From Sphingobacterium sp. BN32 (GTDB taxonomy: Bacteria > Bacteroidota > Bacteroidia > Sphingobacteriales > Sphingobacteriaceae), in contig NZ_CP129963.1 of assembly GCF_030503615.1 (NCBI RefSeq), positions 558,001 through 622,000 of the forward strand: a stretch of DNA of 64,000 nucleotides, given 5' to 3'. A program made the translations under genes and the position numbers. The notes under the pieces were generated by a model that worked only from the letters and a program-made list of their open reading frames with translations, ran no database searches and was not told where the DNA came from. Shown one piece after another: positions 1 to 64,000 of the stretch (within the stretch, counting starts at the first letter, position 1; every line of letters begins with the position of its first letter).

Positions 1-1
1 T

Positions 2-1120
2 TTTACCCAAGCGGTCAACTCGGTTTGGAAGTTCTTTACTTTTACTGAAAGTAAACCTTTCATTGATTTTATGGGTAGGCTAGGGGTGTTGTTCTTGCTG
101 TTTTATTTGGGCTTGGAGTTTTCAGTTGGCCGATTGATCAAGTCTGGGAAGTCCATTGTGGCTGGCGGGAGCTTTTATGTGGCTTTAAACTTTGTGTCCG
201 GCCTTTTAGTCGGCTGGATGATGGACTTGCCTTTCAAGGAGACCATGGTACTCTGCGGTATTATGACTAGTTCTTCCACAGCAATTGTCGCGAAGGTGTT
301 AACCGATCTGAAGCGTACTGCCAATCCGGAAACAGAGGTAATCATGGGGATGATCATGTTCGATGATCTTTTCATAGCGATGCATATCTCTTTCCTATCC
401 GGTTTAATCCTGACAGGAAGCAGTTCGTTTTGGGCTGTAGCCGGTACCTCACTATTAGCACTAGGTTTTATACTGACTTTCCTCATTCTCGGGAGAAAAC
501 TGATTCCATTTATTGATAAGATACTACAGGAGAAATCTTCTGAATTGTTCATTCTGATCATCTTCAGCTTGCTATTCACGATTGCGGGTTTTTCGGAAAC
601 TATCCATGTCGCTGAAGCCATTGGGGCACTAATGGCGGGGTTGGTATTTGCGGATTCCAAGTATTTGAAGAAGATTGAGGGGATGGTATTGCCATTTAAA
701 GATTTCTTTGGTGCCATGTTCTTCTTTAGCTTTGGGCTTTCTATTGATATGTATTCTTTAGGTGGTGCGGTCGGCTGGGCAGCATTTGCGGCTTTGATCA
801 CCATTATCGGCAATGTCGCATCGGGTTATTTTGCAACTCGGTTCTCCAATTTGAAGCCTAAGAACTCGGTCGATATCGGATTTACTTTATCGGCGCGTGG
901 TGAGTTTTCCATCATTATGGCAAACATCGGTAAGGCAGGTAAGCTATTGCCGGTGATACAATCCTTCGTGGTGGTCTATGTGTTGATCTTATCAATCGTT
1001 TCGCCGCTTCTAACGAAGGAATCCAGAAATATATGGAATAAGCTGTCGGGACAAAAAGAAGCTCCTAAGCGGGCTAAGAAAAAGCTTAGCGACTTAGAAG
1101 CTGCTGTGCAGGAATCGTAG
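2..1120 (+). CDS. Kef-type cation:proton antiporter, 5' end outside window
   Basis: This is the C-terminal part of a monovalent cation/proton antiporter of the CPA2 (Kef) type, an inner-membrane exchanger. The reading frame is open back to the first base, so the first ATG seen (71) is probably internal and the true start lies outside the window. The visible protein is almost wholly hydrophobic with about ten membrane segments. It carries Kef-like stretches such as TSSSTAIVAK and AEAIGALMAGLVFADS, then SARGEFSII near the end. The tail is short and basic (KRAKKK), and no TrkA-N/RCK domain follows before the stop, so regulation by a fused nucleotide-binding domain is not seen. It converges on era with 38 bases between them. 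Family is clear; the ion is not. Confidence 0.85.
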   Translation, partial: FTQAVNSVWKFFTFTESKPFIDFMGRLGVLFLLFYLGLEFSVGRLIKSGKSIVAGGSFYVALNFVSGLLVGWMMDLPFKETMVLCGIMTSSSTAIVAKVLTDLKRTANPETEVIMGMIMFDDLFIAMHISFLSGLILTGSSSFWAVAGTSLLALGFILTFLILGRKLIPFIDKILQEKSSELFILIIFSLLFTIAGFSETIHVAEAIGALMAGLVFADSKYLKKIEGMVLPFKDFFGAMFFFSFGLSIDMYSLGGAVGWAAFAALITIIGNVASGYFATRFSNLKPKNSVDIGFTLSARGEFSIIMANIGKAGKLLPVIQSFVVVYVLILSIVSPLLTKESRNIWNKLSGQKEAPKRAKKKLSDLEAAVQES

Positions 1121-1158
1121 GTTTCCTGTTTATCTTAATTTCGCGTTTCGCGAATGTC

Positions 1159-2037
1159 TTAATCGTCGTATCCGAAACGTTTCAGGTAGTTTTTCTTGCT
1201 TCGCCAATCCGGCAATACTTTGACGAACATTTCTAAGAATACTTTTCCTCCGATAAATTCTTCAATATCCTGGCGAGCGTAGGTTCCTACCTTTTTAATC
1301 ATCGCACCGGCTTTACCGATAATGATGTTCTTTTGAGAGTCACGCTCTACAATAATTTCTGCAGCAATGCGCGTAATCTTTGGCTCTTCTTTAAAAGAAG
1401 TGATGATTACTTCGGTACTGTATGGAATCTCTTTGTCGTATAATTTGAATACTTTTTCACGAATAATCTCTGAAACAAAGAAACGCATAGATTTATCGGT
1501 CAATTCATCTTTTTCGTAGTAGGCCGCATGCTCCGGTAATTTTTCTTTGATGTATGCCATAACAGACTCAACGTTGTAGCCTAATAAAGCAGAGATCGGG
1601 AAGATAACATCGGGATTGATTTTCTCTTTCCAGAATTCAATCTTCGCTTTAACTTCTTCTTCGCTGGATTTATCAACCTTGTTGATGACCACTGCAACGG
1701 GTGAGTTGGTATTACGAAGTTTTTCTAAAACGTCGTTTTCATCGTATTTTTCGTTGATGTCTGTAACAAATAAAAGAATGTCGGCGTCGATAATGGATCC
1801 CATTACGAAATTCATCATCGATTCTTGTAAGGAATAGTTCGGTTTGATCACTCCGGGGGTGTCTGAAAAGACAATTTGATGGTTTTCATCGTTGACAATT
1901 CCGATAATTCGGTGTCTGGTAGTTTGTGCCTTCGGCGTGATAATTGACATCTTTTCTCCCACTAACGCGTTCATTAGGGTAGATTTACCCGCGTTAGGTT
2001 TCCCTATTATACTTACGAATCCAGCTTTATGCGACAT
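1159..2037 (-). CDS. era: GTPase Era
   Basis: Era is a GTPase that binds the 3' end of 16S rRNA during 30S subunit assembly. The 292-residue protein has the P-loop GKPNAGKST at residues 12-20, DTPG at 59-62 and NKVD at 119-122. A C-terminal KH domain contains the loop IIIGKAGAMIKK, which binds RNA. The frame stays open 54 bases further upstream, but that extension is a lysine-rich, phenylalanine-rich stretch unlike the family. The ATG at 2037 (MSHKAGFVSIIG) gives the usual N-terminus. Length matches the family. It is transcribed away from the two tRNA genes and converges on the antiporter gene. Confidence 0.96.
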   Translation of the reverse strand: MSHKAGFVSIIGKPNAGKSTLMNALVGEKMSIITPKAQTTRHRIIGIVNDENHQIVFSDTPGVIKPNYSLQESMMNFVMGSIIDADILLFVTDINEKYDENDVLEKLRNTNSPVAVVINKVDKSSEEEVKAKIEFWKEKINPDVIFPISALLGYNVESVMAYIKEKLPEHAAYYEKDELTDKSMRFFVSEIIREKVFKLYDKEIPYSTEVIITSFKEEPKITRIAAEIIVERDSQKNIIIGKAGAMIKKVGTYARQDIEEFIGGKVFLEMFVKVLPDWRSKKNYLKRFGYDD

Positions 2038-2150
2038 TATTTTCTTTTTTATTTGTTTTACAAAGAAACAAATAATATCTTTGTGCTCCAATTCGGAGAT
2101 AATATAATCTGCATCTACGACGCAACGAGGTCAGATTTCATAAAATATAT

Positions 2151-2223
<73 letters not shown>

Positions 2224-2229
2224 CTAAAT

Positions 2230-2252
2230 GGATTAAGCGCGAGGCTTAATCC
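2230..2252 (+). other. Hairpin between the two tRNA genes
   Basis: An 8-bp perfect stem (GGATTAAG/CTTAATCC) with a 7-nt loop separates the tandem tRNA genes. No T-run follows, so it is unlikely to terminate transcription; it could help processing of a dicistronic precursor. That role is inference. Confidence 0.5.
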
Positions 2253-2272
2253 AAAGACATTCAAAAATATAT

Positions 2273-2345
<73 letters not shown>

Positions 2346-2351
2346 CTATTT

Positions 2352-2385
2352 AAGGTTTCAATCGAAAGATTGGAACCTTTTTTTA
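2352..2385 (+). terminator. Rho-independent terminator after the tRNA pair
   Basis: A 12-bp stem (AAGGTTTCAATC with GATTGGAACCTT, one G-T pair) has a GAAA tetraloop and is followed by a run of T. Confidence 0.9.
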
Positions 2386-2587
2386 TTAGATATTAGATGT
2401 GAGATATAAAATATTAGAGTATAGCGCCGCATAGGTGCCTTTTTTGTATAGTTGTTTTAGTTTTTATTGGCGACTAAGTTTTTGAAGTAGGAAAGGAAGG
2501 GGGGTGTCTTGAACCAAGAAAGGAAGGATGCAAGGATGAGCAGGATGTTTCGTCATGGGTCCTAAGACTAAGTACTGACTATTATTT
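2385..2587 (+). repeat. Dispersed repeat A, copy 1
   Basis: The element starts with TTAGATATTAGA-like units, then a hairpin GCGCCGCATAGGTGCC plus T-run at about 2423-2446. After that come TTATTGGCGACTA and purine-rich GGAAAGGAAGG / GCAAGGATGAGCAGGAT units, and a tail of CTAAGTACTGACTATTA type. The same parts in the same order occur, inverted, at 3571-3730 and, direct, at 29401-29563. It fills most of the gene-free stretch between the tRNA terminator and the ADP-ribosyltransferase-like gene. Confidence 0.75.
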
Positions 2588-2602
2588 CTTTCGTCGTTCA
2601 AG

Positions 2603-2682
2603 AAAACCTTTCATGTTTCCATTTAAACAGCAACTAGGAGTAGGTTCTTATTAGGTTTTGGAAACAGACACTTTCAGGAAAA
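2603..2682 (-). repeat. Dispersed repeat B, copy 1 (diverged)
   Basis: This roughly 80-nt element matches 38696-38773 and 52027-52101. Shared segments on the plus strand are CTTTCATGTTTCCATT near the left end, GGTTCTTATTAGG-type sequence in the middle and GGAAACAGACACTTTCA at the right end. The inner part is more diverged than in the other two. As in those copies it lies just downstream of a minus-strand gene, here the putative toxin ending at 2721. Confidence 0.6.
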
Positions 2683-2720
2683 ACAGTTGTCACAATGCTT
2701 GTGGTACCACTGAGATGAAC

Positions 2721-3326
2721 TTACAACTCGTAATAATCCGTATTTACTTTTCTAGGATAGAAATACCCCTTTATGCAATTTGGATTCCTGATACATAGCT
2801 GGATATGGTCTTTCTCACGAAATCCCGCGTTAGGGTACAACTCAGCGCCTTCCCAGAAAACACCTCGCACGCTATCAAACTCCCTTAACAACTCTTCTCT
2901 CCGCACTTGATGTATCGTTTGTATTACTGCGCAATCCAATTTGCGAACCATTAGTTCATTCAGTTTTCCAATAGCAATATTTTTAGGGAGTTTGTCCGTT
3001 GTAGCTTTTAAAAGCTCAAAACCTGCTTTTAAGATTTTAAGGTTTTCATAATCCAGTAGGTCCAAGCAATTGCCTAGATGAATAATAGCCCCTATTACAC
3101 ACGGATCTTTAATAGGATGTTTCGCTTGCCTAGGATTTGCCTTTAAGTTCTCAGCATACTCAAGTGCTCGCGAAGGACTGTTTTCCCAAAAATACATGCC
3201 ATTTCCGAGCCAGTCATATTCATTTTTGCTATTTTTGAGTGTTAATTTTTGGTTTATTATCTTTTCAGCAATAGACCGGTCACATCCGTGAAAACCATAT
3301 ACTATTCCTGTTCCTGCGGAATACAT
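2721..3326 (-). CDS. PARP-like ADP-ribosyltransferase, putative toxin
   Basis: I know no named family member, but the 201-residue protein has the layout of the catalytic core of PARP-type (H-Y-E) ADP-ribosyltransferases. FHGCD carries His13, GNGMYFWENSPSRALEYA (41-58) matches the NAD-binding GKGIYF...S..A motif with Tyr45, and an I-x-LGNCLDL strand (82-90) resembles the region after it. A late strand HIQLCIRNPNCI (174-185) sits where the third catalytic residue lies; Glu171 or Gln176 are candidates, so whether it transfers ADP-ribose is uncertain. It has no signal peptide. It overlaps the small upstream gene by 25 bases, which looks like a toxin-antitoxin arrangement. The pair is boxed in by inverted copies of repeat A. 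The fold assignment is inference from motifs. Confidence 0.65.
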   Translation of the reverse strand: MYSAGTGIVYGFHGCDRSIAEKIINQKLTLKNSKNEYDWLGNGMYFWENSPSRALEYAENLKANPRQAKHPIKDPCVIGAIIHLGNCLDLLDYENLKILKAGFELLKATTDKLPKNIAIGKLNELMVRKLDCAVIQTIHQVRREELLREFDSVRGVFWEGAELYPNAGFREKDHIQLCIRNPNCIKGYFYPRKVNTDYYEL

Positions 3327-3496
3327 AGACTTTTATAATTTTTATCCAGATTTCCGTTCTTATCAATAATTCCCACTTTAGTCAAAAAAATCTTCGAAGA
3401 CTCCTCGGTTTTTGATACCTTCTTCTTATACTTTTTTAGAATCGCAACAAAAGAATTTGTATCAATTTCTTTCCTATTCACTTTATTGTTCTTCAT
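3302..3496 (-). CDS. Small protein, putative partner (antitoxin) of the ADP-ribosyltransferase
   Basis: This 64-residue basic protein starts with MKNNKVNRKE and has a helical middle (FVAILKKYKKKVSK). It ends with a block of the form SSKIFLTKVGIIDKNGNL followed by NYKSL. Small proteins with a comparable S-x-E...FL...GI...G-x-L...Y pattern are often the first gene of two-gene modules in Bacteroidota; that is recalled knowledge, not a search result. The stop codon lies 25 bases inside the downstream gene, so the two are translationally linked. Function as antitoxin is inferred only from size, order and overlap. Confidence 0.6.
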   Translation of the reverse strand: MKNNKVNRKEIDTNSFVAILKKYKKKVSKTEESSKIFLTKVGIIDKNGNLDKNYKSLCIPQEQE

Positions 3497-3570
3497 GATC
3501 TAAAATATTATACAACAAATATATGAAAATATCGATTTAAAGCCTAATATTTAGCGTGTTACAGATTTAA

Positions 3571-3730
3571 CCCACCTTCCTTTCCAGCCGATCCTGCCAA
3601 TCCTTGCATCCTTCCTTTCCTGGTTCAAAGACTAAACGCCAATAAAAAAAGCAACTATACAAAAAAGGCGCCTAAGCGGCGCCATACTCTAATATCTAAT
3701 TCTAATATCTAATCTAACCTCTAATATCTA
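3571..3730 (-). repeat. Dispersed repeat A, copy 2 (inverted), with gltD terminator
   Basis: Read on the minus strand, the gltD stop is followed by TTAGATATTAGA units, a perfect GGCGCC...GGCGCC hairpin with T-run (3661-3683), TTTATTGGCG, then GGAAAGGAAGGATGCAAGG and GGCAGGATCGG. It is the inverted partner of copy 1, about 1 kb away. The last codons of gltD (Asp-Ile-Arg-Gly-stop) are written in the repeat's own TAGATATTAGAG units. Confidence 0.75.
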
Positions 3731-5162
3731 GTTCCGATTTCCCCATCAAAAACTCATCTACTTTTCGGGCGCATTCGCGGCCTTCGGAGATTGCCCATAC
3801 CACTAGGGACTGTCCTCTACGCATATCGCCGGCGGTGAATACGTTGCTGAGGTTTGTTTTATATTCTGCTTCGCTGGCAAGAACATTGCCTCTAGGGTCA
3901 AGATCGACGCCTAGTTGTTGTAATAAGCCTTCGTGTTGTGGGTTCAGGAATCCCATGGCTAATGTTACAAGTTCGCAGGGGATTTCACGTTCAGAGCCTT
4001 CCACTTCGGCAAATTTCGTAGGACGTCCATTCTCGTCAGTTTCCCAGCTTAAGTCTACCACTTTTGCGGCACGGAGGTTTCCATTTTCATCGCCTAAGAA
4101 CTCTTTGGTGCTGATACTCCAATGTCTTTGACAGCCTTCCTCGTGCGAGGTTGTAGTTTTTAATAGCATCGGGTAAGTCGGCCATGGCATGGCGTCAGTT
4201 CGCGACTGTGGCGGCGTTGGCATTAGTTCAAACTGTGTTACGGATACTGCGCCATGTCGGTTGGAAGTTCCCACACAGTCGGAGCCCGTATCTCCACCTC
4301 CAATAACCAGTACGTTTTTGCCTGCCGCGTGAATCTCTTCCACTTCAATAGGCGAGTTGCCGACTCTTTTGTTCTGTTGCTTTAAGAAGTCCATTGCATA
4401 ATGTACTCCCTTCAGTTCGCGACCAGGAATCTTCAGGTCGCGAGGTATAGTAGACCCTCCAGCAAGAACAATAGCATCATATGCTTTTAGCTCCTGTGCC
4501 GGCACATTGTTGCCAACTTCGGCATTGGTTCTGAATTCTATACCCGACTGCTCCATGATTTCGATTCGGCGATCAATGACCGACTTGTCTAGCTTGAAAT
4601 CAGGGATGCCGTATCGTAATAATCCGCCCACCTTGTCATCACGTTCATACACGACTACATCATGTCCCGCTTTGTTGAGCTGCGCCGCTGCGGCCAAACC
4701 TGATGGTCCTGATCCAACTACGGCTACGCGTTTTCCGGTTTTTAAGTAGCTCTTATTCGGTTGTACATAGCCTTTCTTATAGGCGATTTCGATGATATGT
4801 TTCTCGATTTCCTCAATGGCAACCGGCGATTTGTTGATCCCTAGTACACATGCTGACTCGCAGGGAGCAGGGCATATACGGCCGGTAAACTCCGGGAAGT
4901 TGTTGGTGGAGGAAAGAATTTGATAGGCTTCCTCCCATTTACCATCATAAACAGCATCGTTGAATTCCGGAATTACATTTCCTAGTGGACATCCTGAATG
5001 GCAGAATGGTATTCCACAATTCATACAGCGCGCTGCCTGATTATTTAATTGTTCATCCGTGTAAGACTGGACGAACTCTTGATAATTCTGTTTTCTGCTT
5101 TCCACAGCATCTTTCTGAGGAAGCGTTCTTTCATATTCTAAAAATCCTGTTGCTTTTCCCAT
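3714..5162 (-). CDS. gltD: Glutamate synthase (NADPH) small subunit
   Basis: GltD (482 residues) passes electrons from NADPH via FAD and Fe-S centres to the large subunit, which makes glutamate from glutamine and 2-oxoglutarate. The N-terminus has the cysteine clusters CMNCGIPFCHSGCPLG (about 47-62) and CPAPCESACVLG (about 97-108). A first dinucleotide-binding motif VVGSGPSGLAAA lies near 148, a second VIGGGDTGSDC near 285, and the C-terminal FAD segment has TAGDMRRGQSLVVWA. The start MGKATGFLEYERTLP is the usual one. It lies 18 bases after gltB in the same operon, and a GGCGCC hairpin within repeat A ends the transcript. The C-terminal four residues come from the repeat. Confidence 0.97.
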   Translation of the reverse strand: MGKATGFLEYERTLPQKDAVESRKQNYQEFVQSYTDEQLNNQAARCMNCGIPFCHSGCPLGNVIPEFNDAVYDGKWEEAYQILSSTNNFPEFTGRICPAPCESACVLGINKSPVAIEEIEKHIIEIAYKKGYVQPNKSYLKTGKRVAVVGSGPSGLAAAAQLNKAGHDVVVYERDDKVGGLLRYGIPDFKLDKSVIDRRIEIMEQSGIEFRTNAEVGNNVPAQELKAYDAIVLAGGSTIPRDLKIPGRELKGVHYAMDFLKQQNKRVGNSPIEVEEIHAAGKNVLVIGGGDTGSDCVGTSNRHGAVSVTQFELMPTPPQSRTDAMPWPTYPMLLKTTTSHEEGCQRHWSISTKEFLGDENGNLRAAKVVDLSWETDENGRPTKFAEVEGSEREIPCELVTLAMGFLNPQHEGLLQQLGVDLDPRGNVLASEAEYKTNLSNVFTAGDMRRGQSLVVWAISEGRECARKVDEFLMGKSELDIRG

Positions 5163-5180
5163 GATAATTTTCCTCCTTGA

Positions 5181-8100
5181 TTATGCTATTACTAACTTTA
5201 CTTGAATAACTTGTTTATACTCTCTTGGGAATACCTTGATGAACTTGCTCTTTTCCGATGCCCAGTTCGTAAGGATGGTATTCGCTCTTTCGCTCTTCGT
5301 TAGTAATATATGTTTCTTCAGCAGGTTGATGATTTCCGTTTCATCTTCTGCTTCCAATGGATCAAGGTCGACCATTTCTTTATTGCAATTTTCGCGGAAA
5401 TTGCCATTTAAGTCGTATACCCATGCGATACCACCGCTCATTCCGGCAGCGAAATTTCTACCTGTTTCGCCAAGGATAAGCGCTCTTCCACCTGTCATAT
5501 ACTCACAGCCATGGTCTCCGATACCCTCTACGACCGCTGTTGCTCCGGAGTTTCGAACAGCGAAGCGCTCACCTGCACGACCATTAATAAATAGGTGTCC
5601 CGAGGTTGCTCCATAGAGCGCGACATTACCAATGATGATGTTCTCATCAGGTACTAAATTGCTTTCAGCAGCAGGGTAAATTGCCAATTGCGCACCAGAT
5701 AAACCTTTGCCGACGTAATCATTCGCTTCGCCCTCCAACTCAAAGGAGATTCCTTTGGTGTTGAATGCGCCGAAAGATTGACCAGCGGATCCTTTAAATT
5801 TAAAGTTGATGCTGTTGTCAGGCAGACCTTCCGACCCATATATTTTTGAAATCTCATTGGATAGCAGAGTACCAATGGTTCTATCCGTATTCTTCACATG
5901 GAAGGTTCCGAACACCGGTGTTTTGCTTTCCAACGCGGGTTTTGCTTGGGTAAGTAATCCCCAGTCTAATATCATGCTCATGCCGTGGTCCTGTTCTTCT
6001 GTATTGTAAAGGGTTTGTCCACTAGCGTTTGCCGCCACATGTAGGATTCCAGAGAAATCAATTTTGGAGGCTTTCCAATGTGGTAGATCTTCTCTTTTCT
6101 TTAAGAATTGCGCTCTACCGACCATTTCATTGATGGTTCGGAATCCTAACTGCGCCATAATTTCGCGCATCTCTTCGGCAAGGAATCTAAATAAGTTCAC
6201 CACATCTTCCGGTTTTCCGGAGAACAGTTTTCTCAATTCGGGATCTTGTGTTGCTACGCCTACAGGGCAGGTATTGAGGTGACACTTGCGCATCATAATA
6301 CATCCCCCCGCCACTAATGCTGCTGTTGCTACGCCCCATTCTTCAGCCCCTAAGAGCGTTGCGATAACTAAATCTCTACCGGTTTTCATTTGCCCGTCAG
6401 CCTGCAATACGACACGGCTACGGAGTTTATTTTGCACTAAGGTTTGATGTGCTTCAGCGAGTCCGAGTTCCCAAGGGAGGCCTGCATGCTTGATAGAGCT
6501 GATGGGGGAAGCACCAGTCCCCCCGTCATAACCAGCGATTAGGATTACGTCAGCATGCGCCTTTGCCACACCTGCGGCAATGGTACCAACGCCGGCCTTG
6601 GAAACCAGTTTTACGTTGATACGGGCGTCTCTATTAGCATTTTTCAAATCGAAAATTAGCTGTGCTAAATCTTCGATAGAATAAATATCGTGGTGCGGAG
6701 GTGGAGAAATTAAACCCACTCCTGGAGTGGAGTGCCTTACTTTTGCGATCCAATCATCCACTTTATGTCCTGGTAATTGTCCTCCTTCTCCTGGTTTAGC
6801 CCCCTGTGCCATTTTGATCTGTATTTCATCGGCCTGGGTCAGGTAGTTTGAGGTCACACCAAAGCGTGCCGAAGCCACCTGTTTAATGGCAGAACGCATG
6901 GAATCGCCATTTGGTAATTTCGCGTATCGGATCTCGTCTTCACCACCTTCTCCAGTGTTTGATTTACCGCCGATGCGGTTCATGGCGATAGCCAAGGTGC
7001 TGTGTGCCTCATGGGAGATGGAGCCGAAAGACATGGCACCGGTTGCAAATCTTTTCATGATATCGCTTGCCGGTTCTACCTGATCGATAGAAATTGGCGT
7101 GCGATGTTTGGCGAACTCCAACAGGCCACGAAGTGTGAACATATGCTCTTTTTGGTTGTTGATTAAGCTCGCGTATTTCTTATAGGTCTCAAAGCTATCT
7201 GTGCGACAGGCTTGTTGAAGTAAATGCACGGTTTGTGGGTTCCACAGGTGTCCTTCGCCACGACGTTTCCATTGGTATAAGCCACCCTCAGGAAGTAAAG
7301 TCGGCGTCACGCGGCTATGCTCAAATCCGCGCCAGTGTTTTGCAAGCGCTTCTTTGGCGATATCGTCTAGCGTCAATCCTCCAATGCGTGAAACAGCGCC
7401 GCAGAAGTACTTATCGACAACAGAAGAGTCAATACCCAACACTTCGAAGATTTGGGCGCCATGGTAGGATTGCAAGGTGGAGATACCCATCTTCGAGAAA
7501 ATCTTCAATAAACCATTGCAAACCGCTTTAACATAGTTTTTCTTTAGATCATCCCAGGTTAAATCGGTATCTAGTTGCCCTTGCTCGCGCATAGTACGGA
7601 TGCTAGCCAAGGCCATATAAGGGTTAATCGCCGTAGCGCCGAAAGCCAATAGACAAGCGAAATGGTGAACTTCCCACGCATCACCCGCTTCGACAACTAA
7701 TCCAACCGCACCGCGGTTTCCAGTTTTGATCAAATGGTGATGAACCGCAGACACAGCAAGTAGGGAAGGGATCGCGCAGTGCTGCGAGTCGATTGCTCGA
7801 TCCGACAGGATAATAACTTCGAATCCGTCCCTTACAGCATCGTCGGCATAGCGGCAAAGTCTTTCAAGACCGGCTTCTAAAGAACCTGACTTGCCATCGG
7901 CACGAAAATAACTTTGTATAGTTTTCGCTTGGAAAACCCCTGTATCAATGGAACGTAGTTTCTCGAGTTCGCTTGAAGTAAGTATAGGATGCTCTAAGGT
8001 TACACAGTGGCAGAATTTTTTATCCTCAATCAGTATGTTGCCCGCATTTCCAATAAAGGTCGCTAAGCTCATCACTAAACGCTCGCGAATAGGGTCGATT

Positions 8101-9680
8101 GGTGGATTGGTCACCTGTGCGAAGAACTGCTTAAAATAGCTGGATATATGTTGCGGCTGGTCGGATAAGACGGCCAAAGGCACATCTGTACCCATAGAAC
8201 CGATTGGCTCATAGCCTGTTAAAGCCATCGGTGTAAGGATGGTCTCGATATCCTCGCGAGAATAACCGAAGGATTGCTGATACTTAAATACCGATTCTTT
8301 GGATAGGTATGTGAATGTAACGCGTGGCTCTGCTAGCTCTTCTAATTTGATTTTATAATTATTGATCCATTCTCCATAGGGTTGCTGGCGAACTAAAGCG
8401 CCTTTCACCTCTTCATCTGAACGAATCTTTCCGGCCTCCATATCCACGACGAATATTTTACCAGGCTGTTGTCTTCCTTTTTTAATGATGGTAGCTTCAT
8501 CGATTGGCAAGGCGCCTGCCTCCGATGCTACAACAACGCGATCGTCGTTGGTGATGGCATAGCGTAGCGGACGAAGGCCGTTGCGATCTAGTGTCGCACC
8601 GATTATATTGCCATCGGTAAAACAAAGTGCAGCAGGGCCGTCCCATGGCTCCATTAAGGTTGCATGATACTCATAAAACGCCTTTTTCAAGGGATCCATC
8701 TGATCATTTCCATCCCAAGCTTCCGGCACGAGCATCAGCATCACATGTGGAAGGCTTCTGCCACTGTGCAACAATAATTCAACAACGTTATCTAAACAGG
8801 CAGAATCCGATTGTCCGCGGTCAACGACCGGCAACAAGATCTCCATCTCCTCATCGGTAAAATATGGAGATGAAAGCGCACGGACACCTGCGTAGAACCA
8901 GTTTAAGTTTCCGGTCAAGGTATTGATTTCGCCATTATGAGCAATCATGCGGAAAGGTTGCGCGAGTGACCAAGATGGGAATGTATTGGTTGAGAAACGC
9001 GAGTGCACCAGGCCGAAAGCGGATACCACACGCGGATCATGTAAATCTTTAAAGTAAGAACCTACTTGGTAAGTGGTCAACTGACCTTTGTAGACTATTG
9101 TTTTGCAAGAAAGTGAGGCAATATAAAGTGGTAGAGGGTAGGCTTGGTGAGTTTTGATTTTCTGGATAATTAAGCGTCGTAGTACATATAATTTCCGTTC
9201 AAATTCTTCGGTGTTACCTACGCCCTCGGGTCTTGAAATAAAGAACTGCACGATTTCTGGTTCTGCACTCAAGGCTGTCGGGCCGATCCCGGCACGGTCC
9301 ACCGATACAGGTCGGTAGCCCAATAGCTCCATGTTTCGTTCGGCTGCAGCTTCGGCGATTACCTGACGGCAGATCGCATTCATTTCCGCTTCCTTTGGAA
9401 GGAACAACATACCGACACCATAATAGCCCGGTTCCTGTAGTTGAATGCCCAAATTAATACACTCTTCCCAAAGAAATTCATGTGGTAATTGAATCATGAT
9501 ACCCGCACCGTCTCCCGACTCTGGGTCGCATCCGCATGCCCCGCGGTGCTCCATGTTCTCTAACATTGTTAGTGCATCTTGCACTTGTCGATGTGATTTT
9601 TGTCCTTTTATATGGGCTACAAAACCTACCCCACAGGCATCGTGTTCAAACGCTGGATTGTATAGTCCTTCTTGCTGCAT
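5181..9680 (-). CDS. gltB: Glutamate synthase large subunit
   Basis: GltB (1499 residues) hydrolyses glutamine in its N-terminal amidotransferase domain and channels ammonia to the FMN site, where 2-oxoglutarate is reductively aminated. The start MQQEGLYNPAFEHDACG leaves a 15-residue propeptide before Cys16, the residue expected to become the N-terminal nucleophile. The central and FMN domains carry GEGGEDEIRYAKL and KPGEGGQLPGHKV. The 3Fe-4S motif is MRKCHLNTCPVGVAT. The C-terminal beta-helix domain (GXXG repeats such as GIGDHGCEYMTGGRALILG) is complete. It is the first gene of the gltB-gltD operon, and the 209-base gap to the divergent epimerase gene must hold both promoters. Confidence 0.97.
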   Translation of the reverse strand: MQQEGLYNPAFEHDACGVGFVAHIKGQKSHRQVQDALTMLENMEHRGACGCDPESGDGAGIMIQLPHEFLWEECINLGIQLQEPGYYGVGMLFLPKEAEMNAICRQVIAEAAAERNMELLGYRPVSVDRAGIGPTALSAEPEIVQFFISRPEGVGNTEEFERKLYVLRRLIIQKIKTHQAYPLPLYIASLSCKTIVYKGQLTTYQVGSYFKDLHDPRVVSAFGLVHSRFSTNTFPSWSLAQPFRMIAHNGEINTLTGNLNWFYAGVRALSSPYFTDEEMEILLPVVDRGQSDSACLDNVVELLLHSGRSLPHVMLMLVPEAWDGNDQMDPLKKAFYEYHATLMEPWDGPAALCFTDGNIIGATLDRNGLRPLRYAITNDDRVVVASEAGALPIDEATIIKKGRQQPGKIFVVDMEAGKIRSDEEVKGALVRQQPYGEWINNYKIKLEELAEPRVTFTYLSKESVFKYQQSFGYSREDIETILTPMALTGYEPIGSMGTDVPLAVLSDQPQHISSYFKQFFAQVTNPPIDPIRERLVMSLATFIGNAGNILIEDKKFCHCVTLEHPILTSSELEKLRSIDTGVFQAKTIQSYFRADGKSGSLEAGLERLCRYADDAVRDGFEVIILSDRAIDSQHCAIPSLLAVSAVHHHLIKTGNRGAVGLVVEAGDAWEVHHFACLLAFGATAINPYMALASIRTMREQGQLDTDLTWDDLKKNYVKAVCNGLLKIFSKMGISTLQSYHGAQIFEVLGIDSSVVDKYFCGAVSRIGGLTLDDIAKEALAKHWRGFEHSRVTPTLLPEGGLYQWKRRGEGHLWNPQTVHLLQQACRTDSFETYKKYASLINNQKEHMFTLRGLLEFAKHRTPISIDQVEPASDIMKRFATGAMSFGSISHEAHSTLAIAMNRIGGKSNTGEGGEDEIRYAKLPNGDSMRSAIKQVASARFGVTSNYLTQADEIQIKMAQGAKPGEGGQLPGHKVDDWIAKVRHSTPGVGLISPPPHHDIYSIEDLAQLIFDLKNANRDARINVKLVSKAGVGTIAAGVAKAHADVILIAGYDGGTGASPISSIKHAGLPWELGLAEAHQTLVQNKLRSRVVLQADGQMKTGRDLVIATLLGAEEWGVATAALVAGGCIMMRKCHLNTCPVGVATQDPELRKLFSGKPEDVVNLFRFLAEEMREIMAQLGFRTINEMVGRAQFLKKREDLPHWKASKIDFSGILHVAANASGQTLYNTEEQDHGMSMILDWGLLTQAKPALESKTPVFGTFHVKNTDRTIGTLLSNEISKIYGSEGLPDNSINFKFKGSAGQSFGAFNTKGISFELEGEANDYVGKGLSGAQLAIYPAAESNLVPDENIIIGNVALYGATSGHLFINGRAGERFAVRNSGATAVVEGIGDHGCEYMTGGRALILGETGRNFAAGMSGGIAWVYDLNGNFRENCNKEMVDLDPLEAEDETEIINLLKKHILLTKSERANTILTNWASEKSKFIKVFPREYKQVIQVKLVIA

Positions 9681-9889
9681 CGTGTTGTGAATATTTTATA
9701 TTTTAACAATAGGTTTGCTAATATACGAATAAAATTAACAGTTTATTGAAAAACTAATAAAAAATAAACGAAAACGTTGAGTATAATATAAAATAATCCG
9801 TTTTTATTATTGAAATTGTATTTGATTCGCTAAACTATTGTAAAAATGGAATATCATTCGCTAAATTTGGCGATATAACAAACGAAGTC

Positions 9890-10990
9890 ATGACCATAAC
9901 CGAAATTGAAATCTATAGACTTAGTATTCCGATGGAGCCCTTTGTGATTGCCACAGGGACAATGGATTACGCCCAGAATACTTTTATTCGTGTAAGAACG
10001 GATAGTGAGCACTTCGGTGTTGGGGAATGTTCTGCATTTCCAATGATTGTTGGGGAGACGCAAAATACCTGTATTGCGTTGGCGAAAGATTTTGCGAAAA
10101 TATGGTTAGGCAAAGATCCTTTACAGATAGCAGAACGGATGGCGGAGCTGCATTTATATATTGCGGGCAACGCGACGATCAAATCGGCTTTTGATATGGC
10201 TTTATATGACTTGGCGGCAAAGGCTGCCGGGCTACCTCTTTATCAGTTCCTAGGCGGTAAAGTCCGTGATATCGTTACGGATATCACGTTAGGAATTGCT
10301 TCTCCGGAAGAAATGGCTGACAAAGCGTTGAAACTATATGAGGGCGGAGCCGTTGCATTAAAAGTAAAGCTTGGGAAGAAACCTCAGGATGATGTTGCGC
10401 GAATCAAAGCGATTCGACAAGCGGTGGGTTTTGATATTCCGATTCGTATCGATGCCAATCAGGGCTGGACGTATGAAGAGGCAGTGGAAGCATTACAAGG
10501 TTTAGAGCCGCTTAAAATACAGTTCTGTGAGCAACCGATGCGTACTTACAATGATCATTTGCTAGCTCAATTGCGTAGTGAAACTATAGTGCCTATTATG
10601 GCTGATGAATCGGTTTATAATCATCATGATGCGGAGCGTTTATGCCGTACGGATAGTTGTGATTATATCAATATCAAGTTTTCTAAATCATCGGGGATTA
10701 CAGAGTCGCTGAAAATTCAAGCTGTAGCACAGGAATACAATATCCCATGTATGATCGGGGGGATGTTGGAAAGCCGCTTGGCATTGGCTGCCAAAGCACA
10801 TTTTGCGTATGCTGCGCCAAACGTGAAGTTTTTTGATCTGGATACCTGCATGGTCGGGCATCTAGAAGATCCCGTGATTGGTGGAATTCAATATGATGGT
10901 TATCAGATTCATATTGGAGAGGGCTTAGGAATTGCAGCAGATATGGATCCCGCATTTTTGGAGACTTGTGATAAATGGGTAATCTCTTAA
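9890..10990 (+). CDS. Dipeptide epimerase (enolase superfamily)
   Basis: A 366-residue member of the muconate-lactonizing subgroup of the enolase superfamily. It has the KxK base motif (LKVKLGKK), metal ligands in RIDANQGW, FCEQPM and MADES, and the opposite lysine in NIKFSKSSG. IGGMLESRLALAA matches the D-x-D-like/GGM-E-S loop of L-Ala-D/L-Glu-type epimerases. Such enzymes epimerise dipeptides, often from murein peptides; exact substrate cannot be read from sequence. It starts with MTITEIEIYRLSIPM and is divergent from gltB. Confidence 0.9.
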   Translation: MTITEIEIYRLSIPMEPFVIATGTMDYAQNTFIRVRTDSEHFGVGECSAFPMIVGETQNTCIALAKDFAKIWLGKDPLQIAERMAELHLYIAGNATIKSAFDMALYDLAAKAAGLPLYQFLGGKVRDIVTDITLGIASPEEMADKALKLYEGGAVALKVKLGKKPQDDVARIKAIRQAVGFDIPIRIDANQGWTYEEAVEALQGLEPLKIQFCEQPMRTYNDHLLAQLRSETIVPIMADESVYNHHDAERLCRTDSCDYINIKFSKSSGITESLKIQAVAQEYNIPCMIGGMLESRLALAAKAHFAYAAPNVKFFDLDTCMVGHLEDPVIGGIQYDGYQIHIGEGLGIAADMDPAFLETCDKWVIS

Positions 10991-11071
10991 AAACATTCGA
11001 CTGGAGACAATCTAATAAAATTGCATCATCAAAGATTGACAGATATAAAATTTCAATAAATAAAATATCCT

Positions 11072-11188
11072 ATGTTAAATAATGATACTTGGAGTCTAGG
11101 CTTGCCGGAGATCCTCATATTGGCCATTTTGGTTATTATACTGGCGTTTTTCGCTTATATTTTCAAAAAATTGCTACGTAGAAAGTAA
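11072..11188 (+). CDS. Small membrane protein, TatA-like N-terminus
   Basis: This 38-codon frame encodes a short N-terminus ending in LGLPEIL, one hydrophobic helix (about 16-30) and a basic end (KKLLRRK). The G-x-PEI-L entry into a single helix resembles the first helix of TatA/TatE proteins, but the amphipathic helix and FG hinge are missing. It sits 81 bases after the epimerase gene and 68 before the next gene. Recognition is weak; it may be a small membrane peptide of unknown role or chance. Confidence 0.4.
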   Translation: MLNNDTWSLGLPEILILAILVIILAFFAYIFKKLLRRK

Positions 11189-11198
11189 ATCGTTAGGC

Positions 11199-11231
11199 TT
11201 GGACTGTTTAGGGAATAAATCAGTACCTTTG
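11199..11231 (+). promoter_or_regulatory. Candidate Bacteroidota promoter for the DHS-like gene
   Basis: TACCTTTG at 11224-11231 matches the TAnnTTTG -7 element. TTG at 11199-11201 lies 22 bases before it as a -33 candidate. The start codon is 25 bases downstream. Confidence 0.5.
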
Positions 11232-11256
11232 TCCCCAATATCAGATATAAAAAAAC

Positions 11257-12237
11257 ATGAGCACACAACGCGGACCTATCTCTCAATTTATCGAGAAGAA
11301 TTATCTTCATTTTAACGCGGCTTCTTTAGTAGACGCGGCAAAAGGATATGAAACGCACCTTGCTGAAGGTGGTAAAATGTTGGTTTCTTTAGCAGGAGCA
11401 ATGAGTACTGCTGAATTGGGTATTTCATTAGCTGAAATGATCCGTCAAGATAAAGTCGCTATCATTTCTTGTACTGGAGCGAATTTGGAAGAAGACGTGA
11501 TGAATTTAGTAGCACACTCACACTACAAGCGTGTTCCTAACTACCGTGACTTAACTCCTCAGGACGAGTGGGAATTGTTAGAAAACCACTACAACCGTGT
11601 AACGGATACTTGTATTCCTGAAGAAGAGGCTTTCAGACGTTTACAATCGCACTTAGAAAAAGCTTGGAAAGACGCAGAAGCAGCAGGCGAGCGTTACTTC
11701 CCACACGAATTTTTATACAAAGTAGTATTATCTGGTGATCTAGAGCAATACTATGAAATCGATCCTAAAAACTCATGGATCCTTGCAGCGGCAGAAAAGA
11801 ATATTCCAATCATCTGTCCAGGATGGGAAGATTCAACCACCGGTAATATCTTCGCATCATACGTTATCAAAGGAGAGTTAAATGTACATACCGTTAAAAC
11901 GGGTATTGAGTACATGATTTACTTAACAGAATGGTACCGTGCGAACTCAGGTGGTAAAGGTGTAGGATTCTTCCAAATTGGTGGTGGTATCGCTGGTGAC
12001 TTCCCTATCTGTGTTGTCCCAATGATGTACCAAGATTTAGAATGGCATGATGTTCCTTTCTGGTCATATTTCTGCCAAATCTCGGATTCGACTACTTCTT
12101 ACGGTTCTTACTCGGGAGCAGTTCCAAATGAGAAAATTACTTGGGGTAAACTAGATACAGAGTCTCCTAAATTTATCGTTGAATCTGATGCAACAATCGT
12201 TGCTCCGTTGATCTTTGCTTGGGTATTAGGTCAATAA
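11257..12237 (+). CDS. Deoxyhypusine synthase-like protein lacking the catalytic lysine
   Basis: The 326-residue protein belongs to the deoxyhypusine synthase family. NAD-site segments SCTGANLEED (71-80) and CPGWEDSTTGN (187-197) match TTAGGVEED and CPALTDGSLGD of the eukaryotic enzyme, and the C-terminus has YSGAVPNEKITWGKL. At the active-site loop the family has GGGVVKHH with the lysine that forms the enzyme-spermidine imine; here it reads GGGIAGDFPI (242-251), so glycine stands where the lysine should be. Bacteria have no eIF5A, so the role must differ; related bacterial enzymes act on polyamines such as homospermidine. It likely has its own promoter. Family clear, reaction unknown. Confidence 0.85.
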   Translation: MSTQRGPISQFIEKNYLHFNAASLVDAAKGYETHLAEGGKMLVSLAGAMSTAELGISLAEMIRQDKVAIISCTGANLEEDVMNLVAHSHYKRVPNYRDLTPQDEWELLENHYNRVTDTCIPEEEAFRRLQSHLEKAWKDAEAAGERYFPHEFLYKVVLSGDLEQYYEIDPKNSWILAAAEKNIPIICPGWEDSTTGNIFASYVIKGELNVHTVKTGIEYMIYLTEWYRANSGGKGVGFFQIGGGIAGDFPICVVPMMYQDLEWHDVPFWSYFCQISDSTTSYGSYSGAVPNEKITWGKLDTESPKFIVESDATIVAPLIFAWVLGQ

Positions 12238-12266
12238 GATTTTTTACAGAATAATAGGATTATACA

Positions 12267-12815
12267 TTGGGATCGAATTTAACCACAGATAATGTAGCGG
12301 CCTTGCAGGCATTAATGTCTGAGACCATCTTTACGATGGGCGAGGAGACCGCATTGCCTGGCGGTTCGATCCATAGCAATCCTAATCAAGATATTCCTCA
12401 GGCTGCTACTGAAACAGCAGCTGAGGAATTTATTTTTCAGGGCGATAAATCGACAGGAGTACTTTTTATCCTTCGATATCCTGACTATCCGTACTTCTCG
12501 CCAGCAGCAGAGGAGGCGTTCTTAAAAACCATCGGCGCCTTGCAACTCAATGCAAGCAATGTTGCCGTTGTGAATTTGGCCAATCCGCATAACCCGAACG
12601 ATTGGACCCGTATCATGAAGTTCTTTCAACCAAAGAAGATTACCTTGCTGGGTGTCGAACCTACTTCGCTGAAGCTTCCTACAATCGCACATAACTCTTA
12701 CATGAAAGGTAAGATTGCTACAGTATTCAATACCTTCAGTTTTGAAGAGATGTTTGCCGATGTACAGAAGAAGAAACTCTTCTGGGGCGAATTCAAAACC
12801 TTTATAGGCTCTTAA
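12267..12815 (+). CDS. HolD-like / uracil-glycosylase-fold-like protein of unknown function
   Basis: I do not recognise a named family with confidence. The 182-residue protein has a hydrophobic strand VLFILRYPDYPYFSP, a helix FLKTIGAL, a strand NVAVVNLA, another strand KKITLLGVEP, and a C-terminal F-S-F-E-E-M...KKKLFWGEFKTFI. This order and the W-x-x-x-K-x-F end resemble the psi subunit of DNA polymerase III (HolD) and the related glycosylase fold. It starts with TTG at 12267; the first in-frame ATG (12315) would cut 16 residues. It is 29 bases after the DHS-like gene and 60 before rdgB. Confidence 0.5.
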   Translation: MGSNLTTDNVAALQALMSETIFTMGEETALPGGSIHSNPNQDIPQAATETAAEEFIFQGDKSTGVLFILRYPDYPYFSPAAEEAFLKTIGALQLNASNVAVVNLANPHNPNDWTRIMKFFQPKKITLLGVEPTSLKLPTIAHNSYMKGKIATVFNTFSFEEMFADVQKKKLFWGEFKTFIGS

Positions 12816-12850
12816 TTTTTGTTTTTTCTGTTATTCCCTTTGCATATTGC

Positions 12851-12858
12851 TATTTTTG
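12851..12858 (+). promoter_or_regulatory. -7 element upstream of rdgB
   Basis: TATTTTTG fits TAnnTTTG and lies 17 bases before the rdgB start codon. No clear TTTG is found 19-22 bases upstream. Confidence 0.4.
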
Positions 12859-12875
12859 GCAATTATTGATAGACT

Positions 12876-13445
12876 ATGGAATTAATATTCGCGACAAACA
12901 ACGCACATAAACTGGAAGAGGTTCAACAGATGGTGGGGGAGCAATTCACGCTTAAATCATTGGCAGATATCGGCTGCGAGGATGATATCCCCGAAACTGG
13001 AGTTACCTTTCAAGAGAATGCTAAACAAAAGACGGACTATCTGGTTGCCAAATATGGGGTGAACTGCTTTGGAGATGATTCAGGGCTAGAAATCGACGCT
13101 CTGAATGGTGAGCCTGGCGTTTACTCCGCACGTTACTCTGGTTCTCGCGATATGGAAAAAAATATAGACTTGGTGCTAGGGCGATTGGGCGACACTGAAC
13201 AGAGAACAGCGCGTTTTAAGACCGTAATTTCACTCTTCATAAATGGCGAGCAGCACTTTTTCGAAGGCACGGTTGAGGGAAGCATTATTAAAGAGCGAAT
13301 TGGGACAGAAGGCTTTGGCTATGATCCTATTTTTATCCCTCAGGGTTATGAACATACCTTCGCTGAGATGAGCATGGAGGCGAAAAACAAAATTAGCCAC
13401 CGAGCGCAAGCTATTGCTAAGCTAGTTGCATTTTTGAAAAGCTAG
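12876..13445 (+). CDS. rdgB: Non-canonical purine NTP pyrophosphatase (RdgB/HAM1)
   Basis: This 189-residue enzyme removes ITP, dITP and XTP from the nucleotide pool by hydrolysis to the monophosphate. It has the family's start FATNNAHKLEEV, the active-site segment FGDDSGLEIDALNGEPGVYSARY split across 70-92, and the substrate-binding end EGFGYDPIFIPQGY followed by SHRAQA. Length and start are typical. It stands after the HolD-like gene and converges on the OstA-like gene; a shared terminator lies between. Confidence 0.96.
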   Translation: MELIFATNNAHKLEEVQQMVGEQFTLKSLADIGCEDDIPETGVTFQENAKQKTDYLVAKYGVNCFGDDSGLEIDALNGEPGVYSARYSGSRDMEKNIDLVLGRLGDTEQRTARFKTVISLFINGEQHFFEGTVEGSIIKERIGTEGFGYDPIFIPQGYEHTFAEMSMEAKNKISHRAQAIAKLVAFLKS

Positions 13446-13547
13446 CCAAAGGCTGAGAATAGCTTTTTTTAAAGCGCGTTGTTCGCAATGTTGCTTTTCT
13501 TGGATGGGGATGAAAAAGAAAGAGAAGAACAAGATCTTCGGAAAAAT

Positions 13548-13579
13548 AAAAAGCAACCGTTAATTTTCGGTTGCTTTTT
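13548..13579. terminator. Bidirectional terminator between rdgB and ostA-like gene
   Basis: A 12-bp perfect stem (AAAAAGCAACCG/CGGTTGCTTTTT) with an 8-base loop can stop transcription from both sides. It includes the stop codon of the minus-strand gene. Confidence 0.85.
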
Positions 13580-15848
13580 CCAATATCTCTTCCGCCTGTT
13601 TGGCTTTCGTTGCTTCTATTGCTTTTGTTTCCTGTTTTGCTTCCCCATTCTTTTCTTCCTTTTCGTCGGCTTCGTCCGGTTCAGAAATGAGGGATTGACC
13701 GGCCCGCTTTCTATTTAGCATATCCTCAACAGACTTGGGCCGATCTTCGGGTTTCCATTGGAACCCGGGAAGCACTTCGAGTTCTTGCGTGACTAATTTG
13801 AATGGATAAATTTTCTGATCGATCTTTCGAATCGAAACATAATCGATAATCTTATTGTTCTCCATGGTGATTTTAATCCGACTGCTTCGGTCATGGAACA
13901 TCTCCGTGATGGTATTGGTCTTATCGTTTGTCGAGAAGACTAGATTTTCAGCATTGCCATCGACAAACAGACGCTCGATAGCATTATTAGCAAAAAATGC
14001 CGTAATCTTTCTGCCTTTAAGCTGATTGAACTTGAGCGTATCAAGGACAGCATTCACCATAAAAGCATTCTGTTTTAAGAGCGCATTATCCATCTTGCCA
14101 TTCTTGATCTGCATAAAAATGGTGTCTGCGGAAATTTGAGACCCGTCAGACCAGATCATCGGCTTGCCCATAAAACGGAACATGGAGTCGACCATGCCGT
14201 AATAAACGGAGTCTGCCACGGCTTGTAGATCCGATTTGAATACCCTAACATTATAGTTTGCCCGGACGATACGGGTTCTCGCAGTATCGGCAAAGATCTG
14301 TGTGGAATCCTTTAATAAAGTGTCCGCGGTTTGAGCGGTTTTCAGTGCATCCGACAGTAAATCATCGTGTTCTGTTCCTGTTGGCATTCCGGCTTTCTTT
14401 CGTAGGACGCTGTCGGCTTTTGTCGTGACTTCGATGTTCAGCGAGTCGGGCACTTTTGCTTTTGCAGGCGCCTTCTTCGGAGCTGCAGCCGGCTTAACAG
14501 TTTCTGTTTTCTTGAGGATTTTCGGTTCCGCGGTTTCTAGATTCTTTTCTAGAATCGGATCGCCGATACTAAGGCTGTCGGTATCATCGAAAGAGGTTGA
14601 GTCATCCACATCGCCATAGTCTACCTCTGTAGATTCCTCAATCTGTCCGCCGTTGCGGTCAAGTTTAAGGTCTAAGGGTTTATAGTCTCTTACAAAAATC
14701 ACCTTGGAATAAAGTGTGTCTGCGGTCATGTAGGCCGTATCAACTTTAGGAGGCTCTTTCGTCGGGACGACGACCTTGTTTTCTGTAGAGTCAGCCGTAT
14801 TCTTAACATCGACTTCCTTCAGTTGTTTCTCTTGCGCCTTGAGTTCTTTCTCCTTTTCTTTTTCGAGTTTTCTGATTTCTCGTTTCGAAAGGTTCTTATT
14901 GGCCTGTAAGCTGTCTGTATTTAGTGAGTCGGCTTCTTGTTTTGAGGTGTCATTCTGAATGACGTATTTGACTAAAGGCTTGTCCGTCATCAAGATAGAT
15001 TGGTCCGCTTCGATATATTTTCCATAACCTCCATTCGAATAGAATTTATCAAGCGTGTCCACAAATACGACATTGCGGAAGGCTTCGCCAATTCCTTTGT
15101 TGCGGTCATAGAACAGACTATCGCCTTTTAAAAAGCGACTGCCTTCGGTATAAAGGTTGTTTTTATTGAATTTGGCAATCCCAAATGCGGTATTATAAGT
15201 TCCTTTTTCGGTGTAGAGGTTTTCTCCTTTACGGCCTTTGATATTCGTTGGACCGAAAAAGAAGGCATCTCTATACATGGTATTATACTGCATGGTATCG
15301 GTATAGATGATGACGTTCGGCGATCTTACGACTACTTTATTATTGAAGTAGGCGTCTTTGGAGGTTTCGAAATAATAAGCGTTTTGCGAAGTGATGGTGT
15401 CACCCTGACCTTCAATACGGCCACCATTGCGGTATGTTCCACGTTGGCTACGCATGTTGTAGGTGAGGTAATTTGTCGTAAGGGTGGTTTGGCCATCGAC
15501 CATACGTACATTCTTGGTCAACACGGCTTGCTGTGAAGCCGCATCGTAGTGTAAGTGAGTTCCATAGATCACCGATCCGGAGGTCTGTGTTATTACGATA
15601 TTACCATGAGCTTCAAAGAATTCACGTCCGATATCGTCTTTATACAAATCCCCGCTATCAGCAGAGAGTGTCGAGCCCTTATGCTCGTAGACAGGATGGT
15701 AACTGCGTAATATTTTTTGATTGATAAATCTACTGCTCGAAGAGGATAATAAACGCATTTCGCTGCCGGTTGGGGCAGGCGTAAGTGTTGCTTGTCCATA
15801 GCCGGAAACACAGCACAGAAGCGTTAGAAGAATAAATAGGTACCTCAC
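13560..15848 (-). CDS. OstA/LptA-like lipopolysaccharide transport protein
   Basis: A 762-residue exported protein with a signal peptide (LFILLTLLCCVSGYGQA, residues about 4-20). Residues 55-290 show repeated short beta-strand units (GNIVIT, HLHYDA, VRMVDG, NYLTYN) typical of the OstA/LptA beta-jellyroll that binds LPS in the periplasm. A low-complexity charged linker (about 305-350, KEKEKELKAQEKQ) and a PAAAPKKAPAKAK segment (450-465) follow, then a second OstA-like half. The C-terminal 60 residues are Glu/Lys rich. In Bacteroidota these large proteins are found in place of short LptA. No neighbour is an lpt gene. Confidence 0.85.
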   Translation of the reverse strand: MRYLFILLTLLCCVSGYGQATLTPAPTGSEMRLLSSSSSRFINQKILRSYHPVYEHKGSTLSADSGDLYKDDIGREFFEAHGNIVITQTSGSVIYGTHLHYDAASQQAVLTKNVRMVDGQTTLTTNYLTYNMRSQRGTYRNGGRIEGQGDTITSQNAYYFETSKDAYFNNKVVVRSPNVIIYTDTMQYNTMYRDAFFFGPTNIKGRKGENLYTEKGTYNTAFGIAKFNKNNLYTEGSRFLKGDSLFYDRNKGIGEAFRNVVFVDTLDKFYSNGGYGKYIEADQSILMTDKPLVKYVIQNDTSKQEADSLNTDSLQANKNLSKREIRKLEKEKEKELKAQEKQLKEVDVKNTADSTENKVVVPTKEPPKVDTAYMTADTLYSKVIFVRDYKPLDLKLDRNGGQIEESTEVDYGDVDDSTSFDDTDSLSIGDPILEKNLETAEPKILKKTETVKPAAAPKKAPAKAKVPDSLNIEVTTKADSVLRKKAGMPTGTEHDDLLSDALKTAQTADTLLKDSTQIFADTARTRIVRANYNVRVFKSDLQAVADSVYYGMVDSMFRFMGKPMIWSDGSQISADTIFMQIKNGKMDNALLKQNAFMVNAVLDTLKFNQLKGRKITAFFANNAIERLFVDGNAENLVFSTNDKTNTITEMFHDRSSRIKITMENNKIIDYVSIRKIDQKIYPFKLVTQELEVLPGFQWKPEDRPKSVEDMLNRKRAGQSLISEPDEADEKEEKNGEAKQETKAIEATKAKQAEEILEKATEN

Positions 15849-15984
15849 AAGCGCAAAAATATATAAATAATTAGCAAAAAATTGTTAAAGGCTAAATTTT
15901 AATCTACAAATCAACATATTGTAGATATTAGCGAAAAGCAGACCAATTTCAGTGAAGAAATTAGCGCTCAAGAAATGGATTGCG

Positions 15985-15992
15985 TATTTTTG
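15985..15992 (+). promoter_or_regulatory. -7 element immediately before tilS
   Basis: TATTTTTG fits TAnnTTTG and ends only 4 bases before the start codon, so the mRNA would be leaderless or nearly so. Confidence 0.4.
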
Positions 15993-15996
15993 AAAT

Positions 15997-17322
15997 ATGG
16001 CGACCATCAATAAGTTAAAAAGCTTTATCAAAGAGAAGCAACTGCTGTCTACGGCAGACAAGGTTTTGTTGGCCGTGAGCGGGGGTAAGGACTCGATGTT
16101 GATGGCTTGCTTATTTCACGATTTAGGCTATCAGTGCATTGTTGCACATTGTAATTTCCAGTTGCGTGCGGAGGAATCTGATCTGGATGAGGCACTTGTT
16201 CGACAGTATGCTGAAGAACTTGGTTACCCTTTCTTCGTAAAGCGTTTCGATACTGAGAAATATGCTAAAAAGCATAAGGAATCAATTCAAATGGCCGCCA
16301 GGACGTTACGCTACGCCTGGTTTGAGGAACTGAAGCTTGCAGAGGGCTGTACAGTCATCTGCATAGCCCAGCATCTGAATGACCATATAGAAACAGCCTT
16401 ATTGAATTTGACGCGTTCTACAGGCTTGCAAGGTTTACTTGGTATATCGCCTCGGCGCGAGGATATCGTTCGACCATTGCTCTGCTTAACGGCAGAGGAG
16501 GTGGAGAAAACGGTAGCTGAGTATAATGTTCCGTATCGGGACGATCAGTCAAACTTTTCGACTAAATATGCAAGGAACAAAGTTCGCTTGGAGATTATCC
16601 CGAAGTTTGAGGAAATCCAGCCCGAATTTAAAGCTATCATGATTCAGAATATCAAGCATTTTGAGGATAGTTACAGCTTTATTAAAAAGCAGGTCAATGC
16701 TATTCGTGAGCAGGTTTTTCAGAAAGAAGAAAATCGCATTCTCATAAACAAGGCGGCATTGGCACCTCATATTAGCGACAGCTATCTTTTGTTTGAACTT
16801 TTTAAGCCTTATGATTTCAACAGAGAGATTCTGATTGATTTGCAAGATTGCTTGGATAGAGAGATGGGGCAAGTATTTCAATCCAGTAGCCACGAGCTGC
16901 TATTGGATCGCGATAAGCTCATTCTCCGGCCAAGAGCAAGCGTTGGAAAGCTAGAAATCAAAATTGAACAGGGAACTAAGGTTGTCGATCTTGGAAATGC
17001 GGAATTGGCCTTGCAACCGGGGAGTATTGATTACCGCAATAAGGAAAAACATCAGGTCGACGTGGATGCCGAGCTTTTAATTTACCCTTTAGTGATCAGG
17101 AATTGGCGCGAAGGTGATGTCTTTGTTCCATTTGGCATGATCGGACGAAAAAAGCTGAGTGATTTCTTTATTCAGCAAAAAATAAATCGCTTCGAAAAAG
17201 AGCGTGTAGCGATATTGCTGAATGGAAATGGAGAGATCGTTTGGATTATCAACCATCGTCTAGATAATCGCTACAAAGTGACTGAAAATACAAAGAAAGT
17301 ACTTACTTTAGTGTACAAATAG
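15997..17322 (+). CDS. tilS: tRNA(Ile)-lysidine synthetase
   Basis: TilS (441 residues) joins lysine to C34 of the CAU-anticodon isoleucine tRNA using ATP, so that the tRNA reads AUA. The N-terminal PP-loop domain has SGGKDS at residues 28-33 and further family blocks HCNFQLRAEESDLDE and AQHLNDHIETALLNLTR. A C-terminal TilS-specific domain contains NWREGDVFVPFGMIGRKKLSDFFI. Length is typical. The following membrane-protein gene starts 6 bases after its stop, so they are co-transcribed. Confidence 0.96.
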   Translation: MATINKLKSFIKEKQLLSTADKVLLAVSGGKDSMLMACLFHDLGYQCIVAHCNFQLRAEESDLDEALVRQYAEELGYPFFVKRFDTEKYAKKHKESIQMAARTLRYAWFEELKLAEGCTVICIAQHLNDHIETALLNLTRSTGLQGLLGISPRREDIVRPLLCLTAEEVEKTVAEYNVPYRDDQSNFSTKYARNKVRLEIIPKFEEIQPEFKAIMIQNIKHFEDSYSFIKKQVNAIREQVFQKEENRILINKAALAPHISDSYLLFELFKPYDFNREILIDLQDCLDREMGQVFQSSSHELLLDRDKLILRPRASVGKLEIKIEQGTKVVDLGNAELALQPGSIDYRNKEKHQVDVDAELLIYPLVIRNWREGDVFVPFGMIGRKKLSDFFIQQKINRFEKERVAILLNGNGEIVWIINHRLDNRYKVTENTKKVLTLVYK

Positions 17323-17327
17323 GAAGT

Positions 17328-17813
17328 ATGGAGGAACAATTACTTTTTAAAGAGAAGCAATATTTAGGCAGAGATATGACATGGATCAGTGTTCGTTTGA
17401 TCCTCGCCTTGTTCTGCTTCATTGCCTATTATATCAATTTAGAGCATATGCTCTCACGACAGTTATTCTTTATTGTCGGTGGAGGCATCTTAATTGTGTC
17501 CATTATTATGCTTTACATGATCAGTTATAGAACCAAGGTTTTTCCAACGCATGTATTGCTGAGTGGCTTATGGACAACGTCTGTGGTTAAAATTGATTTG
17601 AGCTCAATCGTCAAAGTGGAAAAGAGACGCTATTCCAGCTTCATCTTCAACAATCCTGTATACAACTTACATAAGAATGGTAAAATCCGTTTTTATTCCG
17701 GGGGCAAGGATGCTATCTGGTTAACTGATCGTGATGGGCTGATATATGTGATTGGTTCACAGCATCCCCAAGAGCTATTGAACGCGATTGAAGTGGCTAG
17801 AGGCAAATCCTAA
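17328..17813 (+). CDS. Membrane protein with two helices, unknown function
   Basis: A 161-residue protein with two adjacent membrane helices (about 18-36 and 44-65). A cytosolic C-terminal half of short strands follows (KVFPTHVLLSGLW, VVKIDLSSIVKVEKRRY, DGLIYVIGSQHPQELL). The layout resembles proteins with a bacterial PH-like domain after two helices, as inference. It overlaps nothing but follows tilS by 6 bases. No catalytic motif is visible. Confidence 0.75.
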   Translation: MEEQLLFKEKQYLGRDMTWISVRLILALFCFIAYYINLEHMLSRQLFFIVGGGILIVSIIMLYMISYRTKVFPTHVLLSGLWTTSVVKIDLSSIVKVEKRRYSSFIFNNPVYNLHKNGKIRFYSGGKDAIWLTDRDGLIYVIGSQHPQELLNAIEVARGKS

Positions 17814-17847
17814 AATTTTGTTAACTGATATTTGCCTGACAATAGAA

Positions 17848-17879
17848 TTTAGTTTGAAACCAATATTTTTTTAAATTTG
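17848..17879 (+). promoter_or_regulatory. Candidate promoter for the DUF4834 gene
   Basis: TAAATTTG at 17872-17879 fits the TAnnTTTG element. TTTA at 17848-17851, 20 bases upstream, is a possible -33 element. The start codon follows 16 bases later. Confidence 0.4.
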
Positions 17880-17895
17880 GTAAAAAGCATTAAAA

Positions 17896-18195
17896 ATGAC
17901 ATTTATCTATTTCCTTATATCCATTATTTTATTTTATTACCTTTTTAAGTTTGGTATGCGTTTGCTGATGCCGTTCTTTATGCGTAAGCTGACAGAGCGT
18001 TTGATGAATAAACAGCAACAGTATGCTAATGAAGGCCCATTTCAACAGTCGTACGGGGATGCATTTAGAGAATACAATCAACGTGAGACACGTAATGATG
18101 GAAAAGTAAAAGTTGAGTTTACTCCTCCAAAGCAAGCTCCCAAAAAGGGTACTGCTACTGCGGGTGAGTTCATTGATTTTGAAGAGGTAAAATAA
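17896..18195 (+). CDS. DUF4834 family protein
   Basis: A 99-residue protein with one N-terminal membrane helix (TFIYFLISIILFYYLFKF) then a basic, amphipathic stretch (FMRKLTERLMNKQQQ) and a disordered tail ending AGEFIDFEEVK. This build matches DUF4834, a family I know only from Bacteroidota and without assigned function. Its position directly ahead of recF may be conserved, but that is not verified here. Confidence 0.75.
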   Translation: MTFIYFLISIILFYYLFKFGMRLLMPFFMRKLTERLMNKQQQYANEGPFQQSYGDAFREYNQRETRNDGKVKVEFTPPKQAPKKGTATAGEFIDFEEVK

Positions 18196-18216
18196 GATAG
18201 AGCAACATAAAAAGCC

Positions 18217-18224
18217 TATCTTTG
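18217..18224 (+). promoter_or_regulatory. -7 element immediately before recF
   Basis: TATCTTTG fits TAnnTTTG and ends 7 bases before the recF ATG, again implying a very short or absent leader. No good -33 partner is seen. Confidence 0.4.
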
Positions 18225-18231
18225 TGTTGCT

Positions 18232-19341
18232 ATGTGGCTTAAACACCTTTCGGTACTAAATTTTAAAAACTATACGGAATCTACCTTAGATTTTCTTCCT
18301 GATACGAATGCCTTTACAGGACAGAACGGAGCGGGGAAGACGAATCTTCTAGATGCTATACACTATCTTTCGCTCTGTAAATCCTATTTCAATCCTATTG
18401 ATTCTCAACATATTAAAAAGGGTGAAGATTGGTTTATGGTGCAGGGTGAGTTCGATAGAGAGCTGATGGCCGATCAGGTTTCTTGTAGCCTAAAGCGGAA
18501 CCAAAAGAAACAGTTCAAAAAGAATAAAAAAGAATATGGTCGCTTGGCAGATCATATCGGACAATTCCCATTGGTGATGATATCACCCAATGATTCGTTT
18601 ATTATCATGGATGGCAGCGAAGAGCGCCGCAAGTTTATCGATAATGTCATCTCCCAAACAGATAACCATTATTTGGACTATCTAATCAACTACAATAGAA
18701 TCTTGTTACAGCGAAATACCGTGTTGAAGAACATCAGGGAAACAGGTGTTTTTGACGTGGGTCTGTTGGAGGTTCTCAATCTGCAATTGGTGGAAAGTGG
18801 CGAGCGGATATTTGCAAGACGACGAGAGTTTATGGAAGCTTTCCTTCCCGAGTTCCAGCGGTATTATCAATTTCTATCCGAAGATGCCGAACAAGTCAAC
18901 CTCGTCTATGAGTCCCAGTTGCTGAGCAATGATTTTCTCCATCTTCTAAATACCCAACTGGACAAAGATCGTGCACTGGAGCGCACTACTGTGGGTATCC
19001 ACAAAGATGATTTGCTATTCAGTATACATGAAGGCATGCCATTGAAGAAGTTTGGTTCTCAGGGGCAGCAGAAGTCCTTCTTAATTGCACTGAAGCTTGC
19101 CCAGTATTCTTTCTTAAAGAATAAAAAGCATTTTAAACCACTATTATTATTGGATGATATCTTCGATAAATTGGATGATCATCGCACGAAGAAGCTGATG
19201 CAATTGGTATCAGAGGATGAGTTCGGACAGATTTTTCTCACGGATACGGATTCCTCAAGAATCGAGCGTATTTTTAAAGAAATTGAAAAACCTATTCGTA
19301 TCTTTGAAGTAGAAGGAGGACAGGTTCATGGCGAAATATAG
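18232..19341 (+). CDS. recF: DNA replication and repair protein RecF
   Basis: RecF (369 residues) is an SMC-like ATPase that works with RecO and RecR to load RecA at gapped DNA. The Walker A motif GQNGAGKTN is at 30-38, the ABC-type signature region FGSQGQQKSF near 280, and the Walker B stretch LLLLDDIFDKLD near 305. The start MWLKHLSVLNFKNY is canonical. The downstream DUF721 gene begins inside its last 14 bases, so they are translationally coupled. Confidence 0.97.
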   Translation: MWLKHLSVLNFKNYTESTLDFLPDTNAFTGQNGAGKTNLLDAIHYLSLCKSYFNPIDSQHIKKGEDWFMVQGEFDRELMADQVSCSLKRNQKKQFKKNKKEYGRLADHIGQFPLVMISPNDSFIIMDGSEERRKFIDNVISQTDNHYLDYLINYNRILLQRNTVLKNIRETGVFDVGLLEVLNLQLVESGERIFARRREFMEAFLPEFQRYYQFLSEDAEQVNLVYESQLLSNDFLHLLNTQLDKDRALERTTVGIHKDDLLFSIHEGMPLKKFGSQGQQKSFLIALKLAQYSFLKNKKHFKPLLLLDDIFDKLDDHRTKKLMQLVSEDEFGQIFLTDTDSSRIERIFKEIEKPIRIFEVEGGQVHGEI

Positions 19342-19642
19342 CGACGATGCATTTAGACGAAGTGACGATATCACGATTAAACAAGCCGTAGATAAGTTAC
19401 TTGATGTATATCGTCTGCGCCGTAAATTCGACGAAACTTCTATTATTTCAGCCTGGCCCGAGTTAATAGGCTCAGCAATCGCCAACCGAACCCAACAGAT
19501 TTATATTCGCGATAGAAAGTTGTTTGTCAAAGTGGAGTCTGCAGTTATCAAGAATGAGCTAGCCATTATGCGTCGTCAGATTATAGGGCGTGTTAATGAA
19601 TATGTTGGTCAGGTCGTGATCGAAGAATTCGTTATCCTTTAG
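19328..19642 (+). CDS. DUF721 protein, DciA-like
   Basis: A 104-residue DUF721 protein: SDDITIKQAVDKLLDVYRLRRKFDE, then SAWPELIGSAIANRTQ, and a K-L-F-V-K-V-E-S-A...E-L segment. The W-P-x-L-x-G...I-x-x-R-T-x-x-I block is the family core. DUF721 includes DciA, the helicase operator used by most bacteria that lack DnaC; the activity here is inferred from family. Its overlap with recF by 14 bases fits a replication and repair role. Length is short for DciA but common for DUF721 in this phylum. Confidence 0.85.
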   Translation: MAKYSDDAFRRSDDITIKQAVDKLLDVYRLRRKFDETSIISAWPELIGSAIANRTQQIYIRDRKLFVKVESAVIKNELAIMRRQIIGRVNEYVGQVVIEEFVIL

Positions 19643-19669
19643 TTCTTTTTACACTGTTTTTCGCTAGCT

Positions 19670-20581
19670 ATGAAGTACTATACATCAGCATTGATGGGGT
19701 TTATTATTTGGGGCACCTTTGCCTTGGTATTAAAGCCACTCAGCGCGTTCGGAGCACTTGATATCCTTATTCATCGTGTTATTTTTGCGGCAATCTCTAT
19801 TGTCATTGCTTGTTTCCTATTCAGGAGAAAACAAACCCTAGCCAGTCTTCAGTATATAAAAACTCTCGATAGAAGAGGGAAATCGAAATTGCTTATCAAC
19901 GTTGTATTTTCAGCCATTTTTCTTGCATTCAATTGGTTTTCATTTATCTATGTGATGAATGCAATCAGCGTCAATGCGACGTCGCTGGCATATTTAATCT
20001 GTCCCATATTGACCACAATTCTGGCCAGCATGTTTCTGAACGAAAGGTTGAATAACGGGCAATGGTTAGCTGTTGTATTAGCGGCTATCAGCTGTATTAT
20101 ACTAGCATATGGGCATTTCATGGATCTGTTTTACAGTATGATCATCGCATTATCCTATGCGATTTATCTCATCTTGCAAAAGAATAGCTTCCAAATTGAT
20201 AAGTTCTTTTCCTTAACTATTCACATTGTCGTGAGTATGTTCCTTCTCCTGCCTTTATTGAGTGTTGTGGATACAACGACAGTCAAAACAAATGAGTTTT
20301 ATTGGCTTGTGCTGATTATAGCGGTTGGTTATACCATTATCCCTTTGTTCATGAATATCTTTGCATTGAAAGGCTTAGATTCTTCTGTTGTTGGGATTCT
20401 AATGTATCTAAACCCGATTATTAGTTTCTTTTTAGCCGTTTTTTATTATCATGAACCGATTAATACACAGCAGATTATTGCATTCTCCATGATCATGTTG
20501 GCTATATTAGTATTCAATATCGCTTATATTTACGAGCGGAAGCGGAAATTAGCTGTACAAGCCATAAAACATGAACTTTAA
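19670..20581 (+). CDS. EamA-family (RarD-like) transporter
   Basis: A 303-residue inner-membrane protein with ten predicted helices and two EamA repeats. FIIWGTFALVLKPLS at the N-terminus and NWFSFIYVMNAISVNATSLAYLICP in the first repeat resemble RarD, which in E. coli is named for chloramphenicol resistance. Substrate is unknown. It starts 27 bases after the DciA-like gene, and its stop overlaps the Crp-type gene by 11 bases, so the two form a pair. Confidence 0.85.
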   Translation: MKYYTSALMGFIIWGTFALVLKPLSAFGALDILIHRVIFAAISIVIACFLFRRKQTLASLQYIKTLDRRGKSKLLINVVFSAIFLAFNWFSFIYVMNAISVNATSLAYLICPILTTILASMFLNERLNNGQWLAVVLAAISCIILAYGHFMDLFYSMIIALSYAIYLILQKNSFQIDKFFSLTIHIVVSMFLLLPLLSVVDTTTVKTNEFYWLVLIIAVGYTIIPLFMNIFALKGLDSSVVGILMYLNPIISFFLAVFYYHEPINTQQIIAFSMIMLAILVFNIAYIYERKRKLAVQAIKHEL

Positions 20582-21146
20582 AGAATCGTTGTTTCAAATG
20601 TTCGAAGTGTCGGATGCACAGGCCGACTTAATCTTATCTAAGTTCAAGGAGGAACACTTGAACAAGAATGATCTATTCTTATCGGAAGGTAAGCACTGTC
20701 AGAAGTTAAGCTTTATAAGCTCAGGCTATTGCCGAGTGTTTAAGATGACGCCAAATAAGGAGGTTACTCAATGGATCGGTGGCAACGGATATTTTATTAC
20801 AGACTTGGCGTCTTTCCTTTTTGATCAAAAGGCTATTTGGAGTATAGACGCATTAACGCCTGTTACGCTGTGGACACTCAACAAAAAGGATTACTTAACA
20901 TTAGAAAACGAAATCCCGGATTGGAACGTATTAGAGAAGCGTTTCATCGCTAAGTGCTTTATGACATTAGAGCAACGTATTTTCAATTTCATTGCACTTT
21001 CGGCAGAAGAGCGATATCTGCATTACTTTGAGCAACAAAAAGATCTATTCAATCAAGTTCCCTTACAATATATCGCTTCAGTGTTAGGTATGAGTCCTGA
21101 AACGCTATCTAGGATTCGAAATAAAAGCTTACAAACAAAACCCTAA
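20571..21146 (+). CDS. Crp/Fnr-family transcriptional regulator
   Basis: A 191-residue regulator with an N-terminal cyclic-nucleotide-binding-like beta barrel (about 25-110, EGKHCQKLSFISSGYCRVFK) and a C-terminal helix-turn-helix (VPLQYIASVLGMSPETLSRIR, split at about 163-183). It lacks the full cAMP phosphate-binding cassette, so the ligand is unknown; such small Crp-type proteins are numerous in Bacteroidota. It overlaps the transporter gene by 11 bases and may control it. Confidence 0.88.
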   Translation: MNFKESLFQMFEVSDAQADLILSKFKEEHLNKNDLFLSEGKHCQKLSFISSGYCRVFKMTPNKEVTQWIGGNGYFITDLASFLFDQKAIWSIDALTPVTLWTLNKKDYLTLENEIPDWNVLEKRFIAKCFMTLEQRIFNFIALSAEERYLHYFEQQKDLFNQVPLQYIASVLGMSPETLSRIRNKSLQTKP

Positions 21147-21967
21147 TTGAAAGAGATTAAATTCTGCACATCTGCTAACAAGACTTCTAAACGTCCAATA
21201 GTTGGGCTGCCCTCCTCATATAGGCTTCCAAATGTTTCATTAATCCGATCTTCATACTTACTCGGAGCAAATTCGAAGCGATCAATACGTTTAATCGCTT
21301 TTTTTTCGTTTAAAAAATACACTTTATTCTTTGCGAAGATCACTTGATTTAAAGCTGATACCATTCTAAAGATATGTCCGCTAAGATAATACCGATCTCC
21401 TGAGGAAATAGCTTTCTTAGCCAGCATCAATGAAAAGTCAGCTTCGAATAAGTAGAATTGAATAACCGAAGCTTGTAGCTTATCCGGATACTGCTGAGCT
21501 AATGTTTTAAGATCTCTAAAGCGATGGTCTTTGGCGTATTGTATTTTACTCGATGCTAACTCCCCACGATACATAAAACTTAGGTAAGCGTGTGGATGAC
21601 CTAAATGATAATTGTTAGAAAATATACCTGCATTTGTTTGATCGATTACATTTTCTACCCGACCTAAATCTCTAAAAATAAGATCTACCGCTTTTCCATC
21701 TATTTGCAACCAACCGCCAAAATTTACCCATTGCCCCCAATCGCCTTCTTTTCCTATTAAATGATCTCGATGTTGATCATCGAGTGATTTTGCTATACTA
21801 TTCAGCTCGTCATAGTCAAGACAATGTGGTCTGTAATATAAACCGATATCAATATCGGAGTCTTGATTAAAGCTCGCTGTTGCTCTGGAACCACCGAGCA
21901 CTATCCCCTCGATGCAGGCTAAACTTGAAAAGGCTGTAGTTACTTTTCGTAGAATTTTATCTTCCAT
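21143..21967 (-). CDS. Nucleotidyltransferase-domain protein
   Basis: A 274-residue protein with the nucleotidyltransferase (pol beta-like) motif VLGGSRATASFNQDSDIDIGL: GGSRA plus D-x-D at about 38-40. A second acidic strand follows in DGKAVDLIFRD near 92-102, giving the third carboxylate. The C-terminal half is helical and may hold a substrate-binding domain as in aminoglycoside or protein nucleotidyltransferases (the helical pattern resembles DUF4037). The substrate cannot be told. It converges with the Crp-type gene; their ends overlap by 4 bases. Confidence 0.8.
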   Translation of the reverse strand: MEDKILRKVTTAFSSLACIEGIVLGGSRATASFNQDSDIDIGLYYRPHCLDYDELNSIAKSLDDQHRDHLIGKEGDWGQWVNFGGWLQIDGKAVDLIFRDLGRVENVIDQTNAGIFSNNYHLGHPHAYLSFMYRGELASSKIQYAKDHRFRDLKTLAQQYPDKLQASVIQFYLFEADFSLMLAKKAISSGDRYYLSGHIFRMVSALNQVIFAKNKVYFLNEKKAIKRIDRFEFAPSKYEDRINETFGSLYEEGSPTIGRLEVLLADVQNLISFN

Positions 21968-22061
21968 AGAAATCCTATATTACTATCTAGCATTAATTTA
22001 CAAAAAAATCTTCTTGATAAATGTCAAGTGGCTTTGGAGATCCTGCCACTAACTTTGAGGT

Positions 22062-22505
22062 ATGAGAGAAATATTAGAAACTCAAGTGATAATCAATGCT
22101 CCGGCGGCAGCTGTATGGAAAGTGTTGAGCGATTTTGCAGCGTATCCGCAATGGAGCCCCAGCGTTCGCCAATTTGAAGGAACTCCAGTTGTAGGGAAAA
22201 GGACGAAGGTTCTTCTGCAACAACCCGGAGGCACTTCCATCAAGATGAATCCTGTTTTCTTGAAAATAGAGAAAGATAAAGAGTTGCGTTGGAAAGGTAA
22301 ATTGGGAATCAGCGGAATCTTTGATGGTGAACATTATTTTGTCCTACAAGTCATTTCCGCAGAGCAAACTAAACTAATACAAGGCGAGATATTTTCGGGT
22401 ATCCTTGTTCCATTCCTAAAGAAGATGATTCATGGAAATACATTAGCAGGCTTTGAGGCCTTCAATGCAGCTTTAAAACAACGAGTAGAGGAGCAGGGAC
22501 TATAG
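22062..22505 (+). CDS. SRPBCC (START-like) domain protein
   Basis: A 147-residue single-domain protein of the Polyketide-cyclase/SRPBCC fold. INAPAAAVWKVLSDFAAYPQWSPSVRQFEG is the usual N-terminal helix-strand start, read in parts; GEIFSGILVPFL and the last long helix complete the lipid-binding-like cavity. Such proteins bind hydrophobic ligands; the ligand is unknown. Its stop overlaps the end of the convergent Sua5/YrdC gene by 6 bases. Confidence 0.85.
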   Translation: MREILETQVIINAPAAAVWKVLSDFAAYPQWSPSVRQFEGTPVVGKRTKVLLQQPGGTSIKMNPVFLKIEKDKELRWKGKLGISGIFDGEHYFVLQVISAEQTKLIQGEIFSGILVPFLKKMIHGNTLAGFEAFNAALKQRVEEQGL

Positions 22506-23120
22506 ATATAAATCCAGGTCTCCCTTTCCTTCCCTGATGACCTCAAATTCGCCAGAAGTCACATCAACGACCGTTGAAGCTACGTTGTCACCGAATCCAC
22601 CATCGATAACTAGATCAACTTTCTCCTGATACTTCTCGTAAATCAGTTCTGGATCCGTTGAGTATTCGATGATTTCATCTTCATCGTGGATGGATGTCGT
22701 TACGATCGGATTGCCCAATGCTTTCACGATGTCCCTTACGATATTATTATCAGGGATACGAATACCCACCGTCTTTTTCTTCGAGCTCAAAAGTTTTGGA
22801 ACCTGCGAGCTGGCATTGAAAATAAAGGTAAATGGACCGGGAAGAGCTTTCTTCAATACACGGAATACTGCTGTATCAAAAGGCTTCGTGTATTGCGAAA
22901 TATCGGTTAGGTCATAACAAATGAATGAAAGGTTAGACTTATCAGGCTTCAAACCGCGGATAGCACAAACTCTTTCAATAGCTTTCTGATTCGTTATATC
23001 GCAGCCCATACCATAAACCGTATCCGTAGGATAGATAATTACTCCACCTTTGCGTAGAATTTCTACCGCCTGATCGATTGATTTGGGATTCGGGTTGTCG
23101 TTGTATATTTTTACTAGCAT
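22500..23120 (-). CDS. Threonylcarbamoyl-AMP synthase (Sua5/YciO/YrdC)
   Basis: A 206-residue YrdC-domain protein that makes threonylcarbamoyl-AMP, the first step of t6A37 tRNA modification, or a YciO paralogue. It has YPTDTVYGMGCDITN near the N-terminus, IRGLKPDKSNLSFIC, LPGPFTFIFNAS and VGIRIPDN, all part of the KxR...TxY core. The frame extends 39 bases upstream, but MLVKIYNDNPNPKS at 23120 is a normal start. The KPDKSNLSF form (rather than R-P-x-x-K-P-L) is closer to YciO than to canonical TsaC. It may be the last gene of the minus-strand block after asnS, separated by a terminator. Confidence 0.85.
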   Translation of the reverse strand: MLVKIYNDNPNPKSIDQAVEILRKGGVIIYPTDTVYGMGCDITNQKAIERVCAIRGLKPDKSNLSFICYDLTDISQYTKPFDTAVFRVLKKALPGPFTFIFNASSQVPKLLSSKKKTVGIRIPDNNIVRDIVKALGNPIVTTSIHDEDEIIEYSTDPELIYEKYQEKVDLVIDGGFGDNVASTVVDVTSGEFEVIREGKGDLDLYL

Positions 23121-23157
23121 AGCCTTGTCTAATCGTAATGTATTTCTTAGGATAAAC

Positions 23158-23191
23158 AAAAACCGTCAAAATTAGTTTTTTGACGGTTTTT
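23158..23191 (-). terminator. Terminator downstream of asnS
   Basis: A 14-bp stem (AAAAACCGTCAAAA/TTTTGACGGTTTTT) with a 6-base loop lies 20 bases after the asnS stop. Read on the minus strand the stem ends in TTTTT. Confidence 0.85.
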
Positions 23192-23211
23192 GTGTTTATA
23201 TACCATGCGGC

Positions 23212-24657
23212 TTAAAACTCCGCATTATTAGGTGTTCTTGGGAAAGGAATTACGTCACGTATGTTCGTCATTCCCGTTGTAAATAGTACTAAGCGTTCAA
23301 AGCCTACTCCAAAACCAGAGTGTGGTACTGAACCAAAGCGACGTGTATCTAAGAACCATTCCATTTCTTCTGTTGGAATACCAACTTCGCCCATTCTGGT
23401 GATCAGTTTTTCCAGGTTTTCCTCACGCTGTGATCCACCTACCATCTCTCCGATTCCTGGGAACAAGATATCCATCGCGCGAACGGTATTTCTACCTTCC
23501 GCATCTACTGGATTCTGTTTCATATAGAAAGACTTAATTTCTCTAGGATAATCCGTAAGAATTACCGGCTTCTTAAAGTGTTTCTCCACCAAATAACGCT
23601 CATGCTCAGACTGTAAGTCTGCTCCCCATCCTTCAATTAAGTATTTAAATTGTTTCTTTTGGTTAGGCTTGCTCTTTTGCAAGATCTCTACCGCTTCTGT
23701 ATAAGTTACACGTTCGAAATCATTGTCGATGACAAAGTTTAACTTCTCGACTAAGTTTAACTCAGAACGCTCTGCTTGAGGTTTTGATTTCTCTTCTTCC
23801 AATAAACGGTTCTTCAAGAATTCAATCTCCTCAGGACAAGTGTCAAGGGCATAACGGATTACATATTTCAATAAGTCTTCCGCTAAATCCATATTATCTT
23901 CCAACTCGTAGAATGCCATCTCCGGCTCAATCATCCAGAACTCCGCTAGGTGGCGCGTCGTATTCGAATTCTCAGCACGGAACGTAGGACCGAAGGTGTA
24001 GATATTACCGAAGGCCATAGCCGCCAATTCTCCCTCTAACTGGCCAGATACGGTTAAGTTCGTTGCTTTTCCAAAGAAATCTTCTTTAAAATCTATTGCA
24101 CCAGATTCTGTGCGCGGAGGATTGTTTAAGTCTAGCGTAGTCACTTGGAACATTTCACCAGCACCTTCTGCATCCGAACCTGTAATAATAGGCGTATGCA
24201 TATAAACGAAATCTCTTTCGTTGAAGAATTTGTGCACAGCGAATGCTAAGGCATTACGAACTTTAAAAACCGCATTGAATGTTCCTGTGCGGAAGCGCAA
24301 GTGCGCAATCTCACGTAAGAATTCCAGGCTGTGTTTTTTAGGTTGCAAAGGATATTTCTCTGGATCAGAATCGCCAATAATAGAAACTTCCGTAGCCTTT
24401 ACCTCTACGCGCTGTCCTTTTCCTTGCGACTCCACTAAAATCCCTTTCACACGTACCGCTGCACCTGTAGTAATACGTTTTAAAATCTCATCTGCTGTAT
24501 TTTCAAAGTCAACAACAGCTTGTATATTATTGATGGTCGAACCATCGTTGATAGCAATAAATTGATTGTTACGGAAAGTACGAACCCAACCTTTTACGAT
24601 TACTTCTTTTCCGAATTCCTCCGATTTTAATAAGTCTTTAATTCTAGTATGTTCCAT
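23212..24657 (-). CDS. asnS: Asparaginyl-tRNA synthetase
   Basis: AsnS (481 residues) charges tRNA(Asn). The N-terminal OB-fold anticodon domain ([20 protein letters not shown], about 18-37) precedes the class II core. Motif 2 is [17 protein letters not shown], with the AsnRS-type long insertion, and motif 3 is [12 protein letters not shown] near the end. Direct asparagine charging means the Asp-tRNA(Asn) amidotransferase route is not required. It lies 70 bases after hemB on the same strand. Confidence 0.97.
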
Positions 24658-24727
24658 TGTATTGAAAAGAATGATAGTAGGCTAATTTGTAAGCCCTACA
24701 AAAATAGCCATTTAATTGATTTATCAG

Positions 24728-25699
24728 CTATTTCACCCAGCCTTTTTCGATCACTTCCTTCGCATGATAGGTTAGGATCGACGTTGCTCCGGCGCGCTTA
24801 AAGCTCAATAGCGTTTCTAAAATAACCTGCTCACTTAGCCAGCCATTAGCGATAGCAGCCTTTAGCATGGCATATTCACCAGAAACGTTATATGCAGCAA
24901 TTGGCAAATCAAAGTTATCGTGAAGTAGTTTGATGACATCCAAATAGGGAAGACCAGGTTTAACCATTAAGAAGTCTGCACCCTCTTCCATATCCAATTG
25001 CGCCTCAATGAGTGCCTCGCGGCTATTTGCCGGATTCATTTGATAAGTTTTCTTATCGCCTTTTTTCGGAGCTGACCCTAAGGCATCGCGGAATGGACCA
25101 TAATATGCCGACGCATATTTCGCAGTGTAAGACATTAGCGATACATTCGTGAAACCATTCGTATCTAACACATCGCGTAAATAGCCAATACGGCCATCCA
25201 TCATGTCTGAAGGGGCGATAATATCAGCACCCGACTCTGCATGTGCCAGTGCCATCTTTCCTAATACCTCTAAGGTTTCATCATTTAAGATTTCACCATT
25301 CTCCACGATTCCGTCGTGCCCATCGGAGCTGTATGGATCCATCGCCACGTCAGTAACGACACAAGCCTCCGGAAAGCGCTGTTTTACAGCCTCAATAGCG
25401 CGTAAATATAATGTTCCCTTGCGGTAACTCTCCGTTGCGTATTTGTCTTTTAAAGACTCTTCAACGGCAGGGAATAGGTCGAATGCCTTCAACCCGATAT
25501 TCATACAGCTTTCAACCTCACGCAGAAGGTTGTCGACAGAATAACGGTAAATACCAGGCATGGAGGATACTTCAACCTTTTGGTTTTCTCCATCTACAAT
25601 AAACAAGGGGAAAATCAAGTTGGCAGCAAACAAATGATTCTCTTGGATCATATCTCTTACAACTGCTGATTTTCTGTTTCTTCTAGGACGGTGTATCAT
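24728..25699 (-). CDS. hemB: Porphobilinogen synthase (5-aminolevulinate dehydratase)
   Basis: HemB (323 residues) joins two 5-aminolevulinate molecules to form porphobilinogen. The Schiff-base lysine segment is DFLMVKPGLPYLD and the second lysine is in MSYTAKYASAYYGPF. Where zinc enzymes have a cysteine triad, this protein reads DVAMDPYSSDGHDG, the aspartate-rich form, so it should use magnesium rather than zinc; this follows from family knowledge. It is 47 bases after hemCD. Confidence 0.96.
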   Translation of the reverse strand: MIHRPRRNRKSAVVRDMIQENHLFAANLIFPLFIVDGENQKVEVSSMPGIYRYSVDNLLREVESCMNIGLKAFDLFPAVEESLKDKYATESYRKGTLYLRAIEAVKQRFPEACVVTDVAMDPYSSDGHDGIVENGEILNDETLEVLGKMALAHAESGADIIAPSDMMDGRIGYLRDVLDTNGFTNVSLMSYTAKYASAYYGPFRDALGSAPKKGDKKTYQMNPANSREALIEAQLDMEEGADFLMVKPGLPYLDVIKLLHDNFDLPIAAYNVSGEYAMLKAAIANGWLSEQVILETLLSFKRAGATSILTYHAKEVIEKGWVK

Positions 25700-25705
25700 G
25701 ATAAT

Positions 25706-25727
25706 TATTTAAAATGAAAGGGGGCAT
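25706..25727. other. GC-rich palindrome between hemCD and hemB
   Basis: AAGGGGGCATGCCCCCTT is a perfect 18-bp palindrome centred near 25722. Read in the gene direction it is not followed by a clear T-run, so it is more likely a partial terminator, RNA-processing or stability hairpin than a strong stop. Limits are approximate. Confidence 0.5.
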
Positions 25728-25746
25728 GCCCCCTTATATATTGTTT

Positions 25747-27339
25747 TTAATAGTCTAATCCAAATATAGCTTCTGCTAATCCAATTTCATCTGGGGAATA
25801 TGGTAGGGTATAAGGCAATCCCATTTCGCTGATTACTTTCGCGGTACTGTTTCCGATACAGATGATTTTCTGTCCCGGATCGACTAAGTTTTCACGGAAA
25901 TAAGCCTCCACATTGCTAGGGCTTGTGAAGATCAATACATCGGCATTGCTCTTGTCTACCTCTTCTTCAATCACCGTTTCATAGATTGGCATATCGATAA
26001 TCTTCGTATTTTCAGTCAATGCCTTGCGGATCGTCTGCAAAGAGCCTTCAGCACGTGGGAATAATACGGTCTGCCCGTCAACCAATTTCGCAAACTCCGA
26101 ACCTATTCCTTCCGTATTGATACCCAGGTGATCACCGGTGAAATCAGCGGTTCTATTGAATTTACGTAAGGTCTCCTCAGATCCTCTTCCTAATACCGCA
26201 ATTTTTGTCTTTTTCAAAATTAGCGGCTCTAATTTGAAGAAGTGCTCAATGGCATTTCTACTGTTGAAGAAAATCCAATCTGCGCGTTTCAGGATAAATG
26301 AATCCAGTTTATTGATGGTTGGGAAAATACGGATTAACGAACGATCGTCAACCTCAATACTATGTTTCTTTAATGAACGCGCTAAGTAGGAATTCTCATC
26401 CAAATCGCGTGTGATAAAGATTGATGAAGGTAGTTTTCTATCCTTACTGTATTTCGCAAAAATCTTCTCTGCCATACCTTCCGACGTCTCCGATTCAAAG
26501 AACACGCGATCCGGGAAGTCTTCGTTATCATCCGCAATGGAAGTCCATGATTGGAATTTTCCATCTACCTTACGGCAGTAGCTGCCCAGCGGCGCATGGC
26601 ATCCGGCATCAAATAGGTTCAATACCTTACGTTCAACAGCGATTGTTTCGGCAACCTCCGCATCATTGATTCCTTGGAGGATATTGAAAAGCTCTTTGTC
26701 GTCTTCACGGATTTGAATAGCCAATACCCCTTGGGCTGGCGCTGGAACTAACATAATTGGAGATAACTCCTCAATATGAAAATCAGAAAGATCCATGTTG
26801 ATACGGCTGACGCCGGCTTTAGCCAACATAATCGCATCATATTTCTCATCTCTTAATTTCTGAACGCGTGTTTGTAGATTACCACGTAAATCGTCGAACT
26901 CTAGGTCAGGACGAATAGAAAGCAACTGTGCTTTACGACGGTTAGAAGAGGTTCCGATGGTCGCCGCATGCTTTACCGAAAGACGTTTGCTGATATCAAC
27001 ACAGTCTTTATGGATAATCAATACTTCCGAAGGATCCTCACGGTCTGATACCGCTGCGATAATCAATCCTGGAGGATTTACAGTAGGAAGATCTTTATGT
27101 GAATGCACGGCTAAATCAATTTGTCCGGATAGCAATTCTTCTTCCAATTCTTTCGTAAAGAATCCCTTTCCTTCCAGCTTATCCAAACGTAAATGTTGGA
27201 TGATATCGCCTTGCGTTTTAATAATTTTTAGTTCGGCTTCAACACCAATCTCTGCTAATCGATCCTTCACAAAGTTAGCTTGCCATAATGCCAATTCACT
27301 GCCTCGAGTACCGATGGTAAGTTTTCTATTCACGTTCAA
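25747..27339 (-). CDS. hemCD: HemC-HemD fusion: hydroxymethylbilane synthase and uroporphyrinogen-III synthase
   Basis: The 530-residue protein carries two consecutive steps of heme synthesis. Residues 1-300 are hydroxymethylbilane synthase, with TRGSELALWQ (11-20), HSHKDLPT (79-86) and GCHAPLGSYC, where Cys247 carries the dipyrromethane cofactor. Residues about 305-530 are uroporphyrinogen-III synthase, recognisable by FITRDLDENS, WIFFNSRNAIEHFF and VLIFTSPSNVEAYF. The linker is short and there is no stop between. Fusions of this kind occur in Bacteroidota. It lies between hemA and hemB in one operon. Confidence 0.94.
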   Translation of the reverse strand: MNVNRKLTIGTRGSELALWQANFVKDRLAEIGVEAELKIIKTQGDIIQHLRLDKLEGKGFFTKELEEELLSGQIDLAVHSHKDLPTVNPPGLIIAAVSDREDPSEVLIIHKDCVDISKRLSVKHAATIGTSSNRRKAQLLSIRPDLEFDDLRGNLQTRVQKLRDEKYDAIMLAKAGVSRINMDLSDFHIEELSPIMLVPAPAQGVLAIQIREDDKELFNILQGINDAEVAETIAVERKVLNLFDAGCHAPLGSYCRKVDGKFQSWTSIADDNEDFPDRVFFESETSEGMAEKIFAKYSKDRKLPSSIFITRDLDENSYLARSLKKHSIEVDDRSLIRIFPTINKLDSFILKRADWIFFNSRNAIEHFFKLEPLILKKTKIAVLGRGSEETLRKFNRTADFTGDHLGINTEGIGSEFAKLVDGQTVLFPRAEGSLQTIRKALTENTKIIDMPIYETVIEEEVDKSNADVLIFTSPSNVEAYFRENLVDPGQKIICIGNSTAKVISEMGLPYTLPYSPDEIGLAEAIFGLDY

Positions 27340-27440
27340 AGATTTACAAATGAATGATTCGGTTGCAAAGTTAAGGAAATAGGGAATTAGTTCCGCCCTT
27401 TTAATGTCAGAATACCGAATAATTTATGAAAATTTTAAGA

Positions 27441-28682
27441 CTAATTGCTCTCTGATTCTGCAGATTTCACTAGGATCTCTTTCGCCATTACCATAGGTAC
27501 TTTGATGTATTTTTTCTCCATGTAATTAATGACTTTATTCAGAATTTCACGAGCTTGAGGGTCAAGTTGTTCTACCTCATTTGCAAACACTTCCGTCATC
27601 GCCATCGAACGAATTTCCTTAATCTTTTCAGGAACTTGTTTCATAGCTACTTCAACGCGACGTTGCTTCAAGATAGGTAAGAACTCCTTAATATTCTGTG
27701 CGATAATCTCCTCGGCATTCTCCAACTCATCATATCGCTCTTGGATATTCTTCTCCGCAATTTGTTGTAAACTGCTGACTTCGATATAGTGAATAGGATA
27801 TTTAGCAATAACTGCCGCATCGATATCGTTAGGAACCGCTAAATCTACAATGACTTTTCTATCATCCTCGCCATTCAGCAAAGAAGCGTAAAGTTCTTCG
27901 TTAATAATTGCTTCAGGCGCACCTGTACAAGTAATCATAACGTCGAAACCTTTTTTATAATTCTTCAGCTCGCTTAATGGATAAGCCTGTCCCTGCAATT
28001 CCTTAGCTAAAGGCTCTGCGTTGGCAACGGTTCTATTGAAGATGGTAAAGTTACTGTATTTATGTTTTCTAAGGTATTTCGCTAAATTTTGATTGGTCTC
28101 ACCAGAACCGATAACCAGAATTCTTGGGTTTTCTGATAATTTAACCTCACGAAGCTTGCGGTATGCTAGAGAAACAACCGAAATTGGATTACGTGAGATA
28201 TTGGTGTAGGTATAAACTTCTTTCGCTGTCTTTACCAAGCGATCCATCATTAAACGAAGGAAATCGCCGGTGAAACCTGCAGCTCTGCAGCGATCGTAAG
28301 CACGACGGATCTGCGCTAAGATTTCTTTCTCTCCAACAACTAAGCTCTCTAAAGAACATGATGTGCGGAACAAGTGGTTCAATGCATCCAAGCCTTCATA
28401 TTTATCAACTTGACCCAGATAGCATTGCATACGTTCAGCAGGAACGCAGAAGTTCATTTTGTCTAGAAACTGCACTACAAAATCATCGTTCAGCTCGTGC
28501 GCACCATAGAACACAAACTCTACGCGGTTACAAGTACCGATGTAGAAAATTTCCGAGATGTCTAAACTGTTTTTAAGGTTAATAAGGCGGCTATCCAACT
28601 CCTCATTGCATATAACCAAATTCCCCAAATCTTTTAGATCGACATGTTTATGGGTAAACGCTATAACTTTTAAATTCTTCAA
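27441..28682 (-). CDS. hemA: Glutamyl-tRNA reductase
   Basis: HemA (413 residues) reduces glutamyl-tRNA to glutamate-1-semialdehyde, the first committed step of the C5 heme pathway. The catalytic cysteine is Cys51 in GTCNRVEF. SCSLESLVVGEKEILAQIRRAY is the family's substrate segment, split here at 109-130, and VIGSGETNQNLAKYL is the NADPH-binding motif. The C-terminal half is a long dimerisation helix. It is the first gene of the hemA-hemCD-hemB set and has a promoter-like sequence 30-65 bases upstream. Confidence 0.96.
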   Translation of the reverse strand: MKNLKVIAFTHKHVDLKDLGNLVICNEELDSRLINLKNSLDISEIFYIGTCNRVEFVFYGAHELNDDFVVQFLDKMNFCVPAERMQCYLGQVDKYEGLDALNHLFRTSCSLESLVVGEKEILAQIRRAYDRCRAAGFTGDFLRLMMDRLVKTAKEVYTYTNISRNPISVVSLAYRKLREVKLSENPRILVIGSGETNQNLAKYLRKHKYSNFTIFNRTVANAEPLAKELQGQAYPLSELKNYKKGFDVMITCTGAPEAIINEELYASLLNGEDDRKVIVDLAVPNDIDAAVIAKYPIHYIEVSSLQQIAEKNIQERYDELENAEEIIAQNIKEFLPILKQRRVEVAMKQVPEKIKEIRSMAMTEVFANEVEQLDPQAREILNKVINYMEKKYIKVPMVMAKEILVKSAESESN

Positions 28683-28713
28683 AGCCTAATATTTCGCCAA
28701 TAATTTTGTTATG

Positions 28714-28747
28714 CAAATGTAGATTAAAACAACATGCTAAATGTCAA
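28714..28747 (-). promoter_or_regulatory. Candidate promoter for hemA
   Basis: Read on the minus strand, TACATTTG (28714-28721) fits TAnnTTTG and TTGA (28744-28747) is 22 bases upstream. Confidence 0.45.
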
Positions 28748-29013
28748 AAATCTGTCAATACAGTGAATTTAGAACGATTATAAATAGTGTTAAGAAAATG
28801 TTAAAATGCTGAAATAAAGCCTATTCTGAATAGTTTTCCTGAAAAATGTGATTACAATCATAAACACGAAAGACAATAAATGACGAACAACACAGTTTTA
28901 AACTAAGGATTTGCAACAATTATAGCAGCTAAACCCCTAATAACGGTACTTATTCCCACAGATTTTTCTTATTAAATAAGCTTTAAATGCTCATATTTGT
29001 TTAAAATTAGCTT
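28748..29013. other. Divergent intergenic region, no gene seen
   Basis: This AT-rich stretch separates hemA from the divergent small membrane-protein gene. I see no open frame with recognisable content, no tRNA and no strong hairpin. It must hold the promoter of the plus-strand gene; CATATTTG about 20 bases before the start is a poor match to the consensus. Confidence 0.5.
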
Positions 29014-29403
29014 ATGAAAGTTCTATTGAAACCACTTGCACTAGTAGGATTCGTCGTTGTTTTCCTATCCTCTATATTTTGTCCATTCTTAAACATTCCG
29101 TTGAAGAAAGATTGGAACCTATATCAGGTCGATACCGCTCTGTTTTTAATTACCATGGGTATCCTAGGATTAAATGTGTTACTATTCTTTATGCGCAAAT
29201 TAAAAGCTTTCCAAATTTCCAGCATTGCTTTGCTTGCCTGGCTGGCATTAGCGCTCGCAGCAGTGTACTTCCAAATTAATAACTATTTCGGGATGAAACT
29301 CATCGACGGCTTAATCTCCAAAGCAGTTACGCTAAGCTGGGGATGGATAGTGATCTTTGTAGGGGCAGTCTTGATTTTGCTTAGTGTAAGAACGAAGGAT
29401 TAG
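29014..29403 (+). CDS. Four-helix membrane protein, unknown function
   Basis: A 129-residue protein with four hydrophobic segments (about 8-24, 38-60, 66-86 and 103-125) joined by short loops. I recognise no family. Its TAG stop at 29401 is immediately followed by repeat A, whose GGCGCC hairpin serves as terminator. Confidence 0.75.
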   Translation: MKVLLKPLALVGFVVVFLSSIFCPFLNIPLKKDWNLYQVDTALFLITMGILGLNVLLFFMRKLKAFQISSIALLAWLALALAAVYFQINNYFGMKLIDGLISKAVTLSWGWIVIFVGAVLILLSVRTKD

Positions 29404-29563
29404 TTTAGACATAAGATATTAGACATCAGATATTAGAGCATGGCGCCGCATAGGCGCCTTTTTTATTGGCGATTATTTCTTTGAGTCAATCAAGGAAGGG
29501 TTAAAAGATAGACAGGATGTGGCGTCATAGGTCTTTATACTAAGTACTAACTACTAACTACTA
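29401..29563 (+). repeat. Dispersed repeat A, copy 3
   Basis: Beginning at the stop codon TAG, the stretch has TTTAGACATAAGATATTAG units, the hairpin GGCGCCGCATAGGCGCC with T-run (29443-29464), TTATTGGCGATTA, AAGGAAGGG / GACAGGAT units, then CTAAGTACTAACTACTAACTA ending in the complement of the TAG stop of the convergent MscS gene. It fills the whole gap between two genes. Confidence 0.75.
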
Positions 29564-31336
29564 TTTCCGATTCATAACATGATAGCTTGGGGATAATAGC
29601 TCGATCTGTTCGCGATGGAAGACCTCCTGAATATTTTCTAATAGGTTGCTGTAGATGACAGCCTGCTTGCTTGGCTGTTTGGTGTATGCATTGATGGTAT
29701 AAGAAATATTATTGTCATTTAGGTTTGTTTGCAAAACAAAGGGTTCCGGTTGCTGTTCAATGTGGACGGTCATAGATGCGGCTTCTATCAATAGGCTATA
29801 TACTTTTTGCCAAGGTACATCATAACCTATCGTCACACTATAGTGGACAATCAATCCAGGGTTTTCTTTTTTCGCTTGATTTGAATAATTGACGGTTGTG
29901 CTGGAAAGTACCATGGAGTTAGGTACCGTAATTTCCTCATTCTTGATGGTCTTGATACGGGTTACGAGCATGGACTTCTCTAAAACATCCCCAACCGCTT
30001 CTCCGATCTTCACCCGATCGCCGATCTGAAAGGGACGCATATAAGTGATGACCAAGCCGGCAACAACATTGGCGATGGCGTTGGAGGAACCCAAAGATAC
30101 CAGTATGCCGATGAATACGGTAACCCCTTGAAATGCTGGTGAGCTTGAACCCGGCAAATAAGGGAAGATCAGTACCAACATAAATGCATAAAGCACAAAA
30201 CGCAGAATATTAAAGGTTGGTAAGGCCCAATCCGAATGGAAACCATTTAAATGTATGTTTCCTCGCTGCAATTCATGAAAAACATAGCGTGTAAATTTTA
30301 CCAGATACTTAAAGATAAAGAATATCACTGCTACCCGGAACAGGTTTGGCAGATAATCAATGACAGAGAGCAGAACAATTTTAAGTGGGTTAAGAATCCA
30401 GCCTAGAAGCATATCTGTCCAAGACTCTGTTTCTGGAAATATGCTGAAGAGTAATGGTAGCGTGAGATAGATACTGAGCAATAAAATGATGATGTGCAGA
30501 ATTGCATTTACGCGCAATAAAGCCTGTTCTATGTGCTCTGCTTTTATAATTTTTAGTTTGCGCATTCGGCGGGCAGAAAGCAAACGTTCTTTCCCCATGC
30601 TGATCTTGCTTGCCACAAATCTGAAAAAGCGATTGATGAGAAGGACCATGCCGATCATCAGCAGAAGAACAAGCGCCGCAAGGCCGATACGCTTAGCAAG
30701 ATTAAGGAAGCTGTGTGCCTCGCGCTGCTTGACCACGCTTTCCTTTATTTTACTGATATAAGATTCTGCGAGCTCACTGCTGCTTTTGTTCACCCAAAGG
30801 GCATCCAATAGCCCAACACTTATAATGATGTTTTGGCCATTATAAACAATATCATAGCTCTCTTCGTTCTCCAAAACGGTTAATAATTCGGGGTCGAAAT
30901 TGGGCGCGTCGAATAGCTGATAAATCTTCTGCGATATAGCGGCTGCACGATCTTTCGCGTCGAAAGAGCCTATTCTGGTATATATTGAAAATAAAGTGTC
31001 TTGATACAGCATGACCGGATAGCCAGGCGTGGTGCTCTTCAATTTATTAATTTTTGACAAGAGCGATGCTCGCTTTAAGGAGTCCGACTTTCTGGCTCGG
31101 CTGTCCATCGTCGGTTCCTCCTTAGCTAATGCTGCTTGCGCACGAATGTCTGCAATGGCTTTTAATAGCTCTGCCTGTGCTGTCGAGTCGCGATCCGATT
31201 GTATTTTCGCTTCCTTCAATAGCAGGTCTTCACTGCTCGTATTTAAAGCGATAGAATCCGCAGACTGCGCAAGCGTAGCAAACGAGAAGATGATTATTTG
31301 TAAGACACAAAAAGAGATAAAGGTTAATATTCGCAT
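29561..31336 (-). CDS. MscS-family mechanosensitive ion channel
   Basis: A 591-residue inner-membrane channel with an N-terminal signal peptide (FISFCVLQIIIFSFATLAQS), a roughly 170-residue periplasmic part and several helices. The MscS core follows near residue 370: the pore helix region FQGVTVFIGILVSLGSSNAIANVVAG, read in parts, then the beta domain RPFQIGDRVKIGEAVGDVLEKSML. It releases solutes on hypo-osmotic shock. It is larger than E. coli MscS, like the bigger paralogues with periplasmic extensions. Its stop codon TAG runs into repeat A. Confidence 0.9.
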   Translation of the reverse strand: MRILTFISFCVLQIIIFSFATLAQSADSIALNTSSEDLLLKEAKIQSDRDSTAQAELLKAIADIRAQAALAKEEPTMDSRARKSDSLKRASLLSKINKLKSTTPGYPVMLYQDTLFSIYTRIGSFDAKDRAAAISQKIYQLFDAPNFDPELLTVLENEESYDIVYNGQNIIISVGLLDALWVNKSSSELAESYISKIKESVVKQREAHSFLNLAKRIGLAALVLLLMIGMVLLINRFFRFVASKISMGKERLLSARRMRKLKIIKAEHIEQALLRVNAILHIIILLLSIYLTLPLLFSIFPETESWTDMLLGWILNPLKIVLLSVIDYLPNLFRVAVIFFIFKYLVKFTRYVFHELQRGNIHLNGFHSDWALPTFNILRFVLYAFMLVLIFPYLPGSSSPAFQGVTVFIGILVSLGSSNAIANVVAGLVITYMRPFQIGDRVKIGEAVGDVLEKSMLVTRIKTIKNEEITVPNSMVLSSTTVNYSNQAKKENPGLIVHYSVTIGYDVPWQKVYSLLIEAASMTVHIEQQPEPFVLQTNLNDNNISYTINAYTKQPSKQAVIYSNLLENIQEVFHREQIELLSPSYHVMNRK

Positions 31337-31427
31337 TGTTTTGGCAATAATGAACTGCTAAAATAATGAAAAATATTTCCTATAACGAGTTTTAAAGAAA
31401 TAATAAGAAAATTATCGCTATTCTATG

Positions 31428-32066
31428 CTATTTTGGACGATGCGAAATAAAATGTGCTTTCAATTTATCCAAGCCGATATTCTCTTCAATCTTATCCAAC
31501 TCCCATAACCAGGCTTTATCTGGCAGTACCTCGGATCGTTCTTTCGAGTTGATCAGATCTAAAGCCTTCACTTTGATTGTTTTTTCAATCGGTGGGACTT
31601 CGTTGTGCTGACGTCTAGACGTGCGCAAGATCTGAAATTCCAGATTTGGCCATTTATGAATATTAGCGAAATTCGCAGTATAGATCTGATGATATTCGCG
31701 GGCGGGAATAATATTGTTGTAGATACCTGTGCATTTATTGCCATTGACCTCCTTCACGGCAACTAAAAGTTCATAGCTTGTTTCATTGGCGATAAAAAAC
31801 TTCACTAAGCCTTCTTTTTGTTCGCCCGTCAAGGCTAGGAAGATACCTTTGTCAATAAACTTTGTAGTCGTATTGACCTGCTGCGGTTCCTCATCTTCCT
31901 CCATACGCATATTGCCATGCACTAAAGTGATCTTATCTTGCATAACGGGTATCTCAAAGCCTGTATCGTCCGTTACCCCGACTAAGCCGTTCGCCATAAA
32001 AGCGGTAATATGTCCTTCAATTGGTTCGTCTACGAACCGTACTAAATCGCCTATTTTAAAATTCAT
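31428..32066 (-). CDS. DUF2027 protein without the C-terminal Smr domain
   Basis: The 212-residue protein begins with the DUF2027 N-terminal segment (IGDLVRFVDEPIEGHITAFMANGLVGV) and has the middle region with GIYNNIIPAREYHQIYT. Family members I know of are longer and end in an Smr endonuclease-like domain with an HGKG motif; here the protein stops at HFISHRPK and the bases beyond show no Smr remnant. It overlaps the aminotransferase stop by 4 bases, so they are coupled. Function unknown. Confidence 0.7.
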   Translation of the reverse strand: MNFKIGDLVRFVDEPIEGHITAFMANGLVGVTDDTGFEIPVMQDKITLVHGNMRMEEDEEPQQVNTTTKFIDKGIFLALTGEQKEGLVKFFIANETSYELLVAVKEVNGNKCTGIYNNIIPAREYHQIYTANFANIHKWPNLEFQILRTSRRQHNEVPPIEKTIKVKALDLINSKERSEVLPDKAWLWELDKIEENIGLDKLKAHFISHRPK

Positions 32067-33148
32067 CTCAATTTATCTATAGTAGCTATTAATCTGTGTA
32101 TGTCTTCGAGCTTATTGTATAAATGTAGCCCAATTCGAATGCCTGTTCCACGTGGGAAGCATTTTATGCCTTCTGCCAATAGTTTTGGGTAGAGTGCTTG
32201 ATCGAGTTGAATATTGATCAAAGCAGAGCGCAGTGGTCGGCGTGCAATTTCCGGTAATAGTAGGTCGCGCTCAGCAAGTAAACTATAGGCCTCATCGCAA
32301 AGTGTCGTTATATGTTCGCCGATTGCGTCAAACCCTAATTCTTCGAATAGCAGCAAGGATTCTTTCAGCGTACCTTGGCTCACGGTGTCCACATGTCCTG
32401 GCTCGAAAAAAGTGTCCAAAACGCTTTTATTGCTCCAGAAATCAGTGCTGGGTCTGGGAATACCTTTTAGTCCTAGCTCCAATGCCGCTTGTAGTTTTTG
32501 GTTCAACAACAAAAAACCGTTACCAAATCCCGAACATAACCATTTATAACCGCTGCAGGATAAGGCATCGATGCCTGAACGGTCGAATGCGAAATCCTCT
32601 GTGCCCAAATATTGCGAACCGTCAGCAATGATCCAGATATCAGGATATTCCTCTTTCAAGCGCCTAAAAAATCGTGGGTCTATCTTTAATCCGCTGATAT
32701 ATTGAACGATGCTGATCAATAATACATTGGGTTTATAATCCTCGATTGCTTTCAGGATATTTTCTTCGACCTGCTCATCCGCTTTAACGGTTTTATAGGC
32801 TAAGTTTCGTGAAATGATCGGGTAGAGGATTGATGGATACTCGCCCTCCAATGCCAAATAACGGTAATCTTTCGGCAATAAGTCGATGAGCGTAGAATAG
32901 CCGAACGAGAAATTTGGCGTCAAATAGACTTTATGTTCAGCGGTGTGAAAAACCCTTGCAATGGTATCCTTTACGGTGCTCAGAAAAGCAGTTTGCTGAT
33001 CGCGTAGATCCGTATCCACCCGGAAGAATTGCTCTTCCCAAGTTCGTCGCCAGTGCAAGCTGCGTTTCGGAATTAAACCATTCCCCGAACTATTGACATA
33101 GCAAATATCTGCAGAAAGGTTAAAGTGTTCGCTGAAAGTCATAGGCAT
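32063..33148 (-). CDS. Class V aminotransferase
   Basis: A 361-residue PLP enzyme of the class V (NifS/Csd-like) fold. The PLP lysine lies in SCSGYKWLCSGFGNGF near residue 190, and the aspartate that pairs with the PLP ring in ADGSQYLG about 25 residues earlier. It lacks a conserved C-terminal cysteine of desulfurases, so it is an aminotransferase or lyase of unknown substrate. The N-terminus overlaps the end of the aat reading frame by 29 bases; MTFSEHF at 33142 is another possible start. Confidence 0.82.
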   Translation of the reverse strand: MPMTFSEHFNLSADICYVNSSGNGLIPKRSLHWRRTWEEQFFRVDTDLRDQQTAFLSTVKDTIARVFHTAEHKVYLTPNFSFGYSTLIDLLPKDYRYLALEGEYPSILYPIISRNLAYKTVKADEQVEENILKAIEDYKPNVLLISIVQYISGLKIDPRFFRRLKEEYPDIWIIADGSQYLGTEDFAFDRSGIDALSCSGYKWLCSGFGNGFLLLNQKLQAALELGLKGIPRPSTDFWSNKSVLDTFFEPGHVDTVSQGTLKESLLLFEELGFDAIGEHITTLCDEAYSLLAERDLLLPEIARRPLRSALINIQLDQALYPKLLAEGIKCFPRGTGIRIGLHLYNKLEDIHRLIATIDKLR

Positions 33149-33788
33149 TGATTTCTTGATGTTGTATGATTGCTAAAAACTCTTCCTGCGGAATAAGGGT
33201 TGCGCCCATGCTTTCCAAATGTGCTGAATGAACCTGACAGTCGATCAGGGAGATTCCAAAATCTTCCGCTAGACTTATCAAGGCTACCTTCGACGCATTG
33301 GACACTTTGGAAAACATGCTTTCGCCGCCAAAAACATTCCCAACTTTAACGCCGTATAAGCCACCTACAAGCTGATCTTGTTCCCATACCTCGACACTAT
33401 GCGCATAACCATGTTCGTGGAGCGAGATATAGGCGGCTTTCATCTCCGGTAAGATCCATGTTCCTTGCTGACCTTCGCGTACAATCCGAGCGCATTGATC
33501 GATCACCTGTTCAAATGCCTAATTATAGGTTACCTGAAATCTCTTGGATCGTAGTACTTGGCGCATACTTTTGGAAATTTTCAAATTTCCCTTCAGTATC
33601 ACAAAGCGCTCATGTGGCGAATACCAAAGAATGGGTGTGTCTTCGTCATACCAAGGGAAAATACCGTTTTGATAGGCTAATAACAAGCGCTCTTCCGATA
33701 AGTCGCCTCCGATGGCTAATAAGCCGTCTTCGTCCGCCAAGCGCGGATGTGGAAAAGCCAATTGTGCTTCATCCAATAAATAAGGCAT
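33120..33788 (-). pseudogene. aat: Leucyl/phenylalanyl-tRNA-protein transferase, interrupted by an in-frame TAG
   Basis: Read from 33788 the frame encodes a standard Aat start ([46 protein letters not shown]) up to QVTYN. It then meets TAG at 33519-33521 and continues in the same frame as AFEQVIDQCAR, GTWI, AYISLHEHGYAHSVEVW, GGLYGV, GESMFS and a normal end. The family expects Gln at the stop position, so a single CAG to TAG change would explain it. The restored protein would be about 222 residues, normal for Aat, which adds Leu or Phe to N-terminal Lys/Arg for the N-end rule. It lies 13 bases after rbfA. A true lesion, a sequencing error and readthrough are all possible. Confidence 0.85.
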
Positions 33789-33801
33789 GCGTTAGGCTAA
33801 A

Positions 33802-34176
33802 CTATTCTTCCGGTTGACGAGGCTCCTTGCTGATTTCCTCAAATATTTTGTCCATATGTTCCACGTACTCGTTAGTGTCGTCTAAGAAGAACTCCAAGTT
33901 CGGAACAATGCGCGCTTGATTTTTGATGCGTGCGCCAAGTTTATAACGTATCTCGCTAGTTTTTGAACGAATGCTATCAATATCAGCTTTCGCAGTATTT
34001 GTGTTCAAAAAACTGAGAAATACGCGAGCAATGGAGAGGTCAGGCGTTACACGCACTTTTGTTACGGTAATAAAGGCACCAGGAGCCCACGAATTCCCCT
34101 CTCTCTGAAACATCTCTGCTAAATCTTGCTGAATTACGCCGGCAAATCGTTGCTGTCTTTTACTTTCTGTTCCCAT
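33802..34176 (-). CDS. rbfA: Ribosome-binding factor A
   Basis: RbfA (124 residues) binds the free 30S subunit and helps mature the 5' end of 16S rRNA. The KH-like core is seen in SKRQQRFAGVIQQDLAEMFQ, FITVTKVRVTPDLSIARVFLSFL and IRYKLGARIKNQARIVPNLEFFLDD, read in parts. Length and start are typical. It leads a minus-strand set that continues through aat, the aminotransferase, the DUF2027 gene and MscS. Confidence 0.95.
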   Translation of the reverse strand: MGTESKRQQRFAGVIQQDLAEMFQREGNSWAPGAFITVTKVRVTPDLSIARVFLSFLNTNTAKADIDSIRSKTSEIRYKLGARIKNQARIVPNLEFFLDDTNEYVEHMDKIFEEISKEPRQPEE

Positions 34177-34356
34177 AATGATATTGAATCTGAAAACGTT
34201 TCATTACGTTTACAATTACACAAATATAGGGATTTAAAAAAAATGCTTTGTTATCTCCTTTCAATATTATGTAGAGTTTGCCGTAAAGAGACTGGAAGGA
34301 CAAGGCTTGGTTAGGCTTAGGCAAGAGCTTGATTTGGTCTTGCTTTTAGTAGAGCT

Positions 34357-34410
34357 AATGTATAACCAAATCATAGCCCTTTCAGAGCGGCTTTGATTGG
34401 GTTATACATT
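34357..34410. repeat. Imperfect hairpin, 22-bp arms
   Basis: The arms AATGTATAACCAAATC... and ...GATTGGGTTATACATT pair over 22 positions with two mismatches, enclosing a 10-base loop. No T-run follows on either side. ATTGGGTTTACATTGGGTTT direct units follow it. Confidence 0.7.
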
Positions 34411-34497
34411 GGGTTTACATTGGGTTTGAAAGGGGAGTGAGATGAAGAAGGTAGTATGGAGTGTCGTTGGATATAAGGCGTTAGATTTTTGAGTGTT

Positions 34498-34545
34498 GTC
34501 TGAACCAGGAAAGGAAGGGTTTTTAGGATTATCAGGATCGGATAT
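34498..34545 (+). repeat. Fragment of dispersed repeat A
   Basis: GTCTGAACCAGGAAAGGAAGG followed by AGGATTATCAGGATCGG (allowing changes) matches the purine-rich part of repeat A, without the GGCGCC hairpin in front of it. Confidence 0.6.
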
Positions 34546-34928
34546 GCTGTGTGATGAAGGACAGGATCAGCGGTCAGGTAATGTGACATATGATGCATTG
34601 TGTTTTTTCTAGGAGATGTTTAGTGAAACGTCTCTACACATTGGCGTCCATTTGGCGCCTATGCAGTTTTGAACTATATAGGCGGGAATCAGATTGGAAA
34701 GGAATCAATCCGATGAAATATTATCGTAAGATTATATCTGCACAGGGAGAGGTCACAAAAAAAGTTAATCTATCTATCTATCTATCCAAACAGCGGAAAG
34801 TGTTTGGGGTTATATCAATACCCGTAACAAGTCTACTATTGGTTGGGAATGTGAAAAAACAACTATTTGATGAATGTAGCAAGTTTCGGGTTTTCAGACA
34901 TCTGCTATCTACCGTTTTAATTGGATAT

Positions 34929-35960
34929 TTACTTTTCTTTACTCAACTGGATTTCCAATTGTTTAACCGTAGGCAATTGGCTTTTGAATTCTTTAGGTAA
35001 TGCCTGTGTAAGTTTGTATTCGCTAATGCCGATCGGTTTTTGAATATCACGCAAAGAATATTCTGCATCCACCTTGTTTTTGTGCTTGCAAAGGATTAAT
35101 CCGATACTTGGATTGTCCTGCTCGTTCTTAAGTTGGCTATCAATTGCCGAAAGATAGAAATTCAATTTACCTGCATATTCAGGTTTGAATTTGCCCGATT
35201 TGAGCTCTACCACGATATAGCTACGTAAATGTAAGTGATAAAAAAGCAAATCAATAAAGTATTCATTGTCGCTAACAATAATTGAATATTGTCTGCCAAC
35301 AAATGCAAAGCCTTTACCTAATTCCAGTAAAAACTGCGTAATATGTTGCATCATTGCATTTTCGATTTCTCGCTCTAACGCATCATCTTCTAAACCTAAA
35401 AAATCGAAATTATAGGGGTTTTTCAGTGTTTCGACCGCCAACTCCGATTGTAGCAGGGGTAAAGTGTTCTGAAAGTTGGTAGTTGCTTTTCCCTTAGTCT
35501 GATAATACTTGTTTTTGATCGAAATCTCCAATTGTTCTCTACTCCATCCATTTTCGGCAGTTGCTTTACAATAAAATAATGCTTCTTTGGTGTTTTTGAT
35601 TTTTGAGATAATAAGACGGTTATGCCCCCACGGAATTTGTGCCACAGGTTGTGGCACAAATTCGGAAACTGTATTATAAAACAAATGCCACTGTCTGATA
35701 GCATACAAATTTCGCCTTGAAAAACCGTTGATATCAGGGAAACTCAATTTAAGATCAGTTGATAATTGTTCCAAGACACCATCGCCCCAATTTGCTTCCT
35801 GTTGTTTGCTTACAATATCTTTTGCCAAATCCCAATACAACTCGATTAGCTGTGTATTTACACTTACAGCAGCTTTTAGCTGTGCCGATTTGATTTTCCG
35901 CTTAATAGCTTCAAGCCATTTGTTGTATTGGTTTGTCTTGATTGCTTGTGACCTAGGCAT
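34929..35960 (-). CDS. DUF1016 / PDDEXK-type nuclease protein (YhcG-like)
   Basis: A 343-residue protein of the YhcG family. The N-terminal DUF1016 half has LIELYWDLAKDIVSKQQ and LSFPDINGFSRRNLYAIRQWHLFY, split at about 46-62 and 83-106. The C-terminal nuclease-like half has the PDDEXK pattern: Asp in YFIDLLFYHLHLRSYIVVELKSGKF (D...E-x-K) followed by SIGLILCK. Members are found in mobile or accessory contexts and are thought to act on DNA; the role here is not known. It stands alone between two gene-poor gaps. Confidence 0.88.
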   Translation of the reverse strand: MPRSQAIKTNQYNKWLEAIKRKIKSAQLKAAVSVNTQLIELYWDLAKDIVSKQQEANWGDGVLEQLSTDLKLSFPDINGFSRRNLYAIRQWHLFYNTVSEFVPQPVAQIPWGHNRLIISKIKNTKEALFYCKATAENGWSREQLEISIKNKYYQTKGKATTNFQNTLPLLQSELAVETLKNPYNFDFLGLEDDALEREIENAMMQHITQFLLELGKGFAFVGRQYSIIVSDNEYFIDLLFYHLHLRSYIVVELKSGKFKPEYAGKLNFYLSAIDSQLKNEQDNPSIGLILCKHKNKVDAEYSLRDIQKPIGISEYKLTQALPKEFKSQLPTVKQLEIQLSKEK

Positions 35961-36029
35961 TTTGAAATAATATATTTTGCTTAAGTAAATTTAACAATAA
36001 TAGGGATTGCAGGGATCATTGTATTCCCA

Positions 36030-36143
36030 TTAACTTCCTCGTTTTCTGTTTTTCTTATTTTTCTTTATTCGGCCGGCAAATTCCTGTTTTCTGTAGTCTT
36101 CGCCATGTGGTTCCGGCAGTAACCCACCCATCGGTCTATCCAT
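36030..36143 (-). CDS. Possible 37-codon basic peptide
   Basis: On the minus strand ATG at 36143 opens a 37-codon frame: MDRPMGGLLPEPHGEDYRKQ, then a strongly basic end rich in Lys, Asn and Arg. I recognise no family, and it could be a remnant of a larger gene or chance. It lies upstream of the DUF1016 gene in the same direction. Confidence 0.2.
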   Translation of the reverse strand: MDRPMGGLLPEPHGEDYRKQEFAGRIKKNKKNRKRGS

Positions 36144-36301
36144 AAATCATCGGTTTTAAAAAGAGTATGGGACTCCTCAACTTGATCCTCCCTATTATTT
36201 ACTAAAATAAAAAAGCAACTCCAAAAGGTTTGCATTTTTTGTGCTCCCGCTGGTACAAAACTCCTAAATAATCCCAGCCTCGTTTATCTAAAAATTAGCG
36301 C

Positions 36302-36340
36302 ATAAAAAAAGACTTGTCGTGGGCATAGTGACAAGTCTTC
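36302..36340 (-). terminator. Orphan minus-strand terminator
   Basis: Read on the minus strand, a 9-10-bp stem (AGACTTGTC/GACAAGTCT) with loop around GCCCA is followed by seven T. No minus-strand gene ends near it; the next sequence upstream on that strand is the argH leader region. It may end an unrecognised small RNA. Confidence 0.55.
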
Positions 36341-36745
36341 AAATCAAAATTAGTTTATAATTGGATAGAATAATATTTTTCAAGTTTTAAGACTTTTTGG
36401 GTCTATCATGTTTAGTATTTCTAGGTGGTTATTAACGTGAGTAGTAACTCACTATTTGTTTTTTCATTCCCCTTTACATCACAAACATAGGGCTTTAATT
36501 CAGACCCTACAAGATGTTTTTTAAAAAAAAGTAAGTGGTTACTTAATTTGATTTAACATTTTTTAACTCTAGTTGATTAGTAGATTTTAGGCGAATTCTC
36601 TGTTTCATCTTATTAAGTTTTTGTTGTTTTTAGATTAAAAAACGGCGTTTTTGAATATCTCAATGCGATATGTTAAACCTGGGCAGTGTATGGGATTAAT
36701 TGAAAAACAATGCGAAAAACTACCTGTTTTTGTCTGTTTAATTGG

Positions 36746-36753
36746 TATTTTTG
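36746..36753 (+). promoter_or_regulatory. -7 element upstream of argH
   Basis: TATTTTTG fits TAnnTTTG and lies 15-18 bases before the ATG pair at 36769/36772. Its position argues that translation starts there and not at the earlier in-frame codon at 36742, which lies before the element. Confidence 0.45.
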
Positions 36754-36771
36754 TTTCTCAAATTATTGATG

Positions 36772-38106
36772 ATGAAGATTTGGCAGAAAAATATTGACGT
36801 GGATTCTTTTGTAGAATCCTTTACAGTTGGGCGCGATCGTGAGATGGACTTGCAACTTGCGGGTGCTGATGTTTTGGGTTCTTTGGCGCATACAAAAATG
36901 CTAGCAAGCATTGGATTGATGAGCGCGGAGGATCTTGCTGCGGTTCAGCGAGAACTGAAAAATATTTATCAAGAGGTATTGGACGCGGAGTTTCAGATTG
37001 AGGATTCGGTAGAGGATGTTCACTCGCAAGTGGAGATGATGCTGACGCAGCGCATCGGTGAGGCGGGGAAGAAAATTCACTCCGGCAGATCGAGAAATGA
37101 TCAGGTTTTAGTGGACCTTAAGCTGTATTTCCGTTCAGAGATTGAAAGCATCTTTAAGAACACAGAAATTTTGTTTGAGCAATTAATAAGCTTGAGCAAT
37201 CAATATAAGTCGGTTTTAATGCCAGGATATACGCACTTGCAGATTGCCATGCCGTCCTCTTTTGGATTATGGTTTGGAGCATATGCAGAGAGCTTAGTAG
37301 ACGATTTACAATTGTTGAAGGCTGCTTGGGCAGTCTGCAATAAAAATCCGCTAGGCTCGGCGGCGGGCTATGGTTCTTCGTTTCCGTTGAACCGCACCAT
37401 GACCACCCAATTATTAGGGTTCGAGGATTTGAACTATAATGTGGTCTATGCACAAATGGGACGAGGCAAGACGGAAAGGATCTTAGCGCAGGCGATGAGT
37501 TCCATTGCAGCGACATTAGCGAAGTTTGCAATGGATGTAACCTTATTCATCAATCAAAACTTTGGCTTTATTTCCTTCCCGGCCCATCTAACAACGGGAT
37601 CCAGCATTATGCCGCACAAGAAGAACCCGGATGTTTTTGAATTGATTCGCTCTCGCTGCAATAAGATTCAGGCATTGCCAAATGAAATTGCTATGATGAC
37701 GACCAACCTTCCGGTTGGCTATCATCGCGACTTGCAGTTGTTGAAGGAAAATCTTTTCCCAGCATTCCAATCTTTGAACGATTGCTTGGCGATTGCGACT
37801 TACATGCTACAGAATATTACGATCAAGGATAATATATTGGATGACCCAAAATACGATTACCTGTTCAGTGTAGAAGTGGTAAACAATGAGGTATTAAAAG
37901 GAGTACCGTTTCGCGAGGCTTATAAGAATATTGGCTTAGCGATTGAAGAGGGTAATTTTAATCCTTCGAAAGAGGTGCAGCATACGCATGAAGGCAGTAT
38001 CGGCAATCTATGCAATGATCAGATCGAAAGAATGTTTTCGGAAGTCAAGCAGTCCTTCGGTTTTGAGAAGGTTCATCAGGCTTTAGAGGATTTGCTGAAA
38101 GCTTAA
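36772..38106 (+). CDS. argH: Argininosuccinate lyase
   Basis: ArgH (about 444 residues) splits argininosuccinate into arginine and fumarate, the last step of arginine synthesis. The fumarase/aspartase superfamily signature GSSIMPHKKNPDVFEL is near residue 275. HSGRSRNDQV holds the conserved substrate-binding residues, and YTHLQIAMPSSFG the general-acid histidine. The frame is open upstream, but MKIWQKNIDVDSFVESFTVGRD is the natural N-terminus, and the -7 element lies just before it. No other arg gene is nearby, unlike the operon arrangement in many relatives. Confidence 0.95.
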   Translation: MKIWQKNIDVDSFVESFTVGRDREMDLQLAGADVLGSLAHTKMLASIGLMSAEDLAAVQRELKNIYQEVLDAEFQIEDSVEDVHSQVEMMLTQRIGEAGKKIHSGRSRNDQVLVDLKLYFRSEIESIFKNTEILFEQLISLSNQYKSVLMPGYTHLQIAMPSSFGLWFGAYAESLVDDLQLLKAAWAVCNKNPLGSAAGYGSSFPLNRTMTTQLLGFEDLNYNVVYAQMGRGKTERILAQAMSSIAATLAKFAMDVTLFINQNFGFISFPAHLTTGSSIMPHKKNPDVFELIRSRCNKIQALPNEIAMMTTNLPVGYHRDLQLLKENLFPAFQSLNDCLAIATYMLQNITIKDNILDDPKYDYLFSVEVVNNEVLKGVPFREAYKNIGLAIEEGNFNPSKEVQHTHEGSIGNLCNDQIERMFSEVKQSFGFEKVHQALEDLLKA

Positions 38107-38166
38107 CGGCTTGATAATCTGATAGTGATAATTTATTCTTATTTTTGATTCTAATTGAAAATCGTA

Positions 38167-38427
38167 ATGGGAATAGTTGAGACATCGAGCAAAAAGTTTA
38201 AAAAAAATCAGAAGGAATTTTTTGAACTAGCGGATCTTGGGCAACAGATAATTATTAAGCGTGGGAAAAAGCAAGCTTACCTTTTAACTCCTGTTTCTGA
38301 AGAAGAGTTATCTTTCGGCCGAGAAATGAGTGAAAGACTCCAATTGTCTGAACAGCAATTTAAAGATGGTGATTTCGTGAGAATAAAATCTCAAAATGAA
38401 TTGAAAGCTTTTTTAGAAAACCTCTAG
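38167..38427 (+). CDS. Phd/YefM-type antitoxin
   Basis: An 86-residue antitoxin-like protein: VETSSKKFKKNQKEFFELADLGQQIIIKRGKKQAYLLTPV is the typical Phd/YefM dimerisation and DNA-binding fold (given here in pieces). The acidic end (LSFGREMSERLQLSEQQFKD) is of the toxin-binding kind. The ATG at 38167 gives this start; an earlier TTG at 38155 is in frame. Its stop TAG adjoins ATG of the broken toxin by one overlapping arrangement (stop at 38425-38427, ATG at 38428), typical of yefM-yoeB operons. Confidence 0.85.
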   Translation: MGIVETSSKKFKKNQKEFFELADLGQQIIIKRGKKQAYLLTPVSEEELSFGREMSERLQLSEQQFKDGDFVRIKSQNELKAFLENL

Positions 38428-38696
38428 ATGTACGATCTCATCTTCACCTCTTCGGCAATCTCTGATATTAAATTTTTAAAAAAGACAGATCAAGCGGCGT
38501 AAAGGAAGGTTGAGAATTAGAAGAATTGAGGATTCATCCAAGGAGTGGAACTGGTAAACCGAAAATTAAGAAGCATAACCTTGCTAGACTTTATTCAAGG
38601 CGAATTACTAAAAAACACAGATTAGTGTATTTAATCAATGATTTAGAAATTTTTGTCCATATAATATCCGCAAAAGGCCATTATGGCGATAAATAA
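38428..38696 (+). pseudogene. YoeB/Txe-type mRNA interferase toxin, frame-broken
   Basis: ATG at 38428 opens MYDLIFTSSAISDIKFLKK, then TAA ends it after 24 codons. In another frame the rest of a YoeB-like toxin follows: ELEELRIHPRSGTGKPKIKKH, then ARLYSRRITKKHRLVY and a normal end at 38696, but that frame also has a TGA upstream at about 38508. The total of 269 bases is not a multiple of three. The catalytic region (HRLVY, final HY) is intact but cannot be made in one piece. The antitoxin upstream is intact. Confidence 0.8.
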
Positions 38697-38773
38697 AACT
38701 TTCATGTTTCCATTGAAACACCAACAGCGATGAAAGTTCTTGATGGCCTTTGAAAACAGACGCTTTCAAAAAA
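38696..38773 (-). repeat. Dispersed repeat B, copy 2
   Basis: CTTTCATGTTTCCATTGAAA on the left, ATGAAAGTTCTTGATGG in the middle and CAGACGCTTTCA at the right end are shared with 52027-52101. The middle TGAAAG can pair with either outer CTTTCA. On the minus strand it follows the galM terminator directly. Confidence 0.75.
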
Positions 38774-38800
38774 AAAGGAGGTTTTTAAACCTCCTTTTTT
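38771..38800 (-). terminator. galM terminator overlapping its stop codon
   Basis: A 14-bp stem (AAAAAAGGAGGTTT/AAACCTCCTTTTTT) with a 2-base loop encloses the galM stop at 38785. Confidence 0.85.
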
Positions 38801-39849
38801 ATGCTGAATTTATATCTAATGGTGCTTTGAAATTCCTCACCTGGCTGTAAAATAACAGAAGGGAAGTTGGCATGGTTCGGGCTATCCGGATAATGTTGCG
38901 CTTCGAAACAAAGTCCGCCATATCTTAAATACTTGTGCCCTGTTTTTCCTACATCGTCGGCTAAGAAATTCCCTGCATAAAGATGTATTCCCGGTTCTGT
39001 CGTAAATACTTCCAATAGTACACCACTTTCTTTCGAATAAGCCGATGCTACGGCAACCGTTGGTGGTTGATTGTTGACAAAGGTGTGGTCAAAGCCGCCT
39101 GCATAGCGCAACTGTGCTTCATTACTATCGATATAGTCAACAATTTTTTTGGCTTGTCTAAAATCTAACGCCGTTCCTTCTACCGGGAATATTTCGCCGG
39201 TTGGCACCTGGTTTTCATCAATAGGGACAAATTCTTCCGAATTGATGAATATTTCATGGTTCAGGACATCGCCATTCCCTTCTCCGTTGAGGTTGAAGTA
39301 GGCATGGTTAGTAAAGTTGATGATCGTCGGGGCGTCAGTTGAAGCTCTGAAATGGATAACTATCTCATTTTCGTTGGTCAGCTCATACGAAACCATGGTT
39401 TTTAATTCGCCTGGAAATCCTTCTTCACCATCAGGGGAGATATAATAGAAATCCACCACCTTTTTAAAGCTGACCTGTCTGTCCCACACGCGGTTATGGA
39501 AGCCTCCCGGTCCTCCATGTAAACTATTGCTGCCATTATTCTTCGCTAAAGTATATTCCTGCTCATTGAGCGTGAACTTTCCATTTGCAATTCTGTTACA
39601 AAAGCGGCCTACGGTAGCACCGTGATAAGGTTCTTGCGCGTTCAGATAGCCGTCCATACTCGAGAATCCGAGCACGACATCGATTAAGTTGCCGAACTTA
39701 TCGGGCACCAAAGCACTTACCAGTCTGGCACCGTAGTCTGTGAGGGCTACCTGCATGCCTGCTCGGTTGGTAAGTGTGATCAGATGGGTATTCTTACCCT
39801 GGATACGGCTTTCAAAATCTTTTTTCTCGGGGAGTTTATAAACAGTCAT
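38785..39849 (-). CDS. galM: Aldose 1-epimerase (mutarotase)
   Basis: GalM (354 residues from 39849) interconverts the alpha and beta anomers of sugars such as galactose. The family's catalytic pair is visible in NHAYFNLNGEGNGDVL and in the final GLCFEAQHYPDSPNH, with YHGATVGRFCNRIANGKF near the N-terminus. The frame extends upstream to 39918 with a hydrophobic N-terminus (FFFWLNIALLLSLGIEIL) that could be a membrane anchor or signal. MTVYKLPEKKDFESR at 39849 fits the cytosolic family and leaves 108 bases to the divergent gene, so I prefer it. Confidence 0.85.
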   Translation of the reverse strand: MTVYKLPEKKDFESRIQGKNTHLITLTNRAGMQVALTDYGARLVSALVPDKFGNLIDVVLGFSSMDGYLNAQEPYHGATVGRFCNRIANGKFTLNEQEYTLAKNNGSNSLHGGPGGFHNRVWDRQVSFKKVVDFYYISPDGEEGFPGELKTMVSYELTNENEIVIHFRASTDAPTIINFTNHAYFNLNGEGNGDVLNHEIFINSEEFVPIDENQVPTGEIFPVEGTALDFRQAKKIVDYIDSNEAQLRYAGGFDHTFVNNQPPTVAVASAYSKESGVLLEVFTTEPGIHLYAGNFLADDVGKTGHKYLRYGGLCFEAQHYPDSPNHANFPSVILQPGEEFQSTIRYKFSIKKEV

Positions 39850-39956
39850 TTTACGAAGGATTTCTATCCCTAAAGATAGCAATAAAGCGATGTTTAGCCA
39901 AAAGAAAAACTTGAGCATTCGCTGTGTATTTCGTAAATTAATGGAAAATAAGCGTA

Positions 39957-40430
39957 ATGAAACCCATATATACTTATTTCATCACGATAGCCATTCTCTT
40001 AATGCTGATTGGCTTTTTTTCCGTCTCGCCGGATTCGGCATTTATCATCGAGCCGAAGGTTGGTTGGGTACTTACGGTTCCGTTGAAGGAGACCGTCTTT
40101 GCACTTGCATTCTTTGCGATATTATTCAGCGTGCTTTATCGCTATACGGAGCATTTGCTCTATTCACACCGCTGGTCGATTATGCATTTCATCTGTTTTG
40201 TATGCCTGTCGCTTAATTTCTATACCTGGAATGCGCTGTCTAATCGTTTTGTTATGCGCTTTGAAGAGCTAAAAGAGAATGCCCAACAGGTGAAGCAATT
40301 AGGCGAGATGTTTATGCGTGTCGAGGGTTTTTACAGCATTTCATTTTTCGTTCTTATTTTGATGCAAGGGCTGTATTTGTTGAATTTATCTGTGGGGATG
40401 ATTTATCAAAAAAGGGGCGATCTGTCCTAA
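39957..40430 (+). CDS. Four-helix membrane protein, unknown function
   Basis: A 157-residue protein with hydrophobic segments at about 4-22, 41-60, 69-88 and 119-140 and no family I can name. It is divergent from galM and 49 bases before the dGTPase gene, with which it may be co-transcribed. Confidence 0.75.
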   Translation: MKPIYTYFITIAILLMLIGFFSVSPDSAFIIEPKVGWVLTVPLKETVFALAFFAILFSVLYRYTEHLLYSHRWSIMHFICFVCLSLNFYTWNALSNRFVMRFEELKENAQQVKQLGEMFMRVEGFYSISFFVLILMQGLYLLNLSVGMIYQKRGDLS

Positions 40431-40479
40431 GCTCCCGTTTTTAAAATGTATATTTGCCTAGCAAAATCTGATATTTTTA

Positions 40480-41826
40480 ATGAATTGGAATCAGTTAATA
40501 TCGGCAAAGCGCTGGGGATATGAGCATCGGGAGCCAAGCGAACATTTTGACGCCCGCTCGGAATTTCAACGCGATTACGATCGCCTAATCTTTTCCTCAC
40601 CTTTTCGTCGTTTACAAAATAAAACCCAGGTTTTTCCACTTCCTGGTGTGGTGTTCGTTCATAACCGATTGACCCATAGTTTGGAGGTTGCCTCGGTTGG
40701 GCGCTCGCTTGGTCGTTTGGTCTACAATCTTTTGAAGAAGAAGCATCCGAACATTGATCAGGAAGCACCATTCTTACAGGAGGTGGGCAATATCATTTCA
40801 GCAGCCTGTCTATCGCACGACTTGGGCAATCCTGCCTTCGGTCACTCCGGCGAAGCAGCGATTTCTACGTTCTTCACCGATGGGAAGGGCGTAAAATATC
40901 AGGAGATGGTTTCTAAGGAGCAGTGGGCAGACCTGACACATTTTGAAGGGAATGCGAATGCTTTGCGCATTTTGACGCATGCCTTCAACGGGAAGGACCC
41001 GAAAGGTTTTGCCTTGACTTATACCAGTCTTGCTTCCATCGTAAAATATCCTTGCGCGGCAATTGATGGCCATGTTAAAGGATCGCATCATCGTAAGAAG
41101 TATGGTTTTTTTGATTCAGAGAAAGCAGCTTTCGAGCAGATTGCGGCAGAACTTGGCATCGCCAAAGATCCGCAGAATCCGAAGGGCTATATGCGCCATC
41201 CCTTGGTTTATTTGGTAGAAGCGGCAGATGATATCTGTTATAATATCATTGATTTGGAGGATGCACACCATCTGAAGATTTTAGCTTATCAGGAGGTTGA
41301 AGATTTGTTGTTGCCTTTATGTGCAGGCGAGGATCTGCGTGCGCGTTTGGATAGCTTAGCCGACACGGCCAGTAAGGTTTCCCTATTGCGAGCAAAAGCA
41401 ATCAATACATTAATCAATGGCTGTGCGCAAGTATTTGTCGACCGCGAGGAGGATTTTCTCGCCGGCACATTCGACAAAGCTTTGATGGACGCCTTGAATC
41501 CGGATATCGTTGCTCATATGCAGAAGATATCTGATATTTCGGTGAAGCGTATTTATAACGCGCCAACCGTCGTACAAATTGAAATAGCAGGTTTTAAAGT
41601 GATGAACGCTCTTTTGGAAGAGTTTGTTCCCGCTTACCTTAAAACAAATAAATCCATGTTCGATAAAAAGTTGGTCGCGATGATGCCCGAGCAGTTCCAC
41701 TCCGAAAAAGAGGATACCTACTCGAAAATCAGAGCAGTGCTCGACTTTGTATCCGGCATGACGGATGTCTATGCCGTAGACTTATATAGGAAGATAAAGG
41801 GGATTTCTATAGCCTCGTTGGACTAG
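40480..41826 (+). CDS. dgt: Deoxyguanosinetriphosphate triphosphohydrolase
   Basis: A 448-residue HD-domain dNTPase that removes tripolyphosphate from dGTP. The metal-binding HD motif is in SHDLGNPAFGHSGE near 108-121. An early histidine is in RLTHSLEVASVGRSLG, which together with the aspartate in VEAADDICYNIIDLEDA completes the site. It ends with ...ASLD and the TAG stop that starts the repeat array between it and topB. Type 1/type 2 cannot be told. Confidence 0.92.
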   Translation: MNWNQLISAKRWGYEHREPSEHFDARSEFQRDYDRLIFSSPFRRLQNKTQVFPLPGVVFVHNRLTHSLEVASVGRSLGRLVYNLLKKKHPNIDQEAPFLQEVGNIISAACLSHDLGNPAFGHSGEAAISTFFTDGKGVKYQEMVSKEQWADLTHFEGNANALRILTHAFNGKDPKGFALTYTSLASIVKYPCAAIDGHVKGSHHRKKYGFFDSEKAAFEQIAAELGIAKDPQNPKGYMRHPLVYLVEAADDICYNIIDLEDAHHLKILAYQEVEDLLLPLCAGEDLRARLDSLADTASKVSLLRAKAINTLINGCAQVFVDREEDFLAGTFDKALMDALNPDIVAHMQKISDISVKRIYNAPTVVQIEIAGFKVMNALLEEFVPAYLKTNKSMFDKKLVAMMPEQFHSEKEDTYSKIRAVLDFVSGMTDVYAVDLYRKIKGISIASLD

Positions 41827-41936
41827 TATTTAGTAGTTAGTATTTAGTAGTTAGACCTATGCTGGCTACTATTTCGTTAGCATTTGGTGATTAGTAGTTC
41901 TGGGTCTTAATACTAAATACTAACTACTAAATACTA
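41824..41936. repeat. 34-bp inverted repeat of TAGTATTTAGTAGTTAG units
   Basis: The left arm (41824-41857) is TAGTATTTAGTAGTTAG-type units ending in GACC; the right arm (41903-41936) is its reverse complement with 32 of 34 positions matched, separated by 45 bases. The arm starts at the dGTPase stop codon. The same units form the tails of repeat A. Confidence 0.85.
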
Positions 41937-41955
41937 CCAAAGTTTCTACAGTAAA

Positions 41956-44067
41956 ATGAAAGTAGTAATAGCAGAGAAACCCTCCGTTGCGCGCGATTTG
42001 GCGAGAGTTATGGGCGCCAAGGAGGTTAAAGATGGATATATTGCCGGGAATGGGTATGCTTTTACCTATGCTTTTGGGCATTTGGTGCAGTTGTGTACTC
42101 CGCAGGCCTATGGATTTCACAATTGGTCGATGAAGAATCTGCCGATTATTCCGGCGCAGTTTGCGTTGGAGGTGAAGAAGGTCCGTAAGGATGGGAAGCA
42201 GATGGATGATGCGGGTGCTTTGAAGCAGCTGAACACCATCAAATGGTTATTGGAGCAGGCAGAAGAGATTATTGTGGCGACGGATGCCGGGCGCGAAGGG
42301 GAGTTGATCTTTCGCAATATCTATTATTATTTAAAATCGAATATACCGTTCAAGCGTTTGTGGATTTCTTCGCAAACGGATAAGGCCATTAAGGAAGGTT
42401 TTGCCAACCTGAAGGAGGGCACGGAGTACGACAGCTTATATATGTCGGCTCGCTCGCGCTCGGAATCGGATTGGTTGATTGGGATCAATGCTACACAAGC
42501 GTTGACCTTAGCTGCTGGCAATAAGGGATTGCTGTCTTTAGGTCGGGTGCAGACGCCTACATTGGCGATGATCTGCTCTCGGTATTTAGAGAACAAGGAT
42601 TTTAAGCCGCAGGCTTTTTATAAGATACAGGCGGGCTTCGAGAAGGAGGGCATACAGTTTAAGGCGACTTCCAACAAAATCGATAAGAAGGATCTTGCTG
42701 AGGAGACGATTGCGAAGATTCAGGTGGGGAGCACTGCGAAGGTCGTAAATGTGGAAGCGAAGGAGACCAAGGAACAGCCACCTTTACTTTTCGATTTGAC
42801 CTCCTTGCAACAGGACGCGAATAAGAAGTGGGGCTATTCTGCCGATCAGACCTTGAGCATCGCGCAGACCTTGTATGAGAAGAAAGTCATTACTTATCCG
42901 CGTACGGGTTCTCGCTATATCGGTGAAGACGTTTTCGAGAAGATCGACGAATTATTCCAGCATCTAGCAGATACCGCGCAGGAGAGCATTGCACTAATCT
43001 CTAAGAATTTGATTGGAGCTAGGCTAAACAAGCGTTCTGTGGATGATAAGAAGGTAACAGATCACCATGCGCTATTGGTTACGGATGAGAAACCCGGGCC
43101 GATGCCTATGGATCAGCAGAACATCTATAATATGATCGCCAAGCGGATGGTGGAGAGCTTTTCGGAGGTCTGCTTGAAAGATATTACAACGGTGACCATC
43201 GATGCTGCCGGCGTGGAATTGATTGCGAAGGGGACTGTTATCCGACAATATGGCTGGCGCTTATCTGCCGATCAGATCGAAGCGCCCGATGAGGATAAGA
43301 ATACCGATGATCAGGATAATGAGAATGCGCAATTACCAAAGCTTACGGCGGAAGAATTGTTGGAAATATTGACCTTGGAGCTGGCCGAGCGTTTTACGAA
43401 AGCAAGGCCAATTCATACGGAGGCTTCCTTGCTGAAGGCGATGGAAACCTCAGGCAAGGAGATTGAAGACGATGAGATGCGTCAGGCGATGAAAGACTGC
43501 GGTTTGGGAACTCCTGCAACTCGCGCAGCGACGATCGAGACTTTATTTCAACGGGATTACATCAAGCGGGATAAAAAGAAGCTGATCCCGACGGAGAAAG
43601 GATTGGCGGTTTATTACTTAGTGAAAGATCGTTCGATTGCGAAAGTTACGCTGACCGGTAAGTGGGAGCAGAAGCTGGAAGAGATGCGCGCTAATAAGGT
43701 GAGCTACGATGTGTTTATGAAGCACATCAAAGATTATACAGTGAAGATTACTTCGGAGTTGATGCAGTTGCGGGTAGCGATAGCGCATGAGGAGTTGAAG
43801 CCACAGCAAAAGGGGAAGATTAAATGTCCGAAGTGTTCGGCGGGTCAGGTGCAATTGTATGATAAGGTGGCACAATGCGACCATTATGCTAGAGGCTGTG
43901 ATTTTAAGATATGGAGAACATTGCACGGGGTATTCCTGGATGAGAAAGAGATGAAGAGTCTTTTGGAGAAGGGGAAGACTTCCGAACTGAAGGGCTTGAA
44001 GAATACGGATGGCTCCATGGTGAATGCTTCTTTATTGTTGGAAAATTTTAAAGCGGTTATTGGCTAA
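41956..44067 (+). CDS. topB: DNA topoisomerase III
   Basis: TopB (703 residues) is a type IA topoisomerase that decatenates single-stranded regions. The N-terminal TOPRIM part has VIAEKPSVARDLARVMG and ATDAGREGELIF. The catalytic tyrosine is in ITYPRTGSRYIGED near residue 320, and RSRSESDWLIGINATQALT is the family's hinge. The C-terminus has a cysteine cluster (CPKCSAGQV...CDHYARGCDF) as a zinc ribbon. Between about 445 and 460 it has an acidic insert (DEDKNTDDQDNENAQ). It has no other gene in its operon after the repeat array. Confidence 0.95.
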   Translation: MKVVIAEKPSVARDLARVMGAKEVKDGYIAGNGYAFTYAFGHLVQLCTPQAYGFHNWSMKNLPIIPAQFALEVKKVRKDGKQMDDAGALKQLNTIKWLLEQAEEIIVATDAGREGELIFRNIYYYLKSNIPFKRLWISSQTDKAIKEGFANLKEGTEYDSLYMSARSRSESDWLIGINATQALTLAAGNKGLLSLGRVQTPTLAMICSRYLENKDFKPQAFYKIQAGFEKEGIQFKATSNKIDKKDLAEETIAKIQVGSTAKVVNVEAKETKEQPPLLFDLTSLQQDANKKWGYSADQTLSIAQTLYEKKVITYPRTGSRYIGEDVFEKIDELFQHLADTAQESIALISKNLIGARLNKRSVDDKKVTDHHALLVTDEKPGPMPMDQQNIYNMIAKRMVESFSEVCLKDITTVTIDAAGVELIAKGTVIRQYGWRLSADQIEAPDEDKNTDDQDNENAQLPKLTAEELLEILTLELAERFTKARPIHTEASLLKAMETSGKEIEDDEMRQAMKDCGLGTPATRAATIETLFQRDYIKRDKKKLIPTEKGLAVYYLVKDRSIAKVTLTGKWEQKLEEMRANKVSYDVFMKHIKDYTVKITSELMQLRVAIAHEELKPQQKGKIKCPKCSAGQVQLYDKVAQCDHYARGCDFKIWRTLHGVFLDEKEMKSLLEKGKTSELKGLKNTDGSMVNASLLLENFKAVIG

Positions 44068-44121
44068 GGTCATTCGACCGTAATATGTTTTTTCCTATAC
44101 TTTTCCAATAATCATTTCTAT

Positions 44122-44129
44122 TAACTTTG
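44122..44129 (+). promoter_or_regulatory. -7 element before the gene at 44136
   Basis: TAACTTTG fits TAnnTTTG and ends 6 bases before the ATG at 44136, so the mRNA would be nearly leaderless. It excludes the earlier in-frame codon at 44127 as the start. Confidence 0.4.
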
Positions 44130-44135
44130 CGGGCT

Positions 44136-45116
44136 ATGGCAACAAAACTTTACAATCCTTTTTTAGATTTTAAGTTCGATAATAAAACCTGTTTCTTGAC
44201 AGGGGAGACATTGCAATCTGAGGATGAGCAGATTCAGGTGTTCCCGATGTGGATGATGCGTGCTTTTGATCTGGAGGAGAAGCCTTTCAAGATGCTTGAT
44301 GAGAGCTTTAGTACCTATAAAAAGCTGCAGCTTCCCTGTTCTACAAGGGCTGCCGCGGCTATCGCAGCGGTGGATCGTTTGGTTGAGCATGCTGTAGAGC
44401 AGGGCTATGAAGCTGTTCGCCAACTCGATCAGGAAGTTTTGTTTCAGTGGATTGGAAAGATACTCTATGGGGTAGTTTTTAATGAAATACAGGCGGGTAT
44501 CCGTCAGGCAGTAATGACCGGTGAGGAGCTGAATTTCTCGCAAGCCTTAGTTCTGAAATTCAGGAACCTGCATGCCATGCTGCAGTCTATGGTAATCCCA
44601 ATGGAGTTTGAGCATAAGAATCCATTTACTATTGAGGTTTTCCATGTTGATAATGCCGAAGATACCTTCCTATACCGTGATGAAATCAATACCCTGATTT
44701 TCTCCTTGCGGATGAAAGACTTTGGCTTGATTGCTACGCTTCAGGATAACGGAACAAATGCGATTTACCATGAAGAGGCCTTGGCTTTAACAAAGGGTAA
44801 GAAGTTGCATCCGGTTCAATTTGAAGAGATCGGTGCCAAGTATTTTTATACGGCCTACTTATTTAACCGATTGCCTGAATACACCTATATGGAGGTTGGC
44901 GACAAGGTATATGTAGAGCCGATGCCACTGAACGACTGGACGATGAAGCCGATATTTGATAACTGGCAAGCGAAGACCTATGGTCAGGTTTTGGAGAACT
45001 TCTGGAAACCTTGGGGCTATACCTTGTTTGAGATTATAAAGGATCCTGAAAATCCGATGAGTTTTATTAAGGACGGTGAGGGGAAGTTTAATACCGTTGA
45101 TGATCTTCCTCGTTAA
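44136..45116 (+). CDS. Conserved-looking protein of unknown function, HNH-like N-terminus
   Basis: The protein of about 326 residues starts with MATKLYNPFLDFKFDNKTCFLTGETL. The opening CFLTGE...VFPMWMM recalls the C-x-x-C/G...IFPKWL entry of HNH-type nucleases, but the second cysteine and the histidine are absent, so enzymatic activity is doubtful. The rest is alpha/beta, with EIGAKYFYTAYLFNRLPEYTYMEVG in the middle and YVEPMPLNDWTMKPIFDNW near the end. It precedes a TonB-like gene by 18 bases on the same strand. Confidence 0.65.
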   Translation: MATKLYNPFLDFKFDNKTCFLTGETLQSEDEQIQVFPMWMMRAFDLEEKPFKMLDESFSTYKKLQLPCSTRAAAAIAAVDRLVEHAVEQGYEAVRQLDQEVLFQWIGKILYGVVFNEIQAGIRQAVMTGEELNFSQALVLKFRNLHAMLQSMVIPMEFEHKNPFTIEVFHVDNAEDTFLYRDEINTLIFSLRMKDFGLIATLQDNGTNAIYHEEALALTKGKKLHPVQFEEIGAKYFYTAYLFNRLPEYTYMEVGDKVYVEPMPLNDWTMKPIFDNWQAKTYGQVLENFWKPWGYTLFEIIKDPENPMSFIKDGEGKFNTVDDLPR

Positions 45117-45134
45117 TTTTTCGTAAATTTAAAA

Positions 45135-45575
45135 ATGATACATATTATTCTCACTTCCATTGCCTTATTATTTGTTTCCTTGGCATTCGCTCAGGAGCGT
45201 GTGGAAAGTGTGGAGATCGACACAAGTATTGTCCGCAATGTGGACAAGGTTCCGGAGTTTGTTGGTGGCGTTTCGGCATGGTCGAGTTTCATAAGCCGAA
45301 GCTTTGATGCTTATGACGTTATATCGCAGCTAGACAGCACGGACTATGTTGATTTCGGGATTCGACAAACGGCGATTATGGAATTTACGGTTTGCGAGGA
45401 TGGATCTATTTGTGATATCCGCGTAGCGAATGAAGATAAAATAAGTCCTGCTTTCGCAAAGGAAGTCTTAAGAGTCATGAAGCGCTCGCCGAAGTGGCAT
45501 CCAGGATTAAAAAATGAAAAGGCCGTGAGGACAAGAATTCGGCAGAATATCGTTGGAGATTTTGAATTAAAATAA
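45135..45575 (+). CDS. Exported TonB C-terminal-domain-like protein
   Basis: A 146-residue protein with a signal peptide (IILTSIALLFVSLAFA) and then one TonB-like C-terminal domain: VPEFVGGVSAWSSFI, then MEFTVCEDGSICDIRV and LRVMKRSPKWHPGLKNEKAVRTRIRQNI. The V-x-F-x-V-x-x-D-G-x-I-x-x-V...W.P pattern is the TonB C-terminal fold. It lacks the N-terminal anchor helix and proline-rich linker of a real TonB, so it is probably a periplasmic protein with that domain and not an energy transducer. It follows the gene at 44136 by 18 bases. Confidence 0.8.
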   Translation: MIHIILTSIALLFVSLAFAQERVESVEIDTSIVRNVDKVPEFVGGVSAWSSFISRSFDAYDVISQLDSTDYVDFGIRQTAIMEFTVCEDGSICDIRVANEDKISPAFAKEVLRVMKRSPKWHPGLKNEKAVRTRIRQNIVGDFELK

Positions 45576-45615
45576 AAAATATACCCTTAGTGATTAGCTA
45601 AGGGTATATTTTTTT
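45574..45615. terminator. Bidirectional terminator between TonB-like gene and uvrA
   Basis: A 17-bp stem (AAAAAATATACCCTTAG with CTAAGGGTATATTTTTT) and 7-base loop with flanking A/T runs serves both convergent genes. Confidence 0.9.
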
Positions 45616-45629
45616 GTATAGTTGGGATG

Positions 45630-48473
45630 TTATCCTTTCATTTCCAATTTAAGGAATCTTCCGGTTTCAGAGTTCTTCTGCTTGATCAATCCTTCTGGCG
45701 TACCTTGGAACAATACTGTTCCACCGTTCTTTCCACCTTCCGGTCCCATATCGATTACCCAGTCTGCCGCTTTGATGACATCTAGGTTGTGCTCAATGAT
45801 GAGAATGGAGTTTCCACGGTCTACCAGACGATTAATAACACCCAATAGAACATTGACATCTTCAAAATGCAGCCCCGTAGTAGGTTCGTCCAGGATGTAG
45901 AATGTCTTTCCGGTATCTTTCTTCGATAGTTCTGTCGCAAGCTTTACACGCTGCGCTTCACCACCCGATAGGGTTGTAGACGACTGTCCTAAGGTGATAT
46001 ATCCTAATCCGACATCCTGCAAGGTTTTGATCTTGCGGTAAATGGAAGGGATGTTCTCAAAGAAGGTCACGGCGTCGTCTATGCTCATGTCTAATACATC
46101 AGCAATCGATTTTCCGCGATAGCGAACTTCTAGGGTTTCCCGGTTATAGCGTTTGCCATGGCAGGTTTCACAAGGAACTTGAACGTCTGGTAGGAAGTTC
46201 ATTTCAATAATCTTCATACCGGCTCCCTGACAGGTTTCGCAACGTCCGCCTTTCACATTGAAGGAGAAGCGCCCTGGCTTATATCCTCTAATCTTCGATT
46301 CAGGAAGCTGCACATATAGTGCTCTGATGTCTGAGAATACGCCGGTATAAGTCGAAGGGTTGGAACGTGGCGTACGTCCAATTGGCGATTGGTCGATTTC
46401 AATCACCTTATCGATATGTTCTAATCCTTCAATTTTCTTGTATGGCAGCGGCTTTGCCTTTGCTCTGAAGAAATGATGGTTTAAGATCGGGTAGAGTGTA
46501 TTGGTGATAACCGATGACTTTCCGGAGCCTGATACGCCTGTTACAAGCACTAATTTGCCTAAAGGTATATCAATATCCACATTCTTTAAGTTGTGCCCTG
46601 TGGCGCCCTTTAAAGTCAGGCTATGTCCATTACCTTCGCGACGTTTCTCTGGAACTGTTACTTCTTTCTTGCCATTTAGGTAGGCTGCGGTCAAGGAGTC
46701 TGCTTTCAGGATATCTTCGGCAGTACCCTCTGCTACGACTTTACCTCCGTAAAGTCCTGCTGCAGGCCCCATATCGATTACATAATCCGCATTGAGGATC
46801 ATGTCTTTGTCATGCTCCACAACCAATACCGAGTTTCCGATATCACGTAAGTTCTTTAAAGCATTAATGAGTCTTTCGTTGTCTCTTTGGTGTAAACCGA
46901 TACTCGGCTCATCGAGGATATACAATACATTCACCAACTGCGAACCAATCTGTGTTGCCAGTCGAATACGCTGGGCTTCACCACCGGATAGACTTTTGGA
47001 ACTGCGATTAAGTGTCAAGTAGTTCAAGCCTACATCTAACAAGAAGCCTAATCGGGTTCTGATTTCTTTGATGATCTCTGTCGCAATGACGACCTGACGC
47101 TCATTTAGTCTTTCTTCTAAGCCATCAAACCAGTCATTTAGGGCAACGATATCTAATGCTGAAAGCTCAGCGATGTTTTTGTTGTCAATCTTAAAATGCA
47201 ATGATTCCACTTTCAACCGATCGCCATGGCAGGACGGACAAACCACCTGCGTACGGAAGTCTTCTAAAGCGGGACTCTCATCGGAGTATTTTCCGCTCAT
47301 CTCTTCGAGAAGCTTGAAGATGCCGGCGAATTGAATCTTATACTCACGTGCTCCGTAAGAGCCATAAGACACCGTTAGGGAGATAGGTTCTTCCTCTCCA
47401 AAGAGCAACATATCGATGATTTCATCCGACAGCTTTTCTACCGGCGTGGTTAATGAGAAGTCGTATTTCTTAGCCACGGCCTTGAGTACCGCGAAGTTCC
47501 AGGACTCACGAAGTGGTCCCAGCGGCACAATAGCACCTTTTTGTATGCTTAATGACTTATCTGGAATGACGATGTTCTTGTCGATCTCGAAGATATAGCC
47601 GAGGCCATCGCACTTCGGACAAGCCCCATAGGGAGAGTTGAAGGAGAAGGTATTGGGCTGCGGTTCATCATAAGAGATACCGGATTCCGCATCCATTAAA
47701 TATCGGCTGAAGAACTGTTCTTTGTTCTCTTTATTGGCAATCTTGATAATACCTTTGGCGGTCTTCAAGGCTTGACCAATCGAGGTGTATAGACGCTTTC
47801 TGGAATCTTTTTCAACCAGGATGCGGTCAACGACGATCTCAATATCGTGTATCTTGTAGCGGTCAACCTGCATCTTAGCAACTAAGTCTAAGATTTCTCC
47901 ATCTACTCGAACCTTCGTATAGCCTTGTTTTCTGATCTGCTCAAAGAGTTCGCGATAATGTCCTTTACGTCCTTTTACCACAGGCGCAAGAATGTAGATT
48001 CCTTCGCCATCAAATTCCTTAAGAATACGGTCTGTGATTTCATCGTCAGACATCCGTTCCATCTTCTTCCCCGATACGTAGGAGAATGCCTCACTGACGC
48101 GCGCATAGAATAGACGTAGAAAGTCGTAGATCTCCGTAATAGTGCCTACAGTAGAGCGCGGGTTCTTGGAAGTTGTCTTTTGCTCGATCGAGATAACGGG
48201 GCTTAAACCAGATATCTTATCGACATCCGGGCGCTCCATTCCTCCTAAGAACTGTCGGCTATATGCAGAGAATGTCTCCATATAACGACGCTGCCCCTCC
48301 GCATAGATGGTATCAAAGGCTAGGGATGATTTACCACTGCCACTTAATCCCGTAATTACAACAAGTTGATTTCTCGGAAAGGATACATCTATGTTTTTTA
48401 GGTTGTGCTCGCGTGCTCCAAATACTTCAACTTCGCTCTGATCTCCTAGGTCTACTACTTTATGTTGGGCCAT
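45630..48473 (-). CDS. uvrA: Excinuclease ABC subunit A
   Basis: UvrA (about 947 residues from 48473) recognises bulky DNA lesions in nucleotide excision repair. It has two ATPase cassettes: the first with Walker A GLSGSGKSSLAFDT and signature SGGEAQR, the second with GVSGSGKSSVITNT and a second SGGEAQRVKLA. Zinc-binding cysteine clusters are CPKCDGLGY, CPSCHGDR and CETCQGAGM...CETCHGKRY. The start MAQHKVVDLGDQ at 48473 is taken over the earlier in-frame ATG at 48494. uvrB is not in the window. Confidence 0.97.
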   Translation of the reverse strand: MAQHKVVDLGDQSEVEVFGAREHNLKNIDVSFPRNQLVVITGLSGSGKSSLAFDTIYAEGQRRYMETFSAYSRQFLGGMERPDVDKISGLSPVISIEQKTTSKNPRSTVGTITEIYDFLRLFYARVSEAFSYVSGKKMERMSDDEITDRILKEFDGEGIYILAPVVKGRKGHYRELFEQIRKQGYTKVRVDGEILDLVAKMQVDRYKIHDIEIVVDRILVEKDSRKRLYTSIGQALKTAKGIIKIANKENKEQFFSRYLMDAESGISYDEPQPNTFSFNSPYGACPKCDGLGYIFEIDKNIVIPDKSLSIQKGAIVPLGPLRESWNFAVLKAVAKKYDFSLTTPVEKLSDEIIDMLLFGEEEPISLTVSYGSYGAREYKIQFAGIFKLLEEMSGKYSDESPALEDFRTQVVCPSCHGDRLKVESLHFKIDNKNIAELSALDIVALNDWFDGLEERLNERQVVIATEIIKEIRTRLGFLLDVGLNYLTLNRSSKSLSGGEAQRIRLATQIGSQLVNVLYILDEPSIGLHQRDNERLINALKNLRDIGNSVLVVEHDKDMILNADYVIDMGPAAGLYGGKVVAEGTAEDILKADSLTAAYLNGKKEVTVPEKRREGNGHSLTLKGATGHNLKNVDIDIPLGKLVLVTGVSGSGKSSVITNTLYPILNHHFFRAKAKPLPYKKIEGLEHIDKVIEIDQSPIGRTPRSNPSTYTGVFSDIRALYVQLPESKIRGYKPGRFSFNVKGGRCETCQGAGMKIIEMNFLPDVQVPCETCHGKRYNRETLEVRYRGKSIADVLDMSIDDAVTFFENIPSIYRKIKTLQDVGLGYITLGQSSTTLSGGEAQRVKLATELSKKDTGKTFYILDEPTTGLHFEDVNVLLGVINRLVDRGNSILIIEHNLDVIKAADWVIDMGPEGGKNGGTVLFQGTPEGLIKQKNSETGRFLKLEMKG

Positions 48474-48498
48474 TAATATCTCCGTGTTTTGCAAGATG

Positions 48499-48506
48499 CA
48501 AAGTTA
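48499..48506 (-). promoter_or_regulatory. -7 element upstream of uvrA
   Basis: Read on the minus strand, TAACTTTG fits TAnnTTTG and lies 25 bases before the chosen uvrA start. Confidence 0.4.
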
Positions 48507-48625
48507 CAGATTTTTATAGGAAGATTATTAGCAGCCTCCCTTAAATATGAGTTATAAGTGGTTCCCAAAAAAGTATTACCTTTATTTAACAAAACGAAAA
48601 TACACTTTCAGAAAAATAGAGCCAC

Positions 48626-49672
48626 TTGAAGAAACTAGATGTAAGCAAAAATGAACGCGAGATTATTGAAGATGCTTTGTCACATTGGCAATCGCAGTCG
48701 CTGTTGGATGATGATAAAGTTAATCAACTAAAAGATAATCTGGATGATAAGGGATTTGAATGGGGGGTATTGGCGCGTTATGCGTTTTGGGTGGCACTTG
48801 CTTCGCTCATATTCTCGGTAGTTTCGCTCTTCTCGGATGATTATCTGAATACCCTCATAGAGAAATTCTATGATACGCCGAATGTTGTTTTTTGCATCGT
48901 ATTTGCTGGACTGGCGGTGCTTTTCTATATGCTTGGCTTCCGGAATAAGCAAAAGAATCCGGAAAAGACCTTTTCCAATGAAACGCTGATGTTGGCTGGT
49001 TCTTTTTCTACAGCAGCCTGTATTGGTTTCCTCGGCCAGATCTTAGACCGGACAGACCATTACTTTACGATTCTTTTCTTGCTCTCTATATTAATTTATG
49101 GCTTTCTTTCTGTTAAACTCGGCTCCAAGCTTATTTGGGTTTTCACCCTAGTGGCTCTCGGAATTTGGTTTGCAACAGAAACAGCGCTGCATAGCAATTG
49201 GGGATTCAAGTTCTGGGGAATGAACTATCCCCTGCGCTTCACGATCTTCGGGGCGCTACTTACCGCCTTCGCTGTCTTGGCGCAGGATAAGATAAAACCT
49301 CTAGCCATGTTTCGTTCTACATCTTATGTGATTGGACTTTTATACACGATGATCGCGCTTTGGCTGCTTTCCATCTTCGGGAATTATAGTGATCTGGAGA
49401 AATGGTCTTCCGTTCGACAGTATGAGATCTTCTACTGGGGATTGCTTGGGATAGGAGTGTCCCTAGGGCTCGCGCTATACGGGATGAAAGCAAAGGATAA
49501 TACATCCAGAGATATTGGATTCGTGTTCTTTATCCTGAACCTTTACACGCGTTTCGTTGAGTATCTATGGGATAACATCAACCGAACAGTATTCTTCTTA
49601 ATCCTAGCGGTGTCCTTTTGGTTCGTGGGAAGATGGGCGGAGAAAATCTGGAAGAAGAAAGATAGCCGATAA
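48626..49672 (+). CDS. Multi-helix membrane protein, DUF2157-like
   Basis: A 348-residue protein with a hydrophilic N-terminus (about 1-45, MKKLDVSKNEREIIEDALSH and LLDDDKVNQLKDNL) followed by about nine membrane helices. The opening charged segment and helix pattern resemble DUF2157 proteins, a family of unknown role. It starts with TTG (48626); no ATG lies near the N-terminus, so that start is inferred. The terminator at 49672 follows directly. Confidence 0.6.
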   Translation: MKKLDVSKNEREIIEDALSHWQSQSLLDDDKVNQLKDNLDDKGFEWGVLARYAFWVALASLIFSVVSLFSDDYLNTLIEKFYDTPNVVFCIVFAGLAVLFYMLGFRNKQKNPEKTFSNETLMLAGSFSTAACIGFLGQILDRTDHYFTILFLLSILIYGFLSVKLGSKLIWVFTLVALGIWFATETALHSNWGFKFWGMNYPLRFTIFGALLTAFAVLAQDKIKPLAMFRSTSYVIGLLYTMIALWLLSIFGNYSDLEKWSSVRQYEIFYWGLLGIGVSLGLALYGMKAKDNTSRDIGFVFFILNLYTRFVEYLWDNINRTVFFLILAVSFWFVGRWAEKIWKKKDSR

Positions 49673-49704
49673 AAAATAAGACGCCATATAGGCGTCTTAT
49701 TTTT
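49672..49704. terminator. Terminator after the membrane protein gene
   Basis: The 13-bp stem AAAATAAGACGCC/GGCGTCTTATTTT has a short AT loop and T-run; it can also serve the convergent lipoamide dehydrogenase gene. Confidence 0.85.
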
Positions 49705-49730
49705 AAAATCTTATGTCTATTGTCTAACGA

Positions 49731-51119
49731 CTATAGGTGGATTACTTCGCCGTAAGCATCAGCTACAGCTTCCATAATCGCTTCACTCATTGTTGGGTGA
49801 GGGTGAACCGCCTTCAGTACTTCATGTCCAGTAGTCTCTAATTTACGAGCAACTACAACTTCAGCAATCATTTCAGTCACATTCGCACCGATTAAGTGTG
49901 CTCCTAAGAACTCTCCGTATTTCGCGTCGAAGATAACTTTCACAAAGCCATCTTTCGCACCTGCAGCAGATGCTTTACCCGATGCAGAGAATGGGAATTT
50001 ACCAACTTTAACTTCGTATCCTGCGTCTTTAGCCGCTTTCTCAGTGAAACCAACTGAAGCAATCTCTGGTGAACAGTATGTACATCCAGGGATGTTATTG
50101 TAGTCGATTGGGTCTACATGTAGACCTTTGATCTTCTCAACGCAAGTAATACCTTCCGCAGAAGCAACGTGTGCAAGAGCCTGACCTTTTACGATATCAC
50201 CAATAGCATAAACGCCATCAATGTTTGTTTTATAATAATCATCAACCAGAACACGACCTTTGTCAGTTTTCACACCAACTTCTTCAAGTCCTAGGTTTTC
50301 GATGTTAGGCGTAATACCAACAGCAGATAAAACAACCTCAGCTTCGATTACCTCTTCGCCTTTTGCAGTTTTAATATGCACCTTAGAAAGTTCTCCTTTG
50401 GTATCTACCGAAGTAACTTCTGATTTAGTTAAGATATTGATACCCGCTTTTTTCAAAGATTTCTCTAATTGTTTTGAGATTTCTTCGTCCTCTACCGGAA
50501 CAATACGATCCATGAATTCAACAATAGTAACTTGTGTTCCGATTGCATTATAGAAATAAGCAAACTCGACACCAATAGCACCAGAACCAACAACTACGAT
50601 TGATTTAGGTTGCTTCGGAAGATTCATTGCTTGACGGTAGCCAATGATCTTAGTTCCGTCTTGTGGTAAGTTAGGTAATTCTCTTGAACGAGCACCGGTA
50701 GCTAAGATGGTGTGTTTTGCTGTATATTCTTTGGTTGTACCATCCGCAGCTTTAACATCAATTTTACCACCTTTTTTAATTTTAGCAGTACCCATAATCA
50801 CATCGATTTTGTTCTTTTTCATCAAGAACTGGATACCCTTGCTCATACCGTCAGCGACGCCACGACTTCTTTTAACGATAGCACCAAAATCAGCTTCTCC
50901 GCCATTTACTTTGATACCGTATTCTTCTGCATGATTTAAATATTCGAATACTTGCGCACTCTTTAGAAGTGCCTTTGTAGGAATACAACCCCAGTTAAGG
51001 CAAATTCCTCCTAATGCTTCACGTTCGATAATGGCCGTTTTGAACCCCAATTGAGAGGCTCTGATGGCAGCTACATATCCACCAGGTCCACTACCAATAA
51101 CAATAATGTCGTAATTCAT
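49731..51119 (-). CDS. lpdA: Dihydrolipoamide dehydrogenase, paralogue 1
   Basis: A 462-residue FAD flavoprotein, the E3 component that reoxidises dihydrolipoamide in 2-oxoacid dehydrogenase or glycine-cleavage complexes. FAD-binding IVIGSGPGGYVAAIRASQLG is at 6-25, redox-active disulfide GICLNWGCIPTKALL near 40-54, NAD site VVVGSGAIGVEFAYF near 175, and catalytic HPHPTMSEAIMEA near the C-terminus. It is clearly not identical to the paralogue 1 kb upstream on the same strand (paralogue 2 has IGPRAADMIAEAV where this one reads IGANVTEMIAEVV). Confidence 0.95.
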   Translation of the reverse strand: MNYDIIVIGSGPGGYVAAIRASQLGFKTAIIEREALGGICLNWGCIPTKALLKSAQVFEYLNHAEEYGIKVNGGEADFGAIVKRSRGVADGMSKGIQFLMKKNKIDVIMGTAKIKKGGKIDVKAADGTTKEYTAKHTILATGARSRELPNLPQDGTKIIGYRQAMNLPKQPKSIVVVGSGAIGVEFAYFYNAIGTQVTIVEFMDRIVPVEDEEISKQLEKSLKKAGINILTKSEVTSVDTKGELSKVHIKTAKGEEVIEAEVVLSAVGITPNIENLGLEEVGVKTDKGRVLVDDYYKTNIDGVYAIGDIVKGQALAHVASAEGITCVEKIKGLHVDPIDYNNIPGCTYCSPEIASVGFTEKAAKDAGYEVKVGKFPFSASGKASAAGAKDGFVKVIFDAKYGEFLGAHLIGANVTEMIAEVVVARKLETTGHEVLKAVHPHPTMSEAIMEAVADAYGEVIHL

Positions 51120-51309
51120 AAATATTAAGTGTCGTTATGTTATGCTTATACAATTATCCAAAAATACATATTTTTTATTTAGTCTTTCGTTTTCTTTAGC
51201 TTAAATGGTTGGAAAAAGGCATAGAAGTGTCATAAACCAGAAAGATAGGACAGCGCGCTTCGAAAACTCCGCTAAATCAATTAATTTGCGCCAAATTAAG
51301 AATTACACT

Positions 51310-51606
51310 ATGTTACGTATCTTTCAACAAGTTGCTCTCTGGGAAGCTATTTCTACTATTTTACTTTTCTTCGTTGCCATGCCTCTAAAATATTTCGCAG
51401 GAATTCCTGAAGCTGTACGCGTGGCAGGGTCGATACATGGATTCTTAGTAGTCATCTTTGTTGTTCTTCTAGTAGCTTGTTGGCAGACCTATAACTGGTC
51501 ATTTGGACGCGTTGTAAAGTACTTCTTCTTAAGCTTAATCCCTATTGTTTCTTTCTGGGTAGAGAAAGATCTTAAGCGTGAAATTCAAGCGCAGAAAGCC
51601 GCTTAA
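51310..51606 (+). CDS. DUF3817 membrane protein
   Basis: A 98-residue protein with three membrane helices: ISTILLFFVAMPLKYF, VAGSIHGFLVVIFVVLLVAC and YFFLSLIPIVSFWVEKDLK. H-G in the second helix is the DUF3817 mark. The first ATG of the frame at 51205 gives an unlikely basic leader; MLRIFQQVALWEAI at 51310 is the family's start. It lies between the two lipoamide dehydrogenase genes but on the opposite strand. Its role is unknown. Confidence 0.82.
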   Translation: MLRIFQQVALWEAISTILLFFVAMPLKYFAGIPEAVRVAGSIHGFLVVIFVVLLVACWQTYNWSFGRVVKYFFLSLIPIVSFWVEKDLKREIQAQKAA

Positions 51607-52010
51607 TCACGTCGATTCACGTCTCTATCAACCCCCATATAAGCATAAGTAATCTCCGTTCTACCATGTGGAACAGGATTTCCCTGTGGGTCAAGATTTA
51701 CAAAGACCAACTTATCGATTGATAAGATTGTCTTTCTGCTAATCTTATTTCTAACCTCGCAACGCATGGTCAAAGAAGTATTCCCGAAGTTAATTGCTTC
51801 GATTCCCAATTCGATGATATCTCCTTGTTTCGCGGAGGATACGAAGTTGATTTCTGAGATAAACTTAGTCACCACATGTGGATTGCCCAACTGTACGATG
51901 GCATAAATAACAGCCTCTTCGTCTATCCAACGGAGCAGAGTCCCTCCGAATAGCGATCCGTTAGGGTTTAGGTCTTCAGGTTTAACCCATTTTCTAGTAT
52001 AAAAGTTCAT
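51603..52010 (-). CDS. Acyl-CoA thioesterase, hotdog fold (YciA-like)
   Basis: A 135-residue single hotdog domain that would hydrolyse acyl-CoA. NPNGSLFGGTLLRWIDEEA has the hotdog helix with the G-G-x-L-x-x-x-x-D core of the YciA type, followed by VVTKFISEINFVSSAKQGDIIELG. Only a few bases separate its end from the convergent DUF3817 stop. Substrate chain length is unknown. Confidence 0.87.
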   Translation of the reverse strand: MNFYTRKWVKPEDLNPNGSLFGGTLLRWIDEEAVIYAIVQLGNPHVVTKFISEINFVSSAKQGDIIELGIEAINFGNTSLTMRCEVRNKISRKTILSIDKLVFVNLDPQGNPVPHGRTEITYAYMGVDRDVNRRD

Positions 52011-52026
52011 AGGGCAAATTTAAAAC

Positions 52027-52101
52027 AAAACTTTCATGTCTTCATTGAATAGCGTCAGAAATGAAAGCTCTTGATGGCCATTGAAAACAGACGCTTTCAC
52101 A
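52027..52101 (-). repeat. Dispersed repeat B, copy 3
   Basis: CTTTCATGTCTTCATTGAA, ATGAAAGCTCTTGATGGCC and TTGAAAACAGACGCTTTCA match copy 2 at 38696-38773. The middle arm reads ATGAAAGCT instead of ATGAAAGTT, a change that keeps the pairing with the left arm. On the minus strand it follows the terminator of the paralogue-2 lipoamide dehydrogenase. Confidence 0.75.
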
Positions 52102-52129
52102 AAAAAAGGCAAACCGAAGTTTGCCTTTT
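52101..52129 (-). terminator. Terminator of the paralogue-2 lipoamide dehydrogenase
   Basis: An 11-bp stem (AAAAGGCAAAC/GTTTGCCTTTT) closes a CGAA loop and is followed on the minus strand by a T-run. Confidence 0.88.
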
Positions 52130-52148
52130 CTAAATATTTATTTTCTGC

Positions 52149-53555
52149 TTAAGCGTGGATCGCTCTATTTGCAGTTGCTGCTAATGCAGCTTCTTTTAAT
52201 GCCTCTGTAAATGTTGGGTGAGCATGACAGATTCTACCGATATCTTCTGCAGAAGCACGGTATTCCATAGCTACTACCGCTTCAGCGATCATGTCTGCTG
52301 CGCGAGGGCCAATCATATGTACACCTAAGATTTCATCTGTATCGGCATCTGCTAATACCTTGATAAATCCATCTGTGTCACCAGATGCTTTCGCACGTCC
52401 TGATGCTTTGAATGAGAAGCTTCCTGATTTATATTTCTTACCCGCTTCTTTTAATTGCTCTTCAGTCTGACCAACAGATGCAACTTCTGGCCATGTATAA
52501 ACGACACCAGGAATTAAGTTGTAATCGATATGAGGTTTTTGACCAACGATGCGCTCTGCAACATAGATACCTTCGTCTTCCGCTTTGTGAGCTAACATCG
52601 CACCGCGAACAACATCACCAATTGCATAAACACCTTCTACTGAAGTTTCCATATGCTCATTAACAGTGATTTTATTTCCGCGCTCTTCCGTTTTGATACC
52701 GATATTTTCTAAGCCTAAGCCTTCAGTGTAAGCAGTTCTACCAACAGCTACGATGCAGTAATCGCCTTCCAAAACAACCTCTTGGCCTTTGGAATCTTCA
52801 GCAGTCACCGTTACTTTCTTGCCTTTTGCAACAGCACCAGTAACTTTGTGGCTCATGAAGAACTCCATACCTAAGTTTTTCTTCAATACGCGTTGTAATT
52901 CTTTACCTAATCCGCCATCCATCGTTGCGATGATTGATTTAGCATATTCTACAACGGAAACCTTAGCACCTAGACGCGCATAAACTGATCCTAACTCCAA
53001 ACCGATTACACCACCACCGATAACGATAAGGTGCTTAGGTACTTCTGTTAAATTCAATGCTTCTGTTGAAGTGATGATACGACTTTTGTCAACTGGCAAG
53101 AAAGGTAATGCTGTAGGTTTAGAACCTGTAGCGATAATGATGTTTTTACCTTTGATTTCCTCCGTAGAACCGTCATTCTTTGTAATTTTGATCGTGTTCT
53201 TATCCACAAATGAACCAACGCCTTCGAAGCTGTCGATTTTGTTTTTCTTGAATAAGAAAGTAATACCAGCAGTATTTTGAGCAATGACGTCGTTTTTACG
53301 AGCAATCATTTTCTTCATATCAATTTTTAGGTTGCTCAAAGAGATACCATGTTGGTCAAAGTTATGAGCCGCATTATGATAGTGCTCCGAAGAGTCTAAC
53401 AAGGCTTTTGAAGGAATACAACCTACATTTAAACAGGTACCACCAAATGTGCTATATTTTTCGATAACAGCAGTTTTCAAACCAAGTTGAGCACAACGGA
53501 TAGCGGCAACATATCCACCTGGACCACTACCGATTACAATTACGTCGTATTGCAT
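52149..53555 (-). CDS. lpdA: Dihydrolipoamide dehydrogenase, paralogue 2
   Basis: A 468-residue E3 flavoprotein. FAD site IVIGSGPGGYVAAIRCAQLG is at 6-25, disulfide TCLNVGCIPSKALLDSSEHYH near 41-61 (read in parts), NAD site VIGGGVIGLELGSVYARLG near 180, and catalytic HAHPTFTEALKEA near the end. The GTCLNVGCIPSKALL form is that of the pyruvate/2-oxoglutarate complex E3 as in E. coli and mitochondria. Together with paralogue 1 it may serve separate complexes. The E1 and E2 genes are not in the window. Confidence 0.95.
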   Translation of the reverse strand: MQYDVIVIGSGPGGYVAAIRCAQLGLKTAVIEKYSTFGGTCLNVGCIPSKALLDSSEHYHNAAHNFDQHGISLSNLKIDMKKMIARKNDVIAQNTAGITFLFKKNKIDSFEGVGSFVDKNTIKITKNDGSTEEIKGKNIIIATGSKPTALPFLPVDKSRIITSTEALNLTEVPKHLIVIGGGVIGLELGSVYARLGAKVSVVEYAKSIIATMDGGLGKELQRVLKKNLGMEFFMSHKVTGAVAKGKKVTVTAEDSKGQEVVLEGDYCIVAVGRTAYTEGLGLENIGIKTEERGNKITVNEHMETSVEGVYAIGDVVRGAMLAHKAEDEGIYVAERIVGQKPHIDYNLIPGVVYTWPEVASVGQTEEQLKEAGKKYKSGSFSFKASGRAKASGDTDGFIKVLADADTDEILGVHMIGPRAADMIAEAVVAMEYRASAEDIGRICHAHPTFTEALKEAALAATANRAIHA

Positions 53556-53580
53556 AGAGTTTTTATTTGTTTAACGGCCT

Positions 53581-53608
53581 CAAATTTACTATTTATCTAT
53601 GGAACAAA
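53581..53608 (-). promoter_or_regulatory. Candidate promoter for the paralogue-2 lipoamide dehydrogenase
   Basis: On the minus strand TAAATTTG (53581-53588) fits TAnnTTTG. TTTG at 53605-53608 lies 16 bases upstream, somewhat closer than the usual 19; a TTCG four bases further out is an alternative. The start codon is 25 bases downstream. Confidence 0.4.
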
Positions 53609-53692
53609 CGAACGTAAATCAATATTTACTATAGCAATCGTATGCATAAACTACGTAGAAATGACAGGCCTACCGAATCCTTAGCTATGGAA

Positions 53693-53722
53693 ATAAAAAA
53701 GCCCCGAATAATTCGAGGCTAA
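53693..53722 (-). terminator. Terminator of the azurin-like gene
   Basis: AGCCCCGAATAATTCGAGGCT forms a stem with one C-A mismatch, flanked by an A-run that becomes a T-run on the minus strand, 25 bases after the gene. Confidence 0.7.
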
Positions 53723-53746
53723 TTTTATGAATTGCGCTAAATAAGA

Positions 53747-54289
53747 TTATTCAGCTACGATTTTTCCTTGCATGATACCGAAGTGACCAGGGAAACTACA
53801 TAGGAAAGGATAAACTCCCTTTTCCAACGTGAAAGTGATTTTGTCAGATTCACCTGGACCTAATAATTTCGTGTGTGCTACGATAGAAGTAAGTGATGAT
53901 TTAGGGATGTACTCACTGTCAGCAGCTGCTGCAGCTTCTCCACCAAACGTAGGGATATCAACACCTGGTTTCAATACGACAAAGTTGTGTCCCATAGACT
54001 CTTTAGGCATCGATCCAACGTTTTTCAACGTCAATTCAACAGGCTCACCCGCTTTTACGCGAATTAAGTTAATGTTGTACTGCATTTGATCATTTCCCTC
54101 AACTGTCCAAGTTTGTGAAGAGGTTACATTTTCAATTCCTGGTACTGTTTCTTCTGTTGTTGAAGCTGGAGCCTCAGTAGTCGGAGTAGATTCCGTAGAA
54201 GTAGCCTCCTCTTTCTTCTCTGCATTATTTCCGCAAGAAGAAACCGCGATAGCTAGAGCTAGTGCAGGAGCTAAAATTAATTTTTTCAT
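53747..54289 (-). CDS. Azurin-like blue copper lipoprotein
   Basis: A 180-residue lipoprotein with signal peptide and lipobox AVSSC (Cys19), a 30-residue Thr/Glu-rich linker, and an azurin-type cupredoxin domain (60-180). Type 1 copper ligands are His101 (GHNFVV), Cys164 and His169 in FLCSFPGHFGIMQG, and Met173, the azurin order. It should carry electrons in the periplasm or at the outer membrane; donor and acceptor are unknown. It stands alone with its own terminator. Confidence 0.92.
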   Translation of the reverse strand: MKKLILAPALALAIAVSSCGNNAEKKEEATSTESTPTTEAPASTTEETVPGIENVTSSQTWTVEGNDQMQYNINLIRVKAGEPVELTLKNVGSMPKESMGHNFVVLKPGVDIPTFGGEAAAAADSEYIPKSSLTSIVAHTKLLGPGESDKITFTLEKGVYPFLCSFPGHFGIMQGKIVAE

Positions 54290-54372
54290 AACTAAACATT
54301 AAATTTAATATCCCCGAATTTACTATAAATAATTCATACTAACGAGTATAACGTTAGGAAATGAAAGATAAT

Positions 54373-55980
54373 TTAAGAATTAATCTTTGCTGTGACAGAA
54401 ACAATCTTTTGATACAGTTCAATCGGGTCAAAAGGTTTTCCAATCACTCCATCAGCACCGGCTTGGAAAGCGGCAGCCTGCTCATGCTCCAATACCGAAG
54501 CCGAGATCGTGATAATAGGAATACCATGCTTTTCCGGTATGATGTGATTCTTGATTTCTTTAATTGCTTCAAAACCGCTCATAATAGGCATATGGGTATC
54601 CATAAGAATCAAGTCATAATGATTTGCCTCTACGTTTTCCAACGCCAAACGGCCATTACGAACGATATCCACCTCACAGTTCCAACTACGTAGCATATGC
54701 GCAAGCATAAAGGAGTTCAAATCGTTGTCCTCCGCTACTAGAACGCGCATGTTGCTAAACTTCGGAAAGGTGTTGTAAGAAGGTGCATTGGTCTCACTTT
54801 TCTGCTCGTCGTGATCCGATGCCTCAAACCAGCCTTCAAAATAAAACTCCGAACCCTGCCCATACTCGCTCTTCGCGCCAACCTGACCATTTAACAGCTT
54901 CGCCAAACGTTTCACAATCGCAAGACCTAGCCCAGTACCGCCGAATTTCTTCGTGATACCATCATCAGCCTGTTCAAACGCCATAAAGATCTTTTCCACA
55001 GAATCGGCCTTGATACCAATCCCCGTATCCTTGACGATAAAGCGCAACAAAAAGTTATCTGCATGCTGCTCTAACAGGTTTACCGTGAGTGTAATAGAAC
55101 CCGTTTCAGTGAATTTTAAACTGTTTGAAATAAAATTGCTGATGATTTGCTGCAAGCGCAGGGAATCGTAGCGAATATATTGAGGAACCCCTTCGTCCAC
55201 TTCAATCTCGAAATTTAGATTCTTATGGGTCGCTTTTATTTTGAATATTCGATCGATATCCTCAATCATCTTCAGTAAGCTAAAGTCCTCAAATTCGATC
55301 TTCAACATTCCCGAGTCAATCTTTGAAAGATCCAGGATATCATTGATAATCAGTAGCAGCGATTGCGAAGCATTATCCAAACGCTTTAGCCAATCACGTT
55401 GCTCTGCCGTAAGCTCCGAACTTTTGAACATATGCATGATTCCCATAATGCCGTTGATAGGCGTGCGGATCTCATGACTCATGTTTGCTAGAAAAATCTC
55501 TTTCGATTTCCTCGCTTGTACGGCTTCTTCTTTTGTTTTTAATAGCTCTTGCCGAGATAGTTCCAATTCACGGTTCTTCTCCTTCAGCTCTTGTTGTACC
55601 AAAATCTGCTGTACAAAAGAACGAACCTTCGCCACGGTAATTTCCGGGTTCAACGGTTTGTAGAGGTAATCAACAGCGCCACTTTCTAGGCCCTGCAATA
55701 GGTATTTATCTTCCTTGGAAATCGCAGTAACCATAATAGCCATGATATGGCTCGTCTTGGGGTTGGACTTCAGAATAGAAACAAATTCAAATCCATTGAT
55801 CTTTGGCATTTGGACATCTACTAGTGCAATAGAGATATCCTCTTTCCAGCAGATTTTCAATGCATCATTGGGGTCGGTTGAGGAGATAAGATTAACATGG
55901 TCAACATCTTCCAGTAATGCACTCAAACTGATGATATTTTCTTCCTTATCATCAAGGAGCAAAATGTTGATAGTCTTCAT
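54373..55980 (-). CDS. REC-histidine kinase-REC hybrid
   Basis: A 535-residue cytosolic protein without membrane helices. A receiver at 1-125 has Asp55 in ALVDVQMPKINGF. A coiled coil (about 126-160) and then HisKA with His169 in NMSHEIRTPINGIMG, the HATPase (N-box, DTGIGI, GGTGLGLAI) follow. A second receiver at about 405-535 has Asp in DLILMDTHMPIMSGF. Start ATG at 55980 is taken over 55992. It is the last gene of the operon; its upstream neighbour CheB ends 9 bases before this start. It likely passes phosphate by a relay; no histidine phosphotransfer protein is seen nearby. Confidence 0.92.
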   Translation of the reverse strand: MKTINILLLDDKEENIISLSALLEDVDHVNLISSTDPNDALKICWKEDISIALVDVQMPKINGFEFVSILKSNPKTSHIMAIMVTAISKEDKYLLQGLESGAVDYLYKPLNPEITVAKVRSFVQQILVQQELKEKNRELELSRQELLKTKEEAVQARKSKEIFLANMSHEIRTPINGIMGIMHMFKSSELTAEQRDWLKRLDNASQSLLLIINDILDLSKIDSGMLKIEFEDFSLLKMIEDIDRIFKIKATHKNLNFEIEVDEGVPQYIRYDSLRLQQIISNFISNSLKFTETGSITLTVNLLEQHADNFLLRFIVKDTGIGIKADSVEKIFMAFEQADDGITKKFGGTGLGLAIVKRLAKLLNGQVGAKSEYGQGSEFYFEGWFEASDHDEQKSETNAPSYNTFPKFSNMRVLVAEDNDLNSFMLAHMLRSWNCEVDIVRNGRLALENVEANHYDLILMDTHMPIMSGFEAIKEIKNHIIPEKHGIPIITISASVLEHEQAAAFQAGADGVIGKPFDPIELYQKIVSVTAKINS

Positions 55981-55988
55981 TTTAGCAA

Positions 55989-56558
55989 TCAAGTTAATTT
56001 ACTAAAATAGTCAATTATTTTAGCATTAGTAAGTGTTATAACATTTTTTGAAACTTTTTGACCGCTGGTCGGCATCGTATCGATTTTTGCCTCTTCTGGC
56101 GACTGAACATAACAGGTCGCGCCCAGCTCAGCCAGTCGTTTCAAACCTGCGGCACCGTCGGTATTTGCTCCAGACAACAAGAACGCGGTGCTATTTGTTT
56201 TATAGATATCAGCGACCGATTCAAAAAATACATCAATAGAGGGTCTGGAGAATTGAACAGGATCCGAAATATCTAATGAAAACCGAAAATCCGGCTCTAC
56301 CATTAAATGATAACCCGGGGGCGCGAAATAGATATTGTCGGCCAGGATCGGGAGTTTATCTTTTACGGATGTGACACTCCTGTTCAAGCGGCGCGATAAG
56401 CTAGATTCTACTTTCGTTTCGTATTTTGAATTACGATGTAAAACCACCACGATTGCCGACGAAAAGTATGTTGGAAGGTGGTCTAGAATATCCACGATGA
56501 CTTCGTAAGCCCCCGCAGACCCACCAATCACAATAATATTTTTTGCCAATTCATCCAT
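55989..56558 (-). CDS. CheB-type protein-glutamate methylesterase, catalytic domain only
   Basis: A 189-residue CheB catalytic domain without the usual N-terminal receiver. The Ser-His-Asp triad is seen as Ser14 in IGGSAGAYE, His41 in VLHRNSK and Asp134 in SGANTDGAAG. The enzyme hydrolyses methyl-glutamate on chemoreceptors in chemotaxis, but no chemoreceptor, CheA or CheW gene is in the window. It begins 1 base after cheR ends. Without a receiver its activity must be set in another way, possibly by the hybrid kinases beside it. Confidence 0.9.
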   Translation of the reverse strand: MDELAKNIIVIGGSAGAYEVIVDILDHLPTYFSSAIVVVLHRNSKYETKVESSLSRRLNRSVTSVKDKLPILADNIYFAPPGYHLMVEPDFRFSLDISDPVQFSRPSIDVFFESVADIYKTNSTAFLLSGANTDGAAGLKRLAELGATCYVQSPEEAKIDTMPTSGQKVSKNVITLTNAKIIDYFSKLT

Positions 56559-56559
56559 T

Positions 56560-57393
56560 CTATTTAATCTTCTGGTAGATGTTAAACTCTTTATCTACCA
56601 CTTTGAAATTCTTCATAACCTCATGCCGCAACAATGTTTCTTTGGTGCCCAAGCATAGAAAGCCAAACAAGGCGAGCGATTCGTAAAACAAATTCATAAC
56701 GCGCTCTTGAAGCTTTAAGTCAAAGTAGATCAGTACATTACGGCAGGTAATTAGGTGAAACTCGTTGAATACCTGATCCGTAGCTAGGTTATGTGTCGAA
56801 AACAAAATATTTTGTCTAAGATCATGATTGATAATTGCCGCATCATAGCGAGCTGTATAATAAGAAGCAAAATGCTCTTTCGAATCAAACGCATTGAAGT
56901 TCTCCGTGTATTCTTTGAATTTCTTCAATGGATAGATTCCTTTTTTCGCAACGTCAAGGACCTTGCTATTGATGTCGGTCCCGTAGATAAACGAGCGATC
57001 GCTAAGCCCATGCTCGCGCAACAAGATTGCCAGGGAATAGACCTCCTCACCCGTCGAGCATCCAGCACTCCAAATCTTAATTCTGGGAAAGGTAGATAAA
57101 TAGGGGATGATGTCGCTGCTCAGTTTATTGTAGAAGCCCGGGTCGCGAAACATCTCCGTCACATTCACCGTCACTTCTTCAATAAAATAGGTTTGAAAGC
57201 CCGGCACATTCACCAACGCATTCTTTAAATCGACAATATCCATGTTCTCCAAACCCATAATCCGCTGGATTCTACGCTTCAAGGAGGAACGCGTATAGCC
57301 CGATAGATCAAAATCTGAGATGTTTTTCAGTAAGAATATCAGATCTTCAATCTCTGAAAAGCTTATTTCGTGAGAATCCTCTAGCTTAGCCAT
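56560..57393 (-). CDS. CheR-type protein methyltransferase
   Basis: A 277-residue SAM-dependent methyltransferase of the CheR family. The N-terminal helical domain has DLSGYTRSSLKRRIQRIM; the catalytic part has VTVNVTEMFRDPGFY, IWSAGCSTGEEVYSLAI (SAM motif I) and ITCRNVLIYFD. It methylates glutamates on its target. It overlaps the end of the 1149-residue kinase by 13 bases and lies 1 base before CheB, so all are translated together. Confidence 0.92.
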   Translation of the reverse strand: MAKLEDSHEISFSEIEDLIFLLKNISDFDLSGYTRSSLKRRIQRIMGLENMDIVDLKNALVNVPGFQTYFIEEVTVNVTEMFRDPGFYNKLSSDIIPYLSTFPRIKIWSAGCSTGEEVYSLAILLREHGLSDRSFIYGTDINSKVLDVAKKGIYPLKKFKEYTENFNAFDSKEHFASYYTARYDAAIINHDLRQNILFSTHNLATDQVFNEFHLITCRNVLIYFDLKLQERVMNLFYESLALFGFLCLGTKETLLRHEVMKNFKVVDKEFNIYQKIK

Positions 57394-60300
57394 ACTTGCA
57401 TTAATGATACCAATTTGTCGATATCGATTGGTTTGCTCACGTAATCACTAGCCCCCAAATCAATAGACTTCTCTCTGTCCCCCTTCATTGCCTTCGCAGT
57501 AACAGCTATAATCGGTAGATTACTATTCTTTTTCTCTTTTCGTATCAACTGGATCGCCTCATAACCATCCATCTCCGGCATCATGACGTCCATGAGTACA
57601 ATATCAATATGATTCGCCGGATCGTTCACCATCTCCACAGCTTCGCGACCGTTATTGGCAATCTCAATTTGCATATTGTATTCCTGAAGCGAAGAAGTCA
57701 GCGCAAATACATTCCGCATATCGTCGTCCGCAATCAACACACATTTACCCTCCAAATTACTAGCACCATAGTGTTCCGTGTTGGCGATCTTATCCAGATT
57801 CCTAACCGGATTGTAAGTCGGTTCTGTCAGTTTGTTTAAGAATAAATTAACTTCATCTGTTAATCGGGTATTCGACTTGCTGGATTTTAAAACCATCGAT
57901 TGCGTATGGCGCATGATACGCTCCGTCTGTTCCGTCGAAAGATCGTATGCCGTATTGATAATTACCGGAAGTTTCTCGTATTTTTTGTCTGCTTTAATCT
58001 TATCAAGCATCTCTAAACCACTTCCGTCCGGCAGCTTGATATCCAGGATAATACAATCGAAGTTCGATTCCTGCTCTAATTTTTTCAGACCCGACTCGAT
58101 GGTAAACGCTTGGATCACATTGATCTGCTGTTCCGCAAAGGCTTTCTTGATCAGATCGCTTTGGAACTCCTGATCCTCGATCAACAAGATTTTTTTAACC
58201 CCTTTGTTCAGGTTTAAATTAATGTTCTCAAAGGCAGATTCTATGCTCGCTTCGCTCACTGGTTTAGACATAAAGCCGATAGCGCCATCTTCTAAAAACT
58301 CTTTTTTATCAAAGCTCGCTGCAGACATCATGTGTATAGGGATGTGCTTGGTTTCCTCAGCATTCTTTAACGTGCGCAACACTTCCCAACCATCGGCAAT
58401 AGGAAGCATGACGTCGAGGATAATAGCATCCGGAAGTTTCGACTTCGCCAGTTGAATACCTGTTTCACCATCATACGCTTGAAGGGTGGTGAAACCATAT
58501 CCCTCTGCAAAGCTTTTTAATATCTCGGAGAAATTGATGTCGTCTTCAATAATCAAAATAGCCTTTTCGCCGCTAGGCTCCGCATTGCTCGCAGTTTTTT
58601 CTTCCGCTGGTTCTGGGATAATCGCTGCCTTTGGCATCTCCACCTCACGAACAGGAACTTCTTCATCTTGAGCTTTAACGGGCTCCTCCGAAGATAGGGA
58701 AGAAGGGGCGACATAAGGAATAATCAATGTGAATTTACTTCCTTTATTTGGTTCGCTTTCTAGGACGATACGGCCACCTAAAAGCGAGGCAATTTCTTTA
58801 GAAATTGATAATCCTAAGCCGGTGCCACCATACTTGCGACTCGTCGATCCATCCTCCTGACGGAAAGCTTCAAAAATCAAGGTTTGTTTCTCCGCCGAAA
58901 TACCAATACCAGAGTCGGTAACTGCGAAATATAAGTTATTCTGATTCAAACTGATCTTCAAACTAACCTGTCCATCCCTTTCGGTAAACTTGAAAGCATT
59001 GGAAAGGAAATTCTTCGTCACCTGTTCTAAGCGGTATTCATCAGTCACAAATTCAGCAGGTGCTTCCGATATATCCACTACAAAGTCAATCTTCTTATTC
59101 TCCGCAATCTCTTTGAACAAGGACTCGATATTATGGGCAAATCCGGAAACCGGTATGATTTCATTGTTCAAATCAACTTTACCCGACTCGATTTTAGCTA
59201 AATCGAGCAACTCATTGATTAGTTGGAGCAGGTCAGACCCTGCATTGTAAATAACGGATGAATATTTTATCTGATCTTCCGACAGGTTCTTTTGCTTGTT
59301 ATCCTGAAGCAACTTTGCCAATATCAGTATACTGTTCAACGGCGTTCTTAATTCATGGCTCATGTTGGCCATAAACTCCGATTTATATTTGCTGGCTTGT
59401 TCTACTTCAGAAATTTTCTGCTCCACAACCTGTTGGGCATGCTTCAAATCGACATTACGCTTTTCTAGTTCTGCGGCTTTATCGTTCAGCTCTTTATTTG
59501 CTTGCGAAAGCTCTTCCTGCTGTACGCGAAGTTCCTCTTCCGAAGCCTCTAATAAGTTGGTCTTATAAACTAATTCCTCATTTGTTATACGTAGTTCCTC
59601 TTGCTGCGCCTCCAGCTCTTCCGTCTGGTGCTGCGTCTCGGCAAGTAAGTCTTCTACGAGACTTTGATCTTGTCTAGATTTGATTGCCGAACCAATCGCA
59701 CGCCCCGCACGGGTTAGGAAGTTTAGAATATTTTCTTGACGCTCATTGCTGAAGGAACCGAAAACTTCAAGTACACCGATGCAGTACTCTTCAAAGACGA
59801 TGGGGAAAATGATTACTTTCGCAGGAAGTGCCGAAACGATCCCCGTACCTAATCTAACCTGATTGAGGTCATTAATATCTAATACCTTTGGGTTTTTTGT
59901 TTCCGCCACGCTACCCACGATTCCTTCGCCAATCAAGATGTTGTTCAGGAGTTGCTTAGAGTCTAAGCCATATGAATCCTTTAAACTGAGCTCGTAAGAA
60001 TCAATTTTTCGAATATATATCGCTGCAGCATGTCCTCCCAATACGTCTCTCACGATGGATAAAGCATTGTTGGCAATCTGATGTTCGGAGAGATTTCCAT
60101 TGACTATATTGTATACTTTTGCCGAATTCTGTAGAACCCAGTTCAGCTCTTCCAATTTGTCTGTCGTCCGTTGAAATTCATCGTTGAGCTTACGCTCTGC
60201 CGCCGATGTTTTGCTGAGGTAAGCAGATAGTTTCATGATCTGATAGATCACAAATAGGATAACAATCAGGGAAATAATCCCAAGCACCAAGGTAATGGTA

Positions 60301-60830
60301 CGTGTCGTTTCCAGGTATTGTAATTTCTGCTCTGTCTTTTTGGAGCGTATCGCGATGATTTCATTGGTCAGCATATTGCTTGCCGCCGTAATCATTTCTT
60401 GTTCATCTGCCAGATTAATAGAAATCGTGTTTAAGCTATTGCTTGATTTCATCGCACTGCGGCTCAGAATGCTATCGCTCACGGTTTGAATTTTCGCAAT
60501 ACTGTGCGGAACAGTATCAATTAATATGTTTCTGGCAGCCAGCTTGGCGATGGTTGCATTAATGTTCGAGCGCGCACGTTCTCTGGAATAAGCATCGACA
60601 TGGTGCTCGAGGGAGTTGAATTTTGAAATCTGCTGTATCTCAACTTCCCATTGCTGAAGCAAATAGAATTTCTCCTGCGCCAAGTCCATATATTCTTTCA
60701 TCGCACCGGTATATTCCTTCTGCTTCGCAGTAAAATACCAATAAGAAAAAATAATGACTAAAGTTGCCACGATGATGCTGATCATAGCTTGTAGTCGGGC
60801 AGACCTAAGTTTCAACATGTCTAAAGACAT
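57381..60830 (-). CDS. Membrane-bound hybrid histidine kinase with three receivers
   Basis: A 1149-residue sensor kinase. Two membrane helices (about 16-33 and 180-198) bracket a helical extracytoplasmic domain of about 145 residues. A GAF domain spans about 240-385, a Glu/Gln-rich coiled coil (395-485, with repeated QQEEL and NEEL units) follows, then HisKA with His492 and the HATPase (GIGISAEKQ, GGTGLGLSI). Three receivers follow: Asp806 (ILDVMLP), Asp930 (ILDIKLP) and Asp1081 (LMDVMMP), the last a complete DD...D...K type. It starts 10 bases after the GNAT gene. Signal and final output are unknown. Confidence 0.93.
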   Translation of the reverse strand: MSLDMLKLRSARLQAMISIIVATLVIIFSYWYFTAKQKEYTGAMKEYMDLAQEKFYLLQQWEVEIQQISKFNSLEHHVDAYSRERARSNINATIAKLAARNILIDTVPHSIAKIQTVSDSILSRSAMKSSNSLNTISINLADEQEMITAASNMLTNEIIAIRSKKTEQKLQYLETTRTITLVLGIISLIVILFVIYQIMKLSAYLSKTSAAERKLNDEFQRTTDKLEELNWVLQNSAKVYNIVNGNLSEHQIANNALSIVRDVLGGHAAAIYIRKIDSYELSLKDSYGLDSKQLLNNILIGEGIVGSVAETKNPKVLDINDLNQVRLGTGIVSALPAKVIIFPIVFEEYCIGVLEVFGSFSNERQENILNFLTRAGRAIGSAIKSRQDQSLVEDLLAETQHQTEELEAQQEELRITNEELVYKTNLLEASEEELRVQQEELSQANKELNDKAAELEKRNVDLKHAQQVVEQKISEVEQASKYKSEFMANMSHELRTPLNSILILAKLLQDNKQKNLSEDQIKYSSVIYNAGSDLLQLINELLDLAKIESGKVDLNNEIIPVSGFAHNIESLFKEIAENKKIDFVVDISEAPAEFVTDEYRLEQVTKNFLSNAFKFTERDGQVSLKISLNQNNLYFAVTDSGIGISAEKQTLIFEAFRQEDGSTSRKYGGTGLGLSISKEIASLLGGRIVLESEPNKGSKFTLIIPYVAPSSLSSEEPVKAQDEEVPVREVEMPKAAIIPEPAEEKTASNAEPSGEKAILIIEDDINFSEILKSFAEGYGFTTLQAYDGETGIQLAKSKLPDAIILDVMLPIADGWEVLRTLKNAEETKHIPIHMMSAASFDKKEFLEDGAIGFMSKPVSEASIESAFENINLNLNKGVKKILLIEDQEFQSDLIKKAFAEQQINVIQAFTIESGLKKLEQESNFDCIILDIKLPDGSGLEMLDKIKADKKYEKLPVIINTAYDLSTEQTERIMRHTQSMVLKSSKSNTRLTDEVNLFLNKLTEPTYNPVRNLDKIANTEHYGASNLEGKCVLIADDDMRNVFALTSSLQEYNMQIEIANNGREAVEMVNDPANHIDIVLMDVMMPEMDGYEAIQLIRKEKKNSNLPIIAVTAKAMKGDREKSIDLGASDYVSKPIDIDKLVSLMQVWLS

Positions 60831-60840
60831 AATATTGTTG

Positions 60841-61971
60841 TTAAAATGTTAATCGATAAGTACAATGTGTTTTATAGCGTTCTGCTCCAAGGGATTCGAC
60901 AACTGCAATCATTTTCGTATTGAAGCTTCCAATCCAATTCATTTGTATCTCCTGATATGCATGGGGACCTAATTTAGAAACAGAATTTGCAAAATTCACT
61001 ATTAAGGCGCTTTCAACACCTCTCCCTTGGTAGTCCGGATGTATTCCAAAAACCATCCCTACCATTGTTGTACACTTTCTTGTTGTTTTTCGGTACAAAA
61101 ATCGAATTTTTTGGCATATGTTTAAACTTCCCTGGCGTAAAAATTTCACTAACAGTTGGTTTAGGTCGGGTAAATTGATGAAAAAACCTATTGGTTGATC
61201 TTTAAAGTAAGAAAACCAAATAATTTTCTTGTCTATAGCCGGACGCATATGCGTAATCAATTGGGCGACTTCAGCTCTGCTCAACGCATTGACGCCGTCA
61301 AAGTCCCTCCAAGCGGCATTATAAACTTCCATAAAGTAAGTAACGAGTTCATTCTCCGAAAGTCCGCTGATATCTTCAAAGCGGTAGTTCGGATCTTGTT
61401 GAATTCTGCCTGCACGCCGCAGAACTGCAGGGCTAAATGCTGCCGATATTTTCCGGCGATAGGTATATTGCTCGAATAAAACTTCGAAAGAATACTGTTT
61501 GAAAAGTAGCTGATAATAAGGAGGATGGTAGAACATGCCATAGACTGGAGGGTAGAACCCCTCAATCAGTAATCCCCACCACTGATCTCTGGTGCCAAAA
61601 TTAATCGGTCCTTCCATGTGGTTCAAACCATTTGCCTGAAGCCAGGTCTTCGCCTGATCAAAGAGTAAATTGGCAGCTTCCTGCTCATCAATACATTCGA
61701 AAAATCCAAAGCCCCCACGGTTCTCTCCTCGTTTCTCATCGAAATGGTAAAATGCAGCAATGCGGCCAATTATATCCCCTTTCGCGTCATATAAATTCCA
61801 ACGATTGCCGTCGCCCTTCTTAAAAAAGGCATTTTTCGATCGGTCAAAAACCGACTCTATATCGCTATTCAGCGGATGAATATAGTTTTGGTTACCTCGG
61901 TTGATAAAGGCCGGTAATTCAAGGAATTGTTTCGAATCAGCGGAATTTATCACCTCCTTTAAATGCATCAT
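60841..61971 (-). CDS. GNAT-like N-acyltransferase
   Basis: A 376-residue protein. FGTRDQWWGLLIEGFYPPVYGMFYHPPYY (in parts) and an acetyltransferase-like C-terminal region with YQGRGVESALIVNFAN (the Q/R-x-x-G-x-G/A motif near 325) point to a GNAT fold, in a duplicated or extended form. The long N-terminal half has DIIGRIAAFYHFDEKRGENRGGFGFFE, the beta-bulge region of a GNAT. Its substrate is unknown. It is the first gene of the signalling operon, 10 bases before the hybrid kinase, an unusual partner. Confidence 0.75.
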   Translation of the reverse strand: MMHLKEVINSADSKQFLELPAFINRGNQNYIHPLNSDIESVFDRSKNAFFKKGDGNRWNLYDAKGDIIGRIAAFYHFDEKRGENRGGFGFFECIDEQEAANLLFDQAKTWLQANGLNHMEGPINFGTRDQWWGLLIEGFYPPVYGMFYHPPYYQLLFKQYSFEVLFEQYTYRRKISAAFSPAVLRRAGRIQQDPNYRFEDISGLSENELVTYFMEVYNAAWRDFDGVNALSRAEVAQLITHMRPAIDKKIIWFSYFKDQPIGFFINLPDLNQLLVKFLRQGSLNICQKIRFLYRKTTRKCTTMVGMVFGIHPDYQGRGVESALIVNFANSVSKLGPHAYQEIQMNWIGSFNTKMIAVVESLGAERYKTHCTYRLTF

Positions 61972-62105
61972 CTAAAATCATGATATAACAACTAAATATA
62001 GGGAATAAACTGGCATTAAAGCGCGAAAAGCAGAAATAAGAGCCTATTCTTCTAAATAAAATTTATATCTTTAGTAAATTGAAACTTTTATTAATCGACA
62101 ATTAA

Positions 62106-63083
62106 ATGGATCCAGCAATTCAACTTGTACTCATCATTATCGGAGCGGTAATCGCCATATTCTTCCTTCTTTATTTGCTTCCTGTCAACCTATGGTTTAC
62201 AGCGCAATTATCCAATGTAAAGATCAGCTTACTGAATCTTGTATTGATGCGCTTAAGGAAAGTGTCACCAGCATTGGTTACCAATGCCATGATTACTTCG
62301 ACAAAAGCAGGTTTAAAGATTAGCTCCAATGAAATTGAAACCCACTACTTAGCCGGTGGAAATGTAAATAAAGTTATCAAAGCACTCATCTCCGCAGACA
62401 AAGCGAATATCCCGCTAGACTTTAAATTAGCGACGGCGATTGACTTAGCTGGTCGTGATGTGTTCGATGCGGTTCAGCTTTCTGTAAACCCGCAGGTTAT
62501 CAATACGCCTCCAGTAGCCGCAGTAGCCAAGGATGGTATTCAGTTGATCGCAAAAGCGCGTGTTACGGTTCGTGCAAACATCAATCAATTAGTAGGTGGT
62601 GCAGGTGAAGAAACAATTCTTGCTCGTGTGGGTGAAGGTATCGTAACGACTATTGGTTCTTCAAGCAATCACAAAGAAGTATTAGAGAACCCAGATAGAA
62701 TCTCGAAAACAGTACTTTCTAAAGGGCTGGACTCGGGAACAGCGTTCGAAATCCTTTCTATTGATATCGCAGATATCGATATCGGTGAAAACGTAGGAGC
62801 AAAACTACAAACCGACCAAGCGGAGGCTGACTTGAAAGTCGCCAATGCAAGGGCAGAAGAGCGCCGTGCGATGGCAGTAGCAACAGAACAAGAGATGCGC
62901 GCCAAAGCCCAAGAGGCGAAAGCAAAGGTAATCGAAGCAGAATCGCAAGTACCGATGGCCTTAGCAGAAGCATTTAGAAATGGTAATCTAGGGATCATGG
63001 ATTATTATAAAATGCAAAACATCCAGGCGGATACCGATATGAGAACCTCAATCGCTAAACCAAACGGTCCAGAGAAAAAATAA
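62106..63083 (+). CDS. floA: Flotillin-like protein FloA
   Basis: A 325-residue membrane protein of the UPF0365/FloA type that organises lipid microdomains. One N-terminal hairpin segment ([29 protein letters not shown], in parts) is followed by the SPFH-like domain ([40 protein letters not shown]). A Glu/Ala-rich coiled coil (about 235-290, [15 protein letters not shown]) leads to the short end. Length is typical. It is divergent from the GNAT gene. Confidence 0.94.
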
Positions 63084-63113
63084 GAAATCAAGGAATTCGT
63101 TTAAATAATAGCA

Positions 63114-63144
63114 AGGGCTGTACATTGTAATATGATACAGCCCT
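63114..63144 (+). terminator. Probable floA terminator (weak T-run)
   Basis: A perfect 9-bp stem (AGGGCTGTA/TACAGCCCT) with a 13-base loop is followed by CGTTGTTTC, so the U-tract is poor. Confidence 0.5.
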
Positions 63145-63241
63145 CGTTGTTTCTAAAAATATCTACTTTCAAATACCAGCAGGAAATACCTCACTTTGGC
63201 TTTTTTTTACCGCTGTTTAGCGTAGTTTGAGTGGGTTTATA

Positions 63242-63277
63242 CAAAAAAATAAACCCTGACGATGGGCGCCAGGGTTT
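63242..63277 (-). terminator. Orphan minus-strand terminator
   Basis: On the minus strand the stem AAACCCTG/CAGGGTTT with loop GCGCCCATCGT is followed by ATTTTTTT. No minus-strand gene ends here; the loop shares GCCCA with the hairpin at 36302-36340. Confidence 0.5.
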
Positions 63278-63512
63278 GATACTAACCAATTATAAACCTA
63301 AATTATGAAAAGACAATTTTAACTAACAATTCTACTATTCCTTCGAATTGTGATACACAAGGTAAAGCAAGAATTTAATTCCGCAAAGACTTTCCTAAAA
63401 AAAGTTTCCCCTGCAACTACTTTCTGACAATTCTCTGATTTATGTGTTTTAACAAATAAAGTTTTGGCATTATTTGATTAATCTTACTTATTAATAACTC
63501 TTAAAGTTTGTC

Positions 63513-63520
63513 TAATTTTG
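63513..63520 (+). promoter_or_regulatory. -7 element upstream of the kdsC-like gene
   Basis: TAATTTTG fits TAnnTTTG, 16 bases before the start codon. Confidence 0.4.
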
Positions 63521-63536
63521 GGGATAAATTAAAAAT

Positions 63537-64000
63537 ATGATCTTTCAGAAGTTTACACAGATAAAGGCCGTTGTTTTAGATGTTGATGGTGTATTGACCG
63601 ATGGCACCTTGCAAGTTACCGAGTCGGGCGAACAGTTACGGACCTTCTATGTGAAGGATGGATATGCCATGCAATTAGCGGAAAAAATGGGACTGATGCT
63701 ATGGGTGATTTCCGGTGGAAGATCGGAGGGCGTACGATTGCGCCTTCAGGGACTCGGGGTGAAGGAAATACATTTAGGCGTCAGCCAAAAGATGGACGTC
63801 TTGAACGAGCTCCTTAGCAAATATGAATTAACAGCCGATCAGCTAATGTACGTTGGAGATGATATGCCAGACTACGAGGTGATGCAAGTTGTCGGAATTG
63901 CCGCATGCCCGGTTGATGCTATAGAGGATATTAAAACCATCTCGCATTATATGTCGCCATTTAAGGGTGGGCGAGGAGTGGTACGAGATATCTTAGAGAA
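63537..64000 (+). CDS. kdsC: KdsC-like HAD phosphatase, cut by right edge
   Basis: The first 154 residues of a KDO-8-phosphate phosphatase-like HAD protein, which releases phosphate to give KDO for lipopolysaccharide. Motif I is VLDVDGVLTDG with Asp15 and Asp17, motif II serine/threonine is in WVISGGRSEG, lysine in SQKMDVL, and motif IV VGDDMPDYE holds Asp109, Asp110 and Asp113. Such cap-less C0-type HAD enzymes are tetramers. The tail KGGRGVVRDIL is typical, so only a few residues lie outside the window. It fits the OstA-like gene as another LPS function, though far apart. Confidence 0.92.
   Translation, partial: MIFQKFTQIKAVVLDVDGVLTDGTLQVTESGEQLRTFYVKDGYAMQLAEKMGLMLWVISGGRSEGVRLRLQGLGVKEIHLGVSQKMDVLNELLSKYELTADQLMYVGDDMPDYEVMQVVGIAACPVDAIEDIKTISHYMSPFKGGRGVVRDILE

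Follow-up and report, generated by a model that had tools for sequence, protein, structure and literature searches.

The closest described system to the locus studied here is the Aat family of leucyl/phenylalanyl-tRNA–protein transferases, which is covered by the profiles TIGR00667 and PF03588 and for which structures have been solved (2z3k, 2dps, 2cxa). In the enzyme of E. coli, the segment LIDCQV carries what we take to be the catalytic glutamine (Gln188). Two other kinds of described case are relevant for a member of this family that is interrupted by a stop codon, namely pseudogenes with a single nonsense codon and conserved in-frame stops. For in-frame stops of bacterial genes, frequent readthrough has been proposed, along with the view that such stops may lower expression, and the part of that study considered here counts only stops that are common to two or more species, owing to sequencing errors (Belinky et al., 2021; PMC7918605). 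A literature search by titles and abstract openings gave no paper on aat in Sphingobacterium among the matches listed.

The aat gene of Sphingobacterium sp. BN32 resembles the Aat family in that its frame, when read through, scores above the curated cut-offs, and it differs from that family by an in-frame TAG at codon 90. With single-nonsense pseudogenes it shares an isolated, lineage-specific stop without other decay, and nothing was found that sets it apart from them. It also resembles the conserved in-frame stops, as far as these are covered by the part of PMC7918605 considered here, since the stop is surrounded by sequence of low dN/dS, whereas the BN32 stop is common to no other species examined and does not pass the error filter of that study. 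In our view, a very recent nonsense substitution has probably inactivated aat in one Sphingobacterium lineage.

Results

All positions refer to the window, by which we mean the whole stretch of 64,000 nucleotides that was analyzed (contig NZ_CP129963.1, 558,001 to 622,000), and the features of the locus are collected in Table 1. The aat gene is one frame of 223 codons that runs from ATG to TAA without any frameshift; the TAG at codon 90 is its sole internal stop, and the remainder of the gene is intact. The product read through the TAG reaches 202 bits with the NCBIfam equivalog model TIGR00667 (cut-off 143.55) and 240.8 bits with the Pfam model PF03588 (cut-off 22.7), and residues 7–210 align to solved Aat. 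An earlier note on this DNA had identified the gene as aat, with this TAG as the only lesion of its frame, and the translation and both profiles agree with that assignment. Under the standard code, the internal TAG breaks the continuous open frame and leaves a product of 89 residues, and the segment that aligns to the LIDCQV of E. coli lies 3' of the stop. The single-contig genome of 4.37 Mb has one aat copy, in which a whole-genome search independently flagged "1 TAG", and this search found no second, intact copy.

Table 1. Features of the aat locus, with positions in the window.
Feature	Position	Strand	Basis
aat (leucyl/phenylalanyl-tRNA–protein transferase), broken by one in-frame stop	33120-33788	minus	profile matches, frame translation
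In-frame TAG, codon 90 of 222, family-variable position	33519-33521	minus	translation, alignment
3' half of aat as mechanical ORF, 128 aa, GTG start; restart possible, unproven	33120-33506	minus	
rbfA, 30S ribosome-binding factor, immediately upstream of aat	33802-34176	minus	TIGR00082, 57.6 bits, cut-off 51.15
Class-V aminotransferase-like gene, ATG inside 3' end of aat	32063-33148	minus	

The overlap of the aat end with the ATG of the aminotransferase-like gene is also found in the nearest relative, genome G028 (92.8% identical). Near rbfA and aat, a YhcG/DUF1016 nuclease gene (PF06250, PF17761; 34929–35960, minus) lies within a stretch of about 1.8 kb (34455–36299) for which the syntenic region of G028 gave no match, and this stretch is either an insertion beside rbfA-aat or was lost in G028. 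An intergenic segment of about 85 bases (38691–38776) has three matches (89–92%) within the syntenic G028 region and looks like a dispersed small repeat. Elsewhere in the window, there are two tandem tRNA-Met genes with equal scores (2151–2346, plus).

The interrupted codon had been described as a conserved glutamine, encoded by CAG in family members, and this did not hold: the column is variable among the 78 relatives that were aligned (29 genus loci, from the 87 other aat-bearing congeners, and 49 from a named genome collection, with L003 and L032 apparently representing one genome that is counted twice). Threonine occurs 22 times, lysine 18, glutamine 15, arginine 7, alanine 7 and glutamate 2 times, the rest being other residues, and for the 29 congeners the numbers are Q 11, T 8, K 4, R 3, E 2 and I 1, with the glutamine encoded by CAA in seven cases and by CAG in four. 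The column is preceded by an N/D column and stands two residues ahead of a nearly invariant F. As G028 has glutamine at codon 90 (the next nearest relative, G092, has glutamate), glutamine is a plausible ancestral state, though no conserved position of the family. The codon of G028 is two bases away from TAG, and therefore an intermediate step or another ancestral codon must be assumed.

An aat gene was detected in 88 of 93 genomes of the genus, and BN32 aat is the only one of these 88 with an internal stop, which makes the stop lineage-specific. At the level of the family, aat is present in 364 of 399 genomes, and one further aat with a stop was found among the matches listed, from the best-scoring down to an E value of 3.3e-72. 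This gene belongs to G257, a genome of another genus (L148, about 1122–1745), and its stop, a TAA, occupies another codon, one that lies near the C-terminus (HL*SMGA), for which reason it represents an event independent of the codon-90 TAG. In the 99% complete congener G066, the genome search gave no match to aat and none to the neighboring aminotransferase; rbfA is directly followed there by a homolog of the window ORF 31428–32066, the outer genes match the neighbors in the window, and the absence of aat is clean. Two less complete genomes, G068 (90%) and G083 (85%), have rbfA without an adjoining aat, and for G050 and G077, where aat was not detected, no aat loss was scored, because rbfA was likewise not found in them, which suggests assembly gaps. 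Judging from the stop in G257 and the absence in G066, aat is dispensable in the family.

Outside codon 90, the gene is strongly constrained. In the comparison with G028, with codon 90 left out, dN is 0.036 and dS 0.58, which gives a ratio of 0.062, and the ratios of the two halves are 0.029 (N half) and 0.096 (C half). This contrast does not stem from the stop, as dN is also higher in the C half than in the N half between G028 and G092 (0.139 vs 0.087, dS being saturated there). When changes were polarized with G092 as third sequence, 3 non-synonymous and 8 synonymous changes fell on the BN32 branch, 4 and 17 on the G028 branch, and 8 and 27 were unassignable; there is no excess of non-synonymous changes on the BN32 branch (Fisher p 0.67). 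With about 521 non-synonymous sites, 15 non-synonymous changes and half of the divergence assumed per branch, a neutral phase longer than about 12% of the branch is unlikely, and this holds even with 11 of the 15 changes assigned to the BN32 branch. The stop would thus be no older than about 12% of the branch if aat has been neutral since, and 2.5–9% under milder assumptions. From the low dN/dS outside codon 90 it follows that the lesion is recent or not real. A point against inactivation is that the gene shows no decay apart from this codon, for which an error or residual function would account just as well.

If not real, the TAG would be a base-calling or consensus error, and the living strain would carry a sense codon at this site and make functional Aat, which we consider possible but clearly the less likely case. 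A single lesion in such a constrained gene does resemble an isolated error, as does a stop that is seen in just one genome of the genus, but the assembly is a single contig with a listed completeness of 100%, and aat is the sole true internal break among 193 ORFs matched to G028 over 264 kb. The only other flagged row of the 193 is an over-long N-terminus, where the first 15 codons of the G028 ORF lie upstream of the likely start. In the reverse comparison, nine BN32 ORFs were flagged in G028, two of which were inspected and had a stop at codon 12 each; these nine rows concern the G028 genome and not that of BN32. With aat as the only broken gene of 193, the assembly is not error-rich. An error-rich assembly, of which nothing was seen in the 264 kb, was rejected by this comparison, which is blind to one isolated substitution error.

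It is improbable that the TAG is read through, be it programmed or tolerated, with an amino acid inserted at UAG often enough for a low level of working Aat. Purifying selection acts on both sides of the stop, codon 90 tolerates many residues, and, according to the part of PMC7918605 considered here, a low dN/dS is frequently preserved in bacterial genes with in-frame stops, all of which speaks for readthrough. However, recency accounts for the low dN/dS, which is thus no argument for readthrough, and the sharing of the same stop by two or more species, on which that part of the study relies, is contradicted by its occurrence in one of 88 aat-bearing genomes. Furthermore, within the 264 kb of the comparison TAG is the terminator of 59 of 194 ORFs of BN32 and, in G028, of 55 among the 193 that were matched, no further TAG-broken gene exists among the 193, and RF1 is present (485.8 bits, cut-off 423.25). 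None of the 54 tRNAs found, for each of which ARAGORN assigned the anticodon, has the anticodon CUA, and the one Gln tRNA has UUG; 150 of 289 candidates were scored in this search, so that a tRNA of strongly divergent sequence may have escaped it. There is also no stable RNA structure at the stop, as the z value for 161 nt is +2.2 and folds of at least equal stability were obtained for 199 of 200 shuffles, and the centroid fold contains only a short local hairpin. The earlier note had suggested looking for a suppressor tRNA or unusual TAG use in other genes, and this check revealed an ordinary terminator and no CUA tRNA among the 54 found. A suppressor tRNA or altered code was rejected on the basis of the 54 tRNAs, RF1 and the 264 kb of compared genes.

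Still less probable is that the stop serves as a leaky brake, with a little full-length Aat made by near-cognate decoding at the residue-tolerant codon. If true, N-terminal Leu/Phe tagging would be low or stress-dependent, and this would explain the lack of decay elsewhere in aat. The least probable case is a split enzyme made by ribosomes that restart at the GTG 12 bases past the TAG, with subsequent assembly of the two halves: the GTG-started ORF of 128 residues spans the rest of the aat frame, but this GTG is a plain Val codon of the normal frame, none of the other aat-bearing genomes of the genus (88 including BN32) has an internal stop, and the break lies within a region that aligns unbroken to the solved E. 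coli enzyme.

Discussion

With recent inactivation as the preferred reading, translation of BN32 aat would halt after 89 residues, ahead of most of the catalytic domain, the truncated protein would most likely be inactive, and the addition of Leu/Phe to N-termini by Aat would cease. The gene for ClpS is present in BN32 and in all eight other genomes tested, six of which are without aat or without an unbroken aat, and two with aat; both G257 and G066 keep ClpS, and BN32 encodes two proteins with a Clp N domain. The ClpS/Clp recognition arm is intact and would continue to deal with proteins on which a destabilizing N-terminus is already exposed. Replacement of Aat by a transferase of the ATE/Bpt type was rejected, as PF04377 has no match in the BN32 genome.

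In summary, the stop looks like an ordinary gene loss of very recent date, with a sequencing error as a possible alternative. Of the three options that had been offered, the recent single-base loss thus stands as the probable one and the sequencing error as a considerably weaker one, whereas programmed readthrough found no support, and the BN32 stop does not amount to evidence of a new mechanism of decoding. The loss of Aat with ClpS retained would mean that Aat is dispensable in this organism, and that the recognition arm has other work to do.
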